This document shows positions 1 through 64,000 of a stretch of DNA of 64,000 bases, piece after piece. The translations under genes and the position numbers were made by a program. The stretch's first letter is position 1; each line of letters starts with the position of its first letter. The stretch lies in assembly GCF_023821985.2 (NCBI RefSeq), contig NZ_CP098805.1:620001-684000 (forward strand), read 5' to 3'. Origin of the DNA: Dyadobacter chenhuakuii. GTDB lineage: Bacteria; Bacteroidota; Bacteroidia; Cytophagales; Spirosomataceae. A model generated the notes under the pieces. That model made no database searches. It had not been told where the DNA came from and worked only from the letters and a program-made list of their open reading frames with translations.

Positions 1-419
1 TGCTCGTCGTCTGAAAGAATGAGCGCTTCATTGACTGCATAATCGAAATATCCGTAAGACTTAATCTTACCGGCCAGAGCAGCGTTACGAAGAAAATCCG
101 GATGGATGGACAGCTGCCAGCCAGCTTTTGCAGGGACGAAATCCTTATCAATAAAACTCACCTGCCTGGGCGCAAAGCACGACATTACTCCCTCGTCAAA
201 ATCGAAAATACTTTGGCCGTATTGTATTTTGCAAGGACATTCCGTTTTCAGAGTAACCTGGTAAAAGTCCGTAATAAGCCTTGTCCGCTGTTCAATTTTT
301 ATCTCAGGGAAATCCTCAAACCTCGTCAGGCTCACCAGCGGATGCCTGGGCTTCGGCAGCTGCAAGAGTTGGTGCAGCTGGCTGATCGACTGAATGTGAA
401 GCGTTGTTGTCGTTTCCAT
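1..419 (-). CDS. AraC-family transcriptional regulator, N-terminal part (cut by window edge)
   Basis: An open frame on the minus strand starts at the ATG at 417-419 and runs without a stop off the left edge, giving about 139 residues. The protein begins METTTTLHIQSISQLHQLL and continues with LPKPRHPLVSL, an N-terminal style I associate with Bacteroidota AraC-type regulators that carry a ligand or cupin-like domain before the helix-turn-helix. The DNA-binding domain itself lies outside the window, so the family call rests on N-terminal resemblance only. It begins 12 bases after the stop of the SDR gene and is probably co-transcribed with it; such pairs often have the regulator controlling its neighbouring oxidoreductase. 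Small plus-strand frames here are shadows of this gene. Confidence 0.65.
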   Translation of the reverse strand, partial: METTTTLHIQSISQLHQLLQLPKPRHPLVSLTRFEDFPEIKIEQRTRLITDFYQVTLKTECPCKIQYGQSIFDFDEGVMSCFAPRQVSFIDKDFVPAKAGWQLSIHPDFLRNAALAGKIKSYGYFDYAVNEALILSDDE

Positions 420-431
420 CGTACAAGTTAG

Positions 432-1238
432 CTAAATCAAACCTGATTTTTTCCGGTAGGAATTGGCCATAAATCGGGCGATCATCGCATTTGGCAATAA
501 GCTAGTCAGCCGTGCGCCGATCCGGTTTCTGCTTCCGGATACCTGGAAATGTTTTTTTGTCTCCAAAGCTTTCAATAATTCATCTGCCACTTCTTCCGGC
601 GTTTGCGTGACAGCTGTTTGATAATCTGAGCTTAATCCGACACCTTTTTCATTGTTAATGCCCGCAGCTTCATTGAAATTGGTTTTTGTCAGTCCCGGCG
701 CAAACAGCATAACCAGAATATTGTATGGTTTACATTCCTCGGTTATCGCCTCGGTAAAGGAGCGGACAAAAACTTTGCTTGCCGCATAAGTCGCCATGTA
801 AGGTACAGGAGCGAAGGCTGCCATCGAGGCGACATTGATGATCGTGCCGCTTTTTCGCTCACGCATAGGTTGCATGAAAAGATGCGTCATCGCTACCAGG
901 GATGCATTATTAAGTTGTATCAAATCCAGTTCAGATTGCAAATTCAACGCTGCAAACTCACCGCCAGAGCCGATTCCCGCATTGTTGACAAGCATATCGA
1001 CTTCCCAGTTTTGTTTTTGGGTTTCTTGAAAAATTTGAAATGGAGCATCCTGTTTAGTCAGGTCCGCCGCAATGTAAGTTGCCTGCACTCCATATGTTTC
1101 CTGTAAATGTTTACTAAGCCTGGAGAGTTTCTCTGCGTTGCGTGCCACAAGAATCAGATTATGCTTTTTTTCAGCCAGCTTTATTGCCAGAGCTTCACCG
1201 ATTCCACCCGAAGCTCCTGTTATTAATGTATATTCCAT
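432..1238 (-). CDS. Short-chain dehydrogenase/reductase (SDR family)
   Basis: A 268-residue cytosolic NAD(P)-dependent oxidoreductase of the classical SDR family. The Rossmann dinucleotide motif TGASGGIG is at residues 7-14, the structural NNAG motif at 85-88, the catalytic serine near 138 (NVASMA) and the YxxxK motif as YAASK at 151-155. Basic residues after the second strand (VARNAEK, 31-37) favour NADP(H), which is an inference. Length and motif order are normal for the family. The substrate cannot be read from sequence. It lies directly upstream of the AraC-type regulator gene on the same strand and is divergent from the msrA-like gene, with a 114-base intergenic region between the two starts. 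Confidence 0.9.
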   Translation of the reverse strand: MEYTLITGASGGIGEALAIKLAEKKHNLILVARNAEKLSRLSKHLQETYGVQATYIAADLTKQDAPFQIFQETQKQNWEVDMLVNNAGIGSGGEFAALNLQSELDLIQLNNASLVAMTHLFMQPMRERKSGTIINVASMAAFAPVPYMATYAASKVFVRSFTEAITEECKPYNILVMLFAPGLTKTNFNEAAGINNEKGVGLSSDYQTAVTQTPEEVADELLKALETKKHFQVSGSRNRIGARLTSLLPNAMIARFMANSYRKKSGLI

Positions 1239-1352
1239 TTTTTGCTATCCATTAAATGATAATACAAAGGACGCTTGCTGCCGCTCAACCACTTGTAATC
1301 AAAAGTCGGTTTGTTGTGTTCAATAGTCGGGTAAATAATCAGGCATTGTGAA

Positions 1353-1883
1353 GTGTATATGTTAAAGACAGACAAAATTGGTTTAGGAGGGAGCTGCCAT
1401 TGGTGTACCGAAGCAATATTCCAATCCTTAAAGGGCGTGGTCAACGTAAGTCAGGGCTGGATCAAGCCGGACGGCAATTTTTCTGGATTCTCGGAAGCAG
1501 TGATTGTCGAATTTGACCCCGATGCGATTTCCCTTGAAAACCTAATTGCAATCCACCTTTACACGCACAGCAGCACTTCCGAACATGCGATGCGATCTAA
1601 ATACAGATCCGCGGTTTATACTTTCAATGACTATCAGGTAATCCCAGCAAAGCAGGCTATTGAGATATTGCAAAAGGAGTTTGAAGATCCAATCATTACA
1701 AAAGTGATTCCGTTCAAGACCTTCAAGTTGAACGATCAGCAATATCTGGATTACTACTATAAAAACCCCGAGATGCCGTTTTGCAAAACGTTCATTGACC
1801 CGAAATTGAAGATTCTATTGAAGCAGTTTTCAAGTCAAGTGGATGAGGAGAAGTTGCGATCTGCTGAGTATAAAAGGATGTAG
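1353..1883 (+). CDS. Divergent peptide methionine sulfoxide reductase A (MsrA)
   Basis: A 176-residue MsrA-family protein, expected to reduce methionine-S-sulfoxide in proteins. The usual GGCFWCxE active-site motif appears as GGSCHWCTE at residues 12-20, so the catalytic cysteine (Cys15) and the CxWC spacing remain, but phenylalanine is replaced by histidine. The downstream MsrA landmarks are recognisable but altered: HLYTHSSTSEH where HDPT is usual, then KYRSAVYTF in place of QYRSxIY. A late cysteine (PFCKTF, near residue 146) could be a resolving cysteine. The GYxGG segment of canonical MsrA is replaced by a shorter loop. A second possible start (Met3) lies six bases downstream. It appears to be a lineage-specific paralogue whose activity may differ from housekeeping MsrA. 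Confidence 0.8.
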   Translation: MYMLKTDKIGLGGSCHWCTEAIFQSLKGVVNVSQGWIKPDGNFSGFSEAVIVEFDPDAISLENLIAIHLYTHSSTSEHAMRSKYRSAVYTFNDYQVIPAKQAIEILQKEFEDPIITKVIPFKTFKLNDQQYLDYYYKNPEMPFCKTFIDPKLKILLKQFSSQVDEEKLRSAEYKRM

Positions 1884-1979
1884 ATCCCATTTCGATAATT
1901 CTTCGACAACTTTGTTAAGGGCTTTTCTAATGGTGCCATTAACAGAAATCATTTTATTTCTGCGGTGAACTCTTACTTG

Positions 1980-2072
1980 CAGAGAGGAAGAGATTCGAAC
2001 CGCGCGGCGTCCGCTCTCGATACAGTTACCCATATACTACCTTTTTAGGGCAGCTCCTGCGACCAGAGAGGA
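1980..2072 (-). pseudogene. Degenerate tRNA-Ser-like copy, distal
   Basis: This stretch repeats the 3' two-thirds of the tRNA-Ser(GGA) gene at 2244-2330. The anticodon-arm, variable-arm and acceptor 3' sequences are recognisable. The 5' acceptor half and most of the D arm are missing, and the anticodon-stem region reads ctttttaggg instead of ctttccaggg, so the GGA anticodon is lost. A 14-base GC-rich insertion (cgcgcggcgtccgc) separates the variable arm from the T arm and breaks T-stem pairing. It cannot fold as a tRNA and is read as a decayed duplicate. It shares the insertion with the copy at 2112-2203, so one probably arose from the other. Confidence 0.7.
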
Positions 2073-2075
2073 CAC

Positions 2076-2106
2076 AAAAAAGCCAGTTTTCGTGATGAAA
2101 ACTGGC
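2076..2106 (-). terminator. Intrinsic terminator between the two tRNA-like copies
   Basis: On the minus strand a perfect 10-bp stem (GCCAGTTTTC/GAAAACTGGC) with loop ATCAC is followed by a run of T. It is nearly identical to the terminator at 2207-2238, differing in one loop base, so the duplicated unit includes both the tRNA body and its terminator. Confidence 0.8.
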
Positions 2107-2111
2107 AGTTG

Positions 2112-2203
2112 CAGAGAGGAAGAGATTCGAACCGCGCGGCGTCCGCTCTCGATACAGTTACCCATATACTACCTTTCCAGGGTCGCTCTTCAACCAGAGA
2201 GGG
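2112..2203 (-). pseudogene. Degenerate tRNA-Ser-like copy, proximal
   Basis: A second partial copy of the neighbouring tRNA-Ser gene. It keeps the anticodon region including GGA (ctttccagggt on the plus strand), the variable arm and the 3' acceptor strand. It lacks the 5' acceptor strand and half of the D arm, ending at caaccagagaggg. The same 14-base insertion as in the distal copy lies before the T loop. It is flanked on both sides by near-identical terminators. It is not expected to make a functional tRNA, but it could be transcribed by readthrough as a small structured RNA. Confidence 0.7.
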
Positions 2204-2206
2204 TAC

Positions 2207-2238
2207 AAAAAAAGCCAGTTTTCGCGATGAAAACTGGC
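2207..2238 (-). terminator. Terminator of tRNA-Ser(GGA)
   Basis: A minus-strand perfect 10-bp stem (GCCAGTTTTC, loop ATCGC, GAAAACTGGC) followed by a run of seven T residues. It lies five bases beyond the tRNA 3' end. Confidence 0.85.
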
Positions 2239-2243
2239 AGTTG

Positions 2244-2330
2244 CAGAGAGGAAGAGATTCGAACTCTCGATACAGTTACCCATATACTACCTTTCCAGGG
2301 TAGCTCCTTCAACCACTCGGACACCTCTCT
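2244..2330 (-). tRNA. tRNA-Ser(GGA)
   Basis: An 87-nt class II tRNA on the minus strand. The acceptor strands are AGAGAGG and CCTCTCT with discriminator G. The anticodon loop reads CTGGAAA, giving anticodon GGA (codons UCC/UCU). A long variable arm precedes a T arm with the TTCGAAT loop. The CCA end is not encoded. A good promoter lies upstream at 2349-2379 and a terminator follows. It sits 88 bases downstream of the asparaginase gene on the same strand. Confidence 0.93.
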
Positions 2331-2348
2331 GTGTTGTGGTAAGGGGTG

Positions 2349-2379
2349 CAAAGATAGCTTTTATGACTTTAAATGCAAA
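2349..2379 (-). promoter_or_regulatory. Bacteroidota-type promoter of tRNA-Ser(GGA)
   Basis: On the minus strand TTTG (2376-2379) is followed after 19 bases by TATCTTTG (2349-2356). This matches the TTTG/TAnnTTTG consensus of the Bacteroidota housekeeping sigma factor. Transcription would start a few bases before the tRNA. Confidence 0.75.
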
Positions 2380-2418
2380 TGCAATGGTGCTTTTAATGAA
2401 GATCAGTTGCGAAATATG

Positions 2419-3492
2419 TTAGATACTCATTTCGCCTCTTAACGGCATTGCCAGCATTTCCTTGCATTTTTCTACGTCTTGTTCTTTTCCAAACACATAC
2501 ATCATTTTGGTGATGGCGGCTTCGGGGGTGATGTCGGAGCCGCTTACTACGCCGGCTTGTTTGAGGAAGCGGCTGGTTTCGTAGTGGCCTTGGGCTACGC
2601 GGCCGCCGTCGCATTGGGAGACGTTGAAAATGAGGATGTTTCTGGCAATGGCGCTGCTGATGGCATCGAGGAACCATGGCGCGGTGTTGGCGTTGCCAGC
2701 TCCGTATGTTTCCAGAACGATGCCTTTTAAGCCTTTGATATTGAGGATGGAATCGACCACTAACTGACTGATTCCCGGGAACATTTTCAGGAATGCGACA
2801 TGATTGTCCATGTGTTTGTGGACCGTCAGTTGCTGGTTGGGTTCGTAAGACTTAATGTAGGGTAAATTATATTCAATCCTCACGCCGGCGTTAGCGAGTG
2901 CGGGATAGTTTTCGGAGTGGAACGCATTGAAATCGGAGCTTTCGCGCTTTTTGCTGCGATTGCCGCGGAGCAACATTGAATTGAAATAAATACAAACTTC
3001 CGAAATCATCGGCTGGCCGTTTTCATTTTTGGCTGCGGCGAGTTCCAATGCGGTGATTACATTCTCCCGGGCGTCCGAACGAGCGACGCCGATGGGCAGT
3101 TGTGCGCCGGTGAGAATGACGGGTTTGTTGAGATTGTCGAGTAAAAAACTAAGTGCGGAGGCTGTATAGGCCATTGTGTCCGTGCCGTGCAGGATAACGA
3201 AGCTGTCGTATTGCGCATATTCCTGTTCAATGATCGTCGCCAGCTCGATCCAGATTTCGGGGTTCATGTTTGATGAGTCGATGGGCTCGGACAGGGAGAG
3301 GAATGTTATGTCAAAATTGAGCCTGCTGATCTCAGGAACGCGGTCGATGATCTGGTCGAAATTGAATGGGACGAGTTGCTTTCCTTTGGTTTCGTAGACC
3401 ATTCCCAATGTTCCGCCGGTGTAAATGACTAGCACGGAGCCTACGGTTGGCTCGGGAGAAATGGGATTAATGTGGATTTTGCTATATGACAT
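2419..3492 (-). CDS. ansA: Type I (cytoplasmic) L-asparaginase
   Basis: A 357-residue asparaginase that hydrolyses L-asparagine to aspartate and ammonia. The first catalytic threonine lies in YTGGTLG (residues 24-30), and the second motif is HGTDTMAYTAS from residue 102, followed by LTGAQLPIG. No signal peptide is visible, so the cytoplasmic type I form is favoured over the periplasmic high-affinity enzyme. Length is normal. It is the last gene of a likely minus-strand unit after the deacetylase, glycosyltransferase and TatD genes, with 47 bases between the tatD stop and its start. The long alternative frame at 2393-2677 is a shadow. Confidence 0.93.
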   Translation of the reverse strand: MSYSKIHINPISPEPTVGSVLVIYTGGTLGMVYETKGKQLVPFNFDQIIDRVPEISRLNFDITFLSLSEPIDSSNMNPEIWIELATIIEQEYAQYDSFVILHGTDTMAYTASALSFLLDNLNKPVILTGAQLPIGVARSDARENVITALELAAAKNENGQPMISEVCIYFNSMLLRGNRSKKRESSDFNAFHSENYPALANAGVRIEYNLPYIKSYEPNQQLTVHKHMDNHVAFLKMFPGISQLVVDSILNIKGLKGIVLETYGAGNANTAPWFLDAISSAIARNILIFNVSQCDGGRVAQGHYETSRFLKQAGVVSGSDITPEAAITKMMYVFGKEQDVEKCKEMLAMPLRGEMSI

Positions 3493-3539
3493 GCAAATTT
3501 GCTTTTCGAAATGCTGGGATGCTTGTACGAGTGAGAAGG

Positions 3540-4307
3540 CTAGGATGCTTTTACAAGCATTTTTCTGGCGTTTTCACTGGTGGCAATAATGGCTTCCTGC
3601 TTGGTAATCTGTTTCAAATCGGCCACGCGCTGGGCAACGAGATCGATGTAAGCAACCTCATTTCTTTTGCCGCGGTAAGGAACGGGCGCCAGGTAGGGCG
3701 CATCCGTTTCCAAAACTAAATGTTCAATGTCAACAAAAGGAATGACTTTATCCAAGCCGCCGTTTTTGAATGTCGCGACGCCGCCGATGCCGAGTTTGAA
3801 ACCGAGTTCAATGGCTTTGTTGGCTTCATCCAATGTTCCGGTAAAGCAGTGGAAAATGCCTTTCAGGTTGGGATCTCCAAATTCTTCAATGAGTTTTACA
3901 GTTTCCCAAAATGCGCTTCTGCTATGAATGTCGATCCAGAGTTTGTGTTTTCTTGCCAGTTTGCATTGATATAAAAATGCCTTTTCCTGCTGTTCCCGGA
4001 ATGTTTTATCCCAAAATAAATCCATCCCGATTTCACCGATGGCTATAAAGCTGGCTTTTTCGAGCCATTCTTCGATGATGGTAAGTTCTGTCTCAAAATC
4101 ATCTTTTACATACGTCGGATGCAAGCCGATCATCGGCAGGCATTTGCCGGGGAAGCGTTCGGCCAGTTCCATCATGCCGGGAATGGTGGCGTGGTCGCAA
4201 TTGGGCATCCAAATCTGCTCTATGCCTGCATTCCAGGCGCGATCAAGCATGGCATCGCGGTCCTGAGCATAATCGTCACTGTATATATGTGCGTGGGTCT
4301 CAATCAT
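3540..4307 (-). CDS. tatD: TatD-family metal-dependent hydrolase (DNase)
   Basis: A 255-residue TIM-barrel amidohydrolase-fold nuclease of the TatD family. Metal ligands are visible: ETHAH (His5, His7), GEIGMD (residues 91-96, Glu92), IDIHSR with a metal-site histidine, FHCFTG, and the late LETDAPYL aspartate. The family acts on DNA 3' ends, often in repair or fragment clearance; the exact substrate here is unknown. The gene begins 5 bases after the glycosyltransferase stop, so the two are probably translated from one message. Length and motif order are typical. Confidence 0.92.
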   Translation of the reverse strand: MIETHAHIYSDDYAQDRDAMLDRAWNAGIEQIWMPNCDHATIPGMMELAERFPGKCLPMIGLHPTYVKDDFETELTIIEEWLEKASFIAIGEIGMDLFWDKTFREQQEKAFLYQCKLARKHKLWIDIHSRSAFWETVKLIEEFGDPNLKGIFHCFTGTLDEANKAIELGFKLGIGGVATFKNGGLDKVIPFVDIEHLVLETDAPYLAPVPYRGKRNEVAYIDLVAQRVADLKQITKQEAIIATSENARKMLVKAS

Positions 4308-4312
4308 TTGTA

Positions 4313-5314
4313 TTAATATTCACGTCCTTTCCAGACGGTTTTTCCAGGTAAAAAGTAATTGGCCAGCATAATCCACCCGATCAGCGTCATGTGAAACCAG
4401 AACAGCAGCGCGGCTTTCCAAAGGTCAAATTGCCGCAACAACACAATGGAAATCAGCGAAATAGTCGTGATCAGCACGTAATAGCGCCCTATCCCGATCC
4501 ACGGCTCGATAGGAAACCATACGGAGAGAATCAGAAATATGGGAACGATCAAGGATGACAGGATCAGGCTCCATTTGGTCACCCAAAACGACTGCATAAC
4601 GCCCTGCATCCAACGTTTCCGCTGTTTCAGCAACTCTGCAAAGCTGGTAACGGGTTCGGAAACATTCAGAATGTCCCTGTGATACGCCATTTTGAAATCA
4701 TAGCCGCCTTTTGCGATGCCCATAAATAGCGTGTAATCCTCCACAATGGAAAACCCAAGCTTTTCATAACCGCCAACGGCGAAATACGCTTCCCGAGCCA
4801 CGGCCATGTTGTTACCCATGCCGGTCATTGGAATTTTGAACAAAGAAAAAAAGCGAGCGACACTCAGCGCAAACAGCCATTCGGTTGACAAAAGATCTGC
4901 TCGTAAATGGCTTTTTTTCATGCGCGTAAGGCCGACTACGACGCCGGTTTTCTCTTTAAAATGCCTTAGCATGCCCTTTACCCAAGTTGGCGCAACGGTA
5001 ATGTCGGCGTCACAATAGAACAGATAATCACCTTTGGCTTCGTGCGCAAGCTGCGCCAGCACATTGGCTTTTCCCTTTAATCCCGCAACTTGCTTCGTGA
5101 TTTTAAGGCATTTAAACTGGTGTTTGTCCCAAATAAATCCGGCTATAAGCTCTTCGGTAAGGTCTTCGGAATCGTCGTCGCCGATAATGATTTCAATATT
5201 TTCTTTCGGAAAATCGAGTTCATGCAGCGATTTGAGACATCTTTCAATATTATTTTCTTCGTTACGTGCCGCGACGAGCACGCTCACTTTAATGCGATTG
5301 CCGGTTTGAAGCAT
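4313..5314 (-). CDS. Family 2 glycosyltransferase, membrane-bound, cellulose-synthase-like
   Basis: A 333-residue processive-type GT2 enzyme. The GT-A domain starts VSVLVAARNEENN. A DDD motif (GDDDSED, near residue 46) and DADI (102-105) form the nucleotide-sugar and metal site, VED (191-193) supplies the catalytic acid region, and QRKRW (231-235) is the QxxRW motif of processive or large-acceptor GT2 enzymes. About three hydrophobic helices follow from residue 245 to the C-terminus and would anchor it in the inner membrane. The sugar and product are unknown. The adjacent polysaccharide deacetylase gene, 52 bases upstream, suggests a shared role in making or modifying a surface polysaccharide. 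Confidence 0.88.
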   Translation of the reverse strand: MLQTGNRIKVSVLVAARNEENNIERCLKSLHELDFPKENIEIIIGDDDSEDLTEELIAGFIWDKHQFKCLKITKQVAGLKGKANVLAQLAHEAKGDYLFYCDADITVAPTWVKGMLRHFKEKTGVVVGLTRMKKSHLRADLLSTEWLFALSVARFFSLFKIPMTGMGNNMAVAREAYFAVGGYEKLGFSIVEDYTLFMGIAKGGYDFKMAYHRDILNVSEPVTSFAELLKQRKRWMQGVMQSFWVTKWSLILSSLIVPIFLILSVWFPIEPWIGIGRYYVLITTISLISIVLLRQFDLWKAALLFWFHMTLIGWIMLANYFLPGKTVWKGREY

Positions 5315-5366
5315 GTAATAGTATAAATTTTGCGATCATAAAGTGTTCATTAATAATGTCATAGCG

Positions 5367-5990
5367 TCACTTCATCGCCATTGCTTCGAATGTAAATCCC
5401 TCATTACTGAAATGCTCCAAAAACCTCGGAAGCGCGTATTGCATGTTAGGTGCGGCTTTGACGCTGTCGTGGAACAAAACAATTGAGCCAGGCCGGGTAT
5501 ATTGAATCGATTTTCGCAGACAAATTTCCTGTGTAATTTCTTTGGAAAAATCCCCGCTTAAAACATCCCACATGATAATGGCGCGCTCACTTTTAACAAC
5601 ACGCGACTGGCTTTTTTTGATCCGTCCATAAGGTGGCCTGAATAGATTCGTCGGCACATTCAGCTGCTTCTCACATTGCTTAATGTTGTCGAGATACACT
5701 GCATCCTCAGTCTTCCAGCCATTCATGTGATTGAATGTGTGATTGCCTATCGCATGTTGATTATCAAGTAGTTGTTTGTAGATCTCCGGATGTTTCTCCA
5801 CATTATTTCCAATGCAAAAAAAGGTCGCTTTCGCCTTATAACGTGCCAATGTTTCCAGAACAGACTCGGTAATGTCGGGAATAGGGCCGTCGTCAAAGGT
5901 TAGGTAAATCTTTTTTTCCTGCGTCGGAACGCGCCAGATAAAGCCTGGGAAAAACGCTTTCAGCCAGAAAGGCGAATGGTGTAAAAACAT
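5367..5990 (-). CDS. Polysaccharide deacetylase (NodB-homology domain)
   Basis: A 207-residue carbohydrate esterase family 4 protein that would remove N- or O-acetyl groups from a glycan. The NodB motifs are present: TFDDGP at residues 31-36 with the metal and base aspartates, HTFNH at 84-88 with the two metal-binding histidines, RPPYGR at 118-123, WDV, and the late FHDS motif. The N-terminus is short and hydrophobic (FWLKAFFPGFIW), possibly a membrane-associated stretch rather than a cleavable signal. It heads the unit deacetylase, GT2, tatD, ansA. A TATATTTG -7 box lies upstream. Confidence 0.9.
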   Translation of the reverse strand: MFLHHSPFWLKAFFPGFIWRVPTQEKKIYLTFDDGPIPDITESVLETLARYKAKATFFCIGNNVEKHPEIYKQLLDNQHAIGNHTFNHMNGWKTEDAVYLDNIKQCEKQLNVPTNLFRPPYGRIKKSQSRVVKSERAIIMWDVLSGDFSKEITQEICLRKSIQYTRPGSIVLFHDSVKAAPNMQYALPRFLEHFSNEGFTFEAMAMK

Positions 5991-6022
5991 TATTTTAAAT
6001 GGTGTCGGCCAATATTTGTGGT

Positions 6023-6030
6023 CAAATATA
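6023..6030 (-). promoter_or_regulatory. -7 promoter box of the polysaccharide deacetylase unit
   Basis: The minus strand reads TATATTTG, an exact match to TAnnTTTG, about 33 bases upstream of the deacetylase start. A good TTTG -33 element was not seen at the usual distance, so only the -7 half is supported. Confidence 0.5.
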
Positions 6031-6046
6031 AAGGGATATAAAATAA

Positions 6047-6071
6047 GAAGCTGCCCATCTGGAGCAGCTTC
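6047..6071 (-). terminator. Likely terminator after gltD
   Basis: A minus-strand 8-bp stem GAAGCTGC/GCAGCTTC with a 9-base loop lies 39 bases beyond the gltD stop and is followed by a mixed TTATTTTAT stretch. The T run is interrupted, so its strength is uncertain. Confidence 0.6.
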
Positions 6072-6109
6072 TCGCTTAATATAATATGTAGCTTTTATAA
6101 AATCACCGA

Positions 6110-7618
6110 TCAGGCATGCGCAAATGCAGGGTTGAACATGGAAACCGCTTTTGCTTCCAGGAACGATTGTCCCATCAGATATTCATCAACCGATCTTGCA
6201 GCTTCGCGTCCTTCGCTGATCGCCCACACAACCAAAGATTGTCCACGGCGGCAGTCACCGGCTGCGAACACTTTTTCGTTGGAAGTTGATTGATAACCGT
6301 TTGTTTTAATATTGCCGCGCTCGTCAAATTCCACTTCCAGGTCATTCAGAAGGCCTTCTTGTTGCGGGTGCAAGAATCCGGCTGCCAAAAATGCCAGGTC
6401 GCAAGGAATGTTTCTTTCGCTTCCTGCTACTTCTTTCATTTGCATCCGGCCCGTTTCTGGATCTTTTTGCCAATCGAGGTCAACGATTTTCAATTCTTTT
6501 AAATTGCCGTTTTCGTCGCCAACAAATTCTTTTGTATTGATAGACCAATGTCTGTCGCAGCCTTCCTCGTGCGAAGTTGAAGTCCGCAACATCATCGGCC
6601 AGTTTGGCCAAGGCGTGCTCGCATCACGATCTTTTGGAGGAATCGGCATCAATTCAATTTGTGTAATGGAAGCTGCACCATGACGGCCGGACGTTCCTAC
6701 GCAGTCAGAACCCGTGTCACCGCCACCGATTACCACCACGTGTTTGTCTTTCGCAATGATCTGTCCGTTTGTGTAAGGCGCTCCGCGGTGATCCACTGCT
6801 GGATCGATTCCGGCAACGCGTTTGTTTTGCTGGCTCAGGAATTCCATCGCAAAGTGTACGCCTTTCAAATGACGTCCTTCGATTTTTACATCTCTTGGAA
6901 CCGTCGATCCCATTGTCAATAAAACTGCATCGAACTCATCCAGCAATTCATTTGCTTTCACAGTAACACCCACATTCACATTCGTGCGGAATTCAACGCC
7001 TTCGGCTTCCATAACTGCCAAACGACGGTCAATAACGCCTTTATCCAGCTTGAAATCAGGAATTCCGTAACGAACCAGTCCACCGATTTTATCAGCGCGT
7101 TCCATCAAAACAACCGAATGTCCGGCTTGGTTAAGCTGGTAAGCAGCCGCCATTCCTGCAGGTCCGGAACCGATAACAGCCACTTTTCTGCCGGTGCGGA
7201 ATTTTGGGATTCTTGGTTTTACAAGGCCTAGTTCAAAAGCTTTCTCAATGATCGCTTTTTCAATGTATTCAATCGCCACTGGTGGCTTGTTAATGCCAAG
7301 AACGCAAGAAGATTCGCATGGGGCAGGGCATATCCTTCCCGTAAATTCAGGGAAGTTGTTGGTCGATGACAAAATTTCGTAAGCCAGCGCCCAGTTTTCA
7401 TCATACACCGCGTCGTTGAACTCGGGGATAATGTTGCCTAGCGGGCAGCCATTGTGGCAAAAAGGGATTCCGCAGTCCATGCAACGGGCTGCCTGCTGTT
7501 TGGAATGAGAGTCAGTTGGGGCAGTTTCAATCTCGCGGTAATCCGAAAGACGTTCGTCAACACTTCTTTTCTTTGGCAACTCCCTTTCAAACTCTAAAAA
7601 TCCGGTTGGTTTTCCCAT
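6110..7618 (-). CDS. gltD: Glutamate synthase, small (beta) subunit
   Basis: A 502-residue FAD/iron-sulfur subunit that passes electrons from NAD(P)H to the large subunit for glutamate synthesis. The N-terminal cysteine clusters [16 protein letters not shown] (near residues 46-61) and CPAPCESSC bind 4Fe-4S centres. The first dinucleotide motif [10 protein letters not shown] (near 151) binds FAD, and a second, GGGDTGSDC (near 300), binds NAD(P)H. A terminal FAD motif reads FAAGDCRRG. Length is typical. It follows gltB on the same strand with a 63-base gap, so the pair forms one operon that takes ammonia from the GS-GOGAT cycle into glutamate. Confidence 0.96.
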
Positions 7619-7681
7619 TCTTATATTTCTTATTAAATCGTTATTCTAATTAAAACAACTTCAACAAAACGTGGTAACCGC

Positions 7682-10600
7682 TTATTGATGAACTACATCC
7701 ACAACGATATCTTTGTAAACCACATTCTTATCGGCAATCTGCTGCGCCAATGTAATGTTGCGTCCTTCCAAAGCTTTCTTGAAATCGGCAGGCAACACTT
7801 TCACAAATTGCTTCACAGATTGTTCCCAGTTCTGGATCAGCTGGAATGCAATGTTGCTGGTTGTATACTGGAAATGTTTGTCCAGATATTCGCGCAAAAT
7901 GCCCTGATCTTCTTCGTTAAGTGGATCCAGTGAAACCATTTCCATGTTCACTTTCTCTTTGAATGTGCCGTTTTTATCCAAAACATAAGCCACACCGCCC
8001 GACATCCCGGCCGCGAAGTTTCTTCCTGTTTCACCAAGAATCACAGCCAAACCGCCCGTCATGTATTCCAGACCGTGGTCACCAACGCCTTCAACAACCA
8101 CTTTCGCACCTGAGTTACGCACACAGAAACGTTCTCCGGCTGTTCCTCTGATATAAGCATCGCCCGACGTTGCGCCGTAGAAAGCAACGTTACCAATGAT
8201 AATGTTCTCTTCCGGCTTGAATTTCGAGTCGCGGTCTGGATAAACAATCAGTTCAGCGCCGCAAAGTCCTTTTCCGAAATAGTCATTGGCGTCGCCTTCC
8301 AGTTCCAGACGAAGCCCGGCTGTGTTAAATGCACCAAAACTTTGTCCGGCCGTTCCACGGAATTTGAAATGAATGTTGCCTTTTGCAAGACCAGCACCGC
8401 CGTATTTTTTTGAAATCTCGTTCGATAACATTGTTCCAACCGAACGGTTCAGGTTGTTCAATGCAAACTCGGCATAAATTTCCTCCTGGCTGTCCAGCGC
8501 AGGTTGCGCCGCCTTGATCAGATCCCAGTCGATAATGCTGTCGATGCCGTGATCCTGTTCTTCCTGTTTGAACTGAGCCACTGAAAGATCGCCTTCTTTA
8601 TATAATATGGCGTCGAAATTTAGGTTTTTGTATTTCCAATGTTTGATATCGTTACGCAGTTCGAGATATTGAGCCTGGCCAACCATCTCATTTACAGTCC
8701 GGAAACCAAGTTGTGCCATGATTTCGCGCAACTCTTCGGCCATGAAATGGAACATGTTCACCACGTGCTCAGGCTTACCCGAGAACAATGCGCGCAATTC
8801 TTTATTTTGTGTTGCTACGCCGACAGGGCAAGTGTTCAAATGGCATTTGCGCATCATAATGCAACCTGCCGCAACCAATGCAGCCGTCGCCACGCCCCAT
8901 TCTTCCGCGCCCAACATCGCCGCAATCGCAAGGTCGCGACCTGTACGAAGCTGACCATCAGCCTGAACGGTAACCCGTCCGCGCAATTTGTTTTTAACCA
9001 AAGTCTGGTGCGTTTCCGCAAGACCAAGCTCCCAAGGCAAACCTGCGTGACGGATCGAGCTCAATGGGGAAGCACCCGTTCCGCCGTCGTAACCTGAGAT
9101 CAGAATGTGGTCCGCATGCGCTTTCGCAACACCCGAAGCAACCGTTCCGACACCGGCTTCCGAAACCAGTTTTACACTGATACGCGCCTGACGGTTTGCA
9201 TTTTTAAGGTCAAAGATCAACTGAGCCAAATCCTCAATCGAGTAAATATCGTGGTGGGGCGGGGGAGAGATCAAGCCTACGCCCGGCGTCGAGTGACGCG
9301 TGCGGCCGATCCAGTCATCCACTTTAAAGCCTGGAAGCTGTCCACCTTCACCTGGTTTTGCACCCTGTGCTGTTTTGATCTGTAACTCGCCAGCATTGCT
9401 CAGATAGTGGCTGGTAACCCCGAAACGTCCCGAAGCAACCTGCTTAATCTGCGAATTCATGCTGTCGCCATTTGCCAAAGGCGTGTAACGCAATTCGTCC
9501 TCGCCGCCTTCGCCAGAGTTCGATTTTCCACCGATCCTGTTCATGGCAATGGCCAATGTCGTATGCGCTTCCCACGAAATAGAACCAAATGACATGGCTC
9601 CCGTAGCAAACCGTTTGAAAATGCTTTCCACCGGTTCCACTTCTTCAATTGGAATGCTCGTTCCTTTTTTGAAACGAAGCAAACCGCGAAGCGTTAACGC
9701 CTTATGGCTCTGATCATCAATCAGTTTTGAGTATTTCTTAAATGTTTCGTAACTGTTTGTTTTCGTAGAATGCTGCAACAAATGGACGGAAGCCGGGTTG
9801 AAAATGTGCGCTTCTCCGCGTTGTTTCCATTGGTAAAATCCACCGACTTCCAGCTTCGGTTTCGAATCCGGTGTTTCGTGGTAAGCCACTTTGTGACGCA
9901 CCAGGATTTCACGCGCAATCTCAGAAATGCCCATTCCACTGATGCGGGAAATGGTTCCTGTGAAATATTTATCAACCACATCTTTATTCAAACCAACGCA
10001 TTCGAAGATCTGAGCGCCTTGGTAAGACTGCAATGTTGAAATTCCCATTTTGGAGAAAATCTTCAAAAGCTCCTTATTAACGGCCTTAATGTAGTTGTAA
10101 TGCAGTTTTTCATCCGTAAACTCACCTTCAATCATCTTCTTGCGATTCATGAAAGAAAGTGTTTCAAATGCCATATAAGGGCAAATTCCCGCTGCACCAT
10201 AACCGATCAAGGCGGCAACGTGATGTGTTTCCCAAACGTCTCCCGCTTCAACCAATAACCCTACTTTTCCTCTCAATCCTTCACGGATCAGATGGTGGTG
10301 AATGGTTGCAGTGGCTAGTAGCGAAGGAATTGGCGCGTGATCCGAGTCAATCGCACGGTCGGAAAGGATCAGGATTTCAAATCCGTCATCGATTGCGTCC
10401 GTTGCATAGCGGCATATGCGCTCCAATGCCCTTTCCAGCGCTTTTCCGCCTTCGTCAGCGCGGAAATAGGTGTTAATAGTTTTCGCCTGGAAGCCGTCTT
10501 TATCTACAAAACGCAGTTTATCAAACTCCTGCACCGACAAAATCGGATGCGGCAGCGCGATCTGGCGACAATGTTTCGGCGTCTCGGTTAATATATTTTC

Positions 10601-12265
10601 TGTTCCACCCACAAACGAAATCAGCGACATAATCGAACGTTCGCGGATCGAGTCAATCGGTGGGTTGGTAACTTGTGCAAAAAGCTGTTTGAAATAATTA
10701 GACAAATGCTGGCTTTGCTCCGAAAGCACGGCCAAAGGCACATCCGTTCCCATCGAACCGATCGCTTCCTGACCTGTTTGTCCCATAGGAGCCAGGATCA
10801 TGCGTAAATCTTCTGAAGTGTAACCAAATGCAACCTGACGTTTCAGCAATGCATTGTCGTCATAAGCGCGGTAAGTCCGGATCGGGTGATCCAGCTGATC
10901 TACGTGCAACTTGTTATCATCCAGCCATTTCTGATAAGGCTGACCTGAACAAACTGCTGCTTTAATTTCTTCATCCGGAATAATGCGGCCTTGCTCCATA
11001 TCCACGACGAACATGCGTCCTGGCTGCAAACGACCTTTGGTAACAACCCTTGACTGATCCACATCCAAAACGCCAGCCTCAGACGCCATAATGATCGTAT
11101 CATCGTCCAAAACCCAGTAACGTGAAGGGCGAAGACCGTTACGGTCAAGCGTTGCGCCCACCATTTTACCATCTGTGAACGAGATCGAAGCCGGACCATC
11201 CCAAGGCTCCATCATCGCAGCATTGTATTCGTAAAATGCTTTGCGTTCCGGATCCATCTGCTCATTTCCGTCCCAAGCCTCAGGAATCAGCATCATCATT
11301 ACGTGCGGTAATGAGCGGCCCGAAAGGTGCAGCAATTCAATGGCATTGTCCAGGTTTGCAGAGTCAGATTGGTTTCTGTCGCAAATCGGGACGATCATGT
11401 CCATTTCTTCTTTTGTAAAAAACTCAGAAGCGAATGATTTTTCCCCGGCACGGATCCAGTTCACATTTCCTTTTACGGTGTTGATCTCACCATTATGCGC
11501 AATGTAGCGGAACGGCTGAGCAAGCTCCCACGAAGGGAATGTATTGGTAGAAAAACGCGAGTGAACAACCGCAAGGGCCGAAACCACCGATTCGTTTTCC
11601 AGATCCGGGAAGTAATATTTTAGCTGGGCAGTCGTAAGCTGACCTTTGTATGAGATCGTGCGGCAGGATAGGGAAGAATAGTAAAAGCTTCTTTCCACGC
11701 CCTTAACCGTATCTCTGATAATCCGCGCAGAAACCTGGCGCAGGATGTAAAGCTTTCTTTCAAACCCAAGATCGTCCGTTACTTCGTCCGGACGTTTGAT
11801 AAACAATTGCTCAACATGCGGTTCAACAGACAATGAACCCTCGCCCAATGTGTTGTTTAATGTTGGCACTTTTCTGTAACCTAATATATGCAATCCAAGC
11901 TTTTTGGCTTTACGGCTCAGAATGTCGCGGCATTCCTCGCGCATGATTTCGTTGCCCGGAAAAAAGATCATCCCCACGCCATACTCACCCGCTGGCGGCA
12001 ATTGAAAACCAAGCTTTGAACATTCTTCAACAAAGAACTCGTGTGGAATCTGAATCAAAATGCCTGCGCCATCACCCGTGTTCGGATCGAAACCGGTAGC
12101 ACCCCTATGCTCCATGCGTTCGAGCATGTGAATGGCGTCAGCCACGATCTGGTGTGACTTGCGGCCCTTAATGTTAGCCCGGAAACCTATACCACATGCA
12201 TCATGCTCAAATTCCGGACGGTACAGTCCCTGATTTTCTACCATTGGTTCAGACATTTGCGACAT
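7682..12265 (-). CDS. gltB: Glutamate synthase, large (alpha) subunit
   Basis: A 1527-residue ferredoxin/NADPH-type GOGAT large subunit. The N-terminal class II glutamine amidotransferase domain has its nucleophile cysteine at residue 24 (HDACGIGF), so a 23-residue propeptide must be removed. A central domain is followed by the FMN-binding synthase barrel with ISGYDGGTGASPLS. The 3Fe-4S cluster motif reads CxxxxxCxxxxC in CIMMRKCHLNTCPVG. The C-terminal right-handed beta-helix domain (GxxGxxxG repeats) completes the protein. It makes two glutamates from glutamine and 2-oxoglutarate. All domains appear intact. Many long frames on the opposite strand are shadows. Confidence 0.97.
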   Translation of the reverse strand: MSQMSEPMVENQGLYRPEFEHDACGIGFRANIKGRKSHQIVADAIHMLERMEHRGATGFDPNTGDGAGILIQIPHEFFVEECSKLGFQLPPAGEYGVGMIFFPGNEIMREECRDILSRKAKKLGLHILGYRKVPTLNNTLGEGSLSVEPHVEQLFIKRPDEVTDDLGFERKLYILRQVSARIIRDTVKGVERSFYYSSLSCRTISYKGQLTTAQLKYYFPDLENESVVSALAVVHSRFSTNTFPSWELAQPFRYIAHNGEINTVKGNVNWIRAGEKSFASEFFTKEEMDMIVPICDRNQSDSANLDNAIELLHLSGRSLPHVMMMLIPEAWDGNEQMDPERKAFYEYNAAMMEPWDGPASISFTDGKMVGATLDRNGLRPSRYWVLDDDTIIMASEAGVLDVDQSRVVTKGRLQPGRMFVVDMEQGRIIPDEEIKAAVCSGQPYQKWLDDNKLHVDQLDHPIRTYRAYDDNALLKRQVAFGYTSEDLRMILAPMGQTGQEAIGSMGTDVPLAVLSEQSQHLSNYFKQLFAQVTNPPIDSIRERSIMSLISFVGGTENILTETPKHCRQIALPHPILSVQEFDKLRFVDKDGFQAKTINTYFRADEGGKALERALERICRYATDAIDDGFEILILSDRAIDSDHAPIPSLLATATIHHHLIREGLRGKVGLLVEAGDVWETHHVAALIGYGAAGICPYMAFETLSFMNRKKMIEGEFTDEKLHYNYIKAVNKELLKIFSKMGISTLQSYQGAQIFECVGLNKDVVDKYFTGTISRISGMGISEIAREILVRHKVAYHETPDSKPKLEVGGFYQWKQRGEAHIFNPASVHLLQHSTKTNSYETFKKYSKLIDDQSHKALTLRGLLRFKKGTSIPIEEVEPVESIFKRFATGAMSFGSISWEAHTTLAIAMNRIGGKSNSGEGGEDELRYTPLANGDSMNSQIKQVASGRFGVTSHYLSNAGELQIKTAQGAKPGEGGQLPGFKVDDWIGRTRHSTPGVGLISPPPHHDIYSIEDLAQLIFDLKNANRQARISVKLVSEAGVGTVASGVAKAHADHILISGYDGGTGASPLSSIRHAGLPWELGLAETHQTLVKNKLRGRVTVQADGQLRTGRDLAIAAMLGAEEWGVATAALVAAGCIMMRKCHLNTCPVGVATQNKELRALFSGKPEHVVNMFHFMAEELREIMAQLGFRTVNEMVGQAQYLELRNDIKHWKYKNLNFDAILYKEGDLSVAQFKQEEQDHGIDSIIDWDLIKAAQPALDSQEEIYAEFALNNLNRSVGTMLSNEISKKYGGAGLAKGNIHFKFRGTAGQSFGAFNTAGLRLELEGDANDYFGKGLCGAELIVYPDRDSKFKPEENIIIGNVAFYGATSGDAYIRGTAGERFCVRNSGAKVVVEGVGDHGLEYMTGGLAVILGETGRNFAAGMSGGVAYVLDKNGTFKEKVNMEMVSLDPLNEEDQGILREYLDKHFQYTTSNIAFQLIQNWEQSVKQFVKVLPADFKKALEGRNITLAQQIADKNVVYKDIVVDVVHQ

Positions 12266-12594
12266 TAATCGAAGATTCTAGAGTTGACAAATTCGTAAAT
12301 AGAATTTGTTTAAATAAGCAATTAAAAATTTTTAAGAAACCGCCATCCCGTTATGAATTGGGTAAAGCCACGCAAGATAACCATAAAAGATATTTGGCCG
12401 AATACGGAAATGGCAAAATTTTCTATCTGTATGAGATTTTGATTTTTTTATCACAATTAATATAGAAATATTGATAAAACGATCAGTGCTTTTAGTGATT
12501 AGTTGTCAAATTCATAATCAAAAACCACTATTAAGCTGTCTTACCTAAATCCAAATACCGTCTTGTTAAAATAATAAATCTTTCTATTATGACC
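12266..12594. other. Intergenic region upstream of gltB
   Basis: This AT-rich stretch must hold the gltB promoter and any nitrogen-responsive control. No exact TAnnTTTG box was found near the gltB start; the closest minus-strand sequence is an AATTTG-ending stretch around 12290-12300. No convincing coding frame or structured RNA was seen. Confidence 0.4.
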
Positions 12595-12624
12595 AAAAAA
12601 AAGCCCAGCCTTTCAAGGCTGGGC
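12595..12624 (-). terminator. Terminator of the VWA-TPR-purC-STAS unit
   Basis: A minus-strand perfect stem GCCCAGCC/GGCTGGGC (extending through CTT/AAG) is followed by eight T residues. It lies 28 bases after the STAS gene stop. Confidence 0.9.
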
Positions 12625-12652
12625 AATTGTGTTTATGAATTTTTTGTGCTGG

Positions 12653-13075
12653 TTATGGCTCTTTGGATTCGCTTACATTGTCGTAATCCTCATCATCATA
12701 CCCATCGTCACCCGTACCGAATTCGTTCTCCAGACTATGCATGAAAACGGCGTCAATGGCTTCCTCTTTGGATGGTAAAACTTCCATATCCGGAATTTTC
12801 AGATCTTCCAGCAAGTCCATAAAATCATCATCCCGCGTCACGATCACGAGCAGGCCAAGGTCATTGGCACAGAGCCAGTTTATCTTTTTCAAAATTGCAG
12901 TTCCTGCCGCATCCACCGATTTCACAGGCTGCATATTGACGATCAGATTGTGGTAACCTTCACGGAAAATTTCGCGCGCCGTTTCCTCAAATGCCGCCGG
13001 GACGTCACCAGCAAATGCGGGCTCTTCCAGCTCTATATATACGAATTGTTCTTTCTTTTCCAGTTTATAGTTCAT
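12653..13075 (-). CDS. STAS-domain protein (anti-anti-sigma-like)
   Basis: A 140-residue protein whose first 100 residues read as a STAS domain: alternating strands and helices, with the conserved core in [21 protein letters not shown], where the serine of SVDAAG matches the regulatory phosphoserine region of anti-sigma factor antagonists. The last 30 residues are a strongly acidic tail ([12 protein letters not shown]). No partner kinase or sigma factor gene is nearby, so the pathway is unknown. It is the last gene of a unit after purC, with a 56-base gap, and is followed by a strong terminator. Confidence 0.75.
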
Positions 13076-13131
13076 TTCAATTTTTTGTTTTGTTCAAACA
13101 AGATTTTTAATAAAATATCAACAGAATGTGA

Positions 13132-14064
13132 TTACAACGCTCTCAAAATGGCGTTTTCTATTCTTTTCAATGGATCGTCCAGATTGTTTTTCTGGAATTT
13201 ATTGCCTGTTACTTTTTCAAATAACTCAATGTAACGGTCCGAGATTAGCTGAATGCGCTCATCGTCCATCACCGGAACAGTCTGACCCTCTTTTCCTTGA
13301 AAGCCATTCTGAATGAGCCACTCTCTTACAAATTCCTTGCTAAGCTGTTTCTGGGGAAGTCCCGCCCGCTGGTTTTCCGCATATACGTCTGCATAGAAAT
13401 AGCGCGATGAATCCGGCGTGTGGATTTCGTCAATGAGGTAAATTATGCCATCCAGTTGGCCAAACTCATATTTTGTATCCACCAGGATCAGCCCCTGATC
13501 GGCAGCCATTTCGGTTCCTTTGGCAAAAAGCGCAAGCGTATATTTTTCCAAATGCTCGTAATCATCTTCGCTTACCAGGCCCTGCGCAAGGATTTCTTCG
13601 CGCGAAATGTCCTCGTCGTGTCCTTCGTGCGCTTTCGTGGTTGGCGTAATAATGGGCTGGGGAAGTTTATCATTTTCTTTCAATCCATCCGGCAAAGAAA
13701 CGCCGCATACCGAGCGCTTTCCAAGCGAATATTCCCGCCACGCATGTCCCGCCAGATAGCCGCGCACCACCATTTCCACAGGATAAGCCTGGCATTTCAA
13801 GCCAATGCTCACATTCGGATCTGGCACTTCTTGGAGCCAGTTAGGGACAATGCCCGACGTAGCATTGAGGAAATGTGCCGCTATTTGGTTCAAAACCTGT
13901 CCTTTATATGGAATTGCCCGAGGCAGGATCACGTCGAAAGCCGAAATGCGGTCGCTGGCAACCATCACAAGTTTTTTCTCGAAGGAATAAACGTCGCGCA
14001 CTTTTCCTTTGTAAAACGCTGTCTGGCCAGGAAATTGAAAGTTGGTTTCTGGAATGCTATTCAT
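13132..14064 (-). CDS. purC: Phosphoribosylaminoimidazole-succinocarboxamide synthase (SAICAR synthetase)
   Basis: A 310-residue enzyme of de novo purine synthesis that joins CAIR and aspartate using ATP. It shows the family start GKVRDVY (residues 20-26), then SDRISAFDV, the substrate-loop motif [14 protein letters not shown], and LVDTKYEFG with the ATP-site acidic residues. It is of the long form (about 300 residues) seen in many Bacteroidota and in yeast, rather than the short form of about 240 residues in E. coli. It lies 16 bases after the TPR gene. Its placement in a Bat-like unit is not obviously functional. Confidence 0.95.
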
Positions 14065-14080
14065 CTTTTTATAGTAAAAA

Positions 14081-14800
14081 TTACCACTCTATTTCGTCTT
14101 GTTTTGCTGTTTTAGACTTGTATTGCTTCCTTCTGAGCTGGTAAATATATTGCGATTCGTTTGATTTCATGGCATCCAATATCGCACGGGCCTGCTCCTC
14201 AGACATATTCATTTCCCGCAAACTTCGCAGCAGCTCCTCTTTCTGCACATCTTCGGCCACTTCCCGCGTCTCCGGTTTCGGCTCCGGCGGCGCGGGCTGG
14301 TTGCGCTCCGCAATGGCATCCCGCTCCGATTTTTGTTTCTTATTATTCTGGTCAGAAGGCTTGTCGATGCCTGAAAATGCTTTTTTCAAAACAATGTAAT
14401 TGCTCCGTGCCAGGCTGTTTCCTGGTTCCAGCCGCAGCGCTGTTTTCAAATGGTCGAGTGCGTTCACTGTGTCCTTTTGATTCACTCGAATTAATGCGAT
14501 TTGGCTGTTCGCAATGGATGCAATGGTGTTATCATCAATGTGATCCAGCAGTTCGTAATGTTTCAGCGCCAATTTGTAATTGCCCATCTGATAGTAGGAG
14601 TGGGCCAGATTCAGGCGCGCCGCCGGGTCGGAAAAAAGGGAGCCGTACGTAATTTGGTAATACAAATCGGCCGACTGCTTGTATTGTTTGTTGTTATATG
14701 CCTGCTCCGCGCCCAGTTTCCGCTCATTGGCCTTGGTAATGGAGTCAAATGTCCGATTATCCCAGAGCCAAAGCAGAATATAAAGAATAATGGCGGTCAT
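14081..14800 (-). CDS. TPR-repeat protein, BatC-like
   Basis: A 239-residue protein with a single N-terminal membrane helix ([11 protein letters not shown]) followed by about three tetratricopeptide repeats at residues 25-140: [19 protein letters not shown], then repeats starting [20 protein letters not shown] and [12 protein letters not shown] proline- and charge-rich linker precedes a short helical C-terminus ([22 protein letters not shown]). The order VWA protein then TPR protein is that of the BatB-BatC genes of aerotolerance-type operons. It begins 38 bases after the VWA gene stop. The membrane-anchored TPR region probably recruits partner proteins. Confidence 0.75.
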
Positions 14801-14838
14801 AGGCGGTCGATTTGTGTCGCAAAAATAAGCATGAATCC

Positions 14839-15801
14839 TTATAGTCGGAACGTTCCTATCGTAATTAAAACGTCCAGCAGGATCAGGATCAGTGCTGCGC
14901 CCAGGAAATAATAGTATTTGTTACTCACCACCGTAATTGTCCGCGAATCGACCAATGTCCCCTCCGCCTGGTTGACGTCATTGATGAGTTTCAACATGTC
15001 ATTTTTGGTATTATTAAGCTCATAGTAAGTTCCTCTCGCCGCGGTTGCCATCGTTTTAAGGAAGTTTTCATCCAGTTTGCTGATCACCAGTTTGTCGTTT
15101 TTATCCATCAGCGGCTTGCCGTCCTGCTGGATGCTGATGCCCACTTTCGTCCCCACCGCCACCGTGTAAACGCCTATTCCAAACCGACGTAAATTGTTGT
15201 ACAACGGCCCGCTGCAAGATGAATTGTTCTCACCATCCGTAAAAAGGATCATCATTTTCGAGCGTCCACCGGGATCGGCAGCATTCATTAATTTGTTGTA
15301 AGCCAGTTCGGTTGCATCGCAAATGTTGGTCCCGCCCGTCGCCAGTAAATCCGTTTGTAAAGATTGTATAAACAATTCCAAAGCAGCGCCATCATAAGTC
15401 AGCGGCACGTGGATGAATGCTTCATTCGAAAAAATTATGATCCCGATCCGGTTTGCCCGCTCATTCTGCACAAATCTGTTCATCTCAAATTTCACTTTTT
15501 CCAACCGCGACGGGGTCACATCCGCTGCATCCATGGATTTGGAAAGGTCCACGATCAAAAAAATGTCCTTGCCTTTGGACTGGATCTGCCGGTCGGCCTC
15601 CCCGAACGACGGTCCGAGTAAACTGATGATCAATAATGCGAATGTAATGGACCTTAAAAATAGTTTCAGGATGAGGGTTCTTGCGGTGGTTTGCAACTGC
15701 CGGGCGATGCGGACGGTGCGGATAATGTAGGCTGTGTAGATTAAAATGAAAAAAAATATGAAAAAAAATTCAGTGGTGTCAAAGGGGTAATTCCAGTTCA
15801 T
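14839..15801 (-). CDS. Membrane-anchored VWA-domain protein, BatA/BatB-like
   Basis: About 320 residues from the preferred ATG at 15801. An upstream TTG at 15834 would add eleven residues, but a promoter box overlaps it. The N-terminus has two hydrophobic helices (FFFIFFFILIYTAYII and LFLRSITFALLIISLLG), then a von Willebrand A domain with the MIDAS motif DLSKSM, the threonine in GGTNI and the aspartate in FTDGEN. A last membrane helix ends the protein (YYFLGAALILILLDVLI). This arrangement matches BatA/BatB proteins that work with MoxR ATPases; a second MoxR/DUF58 set lies at 30.8 kb in this window. It probably binds a partner protein through its metal site at the inner membrane. Confidence 0.85.
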   Translation of the reverse strand: MNWNYPFDTTEFFFIFFFILIYTAYIIRTVRIARQLQTTARTLILKLFLRSITFALLIISLLGPSFGEADRQIQSKGKDIFLIVDLSKSMDAADVTPSRLEKVKFEMNRFVQNERANRIGIIIFSNEAFIHVPLTYDGAALELFIQSLQTDLLATGGTNICDATELAYNKLMNAADPGGRSKMMILFTDGENNSSCSGPLYNNLRRFGIGVYTVAVGTKVGISIQQDGKPLMDKNDKLVISKLDENFLKTMATAARGTYYELNNTKNDMLKLINDVNQAEGTLVDSRTITVVSNKYYYFLGAALILILLDVLITIGTFRL

Positions 15802-15831
15802 AATGAACGCTTTGGGTAATTTAAAATTTTT

Positions 15832-15839
15832 CAAAAATA
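15832..15839 (-). promoter_or_regulatory. -7 promoter box of the VWA-TPR-purC-STAS unit
   Basis: The minus strand reads TATTTTTG, matching TAnnTTTG, about 30 bases upstream of the ATG at 15801. It overlaps the alternative TTG codon and therefore supports the downstream start. No clear -33 element was found. Confidence 0.5.
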
Positions 15840-15878
15840 GGGAATTGTGGCTTCTGATAAAGTTTTTTTAGGGAAATG

Positions 15879-15911
15879 TTTGTTTTTCTGAACGGCAACC
15901 TTCTATATTTG
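15879..15911 (+). promoter_or_regulatory. Promoter of the tRNA cluster
   Basis: TTTG at 15879-15882 and TATATTTG at 15904-15911, separated by 21 bases, fit the Bacteroidota promoter consensus and lie 20 bases before the first tRNA. Confidence 0.7.
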
Positions 15912-15930
15912 CAACCCAGAACGGAAAGAA

Positions 15931-16017
15931 GGAGGGATGGGTGAGTGGCTGAAACCAGTAGTTTGCTAAACTGCCGTACTCGCAAGGGTACCGCGGGTTC
16001 GAATCCCGCTTCCTCTA
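15931..16017 (+). tRNA. tRNA-Ser(GCU)
   Basis: A class II tRNA. The anticodon arm GTAGT/ACTGC encloses loop TTGCTAA, giving anticodon GCT (codons AGC/AGU). A variable arm GTAC/GTAC and T arm GCGGG/CCCGC with loop TTCGAAT follow. The acceptor pairs GGAGGGA with TTCCTCT, with two G-U pairs including position 1. With this pairing the discriminator is A, whereas bacterial serine tRNAs usually have G; the end could be shifted, so this oddity is noted with caution. Confidence 0.9.
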
Positions 16018-16093
16018 CACCGATCTAAAATAGAGTAAAAAGAGGGGCTGACCTTTGACGAAATCGAGACTCAGCCTAACAAGTAAAATAACT

Positions 16094-16168
<75 letters not shown>

Positions 16169-16179
16169 AAAAAAGATTT

Positions 16180-16233
16180 AGGCAGTTAGGCCGTTGCAGA
16201 TAAAACTGCGAATCGCTGACTGCCTATTTTTTT
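16180..16233 (+). terminator. Terminator after tRNA-Pro
   Basis: AGGCAGT pairs with ACTGCCT around an inner stem-loop (GCAG/CTGC) and is followed by ATTTTTTT. It lies between tRNA-Pro and tRNA-Arg, so tRNA-Arg probably needs its own promoter or readthrough. Confidence 0.65.
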
Positions 16234-16239
16234 GACTAC

Positions 16240-16313
16240 GGTCCGGTAGCTCAGCTGGATAGAGCAGCTGCCTTCTAAGCAGCAGGTCATGTGTTCGAAT
16301 CACATCCGGATCA
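16240..16313 (+). tRNA. tRNA-Arg(UCU)
   Basis: Acceptor GGTCCGG/CCGGATC with discriminator A, anticodon stem GCTGC/GCAGC, and loop CTTCTAA giving anticodon TCT (codons AGA/AGG). T arm ATGTG/CACAT with loop TTCGAAT. Its 3' side borders the small-gene island at 16.4-18.4 kb. Confidence 0.95.
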
Positions 16314-16317
16314 CGCA

Positions 16318-16347
16318 AGCACTTAACATTTGTTAGGTGCTTTTTTT
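16318..16347 (+). terminator. Terminator of tRNA-Arg
   Basis: AGCACTTAAC pairs with GTTAGGTGCT (one G-T pair), followed by seven further T residues. It begins five bases after the tRNA end. Confidence 0.85.
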
Positions 16348-16454
16348 GTGCGCCGACAAATAATTCATACTGACCGGAAAATTTGTAAATTGTGTCTAGT
16401 TGAGGCCTGGGTATTTCTTTGTGAAATAACATCAAACATCTCCCGGCAAAACTC

Positions 16455-16880
16455 ATGAAAACAAAACTGTCGGACATGACGACCTTTGAACTGCGAGAAG
16501 TTAGCCACTGGGATGAAGCTGAAAAATGTCAGTCAGAGATTCTCACGTTGGCCGAAGACGAAATCGAAGGCATTCTTATTGTCTACACGGGCCAGCAGGG
16601 CGACCATACATTAAGTATCATACCGTCCCTCAATGTTTCCGGTTATGGCATTGATGAGGAGGATTCCGTAAACGCGTTAAAGGAAAATTTAGAGACGCTT
16701 TTTGAGGATCTGTTCGGTATCAGCGAGTCCGAGCGAAAAGATGAACTGTCCAGGATGGGATGGAATCCACAGCCATCGTCGGACCAGCCGCTCCCCTGGC
16801 TCCACTTTGAAGAAAAAGAAATATTACAAAATTTCGATTTTCCTGAGCGAGTAAAAACCTCCATCTTACAAGCTGCATAG
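16455..16880 (+). CDS. HicB-like antitoxin candidate
   Basis: A 141-residue acidic protein. The core, from about residue 44 to 85 (GQQGDHTLSIIPSLNVSGYG, then SVNALKENLETLFEDL), has the pattern of a HicB partial RNase H fold: a strand, a loop with P-LN--GYG, then a helix beginning after acidic residues. The C-terminus (EKEILQNFDFPERVKTSIL) may bind the toxin or DNA. The following reading frame starts at the next base and encodes a broken HicA-like protein, which is the main support for this call. The order antitoxin then toxin is seen in some hicBA loci. It lies about 140 bases downstream of tRNA-Arg. Confidence 0.6.
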   Translation: MKTKLSDMTTFELREVSHWDEAEKCQSEILTLAEDEIEGILIVYTGQQGDHTLSIIPSLNVSGYGIDEEDSVNALKENLETLFEDLFGISESERKDELSRMGWNPQPSSDQPLPWLHFEEKEILQNFDFPERVKTSILQAA

Positions 16881-17113
16881 TTGGGAAATAATCGGCCTGT
16901 TAAGCTTAAAGACTGGATACGTTTCCTCGAAGCGCACGATGCCATTATTTGCGTATGAAAGCATCTCATGAACATTGGAAATGCCCAAGATGTCTTCGAA
17001 CCATTACCCATAGACCTGCGTATAAAGATATTCCCGCACTTCATTCGAAAACCAATCTTGCCACAATGGGGAAATCGCTGGAGGATCTTTATGATTGGAT
17101 TGAGAGAAATTGA
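16881..17113 (+). pseudogene. Frameshifted HicA-like mRNA interferase toxin
   Basis: A TTG codon directly after the antitoxin stop opens a frame reading NNRPVKLKDWIRFLEAHD, which then hits a stop at 16952-16957 in that frame. Reading on after a one-base shift near 16938-16942 gives CHYLRMKASHEHWKCPRC and later PALHSKTNLATMGKSLE followed by DLYDWIERN, a convincing HicA: the SH of KASHEHW is the catalytic histidine region of the double-stranded RNA-binding-like fold. A single base seems to be missing, so the toxin is inactive unless frameshifting occurs. The 3' part could also be translated alone from the ATG at 16955 (52 residues), still keeping the histidine. A sequencing error cannot be excluded. 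Confidence 0.7.
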
Positions 17114-17166
17114 CAAATAATGCGGCTTCTTGAATAAAGCCTAACAAATGATATTTGTAATTTTTT

Positions 17167-17181
17167 GTCGGAAATTCCGAC
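17167..17181. promoter_or_regulatory. Palindromic operator-like site, left copy
   Basis: GTCGGAA-a-TTCCGAC, a perfect 7-bp inverted repeat around one base, preceded by six T residues. It lies 19 bases before the ATG of the 70-residue gene. A related site follows the gene at 17432-17446. Confidence 0.5.
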
Positions 17182-17200
17182 TTGATTTCTATCCTTGGCT

Positions 17201-17413
17201 ATGAAGAAATTCTCAACGATGAAAGAGGCCTTTGACTGGTGGGCGAAGCACATTTATCCGGCTTTGCCGCCGGACGTGAAGAAGGGTAGGTATACAAGTG
17301 CTTGGAAGGATTATACTTATCAGCAAGGAATTTCTGAAAAGAGAATGGAAAACATTTTGTCAGACTTTGGTAAAATCGATGTCAAAATTGAGGTAACATT
17401 CACACCAAACTAA
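17201..17413 (+). CDS. Small protein of unknown function (70 aa)
   Basis: The ATG at 17201 gives 70 residues; an in-frame TTG at 17195 would add two. I do not recognise the family. The protein is helical at the start (KKFSTMKEAFDWWAKHIYPAL), basic in the middle (DVKKGRYTSAWKDYTY) and ends in a strand-like tail (DVKIEVTFTPN), the size and charge of a small DNA- or RNA-binding protein or antitoxin. It sits between two similar palindromes (17167-17181 and 17432-17446), each preceded by a T run, which would suit self-regulation or a cassette boundary. It neighbours two toxin-antitoxin-like pairs. Function is not assigned. Confidence 0.55.
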   Translation: MKKFSTMKEAFDWWAKHIYPALPPDVKKGRYTSAWKDYTYQQGISEKRMENILSDFGKIDVKIEVTFTPN

Positions 17414-17729
17414 AATTTTTGACTGATTTTTGTCGGAAAACTCGACTTATATCCAGTAATAAAAAACCCCGGAGCTTCTAAGTTTCTGAGGCTGCGATGC
17501 TCCGGGGGAGTTTAATCTTTAATGCAGTTGCAGCGATTTGATAAATGTATTGGCGTTTTGCAGGCGCATAATTGAGATTTGGATTTTGGATTTTTAGGGT
17601 TGAGAAACCTTGTATAGAATATATTTAGCCGATCGTTTGCTCATTTCAACCGAAGGGTAAACGGTCTGCTTTGCTGCTAGAATAGGCGCGTAACATTTAA
17701 TATCTTTAAGAAACGAAACTCAACTTACA
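17414..17729. other. Gene-free stretch with palindrome and GC-rich hairpin
   Basis: Besides the right palindrome it holds a 9-bp perfect inverted repeat, ccccggagc (17467-17475) and gctccgggg (17499-17507), with a 23-base loop. Six A residues precede it, so it would end minus-strand transcripts better than plus-strand ones, although no minus-strand gene enters from the right. The remaining 200 bases up to 17729 are AT-rich and should carry the promoter of the next pair; no exact consensus box was recognised. Confidence 0.45.
17432..17446. promoter_or_regulatory. Palindromic operator-like site, right copy
   Basis: GTCGGAAAACTCGAC, an imperfect version of the site at 17167-17181. It shares the context TTTTTGTCGGAAA before and CGACTT after. 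It lies 18 bases beyond the stop of the 70-residue gene. Confidence 0.45.
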
Positions 17730-17909
17730 ATGATACAAACAACAAAGAAATCGAATACAAAAGTTGTTGCTGGTGTCAATACAGATCAGAAGCAGCCTGT
17801 TTTTCTTAGAATGCTGGATGACAAAAAAGCGATTTACCGCTTTTTTCAAGGGGAAATTTCAATTGATGAGCTGAATGCCAGAGGAATCAAATTTATTAAA
17901 CCATTATAG
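17730..17909 (+). CDS. Small upstream partner protein (59 aa), possible antitoxin
   Basis: The frame MIQTTKKSNTKVVAGVNTDQ to ARGIKFIKPL encodes 59 residues. The second half (FLRMLDDKKAIYRFFQGEIS then IDELNARGI) is helical and reads like a compact conserved domain. The last 35 bases overlap the start of the 183-residue gene in another frame, so the two are almost certainly translated in a coupled manner. The small first gene overlapping a larger unknown resembles toxin-antitoxin layout; no DNA-binding motif is obvious. I do not recognise the family. Confidence 0.6.
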   Translation: MIQTTKKSNTKVVAGVNTDQKQPVFLRMLDDKKAIYRFFQGEISIDELNARGIKFIKPL

Positions 17910-18426
17910 TTTCGTTGAGGTAAATCTTTCTTACAATTTTGTAACTGATTCCGGCGATCAATATTCAGCTTTCTTTGTCGGGACTAACTATTTTGAAGAT
18001 TGTTTAGATTTGAATGAACATGTTGTGAGCTTTGGGTTTTCTCCAAATGAGAGAAGGTCTGAAGCTTTTTTCTTGGATTCAAATTGCAATTTAAAGCGAA
18101 GAGCAAAAATAGATTTCCGCGTGCGGGATACGATTTTCGCTATCATGGAGGAGTTTCTGACCAAGTTCCCCACTAAATCTATTGTTTCGATTTGTGCTAA
18201 CAATGATGCACGCGAACTGTGCCGTCGCAAACTATTTAAAGATTGGTACAAAAAGGCTTCTGAACACAAACCGACATTGATCGAAAAGTATGACATTGAT
18301 CTGCAAGGAGCTGACACATTCTATGGTTATGCTTCGCTAATCCTCCGAAATGATAATCCGCGGCACGATAAGCTTAGGGATGCGTTTCAAAATCTAAACA
18401 GTGATTTGATCTCCAAAGGTTATTAG
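17875..18426 (+). CDS. Unknown protein (183 aa), partner of the 59-aa gene
   Basis: A 183-residue soluble protein starting at the ATG at 17875, inside the end of the 59-residue gene. N-terminal residues 10-60 look like a beta-rich sheet (YSFVEVNLSYNFVT, YSAFFVGTNYF). The centre is alpha/beta, with RVRDTIFAIMEEFLTKFPT followed by SIVSICANND, and the C-terminus is basic and helical (CRRKLFKDWYKK). It may belong to one of the uncharacterised DUF families found in pairs in Bacteroidota, but I cannot name it with confidence. No catalytic motif is evident. Toxin is a reasonable guess from context only. Confidence 0.6.
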   Translation: MPEESNLLNHYSFVEVNLSYNFVTDSGDQYSAFFVGTNYFEDCLDLNEHVVSFGFSPNERRSEAFFLDSNCNLKRRAKIDFRVRDTIFAIMEEFLTKFPTKSIVSICANNDARELCRRKLFKDWYKKASEHKPTLIEKYDIDLQGADTFYGYASLILRNDNPRHDKLRDAFQNLNSDLISKGY

Positions 18427-18567
18427 ATCGTAAGAGCCACGTCTTATGCGTTTAACCCCACAATTTAAAGTCGCTTCCAAGATCATTTGACCGATCAATC
18501 ATTCAAACCCGCCTCCGGAAAACTCTCTGCTTAAAAACAGTTGGTATGGCACCGATTTAGCGCTTGT

Positions 18568-21500
18568 ATGTTGCAAACATTCAAGTGCTATATGTGCAAA
18601 ATATTCTTTCTCTTCATGGCAGTCATTGCTGGGCCATGCTTTTCTCAAACAAAAACAATCTGGGACGGTGAAGCAAATCCGGCTAGTTGTAATAAGGCAT
18701 ACGGGTCCGTAATTTCGGGATCCGATGCTTTTGCCGGTGGTGCTTGTTTTCGCGCGGAGCCGGATAAGTTTCATATGCCGAAAATCGGGTTTAATTGCAG
18801 CAATGCCTGGCGGGCGGATATTTCGGGGTTCGATGAGCTTCGTTTTTTTATAAAGTCAAATCAAAACTCGCAGACGACTTCCATACGGCTTATCACTTAC
18901 TTCGCGCAGAGCAATTGGGTCGATATTGGCACTTATATACAGGGTGCGGGCGGGATTGCTACCGATTATAAGGAAGTCAGAATTCCGCTGACATTGTTCA
19001 AAAAGCAAGGTTATGACCTCAGTTCTATTGAATATCTCGAATTTGCAACTACAACTTCAAACCAACTTTTCTACTTTATCGATGACATTCAGGTGGTCGA
19101 CTTAAAATCGCCCAAGCTCTCATTACAACCGGTTTCCAGCCGGGTTTTAAAGCTCAGCGTTAGTGAACGGTTTGATACGGCAGGATGCTATAAAAATGCC
19201 AATTACAGTTTGGCGAGCCAGGCAAATCCGGCGTATCTGCAACAGCAACATCCCGTTAAAATCGGACGGCATCATTATGTTAAGGGGTTACTTCCGACGT
19301 CCGGAGTGCCAATCGTTGCGTATGAGCTGTATCTGATTTTTGATAAACCATTGAATAATGCTGGCTTATACAATTTGACAGTCACTGACATCAGGGACCT
19401 ATCTGGTAATGCAGCTGCATTGGACACGGCGTTCACTTTCAATGACCTTGCAATTTACGGAAACGTAAAGGCCAACCAGGTTGGGTATTTGCCCGATAGC
19501 CCGAAACTGGGCAAGCTGGGCAACTTTCTGGGCGATGCCTGGTTTATGCCCGTTGATTCGGTCAATACACCGGTTTTTGAGGTTCGAGACGAGGCAGATC
19601 AAGTTGTTTATAGCGGCGTAAGTAAGTTTTTGAAAGCTGATTCATCATTCAGCGGCGAATTGGTTTTGGACCTGGATTTTTCGGAAGTGACCATTCCCGG
19701 CACATATTATTTGTATGTAGAGAGTTATGGCCGTTCGGAAACATTCACCATTGCTGATGAAGTGTACGACGACTTACATAAGCACACGGCCAGGGCTTTG
19801 TATTACCAAAGATCGGGCAAGCTGGATTCGCAGCATACCGGCAATTGGCAGCGTGGCGGTCTGTCGGCGTCGGTGGTGGAAATTCATTCTTCTCACGCAT
19901 CATCTCCGCTGCACAGTGCCTCCGATCCAGCTGTCGGCAGTAAAATTCCGATGGCCCAAGGCTGGCTGGATGCGGGTGACTACGGTCGCTATGTCCCTAC
20001 GGCGGCGAGTGCTTTATTTATTCTTTTTACTGCTTTTGAGCTGTATCCGCAAAAGTTTCCGGACAATTATTACAACATTCCCGAAAGTGGCAACAGCATT
20101 CCTGACCTGCTCGATGAGATCAAATATGAAACCGATTGGCTGAAACAAATGCAGGCACAAGATGGTGGCGTGTATTTCCGGGTTACACCTGCCACCTGGT
20201 CAACCGGATTGCCGGAAGATGAGGTCAGTACACTTTTCGTTTCTGAGAAAACAACGCAGTCCACAGCACTTTTCGCAGCAGCGATGGCCATGGCGGCCCG
20301 AAATCTGAAAGCCTATTTCCCTAATTACGCCCAGAATTGTCTCGATATGGCGAAAAAAGCCTGGGGTTTCCTGCAACTGCATCCGCAAGCATCAGCTCCT
20401 GTGAATGTGCCCGGCATTTCGGCTGGACCTTATCCGGATCCTATTGACCTGGATAACCGCGCCTGGGCGGCTGCCGAGCTCTATAAGACGACGGGCGAAG
20501 TCATGTATAACAATGCTTTTCTGGATTACTATGCCAAGATCCCTCACGAGTTCCATGCTACCATGAGCTGGGCACACCATACTTTCAAAGCGGCGTGGGC
20601 TTATTCTACAACCAAATTTCCAGTTAGTAATGCTCCTGTTGCGGAGTTTAAGTCCAAGCTGAATACCGAGGTGCTGGTCAATTACTACCAGAGGACAATG
20701 GACATTCATGCGTATCACGGTGCATATCATCCTTTTAAGGGTTATGTCGGCTACGGGACTTTTGGCATGGCCCAGAGCTATGCATTTGACTATATCATCT
20801 TCAGTTATCTGCTGTCCAAGCCCGAACTGCTGGATCTGGCAAAAATTCAGCTTGATATTCCTTTGGGCAACAATCCGTTGTCTAAAAGCATGATTACCGG
20901 CGTTGGCAAAAATGCTCCGAAATTTCCTCTTCATTGGTCAACGGTTCCAAACAAATACACCGAGCCAGTTCCCGGCATCCCGGTATTTGGCCCTGCTGCG
21001 TCGCTGGTTATGAACAGGCCGTCCAGCTTTGCAATCCAGGACTCGGCAAACCGATATCCCTATGGTTTCAAAAAAGAAGACCCTTATCCTGTGCTACGTC
21101 GCTATACGGACGCGCGTGAGGCTGTTGAAATGTCGGAATTCACGATCCAGGAAATCGCTGTCACAATCGCTCCGTTTGCATTTTTCAGCACTGCCATCAA
21201 TGATGCACTTCCGGTTCATTTTGCAAGCTTTGAAGCACAGTCCGAACAATGTCATGTAAACCTGCACTGGACAACCAGCCAGGAAGTCAATGCGGATTAT
21301 TTCGTTATTCAGCGCAGTGCCGATGCGAAAACGTTTGAGGATATCGGCCGGGTAAGCGCAGCGGGATCAAGCAGCATATCTAAGCAATATCGTTTCACAG
21401 ATTCCCTCCCTAATCCGCGTAATTATTACAGGCTCAAACAAGTCGATTATGATGGACGATATCAATTTACGCGTATCCTTTACGCTCCGGACGCTTGCAA

Positions 21501-21750
21501 TGGAATGAAAATAAATGTTTTGCAAAAGCAGCAAAACATTTATGAAATACAAACCGAGTCGGCAGAAAATACGGATCTGCTCACAGGTGAGGTCGTTAAC
21601 AAACGTGGGGTTCCCCGGAAGCGATTCGATATAAATCCAGGGATAGCCACGCGTTTCGACACATTCGATCTTCCAGCGGATATTTATATTTTACAAATAA
21701 AAAACCAGCAAGGATATCGATTGTACACGCAAAAATTGTTGGTTCACTGA
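18568..21750 (+). CDS. Secreted GH9 glucanase (endoglucanase-type) with T9SS-style C-terminus
   Basis: About 1060 residues. The start is uncertain: ATG at 18568 or 18592 gives a signal peptide around CKIFFLFMAVIAGPCFSQ; a TTG at 18541 is less likely. Residues 20-190 form a beta-sandwich carbohydrate-binding-like domain, then an Ig-like CelD_N domain (VKANQVGYLPDSPKLGKL), then the GH9 (alpha/alpha)6 barrel. The catalytic aspartates lie in GWLDAGDYGRY (near 470), the histidine region in LGNNPLSKSMITGVGKNAP, and the general acid glutamate in SEFTIQEIAV. Residues 880-1000 (LPVHFASFEAQ...NYYRLKQVDYDG) are the sandwich module that precedes T9SS sorting signals and recur in the esterase at 50.3 kb. 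It would cleave beta-1,4-glucans outside the cell. Confidence 0.9.
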   Translation: MLQTFKCYMCKIFFLFMAVIAGPCFSQTKTIWDGEANPASCNKAYGSVISGSDAFAGGACFRAEPDKFHMPKIGFNCSNAWRADISGFDELRFFIKSNQNSQTTSIRLITYFAQSNWVDIGTYIQGAGGIATDYKEVRIPLTLFKKQGYDLSSIEYLEFATTTSNQLFYFIDDIQVVDLKSPKLSLQPVSSRVLKLSVSERFDTAGCYKNANYSLASQANPAYLQQQHPVKIGRHHYVKGLLPTSGVPIVAYELYLIFDKPLNNAGLYNLTVTDIRDLSGNAAALDTAFTFNDLAIYGNVKANQVGYLPDSPKLGKLGNFLGDAWFMPVDSVNTPVFEVRDEADQVVYSGVSKFLKADSSFSGELVLDLDFSEVTIPGTYYLYVESYGRSETFTIADEVYDDLHKHTARALYYQRSGKLDSQHTGNWQRGGLSASVVEIHSSHASSPLHSASDPAVGSKIPMAQGWLDAGDYGRYVPTAASALFILFTAFELYPQKFPDNYYNIPESGNSIPDLLDEIKYETDWLKQMQAQDGGVYFRVTPATWSTGLPEDEVSTLFVSEKTTQSTALFAAAMAMAARNLKAYFPNYAQNCLDMAKKAWGFLQLHPQASAPVNVPGISAGPYPDPIDLDNRAWAAAELYKTTGEVMYNNAFLDYYAKIPHEFHATMSWAHHTFKAAWAYSTTKFPVSNAPVAEFKSKLNTEVLVNYYQRTMDIHAYHGAYHPFKGYVGYGTFGMAQSYAFDYIIFSYLLSKPELLDLAKIQLDIPLGNNPLSKSMITGVGKNAPKFPLHWSTVPNKYTEPVPGIPVFGPAASLVMNRPSSFAIQDSANRYPYGFKKEDPYPVLRRYTDAREAVEMSEFTIQEIAVTIAPFAFFSTAINDALPVHFASFEAQSEQCHVNLHWTTSQEVNADYFVIQRSADAKTFEDIGRVSAAGSSSISKQYRFTDSLPNPRNYYRLKQVDYDGRYQFTRILYAPDACNGMKINVLQKQQNIYEIQTESAENTDLLTGEVVNKRGVPRKRFDINPGIATRFDTFDLPADIYILQIKNQQGYRLYTQKLLVH

Positions 21751-21766
21751 CCGGTTCATGGCAACA

Positions 21767-22570
21767 TTACTGCCAGTTGCTTGTCCAGTTATAAGGATCA
21801 GGTCCGGTAACACTGCCGCTAGTAGGATAGCCGGAAGCATTCAGTAAGTATGTGTAATGCGTGGCAACAGGGTTTTTGGCCGGTTTTTTCAGATACTTGT
21901 TCTCTACGAGGTTCAATGTCTTCGGAGGAAACAATTTTGCGTCCATTTTGAGATTGAACTGGCTGAAATGAGCGGACTTATCTGCATGTTTCAAATAGTA
22001 TTCGTAGCTCACTTTATTCACAATCGCGCCGTCCGCATCATAGCGCTCCTGGAAAGAAACATTTTGGTCGTCATAGTAATACACAAGATGGCCATCAGGG
22101 AGATTATTTTCCCGGTAATATTCTTTAACCACCTTTCCGGCCTGATAAATGTAATCGGTCTGTATCACATCGGTAATGTTGCCGCCGCTCGTATAAAATG
22201 TTTCAACTTTCCTGGTTGCGTATTGATTTACAAGATCATACACAATGTCGGAGCTCTTTTTGCCGCCGTAAATGGTTGTGTAGATCACTTTGTCAGGGGC
22301 ATAGGTCAAAGTTGTGACATAAGCTCCGCCTTCGGTCCGGTAACTTTTGAGTGAATTATTCGCATTGTACTGAATGTCCGTTATGTCAAAGCCGGGCATT
22401 GTGGTTTGTAACAGAAGCTGCCCCACGACGAACGCATTCGCATCCGTTTTTACGTTTTTAGTCAGGGTAGGATCGGGCATTTTCTCTCTTTTTTCACAAG
22501 AGAAAACAGCAATGGACAGGAGCAGGATCAGTCTCGCCGAGAGGCTGCAAGGTAATAGTTGTTTTGTCAT
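21767..22570 (-). CDS. Secreted lipoprotein of unknown function
   Basis: A 267-residue protein with a lipoprotein signal: a basic start, LILLLSIAVFSC, cleavage before Cys25, then charged residues EKREKMPD. The mature part is made of repeated beta-hairpins with many tyrosines (YNANNSLKSYRTEGG, YIYQAGKVVKEYYRE, YYDDQNVSFQERYDADG), like the YD-repeat or DUF4595-type beta-layered lipoproteins of Bacteroidota. No catalytic motif is visible. Its end faces the end of the GH9 gene with 16 bases between the stops, so both are probably served by shared termination. Surface location is likely. Confidence 0.8.
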   Translation of the reverse strand: MTKQLLPCSLSARLILLLSIAVFSCEKREKMPDPTLTKNVKTDANAFVVGQLLLQTTMPGFDITDIQYNANNSLKSYRTEGGAYVTTLTYAPDKVIYTTIYGGKKSSDIVYDLVNQYATRKVETFYTSGGNITDVIQTDYIYQAGKVVKEYYRENNLPDGHLVYYYDDQNVSFQERYDADGAIVNKVSYEYYLKHADKSAHFSQFNLKMDAKLFPPKTLNLVENKYLKKPAKNPVATHYTYLLNASGYPTSGSVTGPDPYNWTSNWQ

Positions 22571-22812
22571 AATAGCTTTACTTTTTCTGTAAATAGATGT
22601 TGCAATAAGGTGGAAACAGTTGTGAGGTTGTTACCAACGAGTACGAACAGCCGGCGCCATTTATCAGGCGGCAACTGCCTTTTATCATGCGGTTGCCGAC
22701 GATCTCAAATCAATTGTCCTGTCTCTCCTGTTTTTTAGCTTTTGGCAGATATTAATCGTATCTTACAAGATGGGCAGCCGAATGTCCAGCGCATGCTTTA
22801 TGAGACTTAGCA

Positions 22813-23181
22813 ATGAAACCAACACCAGAGCAGTTAAGAGACTTTTTCAAGTCTAATTTTTTCCAGGCTGATCAATCGTTTGAATATAACCAGGAGGCGG
22901 CGATAGCCGATTTTTACAGGCGTTTTTACGGAGCCGGCGACGTGGCGGATCCGATCCCTAACCCGCGTAAATGGCAGACAACCTATGTCAGGAAATATGC
23001 TGTGAAGGCATTCATGCGCACGAAGGATGGAAACATTCATCACGTCATCTTCAAACAGGATTTAGATAATAACCTGATCACTAATTTTGATGGCTCGGCA
23101 TGGCAGGGAGATCCCAATCTGGTAGATGTTTGGCAGGAGTACTATGAGTCAGACAATAACCTTGCAGTGAGTGGCTGGTAG
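22813..23181 (+). CDS. Conserved-looking protein of unknown function (122 aa)
   Basis: A 122-residue soluble protein that I do not recognise. It begins with helices rich in acidic and aromatic residues (TPEQLRDFFKSNFF, AAIADFYRRFYG). A proline-rich turn (DPIPNPRKWQTTYVRKYAVK) follows, then a strand-rich C-terminus (VIFKQDLDNNLITNFDG, WQEYYESDNN). No signal peptide or membrane helix is present. Codon use looks like the neighbours. The 240-base region upstream contains a 7-bp stem-loop (CGGCAAC/GTTGCCG at 22669-22698) but no clear promoter. It stands alone before the response-regulator gene. Confidence 0.6.
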   Translation: MKPTPEQLRDFFKSNFFQADQSFEYNQEAAIADFYRRFYGAGDVADPIPNPRKWQTTYVRKYAVKAFMRTKDGNIHHVIFKQDLDNNLITNFDGSAWQGDPNLVDVWQEYYESDNNLAVSGW

Positions 23182-23301
23182 CAATTTTTGGGGACTTTTG
23201 TGGAGGTAAACAGCAGGAGTGTAAAGTATTGTTTTTAAAACTATTCGAGAAAAGTAAAAAGTTGTATTTTAGCGACAACCGTAACCCACTATCAGAATAT
23301 T

Positions 23302-23655
23302 ATGAGCATACTTTACATTGATCATGAGATCAATAATCTCAACTCCTTTAAAGCTTCCTTCCGAAGAGACGCGACAATTTACCTCGCCGACACCTTGGAT
23401 AAAGGCCGCAAAGTTTTAGAAGAAGAACAAATCGATGTCATTTTCGTCGATCACCAGATGCCTGATATGACGGGTCTGGAATTTTTGAAAATGGCGTCAA
23501 AACAATATCCTGAAAGTATCCGCGTCCTGCTCACAGGGCAGGCTTACAATGCTGAATTCAAGCATGCGGAAGTGAAAGGTTATCTCCACAATTTTGTAAC
23601 AAAACCGTGGGATGAACAGGATTTAAGACGGCTGATCATCACCAATATGATGTAA
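23302..23655 (+). CDS. Single-domain response regulator (CheY-like)
   Basis: A 117-residue receiver domain without an output domain. The phospho-acceptor is Asp50 in IFVDHQMPDMTG. The acidic pocket is reduced to Asp7 (YIDHE), the switch threonine lies in LLTGQA and the lysine in VTKPW near the C-terminus. The ending LLTG and VTKPWDE resembles receivers of the RpfG/HD-GYP group, but no HD domain follows. No cognate kinase is adjacent. A strong terminator follows at 23676. Confidence 0.9.
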   Translation: MSILYIDHEINNLNSFKASFRRDATIYLADTLDKGRKVLEEEQIDVIFVDHQMPDMTGLEFLKMASKQYPESIRVLLTGQAYNAEFKHAEVKGYLHNFVTKPWDEQDLRRLIITNMM

Positions 23656-23675
23656 AACATTTAAGAAGCAGTGAG

Positions 23676-23713
23676 TGAGCGTGTTCCGACAAGGGGCACG
23701 CTCATTTTTCTTT
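23676..23713 (+). terminator. Terminator after the response regulator gene
   Basis: TGAGCGTG and CACGCTCA form a perfect 8-bp stem, followed by TTTTTCTTT. Confidence 0.85.
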
Positions 23714-23893
23714 GAGGGGTGCCGGTTATTGAAATGCTAAAAAAATTGCCACAGCAATATTTGTTGGAAATATTTTTTACATTGTGTTTTCAATATCAAC
23801 ATTCCTCATGAAGTCGCTGTTTCGGTCCAGTTAGGCTGTATTCGGCCATTTCATAACCCGGTAATCTTCCATTTTTATTTCCTGAAATATTCG

Positions 23894-25537
23894 ATGAAAA
23901 GACGAGATTTTATGCAAATGACAGGAATGGGCGCAGGAGCTTTAATGCTTTCGTCCGTGCCAGTCGTGGGAAATCCTGTGAGCGCCGCGCATCTGCTCGA
24001 ACCCTGGATTGATGTCGCTGCCAAGAAAAAATTTGCAGAAATCGCTCTCAATGCGGCCAAAAGCAAAGGCGCAACTTATACCGACGTCCGGATCGGGCGC
24101 TACTTACAGCAATATTTATTTACACGTGAAAAACAGGTTCAGAATATCGTGAATACGGAATCCTACGGCGTTGGGATCCGGGTAATAGCGAGCGGAACCT
24201 GGGGTTTTTCGGCCACCAGCGATGTAACGGCCGAGGGCATTGCCAAGTGCGCTGCAACGGCTGTTGAGATTGCGAAAGCAAATTCCAAATTTCAAAAAGA
24301 ACCGGTCGTGTTGGCTGAGCAGAAAGGAGTTGGCGACAAAACGTGGAAGACGCCGATCAAGAAGAATGCATTTGAAATTCCCATTCAGGAAAAGATTGAC
24401 CTGCTCATGAATGTGAATGGTGAGGCCATGAAAAACGGTGCGGGCTTCGTCACCTCCAATATGTTTTTTGTGAATGAACAGAAATATTTTGCTTCGTCCG
24501 ACGGCTCATTTATTGACCAGGACGTGCACCGCATATGGCCTACATTTACGGTAACAGTCACCGATAAAGCTGCCGGTAAATTCAAAACCCGCGATGCCAT
24601 CAGCTCGCCCATGGGCATGGGCTATGAATATCTGGATGGCTTAGCTTCGGAAAAAATCGCCGGCCCGAATGGTCTGGTCGGTTACCGGAACTCTTACGAC
24701 ATGGTGGAAGATGCGATCAATGCAGCGAAGCAGGCTAAGGAAAAAATGACTGCAAAATCGGTGCTTCCCGGCAAGTATGACCTGGTCCTGGATCCCAACC
24801 ATCTTGGCCTAACCATTCACGAATCCGTTGGGCACCCCACTGAGCTGGATCGTGTGCTGGGTTATGAGGCCAATTATGCAGGGACAAGTTTTGCAACATT
24901 GGATAAATGGGAGTCTAAAAACTTCGCCTATGGCAGCAAACTCGTAAACATTGTGGCGGACAAAACGCAGCCGAATACGCTTGGGGCTGTCGGTTATGAC
25001 GATGAGGGCGTGCCGTGCAAGGAGTGGGATATTATCAAAGATGGCGTTTTGGTGAATTACCAGGCCATTCGCGATCAGGTGAAGATCATTGGTGAAAAAG
25101 AATCGCACGGCTGCTGCTATGCAGATAACTGGAATTCCGTTCAATTTCAACGGATGCCCAACATCTCGTTGAAGCCGGGCACTGAGAAACGGAGCGTAAT
25201 GGACATGATCAAAGGCGTGGAAAAAGGCATTTATATCATTGGCCGGGGTTCATATTCCATTGATCAGCAGCGTTATAACTTCCAGTTTGGCGGTCAGGTG
25301 TTTTACGAAATCAAGAACGGGGCAATCACAGGCATGCTGGACGACGTTGCTTACCAGTCCAATACACAAGAGTTCTGGAATTCCTGCACGCAGCTTTGCG
25401 ATAAGGACGATTACCGCACATTCGGGTCGTTTTTCGATGGAAAAGGGCAACCTGCACAAGTGAGCGCAGTGTCACACGGAAGTTCAACGTCCCGTTTTGA
25501 CGGGGTGAATGTGATCAATACAGGACGGAAGATATAA
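23894..25537 (+). CDS. TldD-family metalloprotease with Tat signal (copy 1)
   Basis: A 547-residue TldD/PmbA-family protein. The N-terminus KRRDFMQMTGMGAGALML has a twin-arginine motif and hydrophobic core, so Tat export is likely. The zinc motif HESVGH lies at residues 309-314. The C-terminal region around FWNSCTQLCDKDDY and GKGQPAQ corresponds to the segment of E. coli TldD that supplies the third zinc ligand, a cysteine. TldD acts with TldE to degrade unfolded peptides, and in E. coli matures microcin B17. Here the gene is followed by a tldE partner and both are duplicated downstream. A HGCCYADNW segment is conserved in both copies. Tat export is unusual, since E. coli TldD is cytosolic. 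Confidence 0.9.
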   Translation: MKRRDFMQMTGMGAGALMLSSVPVVGNPVSAAHLLEPWIDVAAKKKFAEIALNAAKSKGATYTDVRIGRYLQQYLFTREKQVQNIVNTESYGVGIRVIASGTWGFSATSDVTAEGIAKCAATAVEIAKANSKFQKEPVVLAEQKGVGDKTWKTPIKKNAFEIPIQEKIDLLMNVNGEAMKNGAGFVTSNMFFVNEQKYFASSDGSFIDQDVHRIWPTFTVTVTDKAAGKFKTRDAISSPMGMGYEYLDGLASEKIAGPNGLVGYRNSYDMVEDAINAAKQAKEKMTAKSVLPGKYDLVLDPNHLGLTIHESVGHPTELDRVLGYEANYAGTSFATLDKWESKNFAYGSKLVNIVADKTQPNTLGAVGYDDEGVPCKEWDIIKDGVLVNYQAIRDQVKIIGEKESHGCCYADNWNSVQFQRMPNISLKPGTEKRSVMDMIKGVEKGIYIIGRGSYSIDQQRYNFQFGGQVFYEIKNGAITGMLDDVAYQSNTQEFWNSCTQLCDKDDYRTFGSFFDGKGQPAQVSAVSHGSSTSRFDGVNVINTGRKI

Positions 25538-25549
25538 GGATTGAATGAC

Positions 25550-25665
25550 TGAATGAGTGAATGAGTGAATGATTTGCTAATGCATACCCTTGTTGGGGCG
25601 ACATGTATAGCTTCAATATCAATCATCTACTGTAACATTCAATCATTCACTCATTCACTCATTCA
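25550..25665. repeat. Perfect 25-bp inverted repeat with TGAATGAG units
   Basis: The arms at 25550-25574 and 25641-25665 are exact reverse complements and consist of the unit TGAATGAG repeated three times (last unit TGAATGAT). A 66-base loop separates them. It fills most of the 142-base gap between the first tldD and tldE genes, whereas the second pair is separated by only 6 bases. It could form a large hairpin in mRNA or be a MITE-like insertion; no terminal target duplication or transposase was seen. Confidence 0.85.
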
Positions 25666-25679
25666 AAATTGAAATCAAC

Positions 25680-26996
25680 ATGGCTATTTTATCCAGAGAC
25701 GAAGCGAAGAAAATAATTGATAAAGTATTGGCATTTTCCAAAGCCGATGAAATAAGCGTAGGCCTTTTTGGCAACCGGACAGGCAACATTCGCTACGCAC
25801 GCAATTCCGTATCCACAAGCGGAGAAACGACTGATCTTTCCTTGTCCGTAACGTCTGTTTTTGGCAAGAAATCAGGCACGTCAACCATTAATGAGTTTGA
25901 TGATGCTTCTCTGGAAAAGACAGTAAGACGGGCCGAAGAAATAGCCAAACTCGCACCCGACAACCCGGAATATGTTCCTATGCTCGGGCCCCAGCAATAT
26001 CTTGAAACCAATTCTTTTGCAGAAAGCACGGCAGCAATCAATCCGGATTATCGCGCCAAAGCAGCTTTCGATAGCATTGATCCTTGCATTAAAAAGAATC
26101 TGACCGCGGCTGGTTATCTGGAAGATGCGGCGGGATTTAATGCAATGGGCAACAATAAGGGGCTTTTTGGATATAACAGATCTACCTCCATTGATTTTTC
26201 TATCACTGTTAGAACGGCCGATGGCAAAGGCTCCGGCTATGCTGCGCGGGATTACAATGATGCCTCTAAGCTCAGCACCGCTTCGGCAACAGAAGTTGCG
26301 ATGCAAAAGGCGATGGCTTCTGCAACGGCAAAAGCATTGGAACCGGGAAAATACACCGTAATCCTGGAACCGACTGCGGGCGTTGATCTTTTGGATAACA
26401 TGATGCGCAGCATGGATGCACGTAATGCGGATGAAGGCAGAAGTTTTTTGGGTAAAAAAGGAGGTGGAACGCGGCTCGGTGAAAAGCTTTTCGATGAACG
26501 CGTGAACATTTATTCAGATCCTCAAAATCAGGAAATCCCCGGATCGCCATTCAGTGGCGATGGCAGGCCACAGGAGAAAGTGATATGGATAGAGAATGGT
26601 GTGGTTAAAAATATGTCTTACTCGCGCTTTTGGGCACAAAAACAAGGTGTTAAGGCCATTGCTCCTCCATCCGGATTTATTTTTCAGGGTGGAAACGAAT
26701 CGTTGGCCGATCTTATCAAAGGAACTGAAAAGGGCATTCTGGTAACCCGGCTTTGGTATATCCGCGCGGTGGACCCGCAGACATTGCTTTACACGGGTCT
26801 GACGCGGGACGGCACATTCTACATTGAAAACGGGCAGATCAAATATCCGGTTAAGAATTTCCGGTTTAATGAAAGTCCGGTTATCATGCTCAATAATATA
26901 GAGGCGATTGGCAAGCCCGTTCGTGCGGGCGGCAACCTGGTACCGCCGCTAAAAATCCGCGATTTCACATTTACGAGTCTCTCGGACGCAGTTTAG
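25680..26996 (+). CDS. TldE/PmbA-family partner protein (copy 1)
   Basis: A 438-residue protein of the TldE/PmbA branch, which lacks the zinc motif and forms a heterodimer with TldD. Recognisable segments are NIRYARNSVSTSGET (residues 38-52), EPGKYTVILEPTAGVDLLDN, DEGRSFLGKKGG, and a C-terminal LWYIRAVDPQTLLYTGLTRD. No signal peptide is present, in contrast to TldD copy 1, so if the pair works outside the cytoplasm TldE would have to be co-exported with TldD. It is well separated from its tldD by the inverted repeat at 25550-25665. Confidence 0.88.
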   Translation: MAILSRDEAKKIIDKVLAFSKADEISVGLFGNRTGNIRYARNSVSTSGETTDLSLSVTSVFGKKSGTSTINEFDDASLEKTVRRAEEIAKLAPDNPEYVPMLGPQQYLETNSFAESTAAINPDYRAKAAFDSIDPCIKKNLTAAGYLEDAAGFNAMGNNKGLFGYNRSTSIDFSITVRTADGKGSGYAARDYNDASKLSTASATEVAMQKAMASATAKALEPGKYTVILEPTAGVDLLDNMMRSMDARNADEGRSFLGKKGGGTRLGEKLFDERVNIYSDPQNQEIPGSPFSGDGRPQEKVIWIENGVVKNMSYSRFWAQKQGVKAIAPPSGFIFQGGNESLADLIKGTEKGILVTRLWYIRAVDPQTLLYTGLTRDGTFYIENGQIKYPVKNFRFNESPVIMLNNIEAIGKPVRAGGNLVPPLKIRDFTFTSLSDAV

Positions 26997-27130
26997 CGCA
27001 CATGACCACTCATGTATTTTTAATTTCCTTACATAAAAAGTGCATTGAATCTGTTGCAGCTTTTCGCTAGCTTATGCATTACGCCTTTTATTCCAATGAC
27101 CCAATTCGTCACTATTAGCAACCATATACT

Positions 27131-28768
27131 TTGAAACGCAGAGACTTTATACAATTGGCTGGACTCGGAACGGGAGCGTTCATGATGCCTGCTTTTGCAA
27201 TGGGCAGAAATGTCTCCCCCGAAGCATTTCTTGAAAAAAGTGTGGATGAAGCCGTCAAAAAACGACTGGCTGATGCCGCGCTGAATGCTGCAAAATCCAA
27301 AGGCGCTTCCTATGCCGACGTCAGGATCGGACGTTATCTCAATCAGTTTGTGGTAACCCGTGAAGACAAAGTGCAGAACATTGTAAACACGGAATCCTAC
27401 GGCGTGGGCGTGCGCGTAGTTGCAAACGGATGCTGGGGGTTTGCCGCTGTTGTTGATGTAAATAATGAGGCGCAAATGGCAAAAGCCGCCGAAGATGCCG
27501 TAGCAATTGCGAAAGCGAATGCAAAGCTAATGAAAGAGCCCGTGCAACTGGCCCCGCAAAAAGGCTTTGGTGAAGTAAGCTGGAAAGCGCCGATTAAGAA
27601 AAATGCTTTCGAAGTGCCTATTAAGGAGAAGGTTGACCTGCTGCTTTCTGTAAATGATGCAGCGATGAAGAATGGCGCTAATTATGTGAATTCAGTGCTT
27701 TTTTTAGTTAATGAACAAAAATATTTTGCTTCCACCGATGGTTCGTATATTGACCAGGACGTTCACCGGATCTGGCCGATCTTCAATGTTACGGCCATTG
27801 ATCCGAAAAGTGGAAAATTTGAAACCAGGAACGCATTAAGCGCACCAATGGGCATGGGTTACGATTATCTGCAAGCCAACCCGTCCGACAAAATTACCGG
27901 CGTGACCACGCGCTACAACAAAGGTTACGACATGCTGGAAGATGCTACTGCGGCAGCCAAACAAGCCAAAGAAAAGTTGACGGCAAAATCAGTGGAGGCA
28001 GGCAAATATGACCTTATTCTGGATCCGTCGCACCTCTGGCTGACCATTCACGAATCCGTCGGCCACCCGCTCGAACTGGACCGTGTGCTCGGTTATGAGG
28101 CCAATTTTGCAGGGACTTCTTTTGCAACATTGGATAAATGGAAATCCAAAGACTTCCAGTATGGCAGCAAACAAGTGAACCTGATCGCCGACAAATTGCA
28201 GGAAGGATCTTTGGGAGCTGTTGGCTGGGATGATGAAGGTGTTAATACAAAGAAATGGGACCTGGTGAAGGATGGTGTCTTAGTCAATTATCAGGCAATC
28301 CGCGACCAGGCGCACATTATCGGTGAGAAAGAGTCGCATGGCTGCTGCTATGCCGATAGCTGGTCTTCCGTACAATTCCAGAGAATGCCGAATGTTTCGC
28401 TGGCTGCTGGCAAGACGCCGTTATCCGTGGACGACATGATCAAGGATGTCAAAAAAGGCATTTACATTATTGGTGACGGCTCGTTCTCGATTGATCAGCA
28501 GCGATATAATTTCCAGTTTGGCGGGCAGTTGTTTTATGAAATCAAGGACGGTAAGATTGTCGGCATGCTGAAAGATGTGGCTTATCAATCCAATACACAG
28601 GAGTTCTGGAATTCTTGCGTGCAGGTTTGTGATGAAAAGGACTATCGTCTAGGCGGCTCATTCTTCGACGGCAAAGGCCAGCCCTCGCAATCCAGCGCTG
28701 TATCGCACGGAAGTTCGACAACGCGTTTTAACGGGGTTAATGTGATCAATACAGCCAGAAAAATATAA
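27131..28768 (+). CDS. TldD-family metalloprotease with Tat signal (copy 2)
   Basis: A 545-residue second TldD closely similar to copy 1 along its whole length. The likely start is TTG at 27131, since it gives the twin-arginine leader KRRDFIQLAGLGTGAFMMP. The zinc motif HESVGH lies at residues 307-312, with the shared HGCCYAD and the C-terminal FWNSCVQVCDEKDY and GKGQPSQ segments. The next gene, tldE copy 2, starts 6 bases after the stop. The retained motifs suggest both copies are active; differences such as HPLELDR against HPTELDR next to the zinc site are small. The duplication includes both pair members and must be old because DNA identity is broken by many changes. Confidence 0.9.
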   Translation: MKRRDFIQLAGLGTGAFMMPAFAMGRNVSPEAFLEKSVDEAVKKRLADAALNAAKSKGASYADVRIGRYLNQFVVTREDKVQNIVNTESYGVGVRVVANGCWGFAAVVDVNNEAQMAKAAEDAVAIAKANAKLMKEPVQLAPQKGFGEVSWKAPIKKNAFEVPIKEKVDLLLSVNDAAMKNGANYVNSVLFLVNEQKYFASTDGSYIDQDVHRIWPIFNVTAIDPKSGKFETRNALSAPMGMGYDYLQANPSDKITGVTTRYNKGYDMLEDATAAAKQAKEKLTAKSVEAGKYDLILDPSHLWLTIHESVGHPLELDRVLGYEANFAGTSFATLDKWKSKDFQYGSKQVNLIADKLQEGSLGAVGWDDEGVNTKKWDLVKDGVLVNYQAIRDQAHIIGEKESHGCCYADSWSSVQFQRMPNVSLAAGKTPLSVDDMIKDVKKGIYIIGDGSFSIDQQRYNFQFGGQLFYEIKDGKIVGMLKDVAYQSNTQEFWNSCVQVCDEKDYRLGGSFFDGKGQPSQSSAVSHGSSTTRFNGVNVINTARKI

Positions 28769-28774
28769 CCAGCC

Positions 28775-30112
28775 ATGTCTATCATACTATCTGAATCGGA
28801 AGCAAAAGCATTAATGCAGAAAGTGCTGGCTTACTCCAAAGCGGACGAATGCGAAATTAATCTGCTGGGAGAGGAGCGGGGCAACCTGCGTTACGCAAGG
28901 AACGAAGTGTCCACAAGCGGATCGCTGGTCAACCAAAATTTATCCGTACAATCGGCTTTTGGCAAAAAAGTGGGTGTCGCCACCATTGATGAGTTCAGCG
29001 ATGAGTCGCTAGAAAAAGTGGTAAGGAGGTCTGAGGAGCTTGCTCAGCTGGCGCCCGAAAATCCTGAATATGTGAGCATTCTGGGTCCGCAGACTTATCT
29101 CAAATCATCCGGTTTCTTCGAATCGACGGCTGGCATCAATGCTGATAAGCGCGCCGATGCCGTTGCGAAAAGCCTGGAACTATCGAGAGGGAAAAACCTG
29201 ACGGCAGCGGGCTTCCTGGACAACCAGAAAGGCTATTCCGCCATGATGAATTCCAAAGGGTTATTCGCTTATTACCCAAGCACAAGCGTCAATTTTTCCC
29301 TCACGGTTCGCACGCCGGATGGCACGGGCTCTGGCTACATTGCGCGGGGTTATAGTGATGTGAACAAGCTCGATACGGCTGCTGCAACGACCATAGCGAT
29401 CCAGAAAGCGATGGGTTCCATGAATGCGAAAGCATTGGAGCCGGGAAAATACACCGTCATTCTGGAACCAACGGCGGCGGCGGTTTTACTGGAAAATATA
29501 TATTTCAATTTTGATGCAAGAAGCGCTGACGAAGGCCGCTCCTTTTTAAGCAAGCCAGGCGGGAAGACCAAGTTGGGCGAGAAAATCGTCGACGAGCGCG
29601 TGAACATTTACTCCGATCCCACGCATCCGGATCTGCCGGCATCGCCCTGGGCAGGAGATGGGCAGCCTTTGAACAAAATGGCCTGGATAGAAAAAGGGGT
29701 TGTCAAAAACATGGTCTACTCGCGCTATTGGGCACAAAAAAACAATGTAAAGGCCGTTCCTTCTCCCAGCAATGTGATTATGGACGGCGGAACCGCCACC
29801 ATGGAAGAACTGATCAAATCCACGAAACAGGGGATTTTGGTTACCAAACTCTGGTATATCCGGGAAGTGGACCCGCAAACATTGTTACTGACCGGCCTTA
29901 CGCGGGACGGCACATTTTACATTGAAAACGGCGTTATTAAGCATCCGGTCAAAAATTTCCGTTTTAACGAAAGTCCTGTCATTATGCTGAATAACCTCGA
30001 AACATTGGGTAGATCAGAAAGGGTCGTGAGTACGGAATCGGACAGGAATTATATGGTTCCGCCAATGAAAATCAGGGAGTTTACTTTTTCTTCACTTTCC
30101 GACGCGGTTTGA
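28775..30112 (+). CDS. TldE/PmbA-family partner protein (copy 2)
   Basis: A 445-residue second TldE, matching copy 1 in segments such as NLRYARNEVSTSGS, EPGKYTVILEPTAAAVLLEN, DEGRSFLSKPGG and LWYIREVDPQTLLLTGLTRD. It has no zinc motif and no signal peptide. Its ending MKIREFTFSSLSDAV mirrors KIRDFTFTSLSDAV of copy 1. Its stop overlaps the TTG start of the DUF4159 gene by 4 bases, tying the protease pair to the downstream MoxR-type cluster by translational coupling. Confidence 0.88.
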   Translation: MSIILSESEAKALMQKVLAYSKADECEINLLGEERGNLRYARNEVSTSGSLVNQNLSVQSAFGKKVGVATIDEFSDESLEKVVRRSEELAQLAPENPEYVSILGPQTYLKSSGFFESTAGINADKRADAVAKSLELSRGKNLTAAGFLDNQKGYSAMMNSKGLFAYYPSTSVNFSLTVRTPDGTGSGYIARGYSDVNKLDTAAATTIAIQKAMGSMNAKALEPGKYTVILEPTAAAVLLENIYFNFDARSADEGRSFLSKPGGKTKLGEKIVDERVNIYSDPTHPDLPASPWAGDGQPLNKMAWIEKGVVKNMVYSRYWAQKNNVKAVPSPSNVIMDGGTATMEELIKSTKQGILVTKLWYIREVDPQTLLLTGLTRDGTFYIENGVIKHPVKNFRFNESPVIMLNNLETLGRSERVVSTESDRNYMVPPMKIREFTFSSLSDAV

Positions 30113-30726
30113 AGCCTTTTTTCTTTACTCGAATTCAATACACGTCCGGAAACTGGGACACCGACCAGCGAATGCCGTCCAATCTGCTGCATTCGCTGGT
30201 TGAATACACCACAATTCCGATTGATGAGAAGGAAAAAGTAGTACAATTGAACAGCAATGAAATTTTCAAAAGTCCTTTTTGCTACCTGAGCGGGCACAAG
30301 CTGGTTGAGTTTTCCACGCAGGAAAGGGAACATTTTAGACGATATGTGCAAAACGGCGGCTTCGTTTTTGTGGACGATTGCAATCATGATATCGATGGAC
30401 TTTTCGCCAAATCGTTTGAGCAGGAAATGGAACGGACGTTTGGTCCCAAAGCCTTGCAAAAGATCCCCAATAGCCACCCTATTTATTCCAGTTTTTTCAA
30501 ATTTGAGGAAGGGCCGCCAACGACTTCATTCGAGTTGAATGGCTGGGGCGATGATCTTGTGCATGATTATCTCAAAGCGATTACGATCAATGGACGGATC
30601 GGTGTGTTATATAGCAATAAAGATTACGGCTGCGAATGGGATTATGATTTTCGTAACAAGCGTTTTCTGGCAGTTGACAATACACGTTTTGGTGTGAATA
30701 TTGTAGTCTATGCGCTAAATGCATAG
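30109..30726 (+). CDS. DUF4159 protein (glutamine amidotransferase-like fold)
   Basis: A 205-residue protein that starts with TTG overlapping the tldE2 stop. It begins FFFTRIQYTSGNWDTD, the typical DUF4159 start, then LLHSLVEYTT. A central GGFVFVDDCNHDIDGLFAKSF reads like the nucleophile-elbow region of a GATase-like sheet without the catalytic cysteine position being certain. It ends with RFGVNIVVYALNA, also typical. DUF4159 domains occur in membrane proteins linked to BatA and MoxR genes; here the domain stands alone, is soluble and lies between tldE2 and moxR. The role is unknown. Confidence 0.85.
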   Translation: MKPFFFTRIQYTSGNWDTDQRMPSNLLHSLVEYTTIPIDEKEKVVQLNSNEIFKSPFCYLSGHKLVEFSTQEREHFRRYVQNGGFVFVDDCNHDIDGLFAKSFEQEMERTFGPKALQKIPNSHPIYSSFFKFEEGPPTTSFELNGWGDDLVHDYLKAITINGRIGVLYSNKDYGCEWDYDFRNKRFLAVDNTRFGVNIVVYALNA

Positions 30727-30803
30727 CCAGTTTAGCATGATTAACACGATCATTACACTTGTCGACTTTTAACTTTTTAATAATTAAAACTGCATTCTGA
30801 GGT

Positions 30804-31790
30804 TTGGAAAAATTGGAGTTGAGCCATTACAAAGAGCTGGTTGCCAGGCTGCCGCTTCTGAAAAAGGAAATTGCCAAAGTGATTGTTGGTCAGCAGGAAG
30901 CGATTGATGAAATATTGATTTCCCTGCTTGCCGGAGGGCATTGCCTGTTGGAAGGCGTTCCGGGTTTGGCAAAGACATTAATGGTAAAAACCATGTCCGA
31001 AGCGCTGCATATGAGCTTCAAAAGGATCCAGTTTACGCCCGATCTGATGCCCGGAGACATTGTAGGGACCGAAATTCTGGAAGAAGATCATGAAACCGGC
31101 AAGAAATTCTTCAAATTCAACCGCGGCCCTGTGTTTGCGAATGTAGTGCTGGCCGATGAAATTAACCGGACGCCGCCTAAAACGCAGGCCGCATTGCTCG
31201 AAGCCATGCAGGAAAAAACTGTAACCTACGGCGGAACCAACTACGAGCTTCCGAACCCATTCCTGATCATTGCAACGCAAAACCCGATCGAGCAGGCAGG
31301 CACTTATCCATTACCTGAGGCGCAGCTTGATCGGTTTTTGTTGTATATCAAATTAAATTATCCCAATGAGCAGGAGGAGCTCGACGTGCTGAAAGGCACA
31401 ACCGGATCGCTGAAGCCTGGCATTAACCGTGTCCTGGCCGACACGGAAATCGTTGCCTTACAACAGCTGACCCGGCAAGTTCACATTAGCGACGAGCTGA
31501 TTACGCGGATCAATAAGCTCGTTAGGGCAACAAGGCCCGAGGGAAGCCCATCGGATTTTGTGAGGGAATGGTGCGATTGGGGAGCGGGGCCCAGGGCAGG
31601 GCAGGCGCTCGTACTCTGCGCAAAAGCCCGCGCGGTCCTGCACGAACGCTTCGCGGTGATTCCGGAAGATATTCAGACATTGGCTTACCCGGTATTACGG
31701 CACCGGATCGCCATGAATTTTCGTGCGGAGGCAGAAGGCATAACCACCGATCAGGTGATCGATCAATTGCTGCCTGCTGTGAAGAACTGA
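30804..31790 (+). CDS. moxR: MoxR-family AAA+ ATPase
   Basis: A 328-residue AAA+ chaperone. The start is probably TTG at 30804 (EKLELSHYKEL). The Walker A motif is GVPGLAKT (near residues 52-59), Walker B VLADEINR, the MoxR loop RTPPKTQAALLEAMQEK, sensor 1 IATQNP, and the C-terminal lid with arginine finger region follows. MoxR proteins help assemble or activate partner complexes, usually through VWA proteins such as DUF58 and Bat members, which follow here. It is the head of the DUF58 and BatA-type gene run on the same strand, 77 bases after the DUF4159 gene. Confidence 0.95.
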   Translation: MEKLELSHYKELVARLPLLKKEIAKVIVGQQEAIDEILISLLAGGHCLLEGVPGLAKTLMVKTMSEALHMSFKRIQFTPDLMPGDIVGTEILEEDHETGKKFFKFNRGPVFANVVLADEINRTPPKTQAALLEAMQEKTVTYGGTNYELPNPFLIIATQNPIEQAGTYPLPEAQLDRFLLYIKLNYPNEQEELDVLKGTTGSLKPGINRVLADTEIVALQQLTRQVHISDELITRINKLVRATRPEGSPSDFVREWCDWGAGPRAGQALVLCAKARAVLHERFAVIPEDIQTLAYPVLRHRIAMNFRAEAEGITTDQVIDQLLPAVKN

Positions 31791-31854
31791 TGTTGGTCGG
31801 GTGACACAACTCAGTTTCGTTTTTCTAATTCCAGAGACATTTAACATTATTCAT

Positions 31855-32763
31855 ATGGCAGCGACCACCGGCCTGCTTGCTTCGCAGCTCATCAAGCTGA
31901 ATAATCTGCAACTGACCGGCAAGCTGGTGAGCGAGGAGCTGATGCTGGGAATCCATGCCAGCAAGCGGTCGGGGATAGGAGTGGAGTTTGAGCAATATCG
32001 ACATTATGAGCCCGGGGATGATCCCAAACGGATTGATTGGAAGCTGTTTGCACGCACGGATAAGCATTTGATCCGCGAATCCTCAACGGAGAGCGATAAG
32101 CAGGTGCGGTTTGTACTGGACCTTTCCGGTTCCATGAATTATGTTGAAAATGGTGTGAGTCGGCTGCAGTATGGGCAGATTTTATTGGCCTCACTGGCGT
32201 ATCTCTGCTACATTCAGAATGATCAAATGTCGCTTTATACATTGAAAGACAGCTCGATCCACACCATTTCCGCGACTGGCGCATCGTCTTCCGGTAAGCA
32301 GGCTTTCCAGAAGATTTTGGTTGGTTTAGAGAAAACTATTGCGAGTGGAATGTGGGATAGGGAAGTCAAAACCGGTCAGAAAATCAAGTTTCCCGAGTTT
32401 CAATCGAAGAAAAAGGAGCAGCTGATTTTTGTAAGTGATTTTTTGCAAACACACGACGAATGGCTGGATCTGATCCGTTCCCTTGCGGGGCCTTATCGTG
32501 AAATCGTTGTATTTCAAATCCTTGGTGATCAGGAAATGGATTTTAACCTCGAAGGTTTCTATCGTTTTAAGGATTTGGAAACGGGTAAGGAGATAGAACT
32601 GGACGCAGGATCTGTTCGGGAAAAATTCCGTGAATCGGCTGATCGGTATTTACTTCAATTGAAGGAGGCTTTGCAGATCCCGCATGTGACCCTGGTGCGT
32701 GTGCGCATGAGCGACCCCATAGGAATGGTTTTGAAGGCGTATTTAACCAAACGGAAAGGATAA
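31855..32763 (+). CDS. DUF58 protein with VWA-like domain
   Basis: About 302 residues from the ATG at 31855; a GTG at 31801 would add 18 residues with no supporting feature. The DUF58 signature is clear: a YEPGDDPKRIDWKLFART segment and the following RESSTESD. The VWA-like core starts FVLDLSGSMNY with DxSxS metal residues. No transmembrane segment is visible in the first 100 residues, so it may be cytosolic or peripheral. DUF58 genes nearly always follow moxR, and the protein is a probable client or adaptor of the MoxR ATPase. The gap to moxR is 64 bases and its stop is next to the following ATG. Confidence 0.9.
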   Translation: MAATTGLLASQLIKLNNLQLTGKLVSEELMLGIHASKRSGIGVEFEQYRHYEPGDDPKRIDWKLFARTDKHLIRESSTESDKQVRFVLDLSGSMNYVENGVSRLQYGQILLASLAYLCYIQNDQMSLYTLKDSSIHTISATGASSSGKQAFQKILVGLEKTIASGMWDREVKTGQKIKFPEFQSKKKEQLIFVSDFLQTHDEWLDLIRSLAGPYREIVVFQILGDQEMDFNLEGFYRFKDLETGKEIELDAGSVREKFRESADRYLLQLKEALQIPHVTLVRVRMSDPIGMVLKAYLTKRKG

Positions 32764-33888
32764 ATGGGATTTCTGAATCCATATATGCTTTGGGGAATGC
32801 TAGCGGTTGCTTTACCGGTAATTATCCATTTCTGGTATCAAAAAAAAGGCAAACAGATTGCCTGGGCGGCTTCACAATGGCTTGTGGATAAGACTTCGTT
32901 AAGGCACCGAGGCATTAGAATAGACGAAATTCCCCTGCTGTTGATCCGTTGTTTACTAGTGATTTTACTTTCAATGCTGCTGAGTGGGCCTATCTTAAAC
33001 CAGTTCGGCAGGGATCAGGAAAAAGAGCAAGTGCATCTGGTCCAGGCTGACCCAAAGGTGACCAGTAACTTTCGTTTCGAGCTTGAAAATGCATTGCAAC
33101 GGAAAGAAAGGGTCGTCTTCATTAGCGCTGATTTGAAGCCACTGGCAGACCTAACGAACATTCCTGAGACAAAGGGCAGCTTATTCTTTTTACAGCAGAA
33201 CATTAATAGCATTGTGGGGGATAACACGCATTTGAACTTATATCTGCTTAATAATCAGGATATAAGCCGGTTACCAAAAATTGTGGTCCCTGGAACTTAC
33301 AAATTATATGCAGTTAAGGATTCAGCGCAGCAGGCGGAGAACCCTTTGATCGGGTTCGCTCAGAAAACGGGTCGCGATAACATTAATGTTTTGATTGACT
33401 ACGAAAATCAGGACGAAGCGGAGACGGTTCAGGCTGGCTTGGAAGCATTGAAAGATGTTTTTGAAATTCCTGTCAGCATTGATAGGGCAACCGGGTTAAA
33501 AAGCAAATACGATTGGATATTTACGGATAAGCCAATTACCCTGCGAAATGAGCAAACTTTGTATGTTATTCCCCAAAAAGGCAGTGATAATCAGGTGTTT
33601 GATAATGTCATTTCAGTAAGTGATTCATTGCGGTTGGCGACATCCGCAATGGTGCAGAACGGACAGTTGCCCGAGTGGCTAGGTGAAATGTTGATCACGC
33701 ATTATCAATTAGATAAAAATCTCAGGCCTTTAAGCCAAAGGCAGTTGGAATCAGCATTTGGCAGCGTGGAACCGCTGAAAGAACAGCATTCGGATGGTTT
33801 GTATCAATGGTTATTGTTATTGTTTGTGCTGGTAGTCATGCTGGAACGTTGGATTTCACTCAATCACAAAACGGCGCGCAATGCATGA
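32764..33888 (+). CDS. BatA-domain membrane protein
   Basis: A 374-residue protein with the BatA N-terminal module: FLNPYMLWGMLAVALPVIIHF (first membrane helix), a short basic stretch, IPLLLIRCLLVILLSMLL (second helix), and a C-terminal helix YQWLLLLFVLVVMLERW. Between them lies a periplasmic region of about 280 residues with no catalytic motif visible. The ATG at 32764 is the base after the DUF58 stop, and the stop overlaps the next gene by 8 bases. This places it in the MoxR-DUF58-BatA assembly typical of Bacteroidota. Confidence 0.85.
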   Translation: MGFLNPYMLWGMLAVALPVIIHFWYQKKGKQIAWAASQWLVDKTSLRHRGIRIDEIPLLLIRCLLVILLSMLLSGPILNQFGRDQEKEQVHLVQADPKVTSNFRFELENALQRKERVVFISADLKPLADLTNIPETKGSLFFLQQNINSIVGDNTHLNLYLLNNQDISRLPKIVVPGTYKLYAVKDSAQQAENPLIGFAQKTGRDNINVLIDYENQDEAETVQAGLEALKDVFEIPVSIDRATGLKSKYDWIFTDKPITLRNEQTLYVIPQKGSDNQVFDNVISVSDSLRLATSAMVQNGQLPEWLGEMLITHYQLDKNLRPLSQRQLESAFGSVEPLKEQHSDGLYQWLLLLFVLVVMLERWISLNHKTARNA

Positions 33889-36112
33889 GTTAAGGAAACT
33901 GATCGTTTTGGTGACGAGCCAGCTGTATGTGAGCGCGATTTTCCGTTGCTTGCTGCTGGCCGGTTCTGCCTACCTTTTCGTTTCGGTTTTTTCAGGGCCG
34001 TTGCATATGGTCAGCATATTTGCTGCGTTTGCGGCTTTGGGAGCCGGGATTGTTTTCACAGGGATTTATAAAAACAACAGGGAAATAGCAATCTCGCTGA
34101 TCCACAACCATGTCGGCGAAACGGAATACAGCCTCCACCTCCTGGAAAAAACCGAATTGAATGTTGCAGAGCAATTGCAGTTAGAGCGCATCGCGAACCG
34201 CAATTTTGACTTTCCTTTCACCAAACTTTATAACGGCCTCATCGCCTATTTGGCCCTGTTTCTGACTGCGGTGGCATTTTATATCATTTATCCATCCATT
34301 TCATTTAATGAAAATACAACAGGTCAAGATCACATAAGGAAACAGGGGCCACAAAAAGCGAATGTTACCCTTGCACCCAGATACGAATCTGCCACCATCA
34401 ACATTGCGCCACCCGCCTATACGAAATTGCCTAAGCAGCAGTTGAGTGACCTGAATGTGAGTGTTGTAACCGGCTCGGCGTTAACATGGAATGTGAAATT
34501 CACCCATTCAGAAAACCTTGTCCTTCGTCTCGCTAACCGCCAGGGTGAGGAGGTCTCGTTTCGAAGGGAGAATAGCTTTTTTACACATTCAGACAAGATT
34601 ACAGGATCCGGGTTGTATTCCATTAAGGGTTATTGGAAAGATTCGCTTATATACCAATCTGATTTTTACCGGCTCGAAGCCTTGCCCGATCTTGCGCCAA
34701 AAATAGAGCCTGCGTCAAAAGAATTGTATAAATATCATTTCCTGAAAGACACTAAGACGATCAAGGTTACGGCAAAAATTTCGGACGATTTCCGTGTTAG
34801 TCAGGCATTTATAGTAGCCACGCTTGCACGCGGCTCAGGGGAAAATGTGAAGTTCCGCGAGGTGAAATTCCCATTATCCCCGACAGATTTTAAAGAGGCT
34901 GATTTACAAAAGGTAATCGACCTCAATGAGCTAAACTTTACTCCGGGCGACGAACTTTACTACTATTGGGCAGCAGTTGACAACAAGTCACCTCAGCCAA
35001 ATTTCAGCAAATCAGACACTTACTTCTTGGTTTACAAAGACACTTCCCAAGTCGAGGAGGCAGAACTGGCGACAATGGCCGTGAACATTATGCCTGAATA
35101 TTTCAGAAGCCAGCGACAAATCATCATTGACACCGAAAAATTAATTGCCAAACGTAAAAAGATCCCTGCGAAGGAATTTGCCTCAGTTTCCAATGAGATT
35201 GGTTTTGATCAAAAAGTGCTGAGGCTGCGTTATGGGCAGTATTTGGGAGAGGAATTTGAAACGAGCATTGGCGGCGGCGGTGCACCGCCGGAAGCCGATG
35301 GAGGCAATATGCTGGATGCTTTTACGCACAAGTCGGATGGTGAGGGAGAAGCTTCGCACAGCCGCGCTGCGGACAGCCGCGCAGCAGAGCCGGAGCATCA
35401 GCACGACCATGACGGGCACGCGCATGAAAAAGCGCATGGGGATGCAGGAGAGAAGGATCCGCTGGCGGCATTGATGGAGCAATATGTTCATGCGCATGAC
35501 GATGCGGAGACGAACACATTTTATGAACAATCGACGCGGAGTTTGCTGAAAATGGCCTTGGAACAAATGTGGCAGTCAGAGTTGCATTTACGGTTGTATG
35601 AGCCGGAAAAAGCGCTCCCGTTTGAGCATAAGGCCCTTGAATTCTTAAAAACTGCTCAGCAAAAAGCCCGGACGTATGTCAAAAAAAGCGGTTATGATCC
35701 GCCGCCGATCAAGGAAAAAGAGAAGCGTTTGAGCGGTGAATTGAAGCAGATCAGCACAGATTTAAGTGTTGAAAAGTTCTATAAAAATAAAACGATTGCT
35801 CAGCTGGCAGCAGAAGTTTCAGGATTTTTGGGCTACGAAAAGCTTGACAACGAACAACGGGCCAGATTGCGACTGGCTGGAACTGCATTCTCAGACCGGC
35901 TCATGAACAGCGGACCGTTCAATGGCGGGTTAGGGAATTGGGAAATGATTGGCGCGCTTCAGAAACTTGTTAATGGGAGAAAGTTGTCGTCCAATGAAAA
36001 ACAGCGCCTGAGAAACGGTTTATATAAATACACCAATCATTCTGAGCAAAGCCGAAGCCATTATTCCAGCGAGAAAAGGTTGGAAGAAGCATTTTGGAGA
36101 AAGCTGCATTAA
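33881..36112 (+). CDS. Large membrane protein, DUF4175-like, with histidine-rich stretch
   Basis: A 743-residue protein. Three or four helices lie within the first 150 residues (including YLALFLTAVAFYIIY near 115-130). A long extracytoplasmic part follows, with DUF4175-like beta domains (TLAPRYESATINIAPPAYT, PDLAPKIEP) and a helical C-terminus. Around residues 490-545 there is a low-complexity region with repeated His, Asp, Glu and Ala (DHDGHAHEKAHGDAG), which could bind zinc or nickel. The neighbouring TldD proteases need zinc, so a metal-buffering role is possible but is only inference. It overlaps the BatA-type gene by 8 bases. Confidence 0.75.
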   Translation: MHELRKLIVLVTSQLYVSAIFRCLLLAGSAYLFVSVFSGPLHMVSIFAAFAALGAGIVFTGIYKNNREIAISLIHNHVGETEYSLHLLEKTELNVAEQLQLERIANRNFDFPFTKLYNGLIAYLALFLTAVAFYIIYPSISFNENTTGQDHIRKQGPQKANVTLAPRYESATINIAPPAYTKLPKQQLSDLNVSVVTGSALTWNVKFTHSENLVLRLANRQGEEVSFRRENSFFTHSDKITGSGLYSIKGYWKDSLIYQSDFYRLEALPDLAPKIEPASKELYKYHFLKDTKTIKVTAKISDDFRVSQAFIVATLARGSGENVKFREVKFPLSPTDFKEADLQKVIDLNELNFTPGDELYYYWAAVDNKSPQPNFSKSDTYFLVYKDTSQVEEAELATMAVNIMPEYFRSQRQIIIDTEKLIAKRKKIPAKEFASVSNEIGFDQKVLRLRYGQYLGEEFETSIGGGGAPPEADGGNMLDAFTHKSDGEGEASHSRAADSRAAEPEHQHDHDGHAHEKAHGDAGEKDPLAALMEQYVHAHDDAETNTFYEQSTRSLLKMALEQMWQSELHLRLYEPEKALPFEHKALEFLKTAQQKARTYVKKSGYDPPPIKEKEKRLSGELKQISTDLSVEKFYKNKTIAQLAAEVSGFLGYEKLDNEQRARLRLAGTAFSDRLMNSGPFNGGLGNWEMIGALQKLVNGRKLSSNEKQRLRNGLYKYTNHSEQSRSHYSSEKRLEEAFWRKLH

Positions 36113-36145
36113 AATAAAAACAGCTGGTTGGCTCAACAAATACGT

Positions 36146-37813
36146 ATGATTCAATTCGATTTTAACTGGTCTGAGCCCCTTAACCTCATTATTCCGGCAC
36201 TTGCGCTGTTACTGTTGCCTTTGCAACTGTGGCTGATCTTACGTGCGAAAAAGGATAATCAATTGACCCCGCGGCACTGGCTCAGACTGAGCCTGAACGT
36301 GTTGTTATGGTTGGCTGTTGTGGCTTTTATCATTCGGCCATATTTGCTCAAAAAGGCAGAAACGGTGACGGGTTTTCTAATTGGTAATGATATTCCGTCA
36401 TCGTATGCTAATGCATTAGCAGACAGCATTAACAGCCTTAAAAAAACGGTTTCCAGCGACATTAAAAGTGCAAGATTTGATACACTGATTCTGGCAGGCC
36501 AGGACTTTCAGCCCGAAATATTTAACACAATCCTGCAAGCCGCGCCGAAACGGATTCAGTGGATTCCTTATTTGGCGGAAGACAAATGGCAGCAGTTACA
36601 CTGGAAAGGCGTTGTTCGAAAAGGGGAGATGCAGGTTGTGCAGGGTAATGTGCTTTCATCCAAACCGCAGGTTTTGAAATTAAAATACGGTGATAATGTG
36701 CTCGATAGCATTGCATTACAAAAAGGGTTTAATCAGTTCCGCCTGCAATTTCCGGTGTTTACGGAAGAAAGGACGCTTATCGAGCTTGCTATGGACGGCG
36801 AAATTCGAGATACAATCCGTTTCTATGCGCGGCCATCACAGAAATTCACATTTCAGTTTTTACTGGACAGCCCTGATTTTGAAAGCCGGGCGCTGGCAAA
36901 CTGGCTCGGCAAAGCCGGGCACGCCGTGATCTATGCAGCAACATTGTCCAAAAACATCCGGAGCCAGGAGACGATTAACAGGGCAAAGGATCCTGACGTT
37001 GTCGTAACTGACGCTGGAAATGTTAACAATAGATTGGTTAAGAAGGTCTTAGCAGCTGGTAAAAGTGTCTTGTTTATTAATGTTACCAAGCCAGAGGATG
37101 AGATCAAGGCTATAAACGCTTCCTTGGGAACCCAGCTGAAGGTGAATAGGATATCGGTGGAAGAATCCGTTTCGGTAAGTCCCGGGCTTACGGCGCTGCC
37201 TTTCCGTTTCGTACCGGGCAATCGTTATTTTACTTCCGGGACACTGCCTATTGCAGTTGAGAGGATTCGCGGAAGGGTAGGCGTGAGCTTGTTAAATGAA
37301 ACTTTTCCACTGCAACTGGCAGGCGATAGTGCTGCTTATCAAAAGGTTTGGGATGCAATTCTGGCACCCGTTGTGCCCGCAACCACCAATAACATTCAAG
37401 TGCAGGCACCTTTGTTCGAGGGCGTTGATACCGAGGTGACATTGAATGGATTTTCTAATTTATCAAATTTCATAAAGATCGGTTCCGACTCAGTCTTTTT
37501 AAGCACTTCACCTATAAATGAGGGATCAGCCAAGGCCTTTTTTAAGCCCACAGAAATTGGCTGGATAAGCTCGCGCGACTCTCTGAAAATGGAAATGTTT
37601 GTTGAAAATCAGGCTACTGCCGGAGATCTTTATAACACAGCCAGGCTAACGAACTTCATAAAAATCTACAACAGCCTGCAAAAAAAGTTGCGGAATGAAA
37701 CCGGCATTTCATCGCAACATGCAAACGAAGTCAAGCAAAAACTTCCGGATTGGATGTGGTTTGCATTGATTATTGTTTGCTTTCTTGCCGTGTGGGTTGA
37801 ACGGAAATTATAG
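36146..37813 (+). CDS. Second BatA-like membrane protein
   Basis: About 555 residues from the preferred ATG at 36146; a TTG at 36128 would add six. N-terminal helices IIPALALLLLPLQLWLIL and LSLNVLLWLAVVAFII flank a basic loop, like BatA modules. The large middle part looks like two Rossmann-type glutamine-amidotransferase-like subdomains (FTFQFLLDSPDFESRALANW, ANWLGKAGHAVIYAA, VVVTDAG, GKSVLFINVTKP), as in other BatA/DUF4159-linked proteins. A final helix WMWFALIIVCFLAVWV lies at the C-terminus. It is the last gene of the cluster, and its stop faces the MutS-like gene 25 bases away. Confidence 0.75.
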   Translation: MIQFDFNWSEPLNLIIPALALLLLPLQLWLILRAKKDNQLTPRHWLRLSLNVLLWLAVVAFIIRPYLLKKAETVTGFLIGNDIPSSYANALADSINSLKKTVSSDIKSARFDTLILAGQDFQPEIFNTILQAAPKRIQWIPYLAEDKWQQLHWKGVVRKGEMQVVQGNVLSSKPQVLKLKYGDNVLDSIALQKGFNQFRLQFPVFTEERTLIELAMDGEIRDTIRFYARPSQKFTFQFLLDSPDFESRALANWLGKAGHAVIYAATLSKNIRSQETINRAKDPDVVVTDAGNVNNRLVKKVLAAGKSVLFINVTKPEDEIKAINASLGTQLKVNRISVEESVSVSPGLTALPFRFVPGNRYFTSGTLPIAVERIRGRVGVSLLNETFPLQLAGDSAAYQKVWDAILAPVVPATTNNIQVQAPLFEGVDTEVTLNGFSNLSNFIKIGSDSVFLSTSPINEGSAKAFFKPTEIGWISSRDSLKMEMFVENQATAGDLYNTARLTNFIKIYNSLQKKLRNETGISSQHANEVKQKLPDWMWFALIIVCFLAVWVERKL

Positions 37814-37838
37814 CCACTCTTCGAATTGCCGCGCATTT

Positions 37839-39164
37839 TCAACCATGTAAAAGCTCCTTGACGCCTGCTTTTCTTAAAATTACCTGTCCCAGCCGTTCTT
37901 TGGAAATGCCGTTTTCGATTTGGTAGGTGTTGACAAAGTCGTCGCCGGCAATATTGGTTCTGAAACATCTGAAGCACAGCTGCACATTGCTTTCATAATG
38001 TTTAAGCAGCGGTTCCAAATGCGTGGAAACCATAAATAGTGACTGCTTTTTTCTTGCAAAACCATCGATTACCGTCATAGAACAATATAAAGAGTCTTCT
38101 TGGTTGGTGCCGCGGAACAGCTCGTCAATGATAACGAAGCAGGATTCTTGTGCATGGAGGGCTTCCGCAATGACTTTGATACGCATAACCTCGCCGAAAA
38201 AGTGGCTGTAACCCAACGCAATGTTGTCGGAAAGGTGAATGGAAGTGAATAGTCTGTCTGCAAATGTTAGTCGAAGCATTGCTGCGGGGACGGGAAAGCC
38301 GGCATGCGCTAGATAGACGGCGATACCGCACGTTTTTAAAAAAGTAGTTTTGCCACTCGTATTAGCTCCCGTAAGCATGCAAACGGGGGTTTGGCTGTGC
38401 AGGGTAAGACTGTTGGGAACCGCATTTTCGATCAAAGGATGCCATAGCTGTTCGGCCTTAAAGTGGACTTGTTCGGCATTTGCTACAAAAATTGGAAATT
38501 GAAGATGATGAATAGTGGCTGTTAGGGCAATGCTCCGGAGCGCATCGAGCTTGTAAAAAATGTCCAGTATTCTCCGAAAGTCTTTCTTATTTGAGATGCG
38601 TAGAAAGTAATCCCAGAAGAAAACAGTCCGCCTGGTCAGCTTGCTATCCTGTATCTTCAGCAAACTATTCATGCCTTTTTTATTAAGAAGAGCTTTCACG
38701 AAAAGAATGTCATCAGCCAGAAGTTCAGGCAGTGCTTCGGGAAGTTCAGAGATCATTTCTTCAATGGCTTTTAAAAGCCTGAATGTTGCTGTAAAACCGC
38801 TTCGGACAATGTAAAACTCGGAAGGACTACGCCATGAGAAAATCCAGGTGTCGAACCAGTGCTGGAACACATCCTGCGACATGGAATAGGCGATGTTGGA
38901 AGCATAGTACGCCTCTGCTGCGGATACGTAAGTTCTGGGAATGTCTACTTTGAATGCATCCGGCATTTGAATAAATGCTTTCAGCAGTTCCTGAAATGAA
39001 TGTATTTCATCCAGCGAGCGCTTTGGCTTTAACAGCATTTCCCGCAGGCAATCCCGACCGCCTTCGGTCGCAGTATGGTCAAAAAAATGAAGAATGCTGG
39101 GATCCCGCGAGCTTTTGGGAAGGATTTGTAATTCTTGGAGCGTTTGGGGATCGATGGGATGCAT
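37839..39164 (-). CDS. MutS-like ATPase lacking mismatch-recognition domain
   Basis: About 441 residues from the ATG at 39164; an upstream TTG at 39188 would add eight. The N-terminal half is helical and matches the core/lever part of MutS (ILHFFDHTATEGGRDCLREM). The C-terminal ATPase has Walker A TGANTSGKTT, a DNIALGYSHFFGEV signature region, Walker B CFVIIDELFRGTN, and the MutS histidine STHLEPL. The N-terminal mismatch-binding and connector domains are absent, and no Smr nuclease domain is present. It is therefore not the housekeeping MutS; small MutS-like ATPases of this type are common in Bacteroidota and their role is unclear. Confidence 0.88.
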   Translation of the reverse strand: MHPIDPQTLQELQILPKSSRDPSILHFFDHTATEGGRDCLREMLLKPKRSLDEIHSFQELLKAFIQMPDAFKVDIPRTYVSAAEAYYASNIAYSMSQDVFQHWFDTWIFSWRSPSEFYIVRSGFTATFRLLKAIEEMISELPEALPELLADDILFVKALLNKKGMNSLLKIQDSKLTRRTVFFWDYFLRISNKKDFRRILDIFYKLDALRSIALTATIHHLQFPIFVANAEQVHFKAEQLWHPLIENAVPNSLTLHSQTPVCMLTGANTSGKTTFLKTCGIAVYLAHAGFPVPAAMLRLTFADRLFTSIHLSDNIALGYSHFFGEVMRIKVIAEALHAQESCFVIIDELFRGTNQEDSLYCSMTVIDGFARKKQSLFMVSTHLEPLLKHYESNVQLCFRCFRTNIAGDDFVNTYQIENGISKERLGQVILRKAGVKELLHG

Positions 39165-39240
39165 TTTGAAGATTTCGATGATCTTCAAAATTATACATTA
39201 ACCGATAAGCGAAATCTTAAAAATAGTTAAATCACACGCG

Positions 39241-40530
39241 TCAAATACGCTGATTTACAGGCAATGTCAGTTCAAAAATGGCGCCTTCACCCTCTTTGCT
39301 GGACACAGCAATGCTTCCGTTGTGCTTGTCAATGATCTTTTTGGTAATGGCCAGACCAATCCCGGATCCTTCATACTTGTCTTTGTTATTTAACCGCTCA
39401 AACAGAGAGAAAATCTTCTCGTTATACAGCTCGTCAAAACCAATGCCGTTGTCAGAAACCGTAATGTAGCAGGTCGCTGCCGTTGATGCATCTTTCAATG
39501 TACCTTCCGCGTCCTCGTGGACGCCTCCCGAAATGCGTATTACCGGTGCAAGCCCGGGTTTGGAGAACTTGATGGAGTTGCTGATCAGGTTTTGGAAAAC
39601 CTGTTTAATTTGCCCTCTGTTGACTTCTATATCAGGCAGTTGGTCAACTATAACCTCTGCGTTCCTTTCCAAAATGAGGATCTCATAATCTTCCAGCACC
39701 TCATTAACGACCTCATTTAAGCTGGTCAAGGAATAGTTGTTAAGATTAGTTGAAAGCCTTGAATAACTTAGTATATCGGTGATCATGTTGCGCATCCTTT
39801 GAGAAGATGCGATGATTTTGTCCAGATATGTAATGTTCTCTTCCGTCAGCTCATTGACAAGCTTGTTCCTGAGCATCGTGGAGAAAATCAATATTTTGCG
39901 CAGCGGCTCCTGCAAGTCGTGGGAGGCTACGGATGCAAATTGTTGCAGGTCGTGGTTGCTGGTTTCCAGCTCGGTGTTAATTTCTGCGAGACGTAAGTTG
40001 TTCTGTTTCAGTAGTTGTTGGATTTCTTTCTGAAAAGACAAGTCTGTCAATATAATGCTGAGCGCCGGGCCTTCGTCCAATTGCAGCATGGTTACGGACA
40101 GCTGGCAGGGAACCTGCGCGCCGCCTCTGCTAATGCAAAGCTCTGTTTTGCTATCCTCGCTCCAACCGTTATCGAAAAGATCCAGGTATATTTCAAGAAA
40201 TCCATCGGCAATGAAATCGGCAAAATGCAGCCCCACCACCTTCGAAAGCGGGAGGTTGATCATAGAGGCAAACATAGAGTTGCAATACAATATCAGGCCC
40301 TCATGATTGAGCGTTACAGCGCCTTCATTCATTTTCTCAATGAATACGCGGTAGGTTTGATCAGCGGTTTTCAATGTATAAAGCTGATGCCCGCCATCGG
40401 GATTCTGAACAACCAATGCGTCCACTTGGCCTGAACGGATCGCATGGATGGTCTCCGTAGCTTCTTCAAGTTGCGCGTGCAGCTCTTCGTTCTCCCTTAA
40501 CAGCTCTTCATATGTCTTATGCGTGTTCAT
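39241..40530 (-). CDS. PAS-domain histidine kinase of the Kai cluster
   Basis: A 429-residue soluble kinase. A short coiled coil opens the protein (ELLRENEELHAQLEEATETI). A PAS domain covers about residues 60-180 (FIEKMNEGAVTLNHEGLILY). A second coiled coil leads to the HisKA phospho-acceptor histidine near residue 204 in FASVASHDLQEPLR, and the HATPase domain has FQNLISNSIKF, DNGIGFDE and GSGIGLAI. No receiver or membrane domain is present. Its start codon overlaps the stop of the preceding kaiB-like gene by 4 bases, so it is translationally tied to the Kai proteins and may read their state, as SasA does in cyanobacteria; that comparison is inference. Confidence 0.9.
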   Translation of the reverse strand: MNTHKTYEELLRENEELHAQLEEATETIHAIRSGQVDALVVQNPDGGHQLYTLKTADQTYRVFIEKMNEGAVTLNHEGLILYCNSMFASMINLPLSKVVGLHFADFIADGFLEIYLDLFDNGWSEDSKTELCISRGGAQVPCQLSVTMLQLDEGPALSIILTDLSFQKEIQQLLKQNNLRLAEINTELETSNHDLQQFASVASHDLQEPLRKILIFSTMLRNKLVNELTEENITYLDKIIASSQRMRNMITDILSYSRLSTNLNNYSLTSLNEVVNEVLEDYEILILERNAEVIVDQLPDIEVNRGQIKQVFQNLISNSIKFSKPGLAPVIRISGGVHEDAEGTLKDASTAATCYITVSDNGIGFDELYNEKIFSLFERLNNKDKYEGSGIGLAITKKIIDKHNGSIAVSSKEGEGAIFELTLPVNQRI

Positions 40531-40850
40531 GTTCCAATTGAAATTCCCAGACCTTTGAGTACTTTTTCTGTATCGGACATGTCTCCGATCAGTCTTCGTG
40601 CCGGTAGCGGCGCACTTTTAATGAGTAGAGGTAAGGCAATGATCTGTTCTTTTTCAGCTATGGTTTTTTGTTGGTAAACATCAATGATTTCCAGAGAGTA
40701 TCTGCCTTTGAGGTATGTTTCACAGATTTCCTTCACATTAACTACCGCCCTTCTGGAATTGATGGACGCGCCTGTAATGAACAGCCTTAGCTCGTAGTGA
40801 ATCTCAGCTTCATCCCCATTTGACGGGCTAATGTCTGTGTTATCGCTCAT
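40527..40850 (-). CDS. kaiB: KaiB-like protein (second)
   Basis: A 107-residue thioredoxin-like KaiB-family protein. After an acidic start it reads [20 protein letters not shown], with the strand-helix pattern of KaiB. The later part keeps [20 protein letters not shown] and [21 protein letters not shown], where the conserved proline-containing loop and GD motif lie. In cyanobacteria KaiB binds KaiC and resets its phosphorylation. This copy is fused in translation to both neighbours: 4-base overlaps with the first kaiB gene upstream and the kinase gene downstream. Confidence 0.92.
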
Positions 40851-41146
40851 TCTGTTCTCTTTGCAGGGCGTATATTAAGTCCAACCAATACTTTTTCCTC
40901 GTTCGAAAGGTCGCCGATAATCTTGCGGATTGGCTCAGGGACTTTTTTCACAAGCGTAGGAATTGCAAGTATCTGGTCGCCCTCCGCCAATTGCGGCTGT
41001 AACAGCAGATCAACTACTTCAATGACATATTTATCCTTTAAATATTCTTCGCAATATTTTTTAAGATTAGCGAGCGCGGTGACCGATTTGGTGGTTTTGC
41101 CGGCTACATACAATCTTAGCTCCCAAATTTCTTCTGATTCTTCCAT
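40847..41146 (-). CDS. kaiB: KaiB-like protein (first)
   Basis: A 99-residue KaiB-family protein. It begins [20 protein letters not shown], has the central [20 protein letters not shown] and the conserved [14 protein letters not shown], then [16 protein letters not shown]. It matches cyanobacterial KaiB in size and in the P-x-L-x-K-x-x-P segment. It starts 22 bases after the kaiC-like stop and overlaps the second kaiB gene by 4 bases. The paired copies differ throughout, so they are diverged paralogues rather than a recent duplication and could bind different partners. Confidence 0.93.
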
Positions 41147-41168
41147 TTATATCTGATTGGTGCGGTTA

Positions 41169-42884
41169 TTACTCTTTTTTGTTGCCATCCCGAATCTGGG
41201 AAAGTTCCTGCCGATTCTTTTCGAAGACTTCTTTTTTGAGCTCCTCTTCAATAAAGGTTTTATTCAACTCCTCTTGCAAGGATGCGAATTCTTCTTTCAG
41301 GCTTTCAATTTTCGCTTCCAGCACCATTTTCTTCCGCTCAATCTCTCTATCCTTTCTTGTTACTGCATGGTCGCGCAAGACAACGCCCGTTCGTTCGAGC
41401 AGTTGTTGTGCCGCTCTCGCTGATCCGGTAAGTACGCCCTCTGGTCCAAGGAACACATCCACCAGATCCAATCCATTATCACTGATCACAAACTCCCGGA
41501 CCTGATTAGAATGCTTCATTCCACGGGATTTCATCACATAAAGGCCCCTGTTGCGCTCTCCGTTCATCTCAATGTCGCGAACAAGCAGCCAGGCATCTAC
41601 CAGGGAAGAAACACTTTCGTCCGTCTGTTCGGAAATGCTGTCGTTTAACGAGAGCGCTGTAAACATGACGGTGGTTCCTTCTGCCTGAAGAAAATCGATC
41701 AGCCTGATGAGCACACTTTTTACTTCACTTACCGTCCCGACCGTGATCAGGTTCGTTATGGGATCTACAACAACTGTTTTTGGTTTAAATTGCGAGATCA
41801 GTTTGTTTATAGAAAGCAAATGCATTTCCAGCCCGTTCAATGTTGGGCGGGAAGCATGGAATTTCAACAGGCCATTGTCTATATGACTTTGCAAATCGAC
41901 GCCTATGGAGCGCATGTTGCGCACGATCTGTTTGGGCGATTCTTCAAAAGCAAAATAAATACAGCGATCGCCATTCAGGCAGGTTTCGTTAGCAAATGAG
42001 CCTGCAATGCTTGTTTTCCCAGTTCCGGCGGTTCCTGACACAAGAATGCTGCTTCCTTCAAAAAAACCTTCTCCGCCCAGCATTTTATTCAATGCCGGAA
42101 TACCGGATGAGATGCGTTTGCTGGAAGCATTGTGGGACAAGGTCAGGGAAGTGACGGGCAAAACTGAAATGCCGTCTTCATCAATCAGGAACGGATATTC
42201 GTTGGTGCCGTGTACTGAGCCTCTGTATTTGACAATGCGCAGCAAACGTGTCGAGATCTTATTGGCAACACGGTGATCCAGCAAAATCACGCAATCAGAC
42301 ACATATTCTTCCAATCCCTGGCGTGTCAGAGAGCCTTCCCCGCGTTCGCCTGTTATGATGGTCGTTACCTTTTTCTCTTTGAGCCATTCAAATAATCTCC
42401 GCAGTTCGGCGCGTATAATCGCCTCATTGTTCAATCCGGAAAAAAGACTTTCAATGGTGTCTAAAACAACGCGTTTTGCACCAATGCTGTCGATGGCGTG
42501 GCCTAGTCTGATGAACAGCCCGTCGAGGTCATACTCGCCAGTCTCCTCAATTTCACTTCGTTCGATGTGAATATGGTCCAGCTTGATCAGCTTGTCTTTT
42601 TGCATCCGGTCCAGGTCGAAACCAAGGGAAGCGACATTGATGGTCAGTTCTTCACTTTTTTCCTCAAATGCAACGAACACTCCCGGCTCTCCAAATTGAA
42701 GTGCGCCATGAACCAGAAATTCAATAGAAAAAAGTGTTTTGCCACATCCGGCAGAGCCACAAATCAATGTGGGCCTGCCCTGAGGAAACCCGCCTAGGGT
42801 GATTTCATCGAGACCTTTGATGCCTGTTCGTGCCTTCTGCAATGCTGGAAGACCGGTTATTGAGTCAGAGGAGTTGGAGTTCAT
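41169..42884 (-). CDS. kaiC: KaiC-like double RecA-fold ATPase
   Basis: A 571-residue KaiC-family protein with two RecA-like domains. Domain CI has Walker A GSAGCGKT at residues 43-50 and the catalytic glutamate pair in VFVAFEEKSEE. Domain CII has GTAGTGKT near 283-290 and YFAFEESPKQ. The position of the cyanobacterial phosphosites Ser-Thr reads VSSLVDAW here, so two serines replace serine-threonine. The C-terminal A-loop peptide that binds KaiA is replaced by a long charged coiled coil (about residues 500-565, rich in Glu and Lys), consistent with the absence of kaiA. It heads the run kaiC, kaiB, kaiB, kinase. Confidence 0.93.
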   Translation of the reverse strand: MNSNSSDSITGLPALQKARTGIKGLDEITLGGFPQGRPTLICGSAGCGKTLFSIEFLVHGALQFGEPGVFVAFEEKSEELTINVASLGFDLDRMQKDKLIKLDHIHIERSEIEETGEYDLDGLFIRLGHAIDSIGAKRVVLDTIESLFSGLNNEAIIRAELRRLFEWLKEKKVTTIITGERGEGSLTRQGLEEYVSDCVILLDHRVANKISTRLLRIVKYRGSVHGTNEYPFLIDEDGISVLPVTSLTLSHNASSKRISSGIPALNKMLGGEGFFEGSSILVSGTAGTGKTSIAGSFANETCLNGDRCIYFAFEESPKQIVRNMRSIGVDLQSHIDNGLLKFHASRPTLNGLEMHLLSINKLISQFKPKTVVVDPITNLITVGTVSEVKSVLIRLIDFLQAEGTTVMFTALSLNDSISEQTDESVSSLVDAWLLVRDIEMNGERNRGLYVMKSRGMKHSNQVREFVISDNGLDLVDVFLGPEGVLTGSARAAQQLLERTGVVLRDHAVTRKDREIERKKMVLEAKIESLKEEFASLQEELNKTFIEEELKKEVFEKNRQELSQIRDGNKKE

Positions 42885-43022
42885 TTGATTAAGCTATTCT
42901 GATTTCACTTCGGTTAAATGTGTGTTGGAAGCTGGTTTACAAATACCGTACCAATTGTTTTTTTTGGTTATTGCACAAAAAACATTCGTAACAATTGGTT
43001 CGTCTTCACCCAAAGTGCGTAG

Positions 43023-43421
43023 CTAGGAGAGAAACTGCTCGGTCAATTCAATGCCAAGCTGATTAAATTCTTCAAATGTACTGGGCTTGGTAATGAAGCT
43101 ATCGGCGCCCGCCTGGTAAGCTTTCTCAATTAACAATGTGTTGGAAGAGGTGGAAATCATCACTACCGGGACAGCAGACAGATCTGCATCTGCGCGGATT
43201 GCAGCAATGGTTTCGAGGCCATTCATTTTGGGCATATTCATGTCCATCAGAATAAGTGATGCTTGTTGGCCGGAAAGCTGTTTCATTGCTTTGATCAGTT
43301 CCAGGCCGTTTTCAACCTCTATTATTTCGGTGGAGGCGTTGGCTGCCTGGATGGCTTGCCGCAGGAAGAAACGGTCGTCCTGATCGTCATCGGCCAAATA
43401 AATCGTCTTTTGTTCCTTCAT
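43023..43421 (-). CDS. Single-domain response regulator of the Rcp/CheY type
   Basis: About 132 residues from the ATG at 43421; an upstream ATG at 43460 would lie upstream of the promoter box and is rejected. The receiver shows the acidic pocket YLADDDQDDR, the phospho-acceptor aspartate in LILMDMNMPKMNG, the switch VVMISTS and the lysine in FITKPSTFEE. The DDDxDD start and long N-terminal loop are typical of phytochrome-linked or Rcp-type receivers that exchange phosphate with histidine kinases. It is divergent from nothing nearby and lies upstream of kaiC on the same strand, a plausible receiver for the Kai-cluster kinase. Confidence 0.9.
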   Translation of the reverse strand: MKEQKTIYLADDDQDDRFFLRQAIQAANASTEIIEVENGLELIKAMKQLSGQQASLILMDMNMPKMNGLETIAAIRADADLSAVPVVMISTSSNTLLIEKAYQAGADSFITKPSTFEEFNQLGIELTEQFLS

Positions 43422-43438
43422 TTGAAGCTTGTGATTTA

Positions 43439-43446
43439 CAAATATA
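43439..43446 (-). promoter_or_regulatory. -7 box upstream of the response regulator
   Basis: The minus strand reads TATATTTG, matching TAnnTTTG, about 18 bases before the ATG at 43421. This supports that start. The -33 element is weak. Confidence 0.5.
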
Positions 43447-43517
43447 ATTTGAAATATCACATTGCGTAAATCTTCCGCAGCTAATTAAGCTAATAAATGG
43501 ATAGAATTTGTAAGCCC

Positions 43518-44165
43518 TTATTTACCAGGGCTTCCGTTTTTGTAATGCTCTACCTTTACAAACATTTCGATGATAGTGGAAACTTCAAGTTTCTCAAAAA
43601 TCCGTGATTTATACGTGCTGACGGAGCTTCCTGTAATGTTCAGTTGTGTTGCTATTTCCTTCGTCCACTTGCCGTCCAGCAGCAGATCCATCACTTCCAG
43701 CTCCCTTTGAGACAGGTTTTCCAGCGGATGTTCACTGTTTGTATTGGCTTCGAAAGTGTGCCGCATGAGTTGTTGCTGCACAACGTCGCTTACATATCTT
43801 CCTTTTTCCAGGACGGATAAAATCGCCGTTTTGATGGTTTGTTGCGGTGAGTTTTTCGCAAGAAATCCGTTGGCCCCTGCTTTCAGGTAATGCATGGCAT
43901 AAAGTGCTTCGTCCATGCCTGAAAACACCAGGATGCAAACTTTCGGTTGTAATTTCCTGATTCTCGGGATCATGTTGAAACCTTCGCCACCAGGAATGTC
44001 AATGTCCAGGATGATGAGATCAACGTGTGTGGACGCGACTTGTGTTAGTGCTTCTTCAAAATTGGATGCTTCCAGAATATTGGCCGAGCCAATGAGGTCG
44101 TTGATTAAAAAGCGGGTCGCCAGTCTGACAACTGAGTGGTCTTCTACAAGTAGTATTTGTTTCAT
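43518..44165 (-). CDS. NarL/FixJ-type response regulator with LuxR DNA-binding domain
   Basis: About 215 residues from the ATG at 44165. The N-terminal receiver starts KQILLVEDHSVVR with the phospho-acceptor aspartate in LIILDIDIPGGEG, switch VFSGMD and lysine in FLAKNSPQ. The C-terminal GerE/LuxR helix-turn-helix begins LSQRELEVMDLLLDG with TKEIATQLNITGSSVSTYKS. A longer start at 44255 would precede the promoter box at 44222-44256. The gene ends 97 bases before the next response regulator gene and is on the same strand as the Kai cluster; it is a candidate output regulator for that cluster, which is inference. Confidence 0.93.
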   Translation of the reverse strand: MKQILLVEDHSVVRLATRFLINDLIGSANILEASNFEEALTQVASTHVDLIILDIDIPGGEGFNMIPRIRKLQPKVCILVFSGMDEALYAMHYLKAGANGFLAKNSPQQTIKTAILSVLEKGRYVSDVVQQQLMRHTFEANTNSEHPLENLSQRELEVMDLLLDGKWTKEIATQLNITGSSVSTYKSRIFEKLEVSTIIEMFVKVEHYKNGSPGK

Positions 44166-44221
44166 TCTTGCTGTCAGGTGTTTCAAAGTGAGTATGTGAG
44201 CTTGCCTTCCTTTAAAAATAG

Positions 44222-44256
44222 CAAATTTAACATACAACTTCTTATCAATAGCCAAA
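44222..44256 (-). promoter_or_regulatory. Promoter of the LuxR-type response regulator
   Basis: The minus strand has TAAATTTG at 44222-44229, matching TAnnTTTG, and an upstream TTTG at 44253-44256 with a spacing of 23 bases, slightly longer than usual. It lies 57 bases before the ATG at 44165. Confidence 0.5.
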
Positions 44257-44436
44257 CATTTGTAGAAATTATTCTAAAACGTGCCCATGAACTTTGAATA
44301 GCATTCTTGAATCATCATATCATGCCAGCCGACAGCTACCTCCACAATTGCGTTTTTGAAGCCCTGAAAAAAAACGTATTAAGTTGATAATGAGCATAAC
44401 GGTGGGTGTCATACGCATTAAGAGAACACTAGTTTA

Positions 44437-45198
44437 CTAATCGGCAACAACCACGTCCAACCCTGTATCACTTAACTCTTTTTTTCTTGGAGCATCCAGA
44501 TCCGGATCCGTGAAGAGACTGTTAACTTGGGAAAGGCTGGCAACTTTTATATGGCTGTCCTTGCCGATTTTGGAAGAATCACATAATACAAACACTTGCG
44601 AAGCATTTTTAATGAATGCAGATGTGATTGACGATTCATGCTCGCTGTGTGCCGTAAGGCCATTTTGCGCCGAAATTCCATCGATTCCAATGAAAGCTTT
44701 GTGCGCGTGGTAACTTTCGATATGCGCGATTGCCTTGTGACCATGAACCGCTTTGCGCGATTTATCAATTTCACCGCCGATCAGGTTCAGGCTGATCGAA
44801 GGCGTGTCGATCAGTTCGGCCATGATTGGCAGCGAATTGGTGATGACCTTAATTCCTTTTCTTTTTTTAAGATAGCGGCACATTTTGAAAACCGTGCTGC
44901 CGCAATCCATAAATATAATGTCGTTATCGGCCACATAACCAGCGGCGAGCTGAGCAATCTTGTCTTTTTTATCTTCGTTATGACCTGCTTTGGCGGCAAA
45001 ACTGGTTAGTAATAACCCTTCAATTTTCATTGCGCCGCCGTGCGTACGCAAGAGCAAACCCTCTTCCGCAATGTCGTGCAGATCCCGGCGGATCGTTGCA
45101 GGCGACATGCCCAGTTTTTCGGACAATTCAAAAACAGATAAGCTGCCAAACTCATCAACCGCAGCCATGATCTTTTTCTTACGCTCCTGGAAATTCAT
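44437..45198 (-). CDS. DeoR-family transcriptional regulator
   Basis: A 253-residue repressor of the DeoR/GlpR type. The N-terminal winged helix has LSVFELSEKLGMSPATIRRD (about residues 19-38) followed by GLLLRTHGGA, the DeoR family signature. The C-terminal sugar-phosphate-sensing domain has FMDCGSTV, ITNSLPIM, LIGGEIDK and FIGIDGI. The effector is expected to be a sugar phosphate. No sugar metabolism gene is adjacent. Two TTTGATCAAA palindromes 20 bases apart lie just upstream of its start and are probably its own operators. It follows a sensor kinase gene by 24 bases on the same strand. Confidence 0.93.
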   Translation of the reverse strand: MNFQERKKKIMAAVDEFGSLSVFELSEKLGMSPATIRRDLHDIAEEGLLLRTHGGAMKIEGLLLTSFAAKAGHNEDKKDKIAQLAAGYVADNDIIFMDCGSTVFKMCRYLKKRKGIKVITNSLPIMAELIDTPSISLNLIGGEIDKSRKAVHGHKAIAHIESYHAHKAFIGIDGISAQNGLTAHSEHESSITSAFIKNASQVFVLCDSSKIGKDSHIKVASLSQVNSLFTDPDLDAPRKKELSDTGLDVVVAD

Positions 45199-45211
45199 CT
45201 CAAAAATTTTC

Positions 45212-45241
45212 TTTGATCAAAACTAATCATTTTTGATCAAA
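45212..45241. promoter_or_regulatory. Twin TTTGATCAAA palindromes, probable DeoR operators
   Basis: TTTGATCAAA occurs at 45212-45221 and 45232-45241, with centres exactly 20 bp apart, about two helix turns, so both face the same side of DNA. The second overlaps the end of the sensor kinase gene. They lie 13 bases upstream of the DeoR start. Confidence 0.65.
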
Positions 45242-46632
45242 GAGTAGCCATGTCTGGGAACAGAAACAAAGAAGCTTGTGCCTTCCGAAGGGGTCGATTC
45301 AAACCAGATTTTCCCGTTTTGCGCAGCCAAAAATTCTTGCGTCAGCAGCAAACCCAAGCCCACACCTTTTTCGTTTTTTGTGCCGTAAGTCGATTGAACA
45401 TTCAGGGAAAACAGCACGGCTTGCTTATCCGGCGAAATCCCGATTCCATTGTCGCGAACCGTTATAATACATTCATTGCCGGATATCTCTGATTCAATGC
45501 TTACCTGTCCGCCTTCGGGTGTGAATTTTATGGCATTGCCGATCAGGTTCCTGAATACAACCTGCATCATATCACGATCCGCGAAAATTTCGATCGACGG
45601 ATCAATTGCATAGTTCAGTTTTATATCCTTCCTGATGGCGCTGCTTTTTTCCAGGGATAATGTGGAATTCAGCAGCTCATCCAAATTCAGGGCCTCATTT
45701 TGAGCGGAAACACCATTTAATTGCGATTTTGACCAATTCAATAACTTGGATAGTAAAGCCATCGTGTCGTTTGTGGCATTCAGCAGTTCCCGCTTGATGC
45801 CTTGCCGTTCCGTCTCGTCCAGATCATACTCAGTAAGCAATTCCAGGAAGCTCTGAATGCTGGCCAATGGCCCCCGCACGTCGTGTGCGACGATCGACAT
45901 CAGTTTGTTCTTTTCCGCATTAATGCGTTCCAGCTCTACATTCTGTTTAAGAATCTGTTGGTTTTTCTCTGCTATAAACAGCGATTTTTCCACCGCTGAC
46001 CGCCTTTCATTTTCATAACTCCGCCGGATATAATCTGTGCAGATATAGGCCAATATGGCCACCACCACATACGAAGACATCTGATCCACTAACATTGCAA
46101 ACCTGTTTACATACGTATAGGGCACGGTTTCCGGATAGTAATATTCAAAGACATTAAGCGCCAACACCACCGATATGTTGACGGGGATCCATATTTTGTA
46201 CTGCTTTGCCGGGCTTATCCCAATGCTCAGCAACAGAAGAAGCAGGAAATAAAGATCCGTCGGCCCGCGGAGGCCGGAGTTCAAAAAGTAGTTGACCGTA
46301 AACAGTAAAAGCCCGACAATGTCGGCGATCAGGATAGAGATGCCAAACCGATGACGGAAACGCGAATTATAATATAAAACGGCAACTGCAACCAGGACTA
46401 GAAAGCTGATGAATGCCACTTTGGGCAAGCCGATGATGTAATTAAAAGGAACATTGTAAATCAGCGCAGCTAGGGAGATAAGACAAACGGAGTGAAAAAT
46501 CCGGGCATTTAGAGGGAATTCGTCAGATGACCCAGACAGTTTGATCCAAAAATTGTAAAGCTTGGATTCGGAACGCAAAACAGTAGCTTTATTTAGGTAT
46601 GATAGGAAGGTATTTATTAGTGTAAATATCAC
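45223..46632 (-). CDS. Multi-helix membrane sensor histidine kinase
   Basis: A 469-residue kinase. Residues 40-205 contain about six membrane helices (for example FHSVCLISLAALIYNV, VAFISFLVLVAVAVLYY, ILIADIVGLLLFTVNYF, YVVVAILAYICTDYI), with no large periplasmic sensor domain, so sensing is probably within the membrane. A coiled coil (SLFIAEKNQQILKQNVELER) leads to the HisKA histidine near residue 250 in IVAHDVRGPLAS. The HATPase has FRNLIGNAIKF, DNGIGISPDK and GVGLGLLL. No receiver domain. It is the first gene before the DeoR regulator, with which it may be co-transcribed. Confidence 0.92.
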   Translation of the reverse strand: MIFTLINTFLSYLNKATVLRSESKLYNFWIKLSGSSDEFPLNARIFHSVCLISLAALIYNVPFNYIIGLPKVAFISFLVLVAVAVLYYNSRFRHRFGISILIADIVGLLLFTVNYFLNSGLRGPTDLYFLLLLLLSIGISPAKQYKIWIPVNISVVLALNVFEYYYPETVPYTYVNRFAMLVDQMSSYVVVAILAYICTDYIRRSYENERRSAVEKSLFIAEKNQQILKQNVELERINAEKNKLMSIVAHDVRGPLASIQSFLELLTEYDLDETERQGIKRELLNATNDTMALLSKLLNWSKSQLNGVSAQNEALNLDELLNSTLSLEKSSAIRKDIKLNYAIDPSIEIFADRDMMQVVFRNLIGNAIKFTPEGGQVSIESEISGNECIITVRDNGIGISPDKQAVLFSLNVQSTYGTKNEKGVGLGLLLTQEFLAAQNGKIWFESTPSEGTSFFVSVPRHGYSLIKND

Positions 46633-46916
46633 GAATTAATGCGACGTATGCGCAAACCGCCAAAGAAAATTAATGTGTTAAGCGAATTCCCGGACGCTAA
46701 TTTTCCGTTAGTTACAAATTCCAAAAAACCGGTAACCTGCCCGAGTGTGTAAATTTTCGAATTTGGTTAAGTTTTGTTTTAGTGTTAAACTCGTCCAGAT
46801 ATTCAGCAATGTGCCATATAATGGTCGGTAGTCATGCTAATATGCAAAATTTTATACTTAAAGTCGCTTGTGAATTCCCAAACTTTTAATATTCCTTAAC
46901 CTCTTTTGAAAAAGTA

Positions 46917-48527
46917 ATGAAACGTAGAGATGCCATTAAAGATTTATCCATGCTTCCGCTTGCTGGGAGTATTATGCTTCCGCAGAAAAAATCAGCTGAA
47001 ACGGTCTCCCGCAATGCGGATGTAGCTGCGGGCAAGGAGATTTACCAGGCTATTGGTGTGGAGCCGATTATCAACTGTCGCGGAACATTCACCATCATTG
47101 GCGGATCCATTGAAAGGCCGGAAGTAAGAGCTGCAATGGATGCCGCGGCTCAGGTTTTTGTGCAGTATGACGAGCTGGCATTCGGTGCCGGAAAGCGACT
47201 TGCTGAGCTTACGGGTGCGGAGTGGGGCTTGGTTTCGGCCGGTTGTGCCGCAGGGATGAAGCATGTTACGGTTGCGTGTGTAACGGGCGGTAATCCCGAA
47301 AAGCTCATCCGTGTTCCCAATCTGGCAGGGTTTGATAAAACAGAAGTGATTATTCCAAGATATTCCCGCAATGTTTACGATCATGCGCTGCGCAATGTAG
47401 GCGTAACCCTGATTACGGTTGACTCGATCGAAGAGTTGTCGAATGCGATCAGCTCGCGGACTGCGATGATATACCTGATGGCTGGCGACGAGTCCATGAG
47501 CGGGCCTATGTCGCTGGAAGCGACCTCCAAACTGGCCAAGCCGAAAAACATTCCGGTCATGGTAGACGCCGCCGCAGAAGACCTTACTATTCCGAACGTG
47601 CATTTGAAAATGGGCGCGGATGTGGTGATTTATAGCGGTGGAAAGGCCTTGTGCGGCCCGCAATGTGCCGGTTTGGTGTTGGGCAGGAAAGATTTGCTCA
47701 TGTCTGCCTGGCAGGCAAGTGCTCCCCATCACGGTCCCGGTCGCGATAATAAGGTAGGTAGGGAAGAGACGATGGGAATGGTTGCTGCTGTGGAGGCATG
47801 GATTAAAAGAGACCATGCAGGCGAATGGAAAAAATGGCTTTCCTGGCTCGACAACATTTCCAAAAAAGTATCGACCATTGATTCCGTTAAAACAACGGTT
47901 GTTGAGCCGAAACAGCTCTCGAACCGTACGCCCCAGCTGAGAATTTCGTGGGACACCGCGAAACTGAACATTACAGGTGAGGAAATCGCTGAACTTTTCG
48001 GACGCACAAAACCACGGATCGCCTTAGGTGGAGGAACGCGCGACGGGGCCACATTTGTATCGATCACGACCGGGCAAATGCAGCCGGGTGACGATAAGGT
48101 CGTTTCAGATCGGCTGTTTGAGGTTTTATCTCAAAAAAGAACGCCGCAAAAAGCGGAGATGACTGCTCCTTCGGTTTCTTTGAAGGGACATTGGGAGGCG
48201 GACGTCGAGTTTTTCTCTTCCAAAAGCAAGCAAACGCTCATCATCGAGCAGGATGGCAACTGGCTTGAAGGTTCTCACAAGGGCGAGTTCAGCGTCCGCG
48301 AAATGCAGGGAACAGTGGAAGGAAATGAGTTTAAAATGCGCAGTACAGACCGTCAGCCGGGTGATGCCATCACATTTATGTTTTCGGGAACTGTTAAAGA
48401 CGATGTGATGACAGGCTCCATTTACATGGGCGAATACATGACTGCGAAGTTCACGGCCAAAAAGCAGAAATTCAAAATGAAGCGTGAGAAAATCATGATC
48501 CCATCGGGCCCGCCGCTGGCGACCTAG
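46917..48527 (+). CDS. SelA-fold PLP-dependent enzyme with Tat-like leader and C-terminal beta domain
   Basis: A 536-residue protein. The N-terminus KRRDAIKDLSMLPLAGSIMLP has a twin-arginine-like motif and short hydrophobic stretch, so export is possible. Residues 45-400 form a fold type I PLP domain of the SelA / D-glucosaminate-6-phosphate ammonia-lyase group: GVEPIINCRGTFTIIGGS at the start, VMVDAAAED with the PLP-contacting aspartate, and the Schiff-base lysine near 243 in YSGGKALCGPQ. Residues 415-530 are a beta-rich domain (LKGHWEADVEFFSSKSKQTL) not usual in this family. The substrate is unknown; amino-sugar or amino-acid lyase/racemase activity is possible. Confidence 0.8.
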   Translation: MKRRDAIKDLSMLPLAGSIMLPQKKSAETVSRNADVAAGKEIYQAIGVEPIINCRGTFTIIGGSIERPEVRAAMDAAAQVFVQYDELAFGAGKRLAELTGAEWGLVSAGCAAGMKHVTVACVTGGNPEKLIRVPNLAGFDKTEVIIPRYSRNVYDHALRNVGVTLITVDSIEELSNAISSRTAMIYLMAGDESMSGPMSLEATSKLAKPKNIPVMVDAAAEDLTIPNVHLKMGADVVIYSGGKALCGPQCAGLVLGRKDLLMSAWQASAPHHGPGRDNKVGREETMGMVAAVEAWIKRDHAGEWKKWLSWLDNISKKVSTIDSVKTTVVEPKQLSNRTPQLRISWDTAKLNITGEEIAELFGRTKPRIALGGGTRDGATFVSITTGQMQPGDDKVVSDRLFEVLSQKRTPQKAEMTAPSVSLKGHWEADVEFFSSKSKQTLIIEQDGNWLEGSHKGEFSVREMQGTVEGNEFKMRSTDRQPGDAITFMFSGTVKDDVMTGSIYMGEYMTAKFTAKKQKFKMKREKIMIPSGPPLAT

Positions 48528-48585
48528 TACTCGGTTTGTGCTTATAGTGTGCTTGAAGTTTAAATATTAGTATTCCAAAACAAAA

Positions 48586-48629
48586 AGAGATCGTTCAGAA
48601 GGTTTATCCCTTTGAACGATCTCTTTTTT
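48586..48629. terminator. Bidirectional terminator between the PLP enzyme and ytxJ
   Basis: AGAGATCGTTCA and TGAACGATCTCT form a perfect 12-bp stem with a 15-base loop. It is followed by T residues on the plus strand and preceded by A residues, so it can end both converging genes. Confidence 0.9.
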
Positions 48630-48672
48630 ATCAACAAGTTTTACATTAACATGTTGCTTACTAAATATTTGC

Positions 48673-49005
48673 CTACTGAAAATAGCCCAGCGTATCGTGC
48701 AGTGAAATGTCCTCGTGCGAAGCGTCAAAAACACATTCCCCATTTTTTACAACCAGGAGTTGCGGAGATTCATGCTGTATTTTAAATGTGTTCGCTATGG
48801 ACATGGATTCAGTGCGGTTATTGACCACATCCACAATGTAAAGAGGCACATCTACATCTGGAACCGAATTTACATCCGATTTCAACTGGCGATAAGCCAT
48901 CAGGCTCGTCATGCAACGCGGGCTATGTTTGTAAATGATAGCATACTCAGATGACTTGTAAATTCTCTCGACCTCTTCCGTACTATTGATTGTAATCCAA
49001 TTCAT
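48673..49005 (-). CDS. ytxJ: YtxJ-family bacillithiol-system thioredoxin-like protein
   Basis: A 110-residue protein that matches the YtxJ (DUF2847) family: a thioredoxin-like fold with a single active cysteine in IIYKHSPRCMTS (near residue 31), then VDVVNNRTESMSIANTF and the cis-proline loop HESPQLLVV. The family is called monothiol bacilliredoxin-like and occurs in bacteria that make bacillithiol. In this protein only the one redox cysteine is present in the active motif, with another at CVFD. It probably removes bacillithiol from modified cysteines. It stands alone, facing the PLP-enzyme gene across a shared terminator. Confidence 0.88.
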   Translation of the reverse strand: MNWITINSTEEVERIYKSSEYAIIYKHSPRCMTSLMAYRQLKSDVNSVPDVDVPLYIVDVVNNRTESMSIANTFKIQHESPQLLVVKNGECVFDASHEDISLHDTLGYFQ

Positions 49006-49190
49006 AATTTCAAGCGAAAAATTGACTTTAATTCCGGCAATGTCTCTACAACAACATTAACACCTTTTTTCATTCCCCATCCCGAAAAAAAGCGTTCCAG
49101 TTTGGAGGAGTAGGTTAGAAGTTAGTGTAAAGCTGGATGCGGCGGCGCATGGATGTAAACATGGTACGCTGTCTTTTTCATGAAAATAAC

Positions 49191-49211
49191 TTTACAATAC
49201 TTTATTGTAAA
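49191..49211. promoter_or_regulatory. Palindrome upstream of the toxin-antitoxin-like pair
   Basis: TTTACAATA and TATTGTAAA form a perfect 9-bp inverted repeat with a 3-base centre, 75 bases before the start of the first gene of the pair. Size and position fit an operator for autoregulation. Confidence 0.5.
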
Positions 49212-49285
49212 AAATTGTGACCAAAAAACCAATCAACGTCTAAAAGGAAAATGGATGAAAGAAATATAAACTTATAGGTTGATTT

Positions 49286-49837
49286 ATGAAAATTAGTAAT
49301 ATCTTTGTGATTGTTCGGGACAGCCTCTTTGCGGCGAAATTCCAGAAAGAAGAATGCAATGCGTTCGCGCGAATGTTTGAGCTCTGGAATGATGCCGAAT
49401 TTCTTGAAGCATTTTTTGAAGAACATAAGCAGGATTTGAACACCTTCTGGCAGCATGTGACTGTTCAGGAAGCTGTTATTGCGACAATGAATGAAGCGAT
49501 TTTGTTGGAGCGGAAGTTAGTGGCGGTAGCGCAAACCGGGCTGACAGACGAGAATGAGACGCTTTCGAGCTTGTTCAGGCCATTGCGAAATGGAACAACA
49601 AAAATGGAAGAACTGGAGAGTAGCAAGGTGAGAGGTTCGCGGAGGCATAGTTGGTTGCGAATCTATGCAATCAGGGTGGATGTTAATTTATTTGTGGTTT
49701 CTGGTGGTGCAATTAAGTTGACAAGGACTATGAACGAGCGAAGTCATCTCGTAACAGAATTAGAAAAACTGGAATATTTGCGGGGTTACCTTAGGGATGC
49801 TGAAAATAATGAGTTGGAGATTTTTGAGATGTATTAA
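49286..49837 (+). CDS. Putative toxin of a type II toxin-antitoxin pair
   Basis: A 183-residue protein that resembles a family found in Bacteroidota next to a small XRE-type regulator. It has an acidic helical first half (FARMFELWNDAEFLEAFFEE) and a RelE/HigB-like final part: HSWLRIYAIRVDVNLFVVSGGAIKLTRTM, with the strand pattern and GGxIKLT motif typical of that family. The C-terminus is acidic (LRDAENNELEIFEMY). It is followed 12 bases later by an HTH gene, the usual order toxin then antitoxin of higBA-type modules. The toxin role is inferred from context and this resemblance; no catalytic residue can be assigned. Confidence 0.65.
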   Translation: MKISNIFVIVRDSLFAAKFQKEECNAFARMFELWNDAEFLEAFFEEHKQDLNTFWQHVTVQEAVIATMNEAILLERKLVAVAQTGLTDENETLSSLFRPLRNGTTKMEELESSKVRGSRRHSWLRIYAIRVDVNLFVVSGGAIKLTRTMNERSHLVTELEKLEYLRGYLRDAENNELEIFEMY

Positions 49838-49849
49838 CCGGATTAAAAA

Positions 49850-50158
49850 ATGGAAAAGATCAGAGAAAAACTAAAAAATGCCAAGCAGGACATTACTTGG
49901 CTGCCCGAGGCGAAGGCCAGGCAGGACAATCATGCGTGGCTGCGGATTTCATTTGCGATTGGCGTCAGCGTGCTGAGCGCCTTACGCGAGCGCAAAATGA
50001 CGCAAAAAGATCTTGCAGAGAATTTGAAATGCTCTCCTCAATATGTCAACAAGATTGTGAAAGGGTCGGAGAATCTTACTTTGGAAACGATTTGCAAATT
50101 AGAGAAAGCGTTATCGATCAAGCTGATCGAAACGCCTTCTCTTCCGCTGATGTCCTGA
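49850..50158 (+). CDS. XRE-family HTH antitoxin
   Basis: A 102-residue protein with a helix-turn-helix of the XRE/HigA type at residues 45-95: LSALRERKMTQKDLAENLKC, then SPQYVNKIVKGSENLTLETI. An N-terminal helical part (KLKNAKQDITWLPEAKARQ) probably contacts the toxin. It follows the 183-residue gene by 12 bases and is likely to repress the operon through the palindrome at 49191-49211. It could be a stand-alone regulator, but the gene order argues for an antitoxin. Confidence 0.8.
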   Translation: MEKIREKLKNAKQDITWLPEAKARQDNHAWLRISFAIGVSVLSALRERKMTQKDLAENLKCSPQYVNKIVKGSENLTLETICKLEKALSIKLIETPSLPLMS

Positions 50159-50251
50159 TTTAGCAATACACCCTATGCTTCCGTGCTAAACCTGGCGTGA
50201 TAAAAACAAAGAATGCTCAGATAGCCGACAGCTTCTTCAAGCGTTCTAACC

Positions 50252-52249
50252 TTATTTTTTTATCACCTTAGCGCTTTTGCCATTTGAAGTGACAGTATAC
50301 AGGCCGGTTGGGAATTTGCTCATATCCAGGAACATAGTATTCAAATTTTGCTTGGATGTATAAAGCTTTGTTCCTGCTACATTAAACACTTCCACAATTC
50401 CCAGCACTTTTTCCGACTCAATGTTCAGCAGATCGGTTACCGGATTAGGGTAGGCTTTGATTATGCTGCTTTCTTCAATAATGTTGCTTACAACCCGGGT
50501 AAAATTAAACTTCCCATCCAGATCCACTTGTTTGATACGATAGTAATAAATGCCTGAGGGAAGAAATTCTTCCTGATATGCATAGGCGTTCGTTGCGTTC
50601 GAATGTCCGGCTGCTGCAACCGTGTTAATGCTCGTGAAAACAACTGCATTTTCACTGCGCTCCAACTCAAAATGGGATGCGTTCGTTTCCTCAGAAGTAG
50701 CCCACTGGATCAAAGGTCGGTTGTTTCCTGTGTTGCGGACATTAAAATATTTCCAGGTTACAGGGAGTGCCGTGCCGGAAACATAGAGGCGAGGGGAGAA
50801 GATGGTGTTTTTATTGGCGTCGATAATTTTTAATTTGTAAAACCCTGTTCCTGCCGTCCACTGCTGCGATGTGGCCTCTACCTGATTGCAATTATCTGCG
50901 CTCAGCCAATTGTATACCGAGCCGCTCGGAATGCCTGGCCCTGCGAATGTGAGATCCGTGGTTCCTGCCGCCTGAGTTGCTGTGACTTCCACGGGGGGCA
51001 ATGCAGGATAGGGGGTGGACTGGCTGAGAAAATCACTGGTAATCCTGTCGTTCCAAAATCCCGCGAGGGAAATTAATCCTGAATACACATTCCCATCGGG
51101 AGATTGCGTGACACCATCACCTCGGAAATGGACTTCATCGGCGCGGTATTCAATGCTGTAGTACGGGTCCGTATCGGGGCCCTGGTATACGTGCGCATAG
51201 GTGGCATCATTGTCGATCAGCTCATTTTGAGCAGCGATCACGTTCGCAGAAACCCTTGTTGCACCATCAAAAGTGAAGCGCGAAGCCCGCGCTACAACCC
51301 ATGCCAGGTTATTTTTGCCCGAAAGATTTCGGCTCGCATTGATCACCTCCCAAAGTTTATCGCGGTAACGGTCCTTGGGGCTGCCCACAATTGAGCTTTC
51401 GATAAAGTTATCGGTTTCTCCCTGGTGCCATAGGACGGCGCGGATGCCAAGCTGAGCAACGTAGTTATTTAACGCTAACCTGAGGTGACCGAACGGTAAA
51501 CCTCTTGGAAAAGTATAGCCAAATGGACCTGTGGTAATGGCATCAGGATCAATCGTCTGCCGCCATTCTTCAATCCCTGTACTCGACCAGCCGGCATTGA
51601 AGATCATGACCGGGACGCGGTATTTTTCGTAAATTTTGTCACCAAATGATCCCCAGCACCAGGCATAATTGCCAAATGGCGAAGTCTTTGTGCCGGCATC
51701 CAAATGAACAAATTCCGGGCAGGGCAGCTGAACATTATTGTATTCTGTAACAGCGCCGTCGCTCACATTCTGGAAGTTCACGCTGTTTACCTGGTCATTG
51801 GAAGCGCCGGGGCCGTTAGGATTAGCATCGCCACCTGTTGCGTTGGACTGACCTGCCACAACGAAAATTTCGCCGACGCCCACGCGCTCCACACTGGAAA
51901 GTTTTGGCTCGCTGCCAGCCTTTATTGCCCGCACTTCAAGCCTGTACCAGCCGCCCTTAACGGTCATCATCCCGTAAAAATGCCCGCTGGAAAAACTTGC
52001 GTCGATAATAGTCCAGCCACCTCCGGCAGGGGCTGCTTCGCCTTCGCCGGTAACGCGGGGCACGAACCGCGCTTCGATATGCTCAAAAGGTTCAGTGATA
52101 TACCCTCCGATGTATACGTTTGCTTCGTTGGCATTGTTTCTTTGAAATACCGCCCGTTCCGTAGGAAAAGTTACTGTGACCTGTGCGAAGACCGATTGGC
52201 TGAGGAGTAGAAGAAGTAATGAGAAGATTGTGAGTAGATTTTTCTTCAT
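50252..52249 (-). CDS. Secreted sialate O-acetylesterase-like enzyme with T9SS sorting domain
   Basis: A 665-residue secreted protein. The signal peptide is MKKNLLTIFSLLLLLLSQSVFAQ. An Ig-like domain (about residues 24-125) precedes an SGNH/SASA-type hydrolase: the nucleophile serine lies in FVVAGQSNATGG, an asparagine/glycine block in FNAGWSSTGIEEW, and HQGETDNFI supplies the conserved GE/H region of sialate O-acetylesterases. A sandwich module (LPVTWKYFNVRN...YYYRIKQVDLDG) and a type A sorting domain (IKAYPNPVTDLLNIES, ending GKSAKVIKK) mark secretion by the type IX system. It probably deacetylates a polysaccharide or sialic acid. No sugar operon lies next to it. Confidence 0.9.
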   Translation of the reverse strand: MKKNLLTIFSLLLLLLSQSVFAQVTVTFPTERAVFQRNNANEANVYIGGYITEPFEHIEARFVPRVTGEGEAAPAGGGWTIIDASFSSGHFYGMMTVKGGWYRLEVRAIKAGSEPKLSSVERVGVGEIFVVAGQSNATGGDANPNGPGASNDQVNSVNFQNVSDGAVTEYNNVQLPCPEFVHLDAGTKTSPFGNYAWCWGSFGDKIYEKYRVPVMIFNAGWSSTGIEEWRQTIDPDAITTGPFGYTFPRGLPFGHLRLALNNYVAQLGIRAVLWHQGETDNFIESSIVGSPKDRYRDKLWEVINASRNLSGKNNLAWVVARASRFTFDGATRVSANVIAAQNELIDNDATYAHVYQGPDTDPYYSIEYRADEVHFRGDGVTQSPDGNVYSGLISLAGFWNDRITSDFLSQSTPYPALPPVEVTATQAAGTTDLTFAGPGIPSGSVYNWLSADNCNQVEATSQQWTAGTGFYKLKIIDANKNTIFSPRLYVSGTALPVTWKYFNVRNTGNNRPLIQWATSEETNASHFELERSENAVVFTSINTVAAAGHSNATNAYAYQEEFLPSGIYYYRIKQVDLDGKFNFTRVVSNIIEESSIIKAYPNPVTDLLNIESEKVLGIVEVFNVAGTKLYTSKQNLNTMFLDMSKFPTGLYTVTSNGKSAKVIKK

Positions 52250-52502
52250 AGAGTAGAAGTTGGTTGTGATTATTGTTTAATTTATTTATAAGATTTTTCA
52301 GACAATCCGACATAAGTGTCCTGACTCGCCAGAGTTGATGTTTTGCCAATCTATCAGGGCTTTGCCTTGGAGAAATGAGAAAATTGCCAGGTGTAAAATA
52401 GGGGATGATTCCCAGTTTTTGCCAATCCCTCCGCATTATTTATTAACCGTATAGACAGCGCGTAGCTTTAATTCTACGCCCGGTTTTAAGCCGGAAATCA
52501 AC

Positions 52503-52510
52503 TATTTTTG
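52503..52510 (+). promoter_or_regulatory. -7 promoter box of the DUF2958 gene
   Basis: TATTTTTG matches TAnnTTTG and ends 4 bases before the first ATG (52515). Transcription would start at or near that ATG, so the message may be leaderless or begin translation at the second ATG (52524). Confidence 0.55.
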
Positions 52511-52514
52511 TAGA

Positions 52515-52904
52515 ATGACAAAGATGATCCCACAGAATTTACGAGAAATAATGATCCATAATGCGCAGGAAGTTCAAAGCGACCTGGCCAAGGATCACCC
52601 GCCTGTCGTGAAGCTTCATTCTAAATATGGTAAGGCAATATGGCTATTGTCCGAGTTGGATGCGACTAACAACATTGCATTCGGTTTGTGCGATCTGGGC
52701 CAGGGAAAACCAGAATTGAGCTACGTTTCCATCACCGATCTGGAAAGCATCAAACACGCCAGGCTCAAAGTCCCCATGGTCGAAATCGACCCCACTTTCG
52801 ACGGCAAGTTTCCCATGAGCGTCTACCTGGAAGCTGCAAAGCAAAATAAGCGGGTAACAGAAGATGTGGCTTTGCTCGCGGAAGCGGCGAAGCGCATTGC
52901 CTGA
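52515..52904 (+). CDS. DUF2958-like protein
   Basis: A 129-residue soluble protein with the DUF2958 look: an N-terminal helix (PQNLREIMIHNAQEV), PPVVKLHSKYGKAIWLLSEL, GLCDLGQGKPELSYVSITDL, then a C-terminal helix. The W-L-L-E-L and CDLG-G-PELG-V motifs are those I associate with this DUF, often found near plasmid or mobile-element genes. The function is unknown. The ATG at 52524 could be the real start because the promoter box at 52503 sits so close. Confidence 0.7.
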   Translation: MTKMIPQNLREIMIHNAQEVQSDLAKDHPPVVKLHSKYGKAIWLLSELDATNNIAFGLCDLGQGKPELSYVSITDLESIKHARLKVPMVEIDPTFDGKFPMSVYLEAAKQNKRVTEDVALLAEAAKRIA

Positions 52905-52964
52905 AACTTCCCATCGTCCCGTTTTTCTTGTCCTAGTTCAATGTTTTGCCCTTTCGTAGGGTGG

Positions 52965-52972
52965 TATCTTTG
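52965..52972 (+). promoter_or_regulatory. -7 promoter box of the dioxygenase gene
   Basis: TATCTTTG matches TAnnTTTG; a TTTG lies at 52945-52948 with a spacing of 16 bases. It is 40 bases upstream of the preferred ATG at 53012 and lies after the alternative start at 52946, supporting the later one. Confidence 0.6.
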
Positions 52973-53011
52973 TGTCAGCAAAAACAAAGAGAACTAAACT
53001 TTTTAGAAAAC

Positions 53012-53950
53012 ATGGAACATACAATCAACGGGATCCACCACATTACGGCTATTGCTGGTGATGCTAAAAAAAATTATGACTTCTATACAAGGGTTTTAGG
53101 TTTGAGGATGGTGAAAAAAACCGTCAACTTCGATGACCCTAATACATATCACTTTTATTACGGCGACAAGGAAGGAACGCCGGGTACAATCCTGACATTC
53201 TTCCCATGGGGCAGCCAGATTCCTGCGGGTCGCCGGGGAACGCGGCAGGTTACTGAGATCGGTTACTCTGTGCCGGAAGGAAGTCTTGATTTCTGGTTGA
53301 AAAGACTGGATGCCAACCACGTTACTTACAACAAAGTGGCCGAAAAATTCGGAGAGCAATACCTGACGTTTTTGGACCCGGATGGTTTGAAATTCGAGCT
53401 TACTGTGTCCAAAACGGCTGATAACAGAACGCCTTACGAAACCTCGGAAGTGACTGCGGAAAACGCCACACGCGGATTCCACAGCATCACGATCACCAGC
53501 AACAAAATCGAAGAAACGGCGAAGATCCTGACAGACATTTTTGGTTATAAACTGCTGGAACAACATGTGAACCGTTACCGTTTTGTGACGGATGCGGTTG
53601 AAAATGCGGCGATCGTTGACCTGGTTGAAGTGCCTGGCGAACGTGCCGGTCATGTAGCTGGCGGATCTGTTCACCACGTAGCTTTCCGCGTTGCTAATGA
53701 TGATATTTTGATGGAATTCCGTAAAAAAGTGATTGAAGCGGGACACCAGATCACGGATAAAATTGACCGGAATTACTTCTATTCGCTGTATTTCCGCGAG
53801 CCAGGCGGTGTGTTGTTTGAAATCGCCAGTGATAATCCTGGGTTTGCAACGGATGAAACGGTTGAGGAATTGGGAACGAGTTTGCAGCTTCCCGCTCAAT
53901 ACGAACCCCGCAGGGCTCAGATTGAAAGTGTGCTTCCTAAGTTAGTTTAA
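53012..53950 (+). CDS. Ring-cleaving dioxygenase of the VOC family (MhqO-like)
   Basis: About 312 residues from the ATG at 53012; an earlier frame start at 52946 adds 22 residues but lies upstream of the promoter box. Two VOC (glyoxalase-type) modules are visible. The first begins INGIHHITAIAGDAKKNYDF and the second GFHSITITSNKIEETAKI, with metal-ligand positions HH near the start, the second-module histidine in SVHHVAF and a glutamate in VLFEIASD. It matches MhqO/MhqA-type enzymes that open hydroquinone or catechol rings. The next gene encodes a MhqD-like hydrolase, as in the quinone-resistance systems of Bacillus. Confidence 0.85.
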   Translation: MEHTINGIHHITAIAGDAKKNYDFYTRVLGLRMVKKTVNFDDPNTYHFYYGDKEGTPGTILTFFPWGSQIPAGRRGTRQVTEIGYSVPEGSLDFWLKRLDANHVTYNKVAEKFGEQYLTFLDPDGLKFELTVSKTADNRTPYETSEVTAENATRGFHSITITSNKIEETAKILTDIFGYKLLEQHVNRYRFVTDAVENAAIVDLVEVPGERAGHVAGGSVHHVAFRVANDDILMEFRKKVIEAGHQITDKIDRNYFYSLYFREPGGVLFEIASDNPGFATDETVEELGTSLQLPAQYEPRRAQIESVLPKLV

Positions 53951-53966
53951 GGAACACGTTTTAATT

Positions 53967-54000
53967 AGCCGGACGCATTGATATTCAATCTTGTCCGGCT
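53967..54000 (+). terminator. Hairpin between the dioxygenase and hydrolase genes
   Basis: AGCCGGAC pairs perfectly with GTCCGGCT around an 18-base loop, followed by GATTTTC. The T run is weak, so it may act as a partial terminator or mRNA stabiliser. Confidence 0.55.
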
Positions 54001-54027
54001 GATTTTCATTCATTTAAATACAACAAT

Positions 54028-54660
54028 ATGTATACGCATAGCAAGCAAATATTAAACGATGGCATGGGCATTGAGGAAGCAAAAAAAGCGATTGTCATGC
54101 TCCACGGCAGGGGTGGATCTGCGGAGGATATCATTTCCCTAAAACGCGTTTTGAATATAGGTGATATGGCCATTTATGCGCCGAAGGCATTCAATAACAG
54201 CTGGTATCCGTATAGTTTTATGGCGCCGGAAACAGAAAATCAGCCCGCGTTAAATTCAGCGCTGGATATTGTTGATCAGGTTGTTACGGAGATTGAGGCG
54301 GCGGGAATTTTACCGGAGAACATATACTTTGCAGGTTTTTCGCAGGGTGCATGTCTCACATTGGAATATACGACCAGAAATGCAAAACGTTATGGTGGCA
54401 TTATTGCCTTTACAGGTGGCCTGATCGGTGAAAAAATCAATGAGGGGAATTATAATGGTGATTTTGCCATGACTCCCGTTTTCATCGCGACCGGTGATCC
54501 GGATCCGCACGTGCCGGTTTCGAGAGTGAAAGAAAGTATTGCGATTTTGGAGCGGATGAATGCATTTGTGACGTTTGCCATTTATCCTGGGCGCCAGCAC
54601 ACGATTTCTTCACCAGAAATCCAGTTGGCTAATAAGCACGTTTTGAATGCATCAATTTGA
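54028..54660 (+). CDS. Phospholipase/carboxylesterase-type alpha/beta hydrolase (MhqD-like)
   Basis: A 210-residue hydrolase of the dienelactone-hydrolase/carboxylesterase group. The oxyanion motif is LHGRGGSAED (from residue 25), the nucleophile elbow is GFSQGA (near 105), the acid is in ATGDPDPHVP, and the histidine is in YPGRQHTIS near the end. No signal peptide. In Bacillus, MhqD lies with MhqO in quinone detoxification. Here the two genes are adjacent on one strand, 77 bases apart. The substrate is inferred from context. Confidence 0.88.
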   Translation: MYTHSKQILNDGMGIEEAKKAIVMLHGRGGSAEDIISLKRVLNIGDMAIYAPKAFNNSWYPYSFMAPETENQPALNSALDIVDQVVTEIEAAGILPENIYFAGFSQGACLTLEYTTRNAKRYGGIIAFTGGLIGEKINEGNYNGDFAMTPVFIATGDPDPHVPVSRVKESIAILERMNAFVTFAIYPGRQHTISSPEIQLANKHVLNASI

Positions 54661-54682
54661 GCATAAGTTAAATAAGAAAGTC

Positions 54683-55399
54683 ATGAAAAACAGTATTTTG
54701 CATAAAGCCGATTCCCGTTTTGTGGCGGATCATGGCTGGCTTAAAAGTGCCCAGACATTCAGTTTTCACGATCATTATGATCCGCAGCGCATCCAGTTCG
54801 GGGCTTTGCGAGTCCTTAATGATGACATTGTAAATGGTGGAAAGGGTTTTGGCAGGCATCCGCATGATAATATGGAGATCATTTCGATTCCGCTGGAAGG
54901 CACATTGGAGCATCAGGACAGCATGGGCAATGTGGCTGTGATCAATCCGGGTGAGATTCAAGCTATGAGCGCGGGGACGGGTATCTATCATACCGAATTC
55001 AATAAGCATCCCGACGAGCCTGTGACATTTTTGCAGATTTGGCTTTACCCCGATCAATTGAATGTTGCCCCGCGTTACGATCAGCTGGACTATAGCAAAG
55101 GCGATAAGCACAACAAGTTTTTGCAGATCCTTTCACCTGATCCGGACGATGCAGGCGTATGGATCCAGCAGCAGTCGTGGTTCCACATTGGTGAACTGGA
55201 CGCAGGTTTTGGAACCAGATATTCGTTGAAAAAAGCGGGAAACGGACTCTATGTATTTGTGATCAAAGGCAATGTTCATGTCAACGGCGAGGCGTTGGAG
55301 CGGCGGGATGGATATGGCTTGTGGCCGGAAGCAGATGTGAACATTACAGCAACAAGCGACGCAGAGGTGCTTTTAATGGAAATTCCTGAAAAATGGTGA
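54683..55399 (+). CDS. Pirin-family protein (quercetinase-like)
   Basis: About 238 residues from the ATG at 54683. The bicupin pirin motifs are present: an N-terminal cupin with FGRHPHDNMEIIS (two histidines, then a third in TLEHQDS and a glutamate), AMSAGTGIYHTEFN, and a second cupin lacking metal ligands. Bacterial pirins often have quercetin 2,3-dioxygenase activity and respond to oxidative or aromatic stress. It lies just after the hydrolase gene; the frame upstream of the ATG overlaps that gene's end. It fits a small aromatic-compound stress cluster with the MhqO- and MhqD-like genes. Confidence 0.92.
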   Translation: MKNSILHKADSRFVADHGWLKSAQTFSFHDHYDPQRIQFGALRVLNDDIVNGGKGFGRHPHDNMEIISIPLEGTLEHQDSMGNVAVINPGEIQAMSAGTGIYHTEFNKHPDEPVTFLQIWLYPDQLNVAPRYDQLDYSKGDKHNKFLQILSPDPDDAGVWIQQQSWFHIGELDAGFGTRYSLKKAGNGLYVFVIKGNVHVNGEALERRDGYGLWPEADVNITATSDAEVLLMEIPEKW

Positions 55400-55480
55400 A
55401 ATGAAGTCTGGCGCAATGCAGCCTGATTAAACCAATTGCCTGATTAATAATGATCCAACGGAACTAAACCCCAAAATAAA

Positions 55481-55786
55481 ATGGCAAATATAAATATTCT
55501 CGTTCTGGCTGATCATGCGGAGATCCTGGAAACCATGATCCGCCTGATCAACAAAAATGATCAGTGGAATGGAACGGGCGTGAGCAGTTTGGATGAAGCC
55601 AGGATGGCTTTTGAGATAAATAAATTTGATTTAGTACTTTTAGGCGTCGGCGTGGATGAGGAAGCAGAATCGCAGATTTTGCGCTTATGCGAAACGGTTG
55701 CGCCTCAAACAGTATGTATGCGGCATTATGGAGGTGGAAGCGGCTTGCTTTACTCCGAAATCAAGCACGCGCTGACACAGCGTTAA
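55481..55786 (+). CDS. Degenerate receiver-like protein without phospho-acceptor
   Basis: A 101-residue protein whose fold reads as a response-regulator receiver: ILVLADHAEILETMIRLI at the start, then FDLVLLGVGVDEEAESQIL. Where the phospho-acceptor aspartate is expected in the sequence LVLLD, a glycine stands (LLGVG), and no switch/lysine pair is clear. It is likely a pseudo-receiver that works by protein binding. It ends 16 bases before the Crp/Fnr regulator gene on the same strand and may be part of one message with it. Confidence 0.65.
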   Translation: MANINILVLADHAEILETMIRLINKNDQWNGTGVSSLDEARMAFEINKFDLVLLGVGVDEEAESQILRLCETVAPQTVCMRHYGGGSGLLYSEIKHALTQR

Positions 55787-55802
55787 ATCGAAAAATTGAA
55801 GC

Positions 55803-56381
55803 ATGTTTGAAAAAATAAATGATTATGCGTTGCGGTGCATGACGTTCGCACCTGAGGATCTCGAATATTTTGATTCTTTGCTTCAATTTAAAAAATACCC
55901 TAAGAAAAGCTTTCTGTTACAGGAAGGGGAAATATGCCAGTTCGAAGCCTACATTCTGAAAGGCTGCATACGGACCTATCACATCGACAATTCGGGTACA
56001 GAAGTAACATTGCAGTTTGCGGTGGAAGACTGGTGGGTGAGTGACATTACCAGCTTCCAGAACCAGACGCCCGGATTGGTTTACATTGAAACGCTCGAAG
56101 ATTGCGAACTGCTTATACTCACGCCGGAAACCAAAGAAAAGCTGCTGGCCAAAGTGCCCGGCTTTGAACGGATGTTCCGGTTGATGGTGCAGCGAAACCT
56201 GGCTCAGTTGCAGGAGCGTCTTTTCAGAACCATATCAACCACTGCTGTTGAAAAATACCTGGACTTTCTTAACCGTTACCCCGCCATTCCACAACGTGTT
56301 GCCCAGCACTACATCGCCTCCTACCTGGGTTTTTCTCCTGAATTTCTAAGTAAAGTGCGTAAAAAGCTAAGCGAAAAATAA
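55803..56381 (+). CDS. Crp/Fnr-family regulator
   Basis: A 192-residue regulator. The N-terminal cyclic-nucleotide-binding-like barrel spans about residues 10-120 (KKYPKKSFLLQEGEICQFEA, GTEVTLQFAVEDWWVSDI). The C-terminal winged helix is short, with VAQHYIASYLGFSPEFLSKVRKK as the recognition part. No cysteine cluster is present, so it is not an iron-sulfur Fnr. The family in Bacteroidota often senses redox or unknown ligands. The neighbours (pirin, dioxygenase, hydrolase) suggest control of stress genes, an inference. Confidence 0.92.
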   Translation: MFEKINDYALRCMTFAPEDLEYFDSLLQFKKYPKKSFLLQEGEICQFEAYILKGCIRTYHIDNSGTEVTLQFAVEDWWVSDITSFQNQTPGLVYIETLEDCELLILTPETKEKLLAKVPGFERMFRLMVQRNLAQLQERLFRTISTTAVEKYLDFLNRYPAIPQRVAQHYIASYLGFSPEFLSKVRKKLSEK

Positions 56382-56515
56382 GTGCCGCTTGCAGTTACTC
56401 CTTAATTTGTATGTATACGGCGCAAAAAGCTCCACAAATTTATTAGTTAGCACAAATCCAAAGTGCTTTTGGATGTTTTTTTGGCCCATTCTTGCGGTGG
56501 AACAATAGTTGATGA

Positions 56516-57010
56516 GTGCATGACATAACCAAATACAAACAAGTCGTGGCAAGTAATTCAGCAGTAGTAGACATACTTAATGATTTAATCCTGATTAATA
56601 ACGACCGTGTTGAAGGATATAAAAAGTCAACTGACGAGACAGACAGCTCGGACACAGATCTAAGATCACTATATTCCAACCTGGCAGACCATAGCCGTGA
56701 AATTGCTTCCGAACTTAAAAGAGAGGTTACAGCGTTAGGCGGAGAGCCTGCGACCGGCACCATGGTTTCGGGTAAATTATACAGAACCTGGATGGATGTA
56801 AAATCAGCATTCAGCAGTGATGGTAGAAAAACATCACTTGAAAATTCGGAATTCGGCGAAGACGCTGCGCAAAAGGCTTATGAAACGGCCCTGGCATCTG
56901 ATGAGTTAACGCCGGATTTGAGATCATTAATAACAAGACAAAAAGCAATCCTGAAAGACGGACATGACACAATCAAACGTCTTCGTGATTCAGCTAGAAT
57001 GTCCCAATAA
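56516..57010 (+). CDS. PA2169-type four-helix-bundle protein (DUF2383)
   Basis: A 164-residue protein that starts at GTG 56516, the first codon after an in-frame stop; the ATG at 56520 is out of frame. The sequence reads as a ferritin-like four-helix bundle: VDILNDLILINNDRVEGYKKS, LYSNLADHSREIASELKREV, a loop GGEPATGTMVSGKLYRTWMD, then GEDAAQKAYETALA and SLITRQKAILKDGHDTI. These match the PA2169/DUF2383 family often found near stress genes. It has no signal peptide and no complete diiron motif is visible. It lies after the Crp/Fnr gene and is followed by a strong terminator. Confidence 0.8.
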   Translation: MHDITKYKQVVASNSAVVDILNDLILINNDRVEGYKKSTDETDSSDTDLRSLYSNLADHSREIASELKREVTALGGEPATGTMVSGKLYRTWMDVKSAFSSDGRKTSLENSEFGEDAAQKAYETALASDELTPDLRSLITRQKAILKDGHDTIKRLRDSARMSQ

Positions 57011-57030
57011 CCATTCATCATCAACGAACT

Positions 57031-57063
57031 AAAAAAGGACCGATGTAAATCGGCCCTTTTTTT
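57031..57063. terminator. Bidirectional terminator
   Basis: AAAAAGG-CCGAT and ATCGG-CCTTTTT form a stem with one mismatch around GTAA, with A and T runs on its sides. It serves both the DUF2383 gene and the converging lipoprotein gene. Confidence 0.85.
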
Positions 57064-57083
57064 ATGCATAATCTTCAAATAAA

Positions 57084-57365
57084 TTACTGTGGTTTCTTCA
57101 CAGACTCATCATCATGCTTGCGACTGGTAGAATCAGCATTCAGGTTGGATTGGTTGGATGGGTAACCCAGGCTGTCATTCTGGTTATCTTCACCCACGCC
57201 TGTCGCTGCGCGGCTCGCTGCTCCGCTGCTGTCATTCGGCGTTGTTTCTGACTTGCTTCCTGAACCTTCGCTTCCCTTTTCGGAGTCGTTCACTGTTCCG
57301 CAAGAAGCAAGTGACATGCAGATGGCAAAGGCAGACATGGTAATGATTGATTTTAGCGCTTTCAT
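57084..57365 (-). CDS. Small lipoprotein of low complexity
   Basis: A 93-residue protein with a lipoprotein signal: MKALKSIITMSAFAICMSLASC, cleavage before Cys22. The mature part is rich in Ser, Gly, Asp, Glu and Asn (SEKGSEGSGSKSETTPNDSS) and is probably unfolded. No domain is recognised. It may be a surface or periplasmic spacer lipoprotein. It faces the DUF2383 gene across the shared terminator. Codon use is consistent with its neighbours. Confidence 0.7.
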   Translation of the reverse strand: MKALKSIITMSAFAICMSLASCGTVNDSEKGSEGSGSKSETTPNDSSGAASRAATGVGEDNQNDSLGYPSNQSNLNADSTSRKHDDESVKKPQ

Positions 57366-57459
57366 ACTTGGTTTTTTGTTTAGTTGGATGTTATAAGCTT
57401 CTGTTGGGTTAATAGGCTTCTTTTAAAATTTTATCCAGATTAACATTGTGATGGGGTAA

Positions 57460-59088
57460 TCAGGAAAGCCGGATCAGCAGTCCTTCGTCTCCGCCCAAAG
57501 TAATGATATCTTCAACCTGCATGCCGATGCGTTCAATTTCTGTTCCGAGGATTACCGTACCCGAGTAAGATTCCTGTCTGGGTTTGAAATAGGCAGGTCT
57601 GTGACTCAGATTCAAAATAATCAGAAATCTTTCATTGCCCGATTCGCGCAGGTAAGAGATCAGTTGCTGGTCCGCATAAACAGGCCTGTAAGATCCGACA
57701 TTCAGCGCTGCATGTTCTTTGCGGAGGCTGATCAGTTTCCGATAAAAATGCAGTTTGGAATACATATCGCCCTTTTGCTTCTCCACATTTACCCGTCCGG
57801 AGTTGAACGGCAATCTCAGCCATGGCTTGTGATTTGAAAAACCTGCATTAATCTCGCCGCTCCATTGCATAGGTGTACGGGCAGGATCGCGGCTGATATT
57901 CAGATCGGGCATATTCAGGCCTTGCGGGTCTACAATTTCGTTCATCGGAATCGCCACATCGCGCATTCCGATTTCATCTCCGTAATATATAGTAGGCGTC
58001 CCGCGCAATGTCAGCAGCAAGAGCGCGGCGACTTTTGCCTGTTCACGGCCAACGCGGCTGGATATTCTGGGTTTGTCATGATTTCCCAGCACCCAGTTTG
58101 GCCACCCTTCGGCTGGTAATGCGCCTTCATATTCATCAATCGCCATAGCAATCGCAGGTGCGTCCCAGGGCAATGTTAGTAACTGGAAATTAAATGGCAA
58201 GTGAGCACCGTTGTTGTCCTGACCATAATAGGTAACCAGCTTGTGGATCGGCAGATAAATTTCACCGATCAGCACGCGATCGTCGTATTCATCCGTAACG
58301 GCGCGCATCATGCGTACAATTTCGTGCACCTCGGGCTGGTCCGTGGAATAAACAGGTGTGTAATGATCGTAAATCAGGTCGTTCGGGTTAAATGTTGAAC
58401 CTGGGAACGGCGGATTATCGCGCAGCTGCTCATCCTTAATCATATGCCACATAACATCCACCCGGAAACCGTCAATCCCTTTGTCCAGCCAGAATCGCAT
58501 TACATTCATCATGGCCTCCTGAACTTGCGGGTTGCGCCAGTTTAGGTCAGGTTGTTCCTTCAAAAATGCGTGGTAATAATATTGCTGGGTAACTTCGTCC
58601 CATTCCCAGGCATGTCCGCCAAAAACGCTCAGCCAGTTGTTAGGCAGCCCGCCATCGGCTTTCCCGTCGTGCCAGATATACCAGTCGCGTTTGGGATTGT
58701 CCTTGGAAGATCTGCTTTCCAGGAACCACGGATGCTGGTCTGATGTGTGGTTTGGGACCAGGTCCAGAAGCAGCTTCATGCCCCGGTTGTGGACTTCGCC
58801 GAGCAATTCATCAAAATCTTCCATTGTCCCGAAAAGCGGGTGTATACCTTGATAATCTGATATATCGTAACCGAAATCGGCCATTGGCGAAGAAAATATC
58901 GGCGAGAGCCAGACGCAATCCACACCCAACCATTGTAAATAGTCGAGCCTACTGATAATGCCTTGCAGATCACCAACGCCATCACCGTTTGAATCCTGAA
59001 AAGACCTTGGATAGATCTGGTAGATAACGCCATTTTGCCACCAGAGATGCTGTGACCTTACAGATGGTTGTGTTATTACTTGCTCCAT
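57460..59088 (-). CDS. GH13 alpha-glucosidase (oligo-1,6-glucosidase type)
   Basis: A 542-residue alpha-amylase-family enzyme without signal peptide, so cytoplasmic. The GH13 regions are clear: region I DLVPNHTSD, region II GFRVDVMWH with the nucleophile aspartate (near 205), region III LIGEIYL with the acid/base glutamate (near 275), and region IV VLGNHDKPRI with the transition-state aspartate. The N-terminal WWQNGVIYQIYPRSFQDSNGDG and QPDLNWRNP are typical of alpha-glucosidases that act on malto- or isomalto-oligosaccharides. The C-terminal beta domain is present. The gene stands alone on this strand; no sugar transporter or regulator is adjacent. Confidence 0.94.
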   Translation of the reverse strand: MEQVITQPSVRSQHLWWQNGVIYQIYPRSFQDSNGDGVGDLQGIISRLDYLQWLGVDCVWLSPIFSSPMADFGYDISDYQGIHPLFGTMEDFDELLGEVHNRGMKLLLDLVPNHTSDQHPWFLESRSSKDNPKRDWYIWHDGKADGGLPNNWLSVFGGHAWEWDEVTQQYYYHAFLKEQPDLNWRNPQVQEAMMNVMRFWLDKGIDGFRVDVMWHMIKDEQLRDNPPFPGSTFNPNDLIYDHYTPVYSTDQPEVHEIVRMMRAVTDEYDDRVLIGEIYLPIHKLVTYYGQDNNGAHLPFNFQLLTLPWDAPAIAMAIDEYEGALPAEGWPNWVLGNHDKPRISSRVGREQAKVAALLLLTLRGTPTIYYGDEIGMRDVAIPMNEIVDPQGLNMPDLNISRDPARTPMQWSGEINAGFSNHKPWLRLPFNSGRVNVEKQKGDMYSKLHFYRKLISLRKEHAALNVGSYRPVYADQQLISYLRESGNERFLIILNLSHRPAYFKPRQESYSGTVILGTEIERIGMQVEDIITLGGDEGLLIRLS

Positions 59089-59277
59089 AATTGTGGGTTT
59101 TGATCATTCAAAAGCCTTTGGACGTAAAAAATCGAGCCTACAAGAATAGTAGGAGCGATCGTAACAACAAGTGAAGTTGCATCATTCCTACAATGATATG
59201 TATTAATGGATGTTGTGGCACAGTTTTTAGATCGCCGGGGTATCTTTTAAAATCTGTTAACCAAAACGAGTATTCAA

Positions 59278-60240
59278 ATGGAGCAAATAACAACACAGGA
59301 AAAAGACGCTTTCTTTAAAGTTGCGGAGGGCGTTTGGGGGTTGACGGACATTATGGTGAATGTATATGTTGTCCAAAATAAGGAGGATCAGTCCTGGGTC
59401 CTGATAGATGCCGGGCTTAAATCTGCCTATCCAAAAATCAAGAAAATGGTAACCCAGCTTTTTGGGGAAGGAGCGAAGCCGGCGGCAATTGTGCTGACGC
59501 ACGGTCATTTCGATCATGTTGGGTCTCTGAAAAAGTTGGCGGAAGAATGGGACGTGCCCGTTTATGCACATTATCTGGAACTGCCTTATCTCAGGGGAAA
59601 ATCCAGCTATCCACCACCCGATTCCAGCGTAGGCGGCGGGCTTATGGCTTATATGGCGGACCTTTATTCATCCAGTCCGATTGATTTGCAGGACCGGGTA
59701 AGCGAGTTTCCGGGCATAACGGCCGACATTCCCTTCATGCCCGAATGGAAATACATTCATACGCCAGGGCATGCACCCGGACACGTAAGTTTCTGGCGCG
59801 AAAAAGACAAAGTGCTTATCGCGGGCGATGCCGTGGTAACCACCAAACAGGAGTCGGCAACGGCGGTTTTGCTTCAAAAGAAAATCATTAGCGGTCCGCC
59901 AAAATACTTCACCTGCAACTGGCTGAAAGCGGAAGATTCAGTGGACCAGCTTGCTTCGTTACAACCTAATGTGCTTGCGACGGGCCATGGCAAACCCATG
60001 TATGGAAAGGAAATGCAACAGCAGCTGCTGGAACTTGCCTATTATTTTGAAGAGAAAGCGGTGCCAAGCACAGGCCGTTATGTAATGAGCCCTGCCATTA
60101 CGGATAGTGAAGGAATAGTGTCTGTACCGAAAGAAACTGCCGAACCTTACCAAGTGCTGTTTACAGTTGGGGCAGTTGCCGCGGCCGCGGCCCTTGGCTG
60201 GGCTTTGTTTTCAAAATATAAAGTGCAAAAGAGCTACTAA
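59278..60240 (+). CDS. Metallo-beta-lactamase-fold hydrolase with C-terminal membrane helix
   Basis: A 320-residue MBL-fold protein. The zinc motif is THGHFDHVGS (near residues 76-85), a third histidine is in HTPGHAPGHVSFW, an aspartate in LIAGDAVVTT and the last histidine in LATGHGKPM. The C-terminus has a hydrophobic stretch (VLFTVGAVAAAAALGWALF) followed by basic residues, so the enzyme is probably membrane-anchored with the catalytic domain in the cytoplasm or outside, depending on topology. The substrate is unknown. An imperfect promoter (TATCTTTT) lies about 30 bases upstream. Confidence 0.9.
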   Translation: MEQITTQEKDAFFKVAEGVWGLTDIMVNVYVVQNKEDQSWVLIDAGLKSAYPKIKKMVTQLFGEGAKPAAIVLTHGHFDHVGSLKKLAEEWDVPVYAHYLELPYLRGKSSYPPPDSSVGGGLMAYMADLYSSSPIDLQDRVSEFPGITADIPFMPEWKYIHTPGHAPGHVSFWREKDKVLIAGDAVVTTKQESATAVLLQKKIISGPPKYFTCNWLKAEDSVDQLASLQPNVLATGHGKPMYGKEMQQQLLELAYYFEEKAVPSTGRYVMSPAITDSEGIVSVPKETAEPYQVLFTVGAVAAAAALGWALFSKYKVQKSY

Positions 60241-60283
60241 ATCAAAGCGAAGAGTAATGCTTAGCGCTTAGAAGTTATTTCAT

Positions 60284-60372
60284 AACGTCAGGTTCAGAAA
60301 CGATAGTCGTCTGTCATGCCGGCAATGAATTTGCCATGCCAGCATTTAAAAGACTTTTTCTGACCTGACGTT
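60284..60372. repeat. Long imperfect hairpin after the MBL hydrolase gene
   Basis: AACGTCAGGTTCAGAAA (60284-60300) pairs with TTTCTGACCTGACGTT (60357-60372) except for one bulged base. The interior contains GGCAA/TTGCC and repeated ATGCC words that could extend the fold. No T run follows directly. It could be a processed mRNA end or a small mobile palindrome. Confidence 0.55.
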
Positions 60373-60537
60373 GTGTAGAAATGTGTGCCCTCCGTCAACA
60401 AATTTATATACTTAATTCCATTGTTAACCCGTCAACTCTTCCATGCCAGCCAGGGTTGCTGACAGGAATGATTTTTTACGTCCATTTTCTTAATTCGTAA
60501 GGATTAAAGTGAAAGTAAAACAAGTACTATCATAAAA

Positions 60538-61032
60538 ATGGATCAAAGAGAGATTTACCTTGTAGACGATTCGGCGGATCATAGATATCTTGTCCGGACA
60601 ATCTTTAACAAATTTCTTCCCAATTATCATGTGCGTTTTTTCCAAGGGGGCAGTGAATTATATCAATTTCTGATCCTGCAATCTTCCCCGGACTACGCCG
60701 GCAGACTTCCCGCGCTAATCATACTGGACCATCAAATGCCTGCCATCAGTGGGCTTGAAGTGCTGAAACTACTCCGCCGGACACCGGACAACGCAAAAAC
60801 AAAATGGAAGACCATGCCGATCGTTATCCTCAGCAATGACGATTCAAATGACATTATCAACAAATGTTACCTGGCAGGCGCTAATTCGTTTTTTCTGAAA
60901 CCCCAGGAATTTGAAGAGCTGCGATACATGTTGGAAACGATCTGTCACTATTGGATGGATTATAACAAGCTTCCACAGATCAGCCAGCCAAAAATTGAAC
61001 AGAAGCCAACAACGCTGGATCACGATGAATAA
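60538..61032 (+). CDS. Response regulator of the Rcp type with C-terminal extension
   Basis: A 164-residue protein. The receiver starts EIYLVDDSADHR with the acidic pair, has the phospho-acceptor in LIILDHQMPAISG (near residue 64), switch VILSNDD and lysine in FFLKPQEFEE. The last 30 residues form a short tail with no DNA-binding motif (PQISQPKIEQKPTTLD). It probably receives phosphate from a nearby or distant hybrid kinase; a PAS-rich hybrid kinase lies downstream on the opposite strand. Confidence 0.92.
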   Translation: MDQREIYLVDDSADHRYLVRTIFNKFLPNYHVRFFQGGSELYQFLILQSSPDYAGRLPALIILDHQMPAISGLEVLKLLRRTPDNAKTKWKTMPIVILSNDDSNDIINKCYLAGANSFFLKPQEFEELRYMLETICHYWMDYNKLPQISQPKIEQKPTTLDHDE

Positions 61033-61162
61033 CGCATTTGTTACCGCGTAATAATACCTGGCGGCTTGCCATTTAATAAGTGTAGAACCGTTTGATAACA
61101 CAAATACCGGATGTATGGCTCAATTTCGGTTATTTTGAACGTCACTCAAAACTATCAGAACC

Positions 61163-61519
61163 GTGGACAGTAATAGAGAGATCGGCGCGACGATCATATT
61201 ATTTGGAATGATAATTTTCTGGATCTTTTCCACTATCCGGAAAAATCACAGAGCAAAACAAAAGCAAAAAATCCTACGTGAAGGCATTGAAGCAAATGCA
61301 ACGGTCCTGAACATTAAACCGACCGGCGAGTATTTGAATAATTTACCCGAATACCAGATGAAAGTAAAAATCCAGCATCCGAAAGGCACGGACTTCGTTG
61401 CAGAAGTAACAGAAACATTGTCCTACTCCAAATACGATGCGATGAAACAAGGCAGCCAGGTGCTGGTTAAGTACGACCCGGAATATTACAAACGGGTAAT
61501 CTTTTTACAAACTGCCTGA
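61163..61519 (+). CDS. Small membrane protein with beta-rich domain
   Basis: A 118-residue protein beginning at GTG 61163. One N-terminal membrane helix (TIILFGMIIFWIFSTI) is followed by a basic linker (KNHRAKQKQK) and a soluble domain of about 80 residues with beta-strand pattern: GIEANATVLNIKPTGEY, YQMKVKIQHPKGTDF, KQGSQVLVKYDPEYY. This resembles DUF3592-type or OB-like small domains seen in membrane proteins of this group. The function is unknown. A terminator overlaps the end of the converging kinase gene. Confidence 0.75.
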   Translation: MDSNREIGATIILFGMIIFWIFSTIRKNHRAKQKQKILREGIEANATVLNIKPTGEYLNNLPEYQMKVKIQHPKGTDFVAEVTETLSYSKYDAMKQGSQVLVKYDPEYYKRVIFLQTA

Positions 61520-61575
61520 CACCTATACAAACATTAACAATCACACACCTATTCGCAATTTATTGCGGTTCCTTC

Positions 61576-61617
61576 AAGGCAACTTCCGGTCATCGGCGGT
61601 TGCCTTTATTTTTTTCT
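61576..61617 (+). terminator. Terminator after the small membrane protein gene
   Basis: AAGGCAAC and GTTGCCTT form a perfect 8-bp stem followed by TATTTTTTT. It overlaps the last codons of the hybrid kinase gene on the other strand. Confidence 0.85.
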
Positions 61618-63903
61618 GTAAGCAGCGATTTTCGTATATAATTCGTTGGGCGTGAAAGGTTTGCTGATGTAGTCGTTCATGCCTACTTTAAAGGCAATGT
61701 CCTTAATGTCCAGCATAGCCGAGGCGGTAAGTGCAATGATAGGAAGCTGTGCATATTTCGGGTCGGGCAGATACCGGATCTTTGCTGTGGCTTCGTAGCC
61801 GTCCATTTCGGGCATTTGCAAATCCATCAAAACAAGATCATAGTCATTCTGCTGCACGATTTCACAAGCGATAAGTCCGTTTTCGGCCACGTCGTAATCT
61901 ATTTCCCACTGCTTCATGAAGTTTTTCATCAGGAATATGTTGACCGCATTGTCTTCAACGATCAGCACTTTCATGCCTTTCAGACTCTTAATATCCGTAA
62001 CGGAGTGGCTGGTTTGGGCCGGAATCTGTTTTTCACTTAGTTTAAATGTAAGGCTGAAATAAAAGGCCGAACCTTCTCCTGGTTTGCTGCGCAGGTTAAT
62101 GGTGCTCTTCTGCAATTCCAGCAGTCTTTTTGTTATCGTAAGGCCAAGGCCCGAGCCTCCGTATTTTCTGGTCGTATCCGAAGTTGCCTGCGTGAAGCTG
62201 TCAAAGATGTTATCCAGCTTTTCAGACGGAATTCCGATTCCGGTATCTTGTATTTCAAAGTCAATGGTTACAGAATCCGGATCACGCTTTGCTATGGTGG
62301 CAGAAATTGTGACTTTTCCAAATTCGGTAAACTTCACAGCATTGCTTACCAGATTGGTGAGGATCTGGCCCAGGCGAACTGGGTCGCCTATTACATTGAG
62401 GTTAAGTGCCTCATCCACATTCAATTCAAGTGAGATCCCTTTCTCGTCGGCTCTTTGGATACTGCCGGAACGGATGTTTTCGAGTAATACGAGAATGTTA
62501 AAATCGACCTCTTCAAACTCAATTTTTCCGGCTTCTATCTTGCTGAAATCCAGGATATCATTGATAAGCACCAGCAGGTTTTCAGCCGAAAATTTCAGAA
62601 TGTTCAGATATTCCATCTGCTCCGGCTTCGGATCGTGTTGAAGCAGCAAATGCGTAAAACCGATCACTGCGTTCATAGGTGTCCGTATCTCATGGCTCAT
62701 CGTGGACAAAAACTGGGATTTCGCCACAGCCGCCATCTCTGCCTGTTCCTTCGCTTTGATCAGTTCCTGCTCATTTTTCTTTTGCGCATCAATGTCCATA
62801 ATGGCGCCGTAAAGCTTCACGACACGCCCGGTATGGTCGGCAAACGGCTTTCCTATGGCATGGATAAACTTGATCTTACCATCCGGAAGCACAATCCGCA
62901 GGTCAAAGCTCGCCGGGTTCAGGTTATTTACAGCATCCTTGATATGCGAAATGTATAAGTGCATATCATCCGGATGGATCATTTTAGAAAAAAGCTCCGT
63001 ATTCGGGCCCGTGGAATTGGGTTCGAGGCCAAAGATGCGGAATGCTTCATCGGACCAGTAATTCTGGTTGGTAACCAGGTCCGCTTCCCAACTTCCGCTG
63101 TGTGTAAGTTGTTGGGATTCAGCAAGCATGGCTTCGTTCCGCCTGATTAATTCTTCCGCATTTTTCCTGTGGCTGATGTCATGCCATACCACCAGGAGCA
63201 CCATCTTATCATCGACATGGACCGGATTCAACGTCACTTCTACCGGAAACTCATCGCCATCCAGGCGCCTATGGATCCATTCGAAGCGGTTATAACCCGT
63301 TTCGTGCGCAATGCGGTCCATTTCCAATGATTTTTCGTCAGAGCGCCTTCCGTCGGGCTGGAATTCAGGTGAAAATTTCGCGGGATGAATTGAGAGCAGC
63401 TCGCTCTTGTCCTTGCATCGCAGCATCGTTACGGCTGCTTTGTTGCAGTCTATGACGCCCTGGCTGTCAATCAGTAAATGAGCATCCGTTGAACGTTCAA
63501 AAACTACGCTCAGCTTTTCCCGCAGCGAATAGCGTTCGTGAATATCCGTGATGGACCCCACCATTCGCACCGGTTTTCCATCGATAAACTTGGCATTCCC
63601 GCAACATTCGAAATAGCGGTAACCTTTAAATTTTGTGCGCAGCCTGACCTGCACATTGTAGGGGATATTTTGTTCGAGCTGGGCATTGATTGCCGTTCTC
63701 ACAATTACCCGGTCGTCGGGATGGACGAGCATTTCTGTGAAATTCTCGTAACCCGGCGTAATTTCATCTGGCTGATATTCAAGAAGTTCGAAAAGCCGAT
63801 CTGACCAAGTCTGCTTATTTGTTTCAAAATCCCAATCCCATATTCCGGCATTTATACCGGAAATCACCATTTCCAAAGACTCGATTGTAAACACTGAACT
63901 CAT
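61606..63903 (-). CDS. PAS-rich hybrid sensor histidine kinase/response regulator
   Basis: A 765-residue soluble hybrid kinase. Three PAS/PAC modules occupy about residues 5-385: GINAGIWDWDFETNKQTWSD with FECCGNAKFIDGKPVRMVGS, a second with LLIDSQGVIDCNKAAVTMLR and FPVEVTLNPVH, and a third with GSWEADLVTNQNYWSDEAF and VVKLYGAIMDID. HisKA follows with the phospho-acceptor histidine near 410 in FLSTMSHEIRTPM, then HATPase (LTNLVSNAVKF, DTGIGIPSEK, GSGLGLTI). The C-terminal receiver has the aspartate in LVLMDLQMPEMDG (near 693). No membrane helix. It would relay phosphate internally and perhaps to separate receivers such as the one at 60.5 kb. Confidence 0.95.
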   Translation of the reverse strand: MSSVFTIESLEMVISGINAGIWDWDFETNKQTWSDRLFELLEYQPDEITPGYENFTEMLVHPDDRVIVRTAINAQLEQNIPYNVQVRLRTKFKGYRYFECCGNAKFIDGKPVRMVGSITDIHERYSLREKLSVVFERSTDAHLLIDSQGVIDCNKAAVTMLRCKDKSELLSIHPAKFSPEFQPDGRRSDEKSLEMDRIAHETGYNRFEWIHRRLDGDEFPVEVTLNPVHVDDKMVLLVVWHDISHRKNAEELIRRNEAMLAESQQLTHSGSWEADLVTNQNYWSDEAFRIFGLEPNSTGPNTELFSKMIHPDDMHLYISHIKDAVNNLNPASFDLRIVLPDGKIKFIHAIGKPFADHTGRVVKLYGAIMDIDAQKKNEQELIKAKEQAEMAAVAKSQFLSTMSHEIRTPMNAVIGFTHLLLQHDPKPEQMEYLNILKFSAENLLVLINDILDFSKIEAGKIEFEEVDFNILVLLENIRSGSIQRADEKGISLELNVDEALNLNVIGDPVRLGQILTNLVSNAVKFTEFGKVTISATIAKRDPDSVTIDFEIQDTGIGIPSEKLDNIFDSFTQATSDTTRKYGGSGLGLTITKRLLELQKSTINLRSKPGEGSAFYFSLTFKLSEKQIPAQTSHSVTDIKSLKGMKVLIVEDNAVNIFLMKNFMKQWEIDYDVAENGLIACEIVQQNDYDLVLMDLQMPEMDGYEATAKIRYLPDPKYAQLPIIALTASAMLDIKDIAFKVGMNDYISKPFTPNELYTKIAAYRKK

Positions 63904-64000
63904 TAGCTAACCTGTTCCAATATTCATCTAAATTAAGATAATTTATATTGCAATGTTACTGTTTGGAAGGTGAATTTGTAAAACTAGTTGGGCGATTTTT

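Follow-up and report, generated by a model that had tools for sequence, protein, structure and literature searches.

Background

The Bat aerotolerance operon has the partners BatB to BatE. The genes RL3499-RL3502 of Rhizobium leguminosarum reportedly form a conserved MoxR-type operon concerned with cell morphology and envelope integrity. In the NorQ/NorD system, as the consulted part of PMC13036017 describes it, a MoxR ATPase and its MIDAS partner act in metal insertion, and the enzyme served is encoded alongside. The third metal ligand of E. coli TldD is Cys454, and an Asp in this role was earlier proposed for the TldD of Gemmatimonas (both from the consulted part of PMC5810440). A passage of PMC7688217 presents nine consecutive tags of Stenotrophomonas maltophilia (NIPOLPBK_01784-01792) as an operon not yet characterized; two of the listed products are TldD, one is a MoxR, one a putative protease and one a membrane protein, the other three being hypothetical, and some of its genes are down-regulated in biofilms in all seven isolates.

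We report on a stretch of 64,000 nt from Dyadobacter chenhuakuii (hereafter the window; all positions refer to it), which carries two tldD-tldE pairs followed by a MoxR module. The cluster is real and conserved, and it presents known parts in a new form. We believe that TldDE and the module very probably constitute one functional unit. The original prediction, that no system of this composition had been described, stands insofar as no description of the TldDE-MoxR set as a system was found in the literature searched; however, the Stenotrophomonas operon, which is probably of this type, had already been mentioned in the above passage of PMC7688217. The family name DUF4159 was not found in any paper of that literature.

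Results

Organization of the locus

Ten ORFs occupy 23894-37813 of the + strand in the order tldD-tldE-tldD-tldE-DUF4159-moxR-DUF58-batA-M743-M561 (Table 1). The ORFs and Pfam thus bear out the predicted content, i.e., two tldD-tldE pairs with DUF4159, MoxR, DUF58 and three membrane genes on one strand; all three PmbA_TldD domains score above the Pfam cut-offs in each of the four TldD/TldE proteins. No further TldD/E was found elsewhere in the D. chenhuakuii genome, and strong AAA_3 matches number three there, the cluster MoxR among them. The proposal that overlapping or touching ends tie the run together is correct for three junctions: the tldE2 stop (30112) and the DUF4159 start (30109) overlap by 4 nt, the DUF58 end (32763) directly abuts the batA start (32764), and the batA end (33888) overlaps the M743 start (33881). 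It fails around tldE1, which is flanked by gaps of 142 nt on the first side and 134 nt on the other. The 142-nt gap before tldE1 contains a hairpin repeated genome-wide.

Table 1. Features of the cluster, with positions in the window
Feature	Position	Strand	Residues	Remarks
Terminator-like hairpin	23673..23707	+		3' of the preceding gene, 5' of tldD1; consensus match only
tldD1	23894..25537	+		Leader MKRRDFMQMTGMGAGALML; Pfam TldD domains
tldD1 HESVGH	24818-24835		309-314	
tldD1 DGK	25436-25444		515-517	Third-ligand position Asp515
tldE1	25680..26996	+		Partner without HExxxH and without leader
tldD2	27131..28768	+		TTG start; leader MKRRDFIQLAGLGTGAFMM; HESVGH; DGK
tldE2	28775..30112	+		Without leader
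DUF4159 protein	30109..30726	+		Lower-scoring "type 2" class, co-occurring with TldDE
MoxR AAA+ ATPase	30804..31790	+		AAA_3, 212 bits (Pfam)
DUF58 protein	31801..32763	+		MIDAS-like DLSGSM; VWA-type MoxR partner
BatA-like membrane protein	32764..33888	+		2 N-terminal helices, large middle domain, 1 C-terminal helix
M743	33881..36112	+		3 N-terminal helices, then large C-terminal domain
M743 HxHD	35489-35497		H537, H539	
M561	36128..37813	+		2 N-terminal helices, large middle domain, 1 C-terminal helix

Active site and third metal ligand

The HExxxH motif is present in 24/24 TldD and 0/18 TldE; in the larger comparison it reads HE..GH in 156/159 TldD and HE..AH in the other three (3/159). In an alignment of 26 rows, including both window TldD, the third-ligand position is Asp throughout and DGK is invariant, and sequence comparison gives Asp at this position in 157/159 TldD. 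Scores of the window TldD fall far under the cut-offs of the NCBIfam models for E. coli and archaeal TldD. Judged by alignment, Asp for Cys is nevertheless a variant inside the TldD/TldE family and no ground for excluding the window proteins, because Asp variants were noted earlier for Gemmatimonas. What is new in this analysis is the Asp at this position in nearly all of the TldD compared.

A strict tie between Asp and export was considered and is weakened by leader-bearing TldD that keep Cys: two in Bacteroidota (L167, L168) and that of Parabacteroides, whose leader is of a Tat-like lipoprotein type. Therefore, export does not depend on Asp.

Leader of TldD

Both TldD start with MKRRDF. The predicted KRRDF leader and HESVGH motif on both copies, and leaderless TldE, are seen directly in the translations. 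Homologous TldD carry leaders as well: the motif is RR in 144 and RK in 15 of 163 rows (159/163 together), two rows lack it, and in two the N-end is missing. RK is a weaker Tat motif than RR. A hydrophobic stretch follows the twin-arginine motif in 61/62 TldD rows chosen as motif-bearing, while the same motif and hydrophobicity test passes 14/511 other mechanical ORFs. A rejection of both leaders by Tat prediction, which would have spoken against the proposal, was not observed: with the NCBIfam Tat model TIGR01409, TldD1 scores 19.9 bits and so passes the cut-off of 16.7, but TldD2 is not listed at E<=0.001. At E<=1 the model finds 19/62 TldD, in rows chosen to hold the motif, and 0/50 TldE.

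No leader was seen in 135 TldE rows by motif regex and reading; the 12 regex matches were judged to lie inside the protein or ahead of its start, the L167 row being without a clear start. TatC is present in D. chenhuakuii and in 147/148 genomes overall; its presence was dropped as evidence, being uninformative where nearly every genome has it. With a twin-arginine motif and an N-terminal hydrophobic region, the window TldD have the sequence features of a Tat substrate. Export of TldD is predicted with good confidence; that TldE hitch-hikes through Tat with TldD we presume on balance.

Conservation and co-occurrence

The related loci (77, remaining from the best 80 among the matches listed) are biased to close relatives; module genes stand beside tldDE in 57/77 of them, and all six module genes lie in the retrieved stretch in 28/77. 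Two genome samples are less biased in this respect; first-look candidates were scored per genome as the best 3 or 2 in a sample of 392 and the best 5 in one of 281. Among the 392 genomes, whose phylum was taken as Bacteroidota from organism names, 41 have cluster-type TldD and 32 a full-length M743, all 32 having both; no full-length M743 occurs in the 351 genomes without cluster-type TldD (Fisher p 3.5e-39, kinship ignored). The two are jointly present or absent within genera g2, g4 and g16. They are linked within 20 kb on one contig, judged by eye from coordinates, in 24/32 genomes with both, and were not seen linked in the other 8/32. The gene clustering is far beyond chance, and the neighbourhood, which could have been peculiar to D. 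chenhuakuii, is conserved beyond it. Cluster-type TldD without full-length M743 occurs in 9/41 genomes, and in the seven of these nine whose surroundings were retrieved no module genes were seen near TldD; therefore, the peptidase is not always module-dependent.

In the 281 genomes of the class of Microbulbifer, which we take to be a gammaproteobacterium, leader, Asp and linked module occur together in three, two of which (2/3) have a separate additional TldD/E pair; the module loci of this class have nine genes with two tldD. The other TldD of the class keep Cys (15/15) and are leaderless on reading, or 13/15 by script: the script flagged RR/RK in two Cys rows (L202, L209), where the motifs were read as upstream of the likely start. 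No module gene was seen near these 15 in the retrieved stretches, which among the 18 passing genomes of the class include one of 3.6 kb (G445, L203). Leader, Asp and module mostly follow one family branch, and the correlation may reflect few independent events.

Plasmid matches were looked at in 5 of 44 listed places. Two genomes with weak PF01523 matches (G104, G123) were dropped, their regions having no match to window proteins. A search for additional widespread gene families within the cluster or next to it, across the 77 loci among the matches listed, found none for ORFs of at least 100 aa and families in at least 5 loci: the commonest extra families (5 to 21 loci) were read as frames antisense to known genes, and the remaining ones reach at most 6 loci each, several in Pontibacter only. 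One Pontibacter-only family sits inside the cluster (L110 15364-15921).

Age of the duplication

In FastTree phylogenies rooted at the midpoint, TldD1 and TldD2 fall into separate multi-genus clades (17 tips, support 0.96; 19 tips, 0.99). The TldE2 clade behaves likewise (15 tips, 0.95), and that of TldE1 is less well supported (16 tips, 0.84). The pairs are indeed duplicated, as predicted, but by these trees the duplication of TldD/TldE is old; a recent local one is ruled out by separate clades spanning several genera.

Proteins of the module

Walker A is found in 67/72 MoxR homologues and the MIDAS-like pattern [LIVF]xDxSxS[ML] in 56/70 DUF58 (15/67 by a stricter pattern), the window proteins included in both cases; a MoxR AAA+ protein thus adjoins one with a MIDAS-like motif, as in a MoxR/VWA pair. 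Neither has membrane helices or a leader, therefore any effect on a periplasmic enzyme must go via the membrane proteins. The topology of BatA, M743 and M561 was read from hydropathy and charge. The C-terminal domain of M743 has a His-rich stretch and a conserved HxHD; HxH occurs in 46/47 anchored sequences, 14/61 rows being without the anchor. M743 and M561 of the window have no Pfam match at E<=0.001, and no confident Pfam family was found for their homologues. The label "DUF4175-like" once given to M743 proved weak: 2/8 homologues match (best E 3.6e-5) and the window protein does not, so M743 is at most distantly DUF4175-like.

Discussion

We propose that the ten genes specify one envelope peptidase system matured or activated by the MoxR module, and give this as a full explanation about an even chance. 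Folding of TldD and its pairing with TldE would take place in the cytoplasm, and Tat would then export the heterodimer in its folded state by means of the TldD leader. In the oxidising periplasm the oxidisable Cys ligand would be swapped for Asp, resulting in a thermolysin-like site. BatA, M743 and M561 could form an inner-membrane complex whose large outward-facing domains dock the peptidase, while MoxR and DUF58 (through its MIDAS) would spend ATP to remodel it, so that TldDE becomes metal-loaded or activated; this step is modelled by analogy with NorQD. In M743, the His-rich stretch with HxHD is a candidate metal relay, and one module might serve one to three TldD paralogues. The exported TldDE would trim unfolded envelope peptides, a task that TldD/E performs in the E. 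coli cytosol. The M743 HxH motif and the MoxR/VWA precedent for metal insertion give hints of a metal-loading role; that the module loads metal into TldDE or activates it is a tentative proposal, for which we would claim somewhat less than an even chance. With similar reserve we suggest an ATP-coupled envelope peptidase in which Tat-exported TldD/TldE, with Cys changed to Asp, depends on the membrane-spanning MoxR-DUF58-DUF4159-BatA-M743-M561 set, the whole being inherited as one unit across the Bacteroidota as well as in part of Microbulbifer's class.

The channel of TldD/E is narrow and takes unfolded peptides only (consulted part of PMC5810440), and it could therefore profit from a partner that unfolds its substrates. 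It is tempting to suppose that MoxR/DUF58/BatA/M743/M561 extract or unfold envelope proteins or peptides for the docked, exported TldDE, as an ATP-assisted protease: metal loading of a soluble enzyme seems to call for less than three membrane proteins, each with a large predicted outer domain, and loci with one module carry one to three TldD. However, MoxR is predicted to be cytosolic, we know of no MoxR that unfolds substrates across a membrane, and the 9/41 TldD genomes without full-length M743 count against it too; we consider this reading rather unlikely. A lower probability still is assigned to shared regulation, where exported TldDE and the module would answer the same condition (e.g., envelope or oxidative stress) without contact. 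The 8/32 genomes in which the genes were not seen linked and the TldD-free relatives of the module agree with it, as does the Stenotrophomonas operon of similar content, some genes of which go down in biofilm (PMC7688217, passage); but the absence of full-length M743 from all 351 genomes without cluster-type TldD, together with joint presence or absence within genera, exceeds usual co-regulation.

The leader might also anchor or proofread TldD at the inner membrane face, with TldDE cytosolic as in E. coli. The leaderless TldE and the RK variants are in line with this; we find it quite improbable against a motif in 159/163 rows, the leaderless appearance of all 15 TldD with Cys in the class of Microbulbifer and a change from Cys to Asp that suits an oxidising compartment. 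Maturation of a secreted ribosomal peptide, in which TldDE would cleave off the leader as it does for microcin B17, corresponds to a known TldD/E role (consulted part of PMC5810440), but we give it hardly any credence, as no extra widespread coding family accompanies the 77 loci listed, although a short precursor could escape a survey of ORFs of at least 100 aa and of families in at least 5 loci.

If the proposed system is true, a peptidase known as cytosolic moves to the envelope, its ligand change gets a possible reason, and a MoxR-type membrane module gains a partner enzyme. The close association of the module with a single soluble enzyme makes it a tractable case for studying the function of MoxR/DUF58/Bat machines.

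Comparison with known systems

The cluster shares the MoxR-DUF58-BatA core with the Bat aerotolerance operon, but the BatB-BatE partners are missing, and M743 and M561, which follow, have no Bat-type Pfam match. The Rhizobium operon is said to lack TldD, unlike the cluster with its leader-bearing TldDE. A TldD-free locus, L218 of a genome (G030) where no cluster-type TldD was found, has consecutive frames for DUF58, a BatA-like and an M743-like protein as in the cluster, and DUF4159 is matched between its DUF58 and BatA-like frames; in contrast to the cluster, its M743-like frame is of 1122 aa and only partially similar.

With NorQ/NorD the cluster has in common a MoxR, a MIDAS-motif partner and enzyme genes alongside. 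It differs in having DUF58 instead of NorD, plus three membrane proteins and DUF4159; the enzyme served would be a peptidase, and metal insertion is proposed by analogy and from the HxH motif of M743. E. coli TldD/TldE (PmbA; PDB 5nj5; PMC5810440, in the consulted part) resembles it in the three-domain TldD and TldE, HExxxH in TldD only and the two-gene pair, whereas the cluster TldD has a Tat-type leader, Asp instead of Cys, tandem copies and a linked MoxR module. Export, metal ligand and mechanism, discussed here, are absent from the S. maltophilia passage of PMC7688217. Having nine genes with two tldD, like the module loci of Microbulbifer's class, NIPOLPBK_01784-01792 is, by its description in that passage rather than by its sequence, probably the same type of operon.

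Results

The cluster of ten ORFs on a single strand set out in the original prediction was confirmed at its position (table): two tldD-tldE pairs are followed by six genes, here called the module. All three TldD/PmbA domains of Pfam are found in each of the four TldD and TldE proteins, and the proteins after them match DUF4159, MoxR, DUF58 and BatA; the last two, M743 and M561, have no Pfam match at E<=0.001. The first TldD/E domain is matched four times in the genome, each time inside the cluster, which also contains one of the three strong MoxR-type ATPases of the genome. There is a terminator-like hairpin between tldD1 and the small gene upstream. The closest named relative among the matches listed is Dyadobacter psychrophilus (97% identity in TldD1), the genome's own record being possibly absent from the scan. 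The 22-nt core of the inverted repeat in the tldD1/tldE1 spacer has 40 matches in the genome at <=1 mismatch versus 0 for the reversed control, so the repeat is a genome-wide element.

The gene neighbourhood is conserved among 77 relatives taken from the best matches listed in a scan of named genome contigs, a sample biased to close relatives: tldE is present at 76 loci, at least one module gene lies within the fetched stretch at 57, moxR and DUF58 occur together at 53, and all six module genes at 28. Of the 20 loci without a module gene, fourteen are flanked by <10 kb of sequence on one side or both; at the other six (L141, L155, L158, L160, L163, L164) module genes are absent from about 10 kb fetched on each side. 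Pontibacter lucknowensis, to which L163 belongs, has another tldD locus (L122) that does carry module genes. The commonest order is [D-E]n-4159-MoxR-58-BatA-M743-M561; at other loci DUF4159 is divergent and tldDE lies downstream of M561. No further widely recurring gene family was found across the 77 loci.

Co-occurrence was counted in 392 genomes of the phylum, this one included, at E<=1e-60 for both this type of TldD and full-length M743. The TldD is found in 41 genomes and full-length M743 in 32, all of them among the 41 and none among the 351 without this TldD (Fisher p 3.5e-39, uncorrected for kinship). Weak partial M743 matches alone occur in nine further genomes, all lacking this TldD; a tenth such match is a second one in genome G358. 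Three genera (g4, g2, g16) each have one genome with both genes and one with neither, i.e., close relatives differ in TldD and M743 jointly. The two genes are <=20 kb apart on one contig in 24 of the 32 genomes; the other eight (G346, G079, G125, G133, G137, G248, G252, G272) keep both without such linkage, G252 and G248 being too fragmented to judge and G272 being rated 13% contaminated. In unlinked genomes the pieces persist as sub-blocks, e.g., DUF58-BatA-M743-M561 away from tldDE. The TldD occurs without full-length M743 in 9 of its 41 genomes and the reverse was not found in this sample, a pattern to be expected of a dedicated accessory. The predicted functional unit of tldDE and the module is thus well supported, by synteny and by this co-occurrence.

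The proposed Tat-type leader of TldD holds for the homologues: among 163 rows (161 distinct TldD from the loci and the two of the window) the motif lies upstream of the core in 159, as twin arginine in 144 and as an Arg-Lys variant in 15. Two rows lack the N-terminus and two have no motif, L096 beginning at a contig edge and the L147 frame opening within the core. No leader was seen in 135 TldE rows; as read from the sequences, twelve regex matches sit in a core helix past the start or upstream of it, and for the match in L167 the start position is ambiguous. As a crude yardstick of chance, the combined test for motif and hydrophobicity also picks out 14 of 511 other mechanical ORFs. The curated Tat model (TIGR01409) accepts TldD1 and lists 19 of 62 TldD versus 0 of 50 TldE.

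At the third metal ligand the aligned stretch reads Asp-Gly-Lys here versus Cys-Gly-Lys in other TldD. Asp is found in 26/26 sequences of a first alignment and 157/159 of a larger one; the exceptions, L167 and L168, have no module in either fetched stretch. Seemingly leaderless TldD from Mycobacterium, Nonomuraea and Pseudomonas plasmid records retain Cys.

The whole gene set is also present in Microbulbifer flavimaris (among the scan matches listed). Of 281 genomes of its class, this species included, 18 exceed the TldD threshold. In three of them the score is >880 bits, the leader and Asp are present, and two tldD and one tldE are linked to the module. The scores of the remaining 15 are about 206-250 bits, and all retain Cys. 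None of these 15 has a leader by our reading (13 are leaderless by script), and no module gene lies near them in fetched stretches of 3.6 to 18 kb. In two of the three module-bearing genomes a further TldD/E pair is found at another site, so these two carry the leader-bearing set in addition.

Hydropathy predicts two N-terminal helices and one C-terminal helix around a large domain in BatA and M561, and three N-terminal helices before a large domain in M743; the layout recurs in 45/65 BatA, 34/46 M561 and 41/62 M743, the rest being off by about one helix. By our reading of positive charges, the large domains of the window proteins would lie outside. M743 has a His-rich stretch ending in HxHD, HxH being kept in 46 of the 47 sequences with a findable anchor (14 further ones have none). 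Walker A is retained in 67/72 MoxR; a MIDAS-like motif is found in 56/70 DUF58, and by a stricter pattern in 15/67.

The DUF4159 of the cluster belongs to a separate, lower-scoring class in our own division by score and length. In a sample of 148 genomes it occurs in 13 of the 14 with a clear TldD (the exception is G004), and two genomes without TldD (G030, G093) have odd extra DUF4159 copies.

Features and side observations with their positions
Feature	Sequence	Position	Observation
tldDE-module cluster	window	23894..37813 (+)	tldD1-tldE1-tldD2-tldE2-DUF4159-moxR-DUF58-batA-M743-M561
Spacer repeat	window	25541-25666	31-nt inverted repeat made of octamer GAATGAGT, between tldD1 and tldE1
TldD fragment	L085, Xanthomonas plasmid record	3992-4528	N-terminal, Tat-type leader; 5 such records
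M743 relative	another Xanthomonas plasmid record (search match H44)		1 record
TldD	L087, Parabacteroides plasmid record	3758-7842	Tat-like lipoprotein leader, Cys; adjoins a TldE and a gene annotated anaerobic sulfatase-maturation protein
Type 1 DUF4159	L219, own genome	7638-9055	seemingly Sec-like signal; gene ahead resembles rRNA methyltransferase (both by eye)
Type 1 DUF4159	L217	5608-9838	directly followed by 1148-aa protein partly similar to M743
Type 1 DUF4159 (commoner type) near tatC	G003, G008, G013, G018, G022, G030, G050, G058, G073, G081, G085, G104, G112, G123, G135, G147		about 2-4 kb from tatC in 16/148 genomes, coordinates read by eye

Discussion

The most coherent reading is that an ATP-driven membrane module would dock TldDE and metal-load or activate the peptidase. 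The module probably represents one specialised offshoot of a broader class, given that a TldD-free cluster of DUF58, DUF4159, a BatA-like and an M743-like protein exists (stretch L218). The type 1 DUF4159 of this genome seems to differ from that of the cluster in signal and neighbouring gene; the arrangement in L217 suggests an older paralogous system, and the proximity of type 1 genes to tatC makes a separate link between DUF4159 and Tat possible.

In the full-text literature searched we found no mention of DUF4159, of TldD together with “Tat signal”, or of “modulator of DNA gyrase” together with MoxR; the sole co-mention of TldD and “twin-arginine” leaves the two unrelated. One paper mentions an operon of Stenotrophomonas maltophilia, called not yet characterized there, that spans nine consecutive locus tags and includes two TldD and a MoxR; in all seven isolates, some of its genes are expressed at a lower level in biofilms (PMC7688217). 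Going by this gene description, it is probably the same system; the gene set has therefore been glimpsed, and not described as a system, within the literature searched.

The leader-bearing TldD with Asp is, judged by its sequence, definitely a variant of the TldD family. Such an Asp was already noted in Gemmatimonas, and the site termed more thermolysin-like, in PMC5810440. According to that study, the metal ligands of E. coli TldD are the two His of HExxxH and Cys454, whereas the cluster-type TldD has Asp at this third position and carries a Tat-type leader.
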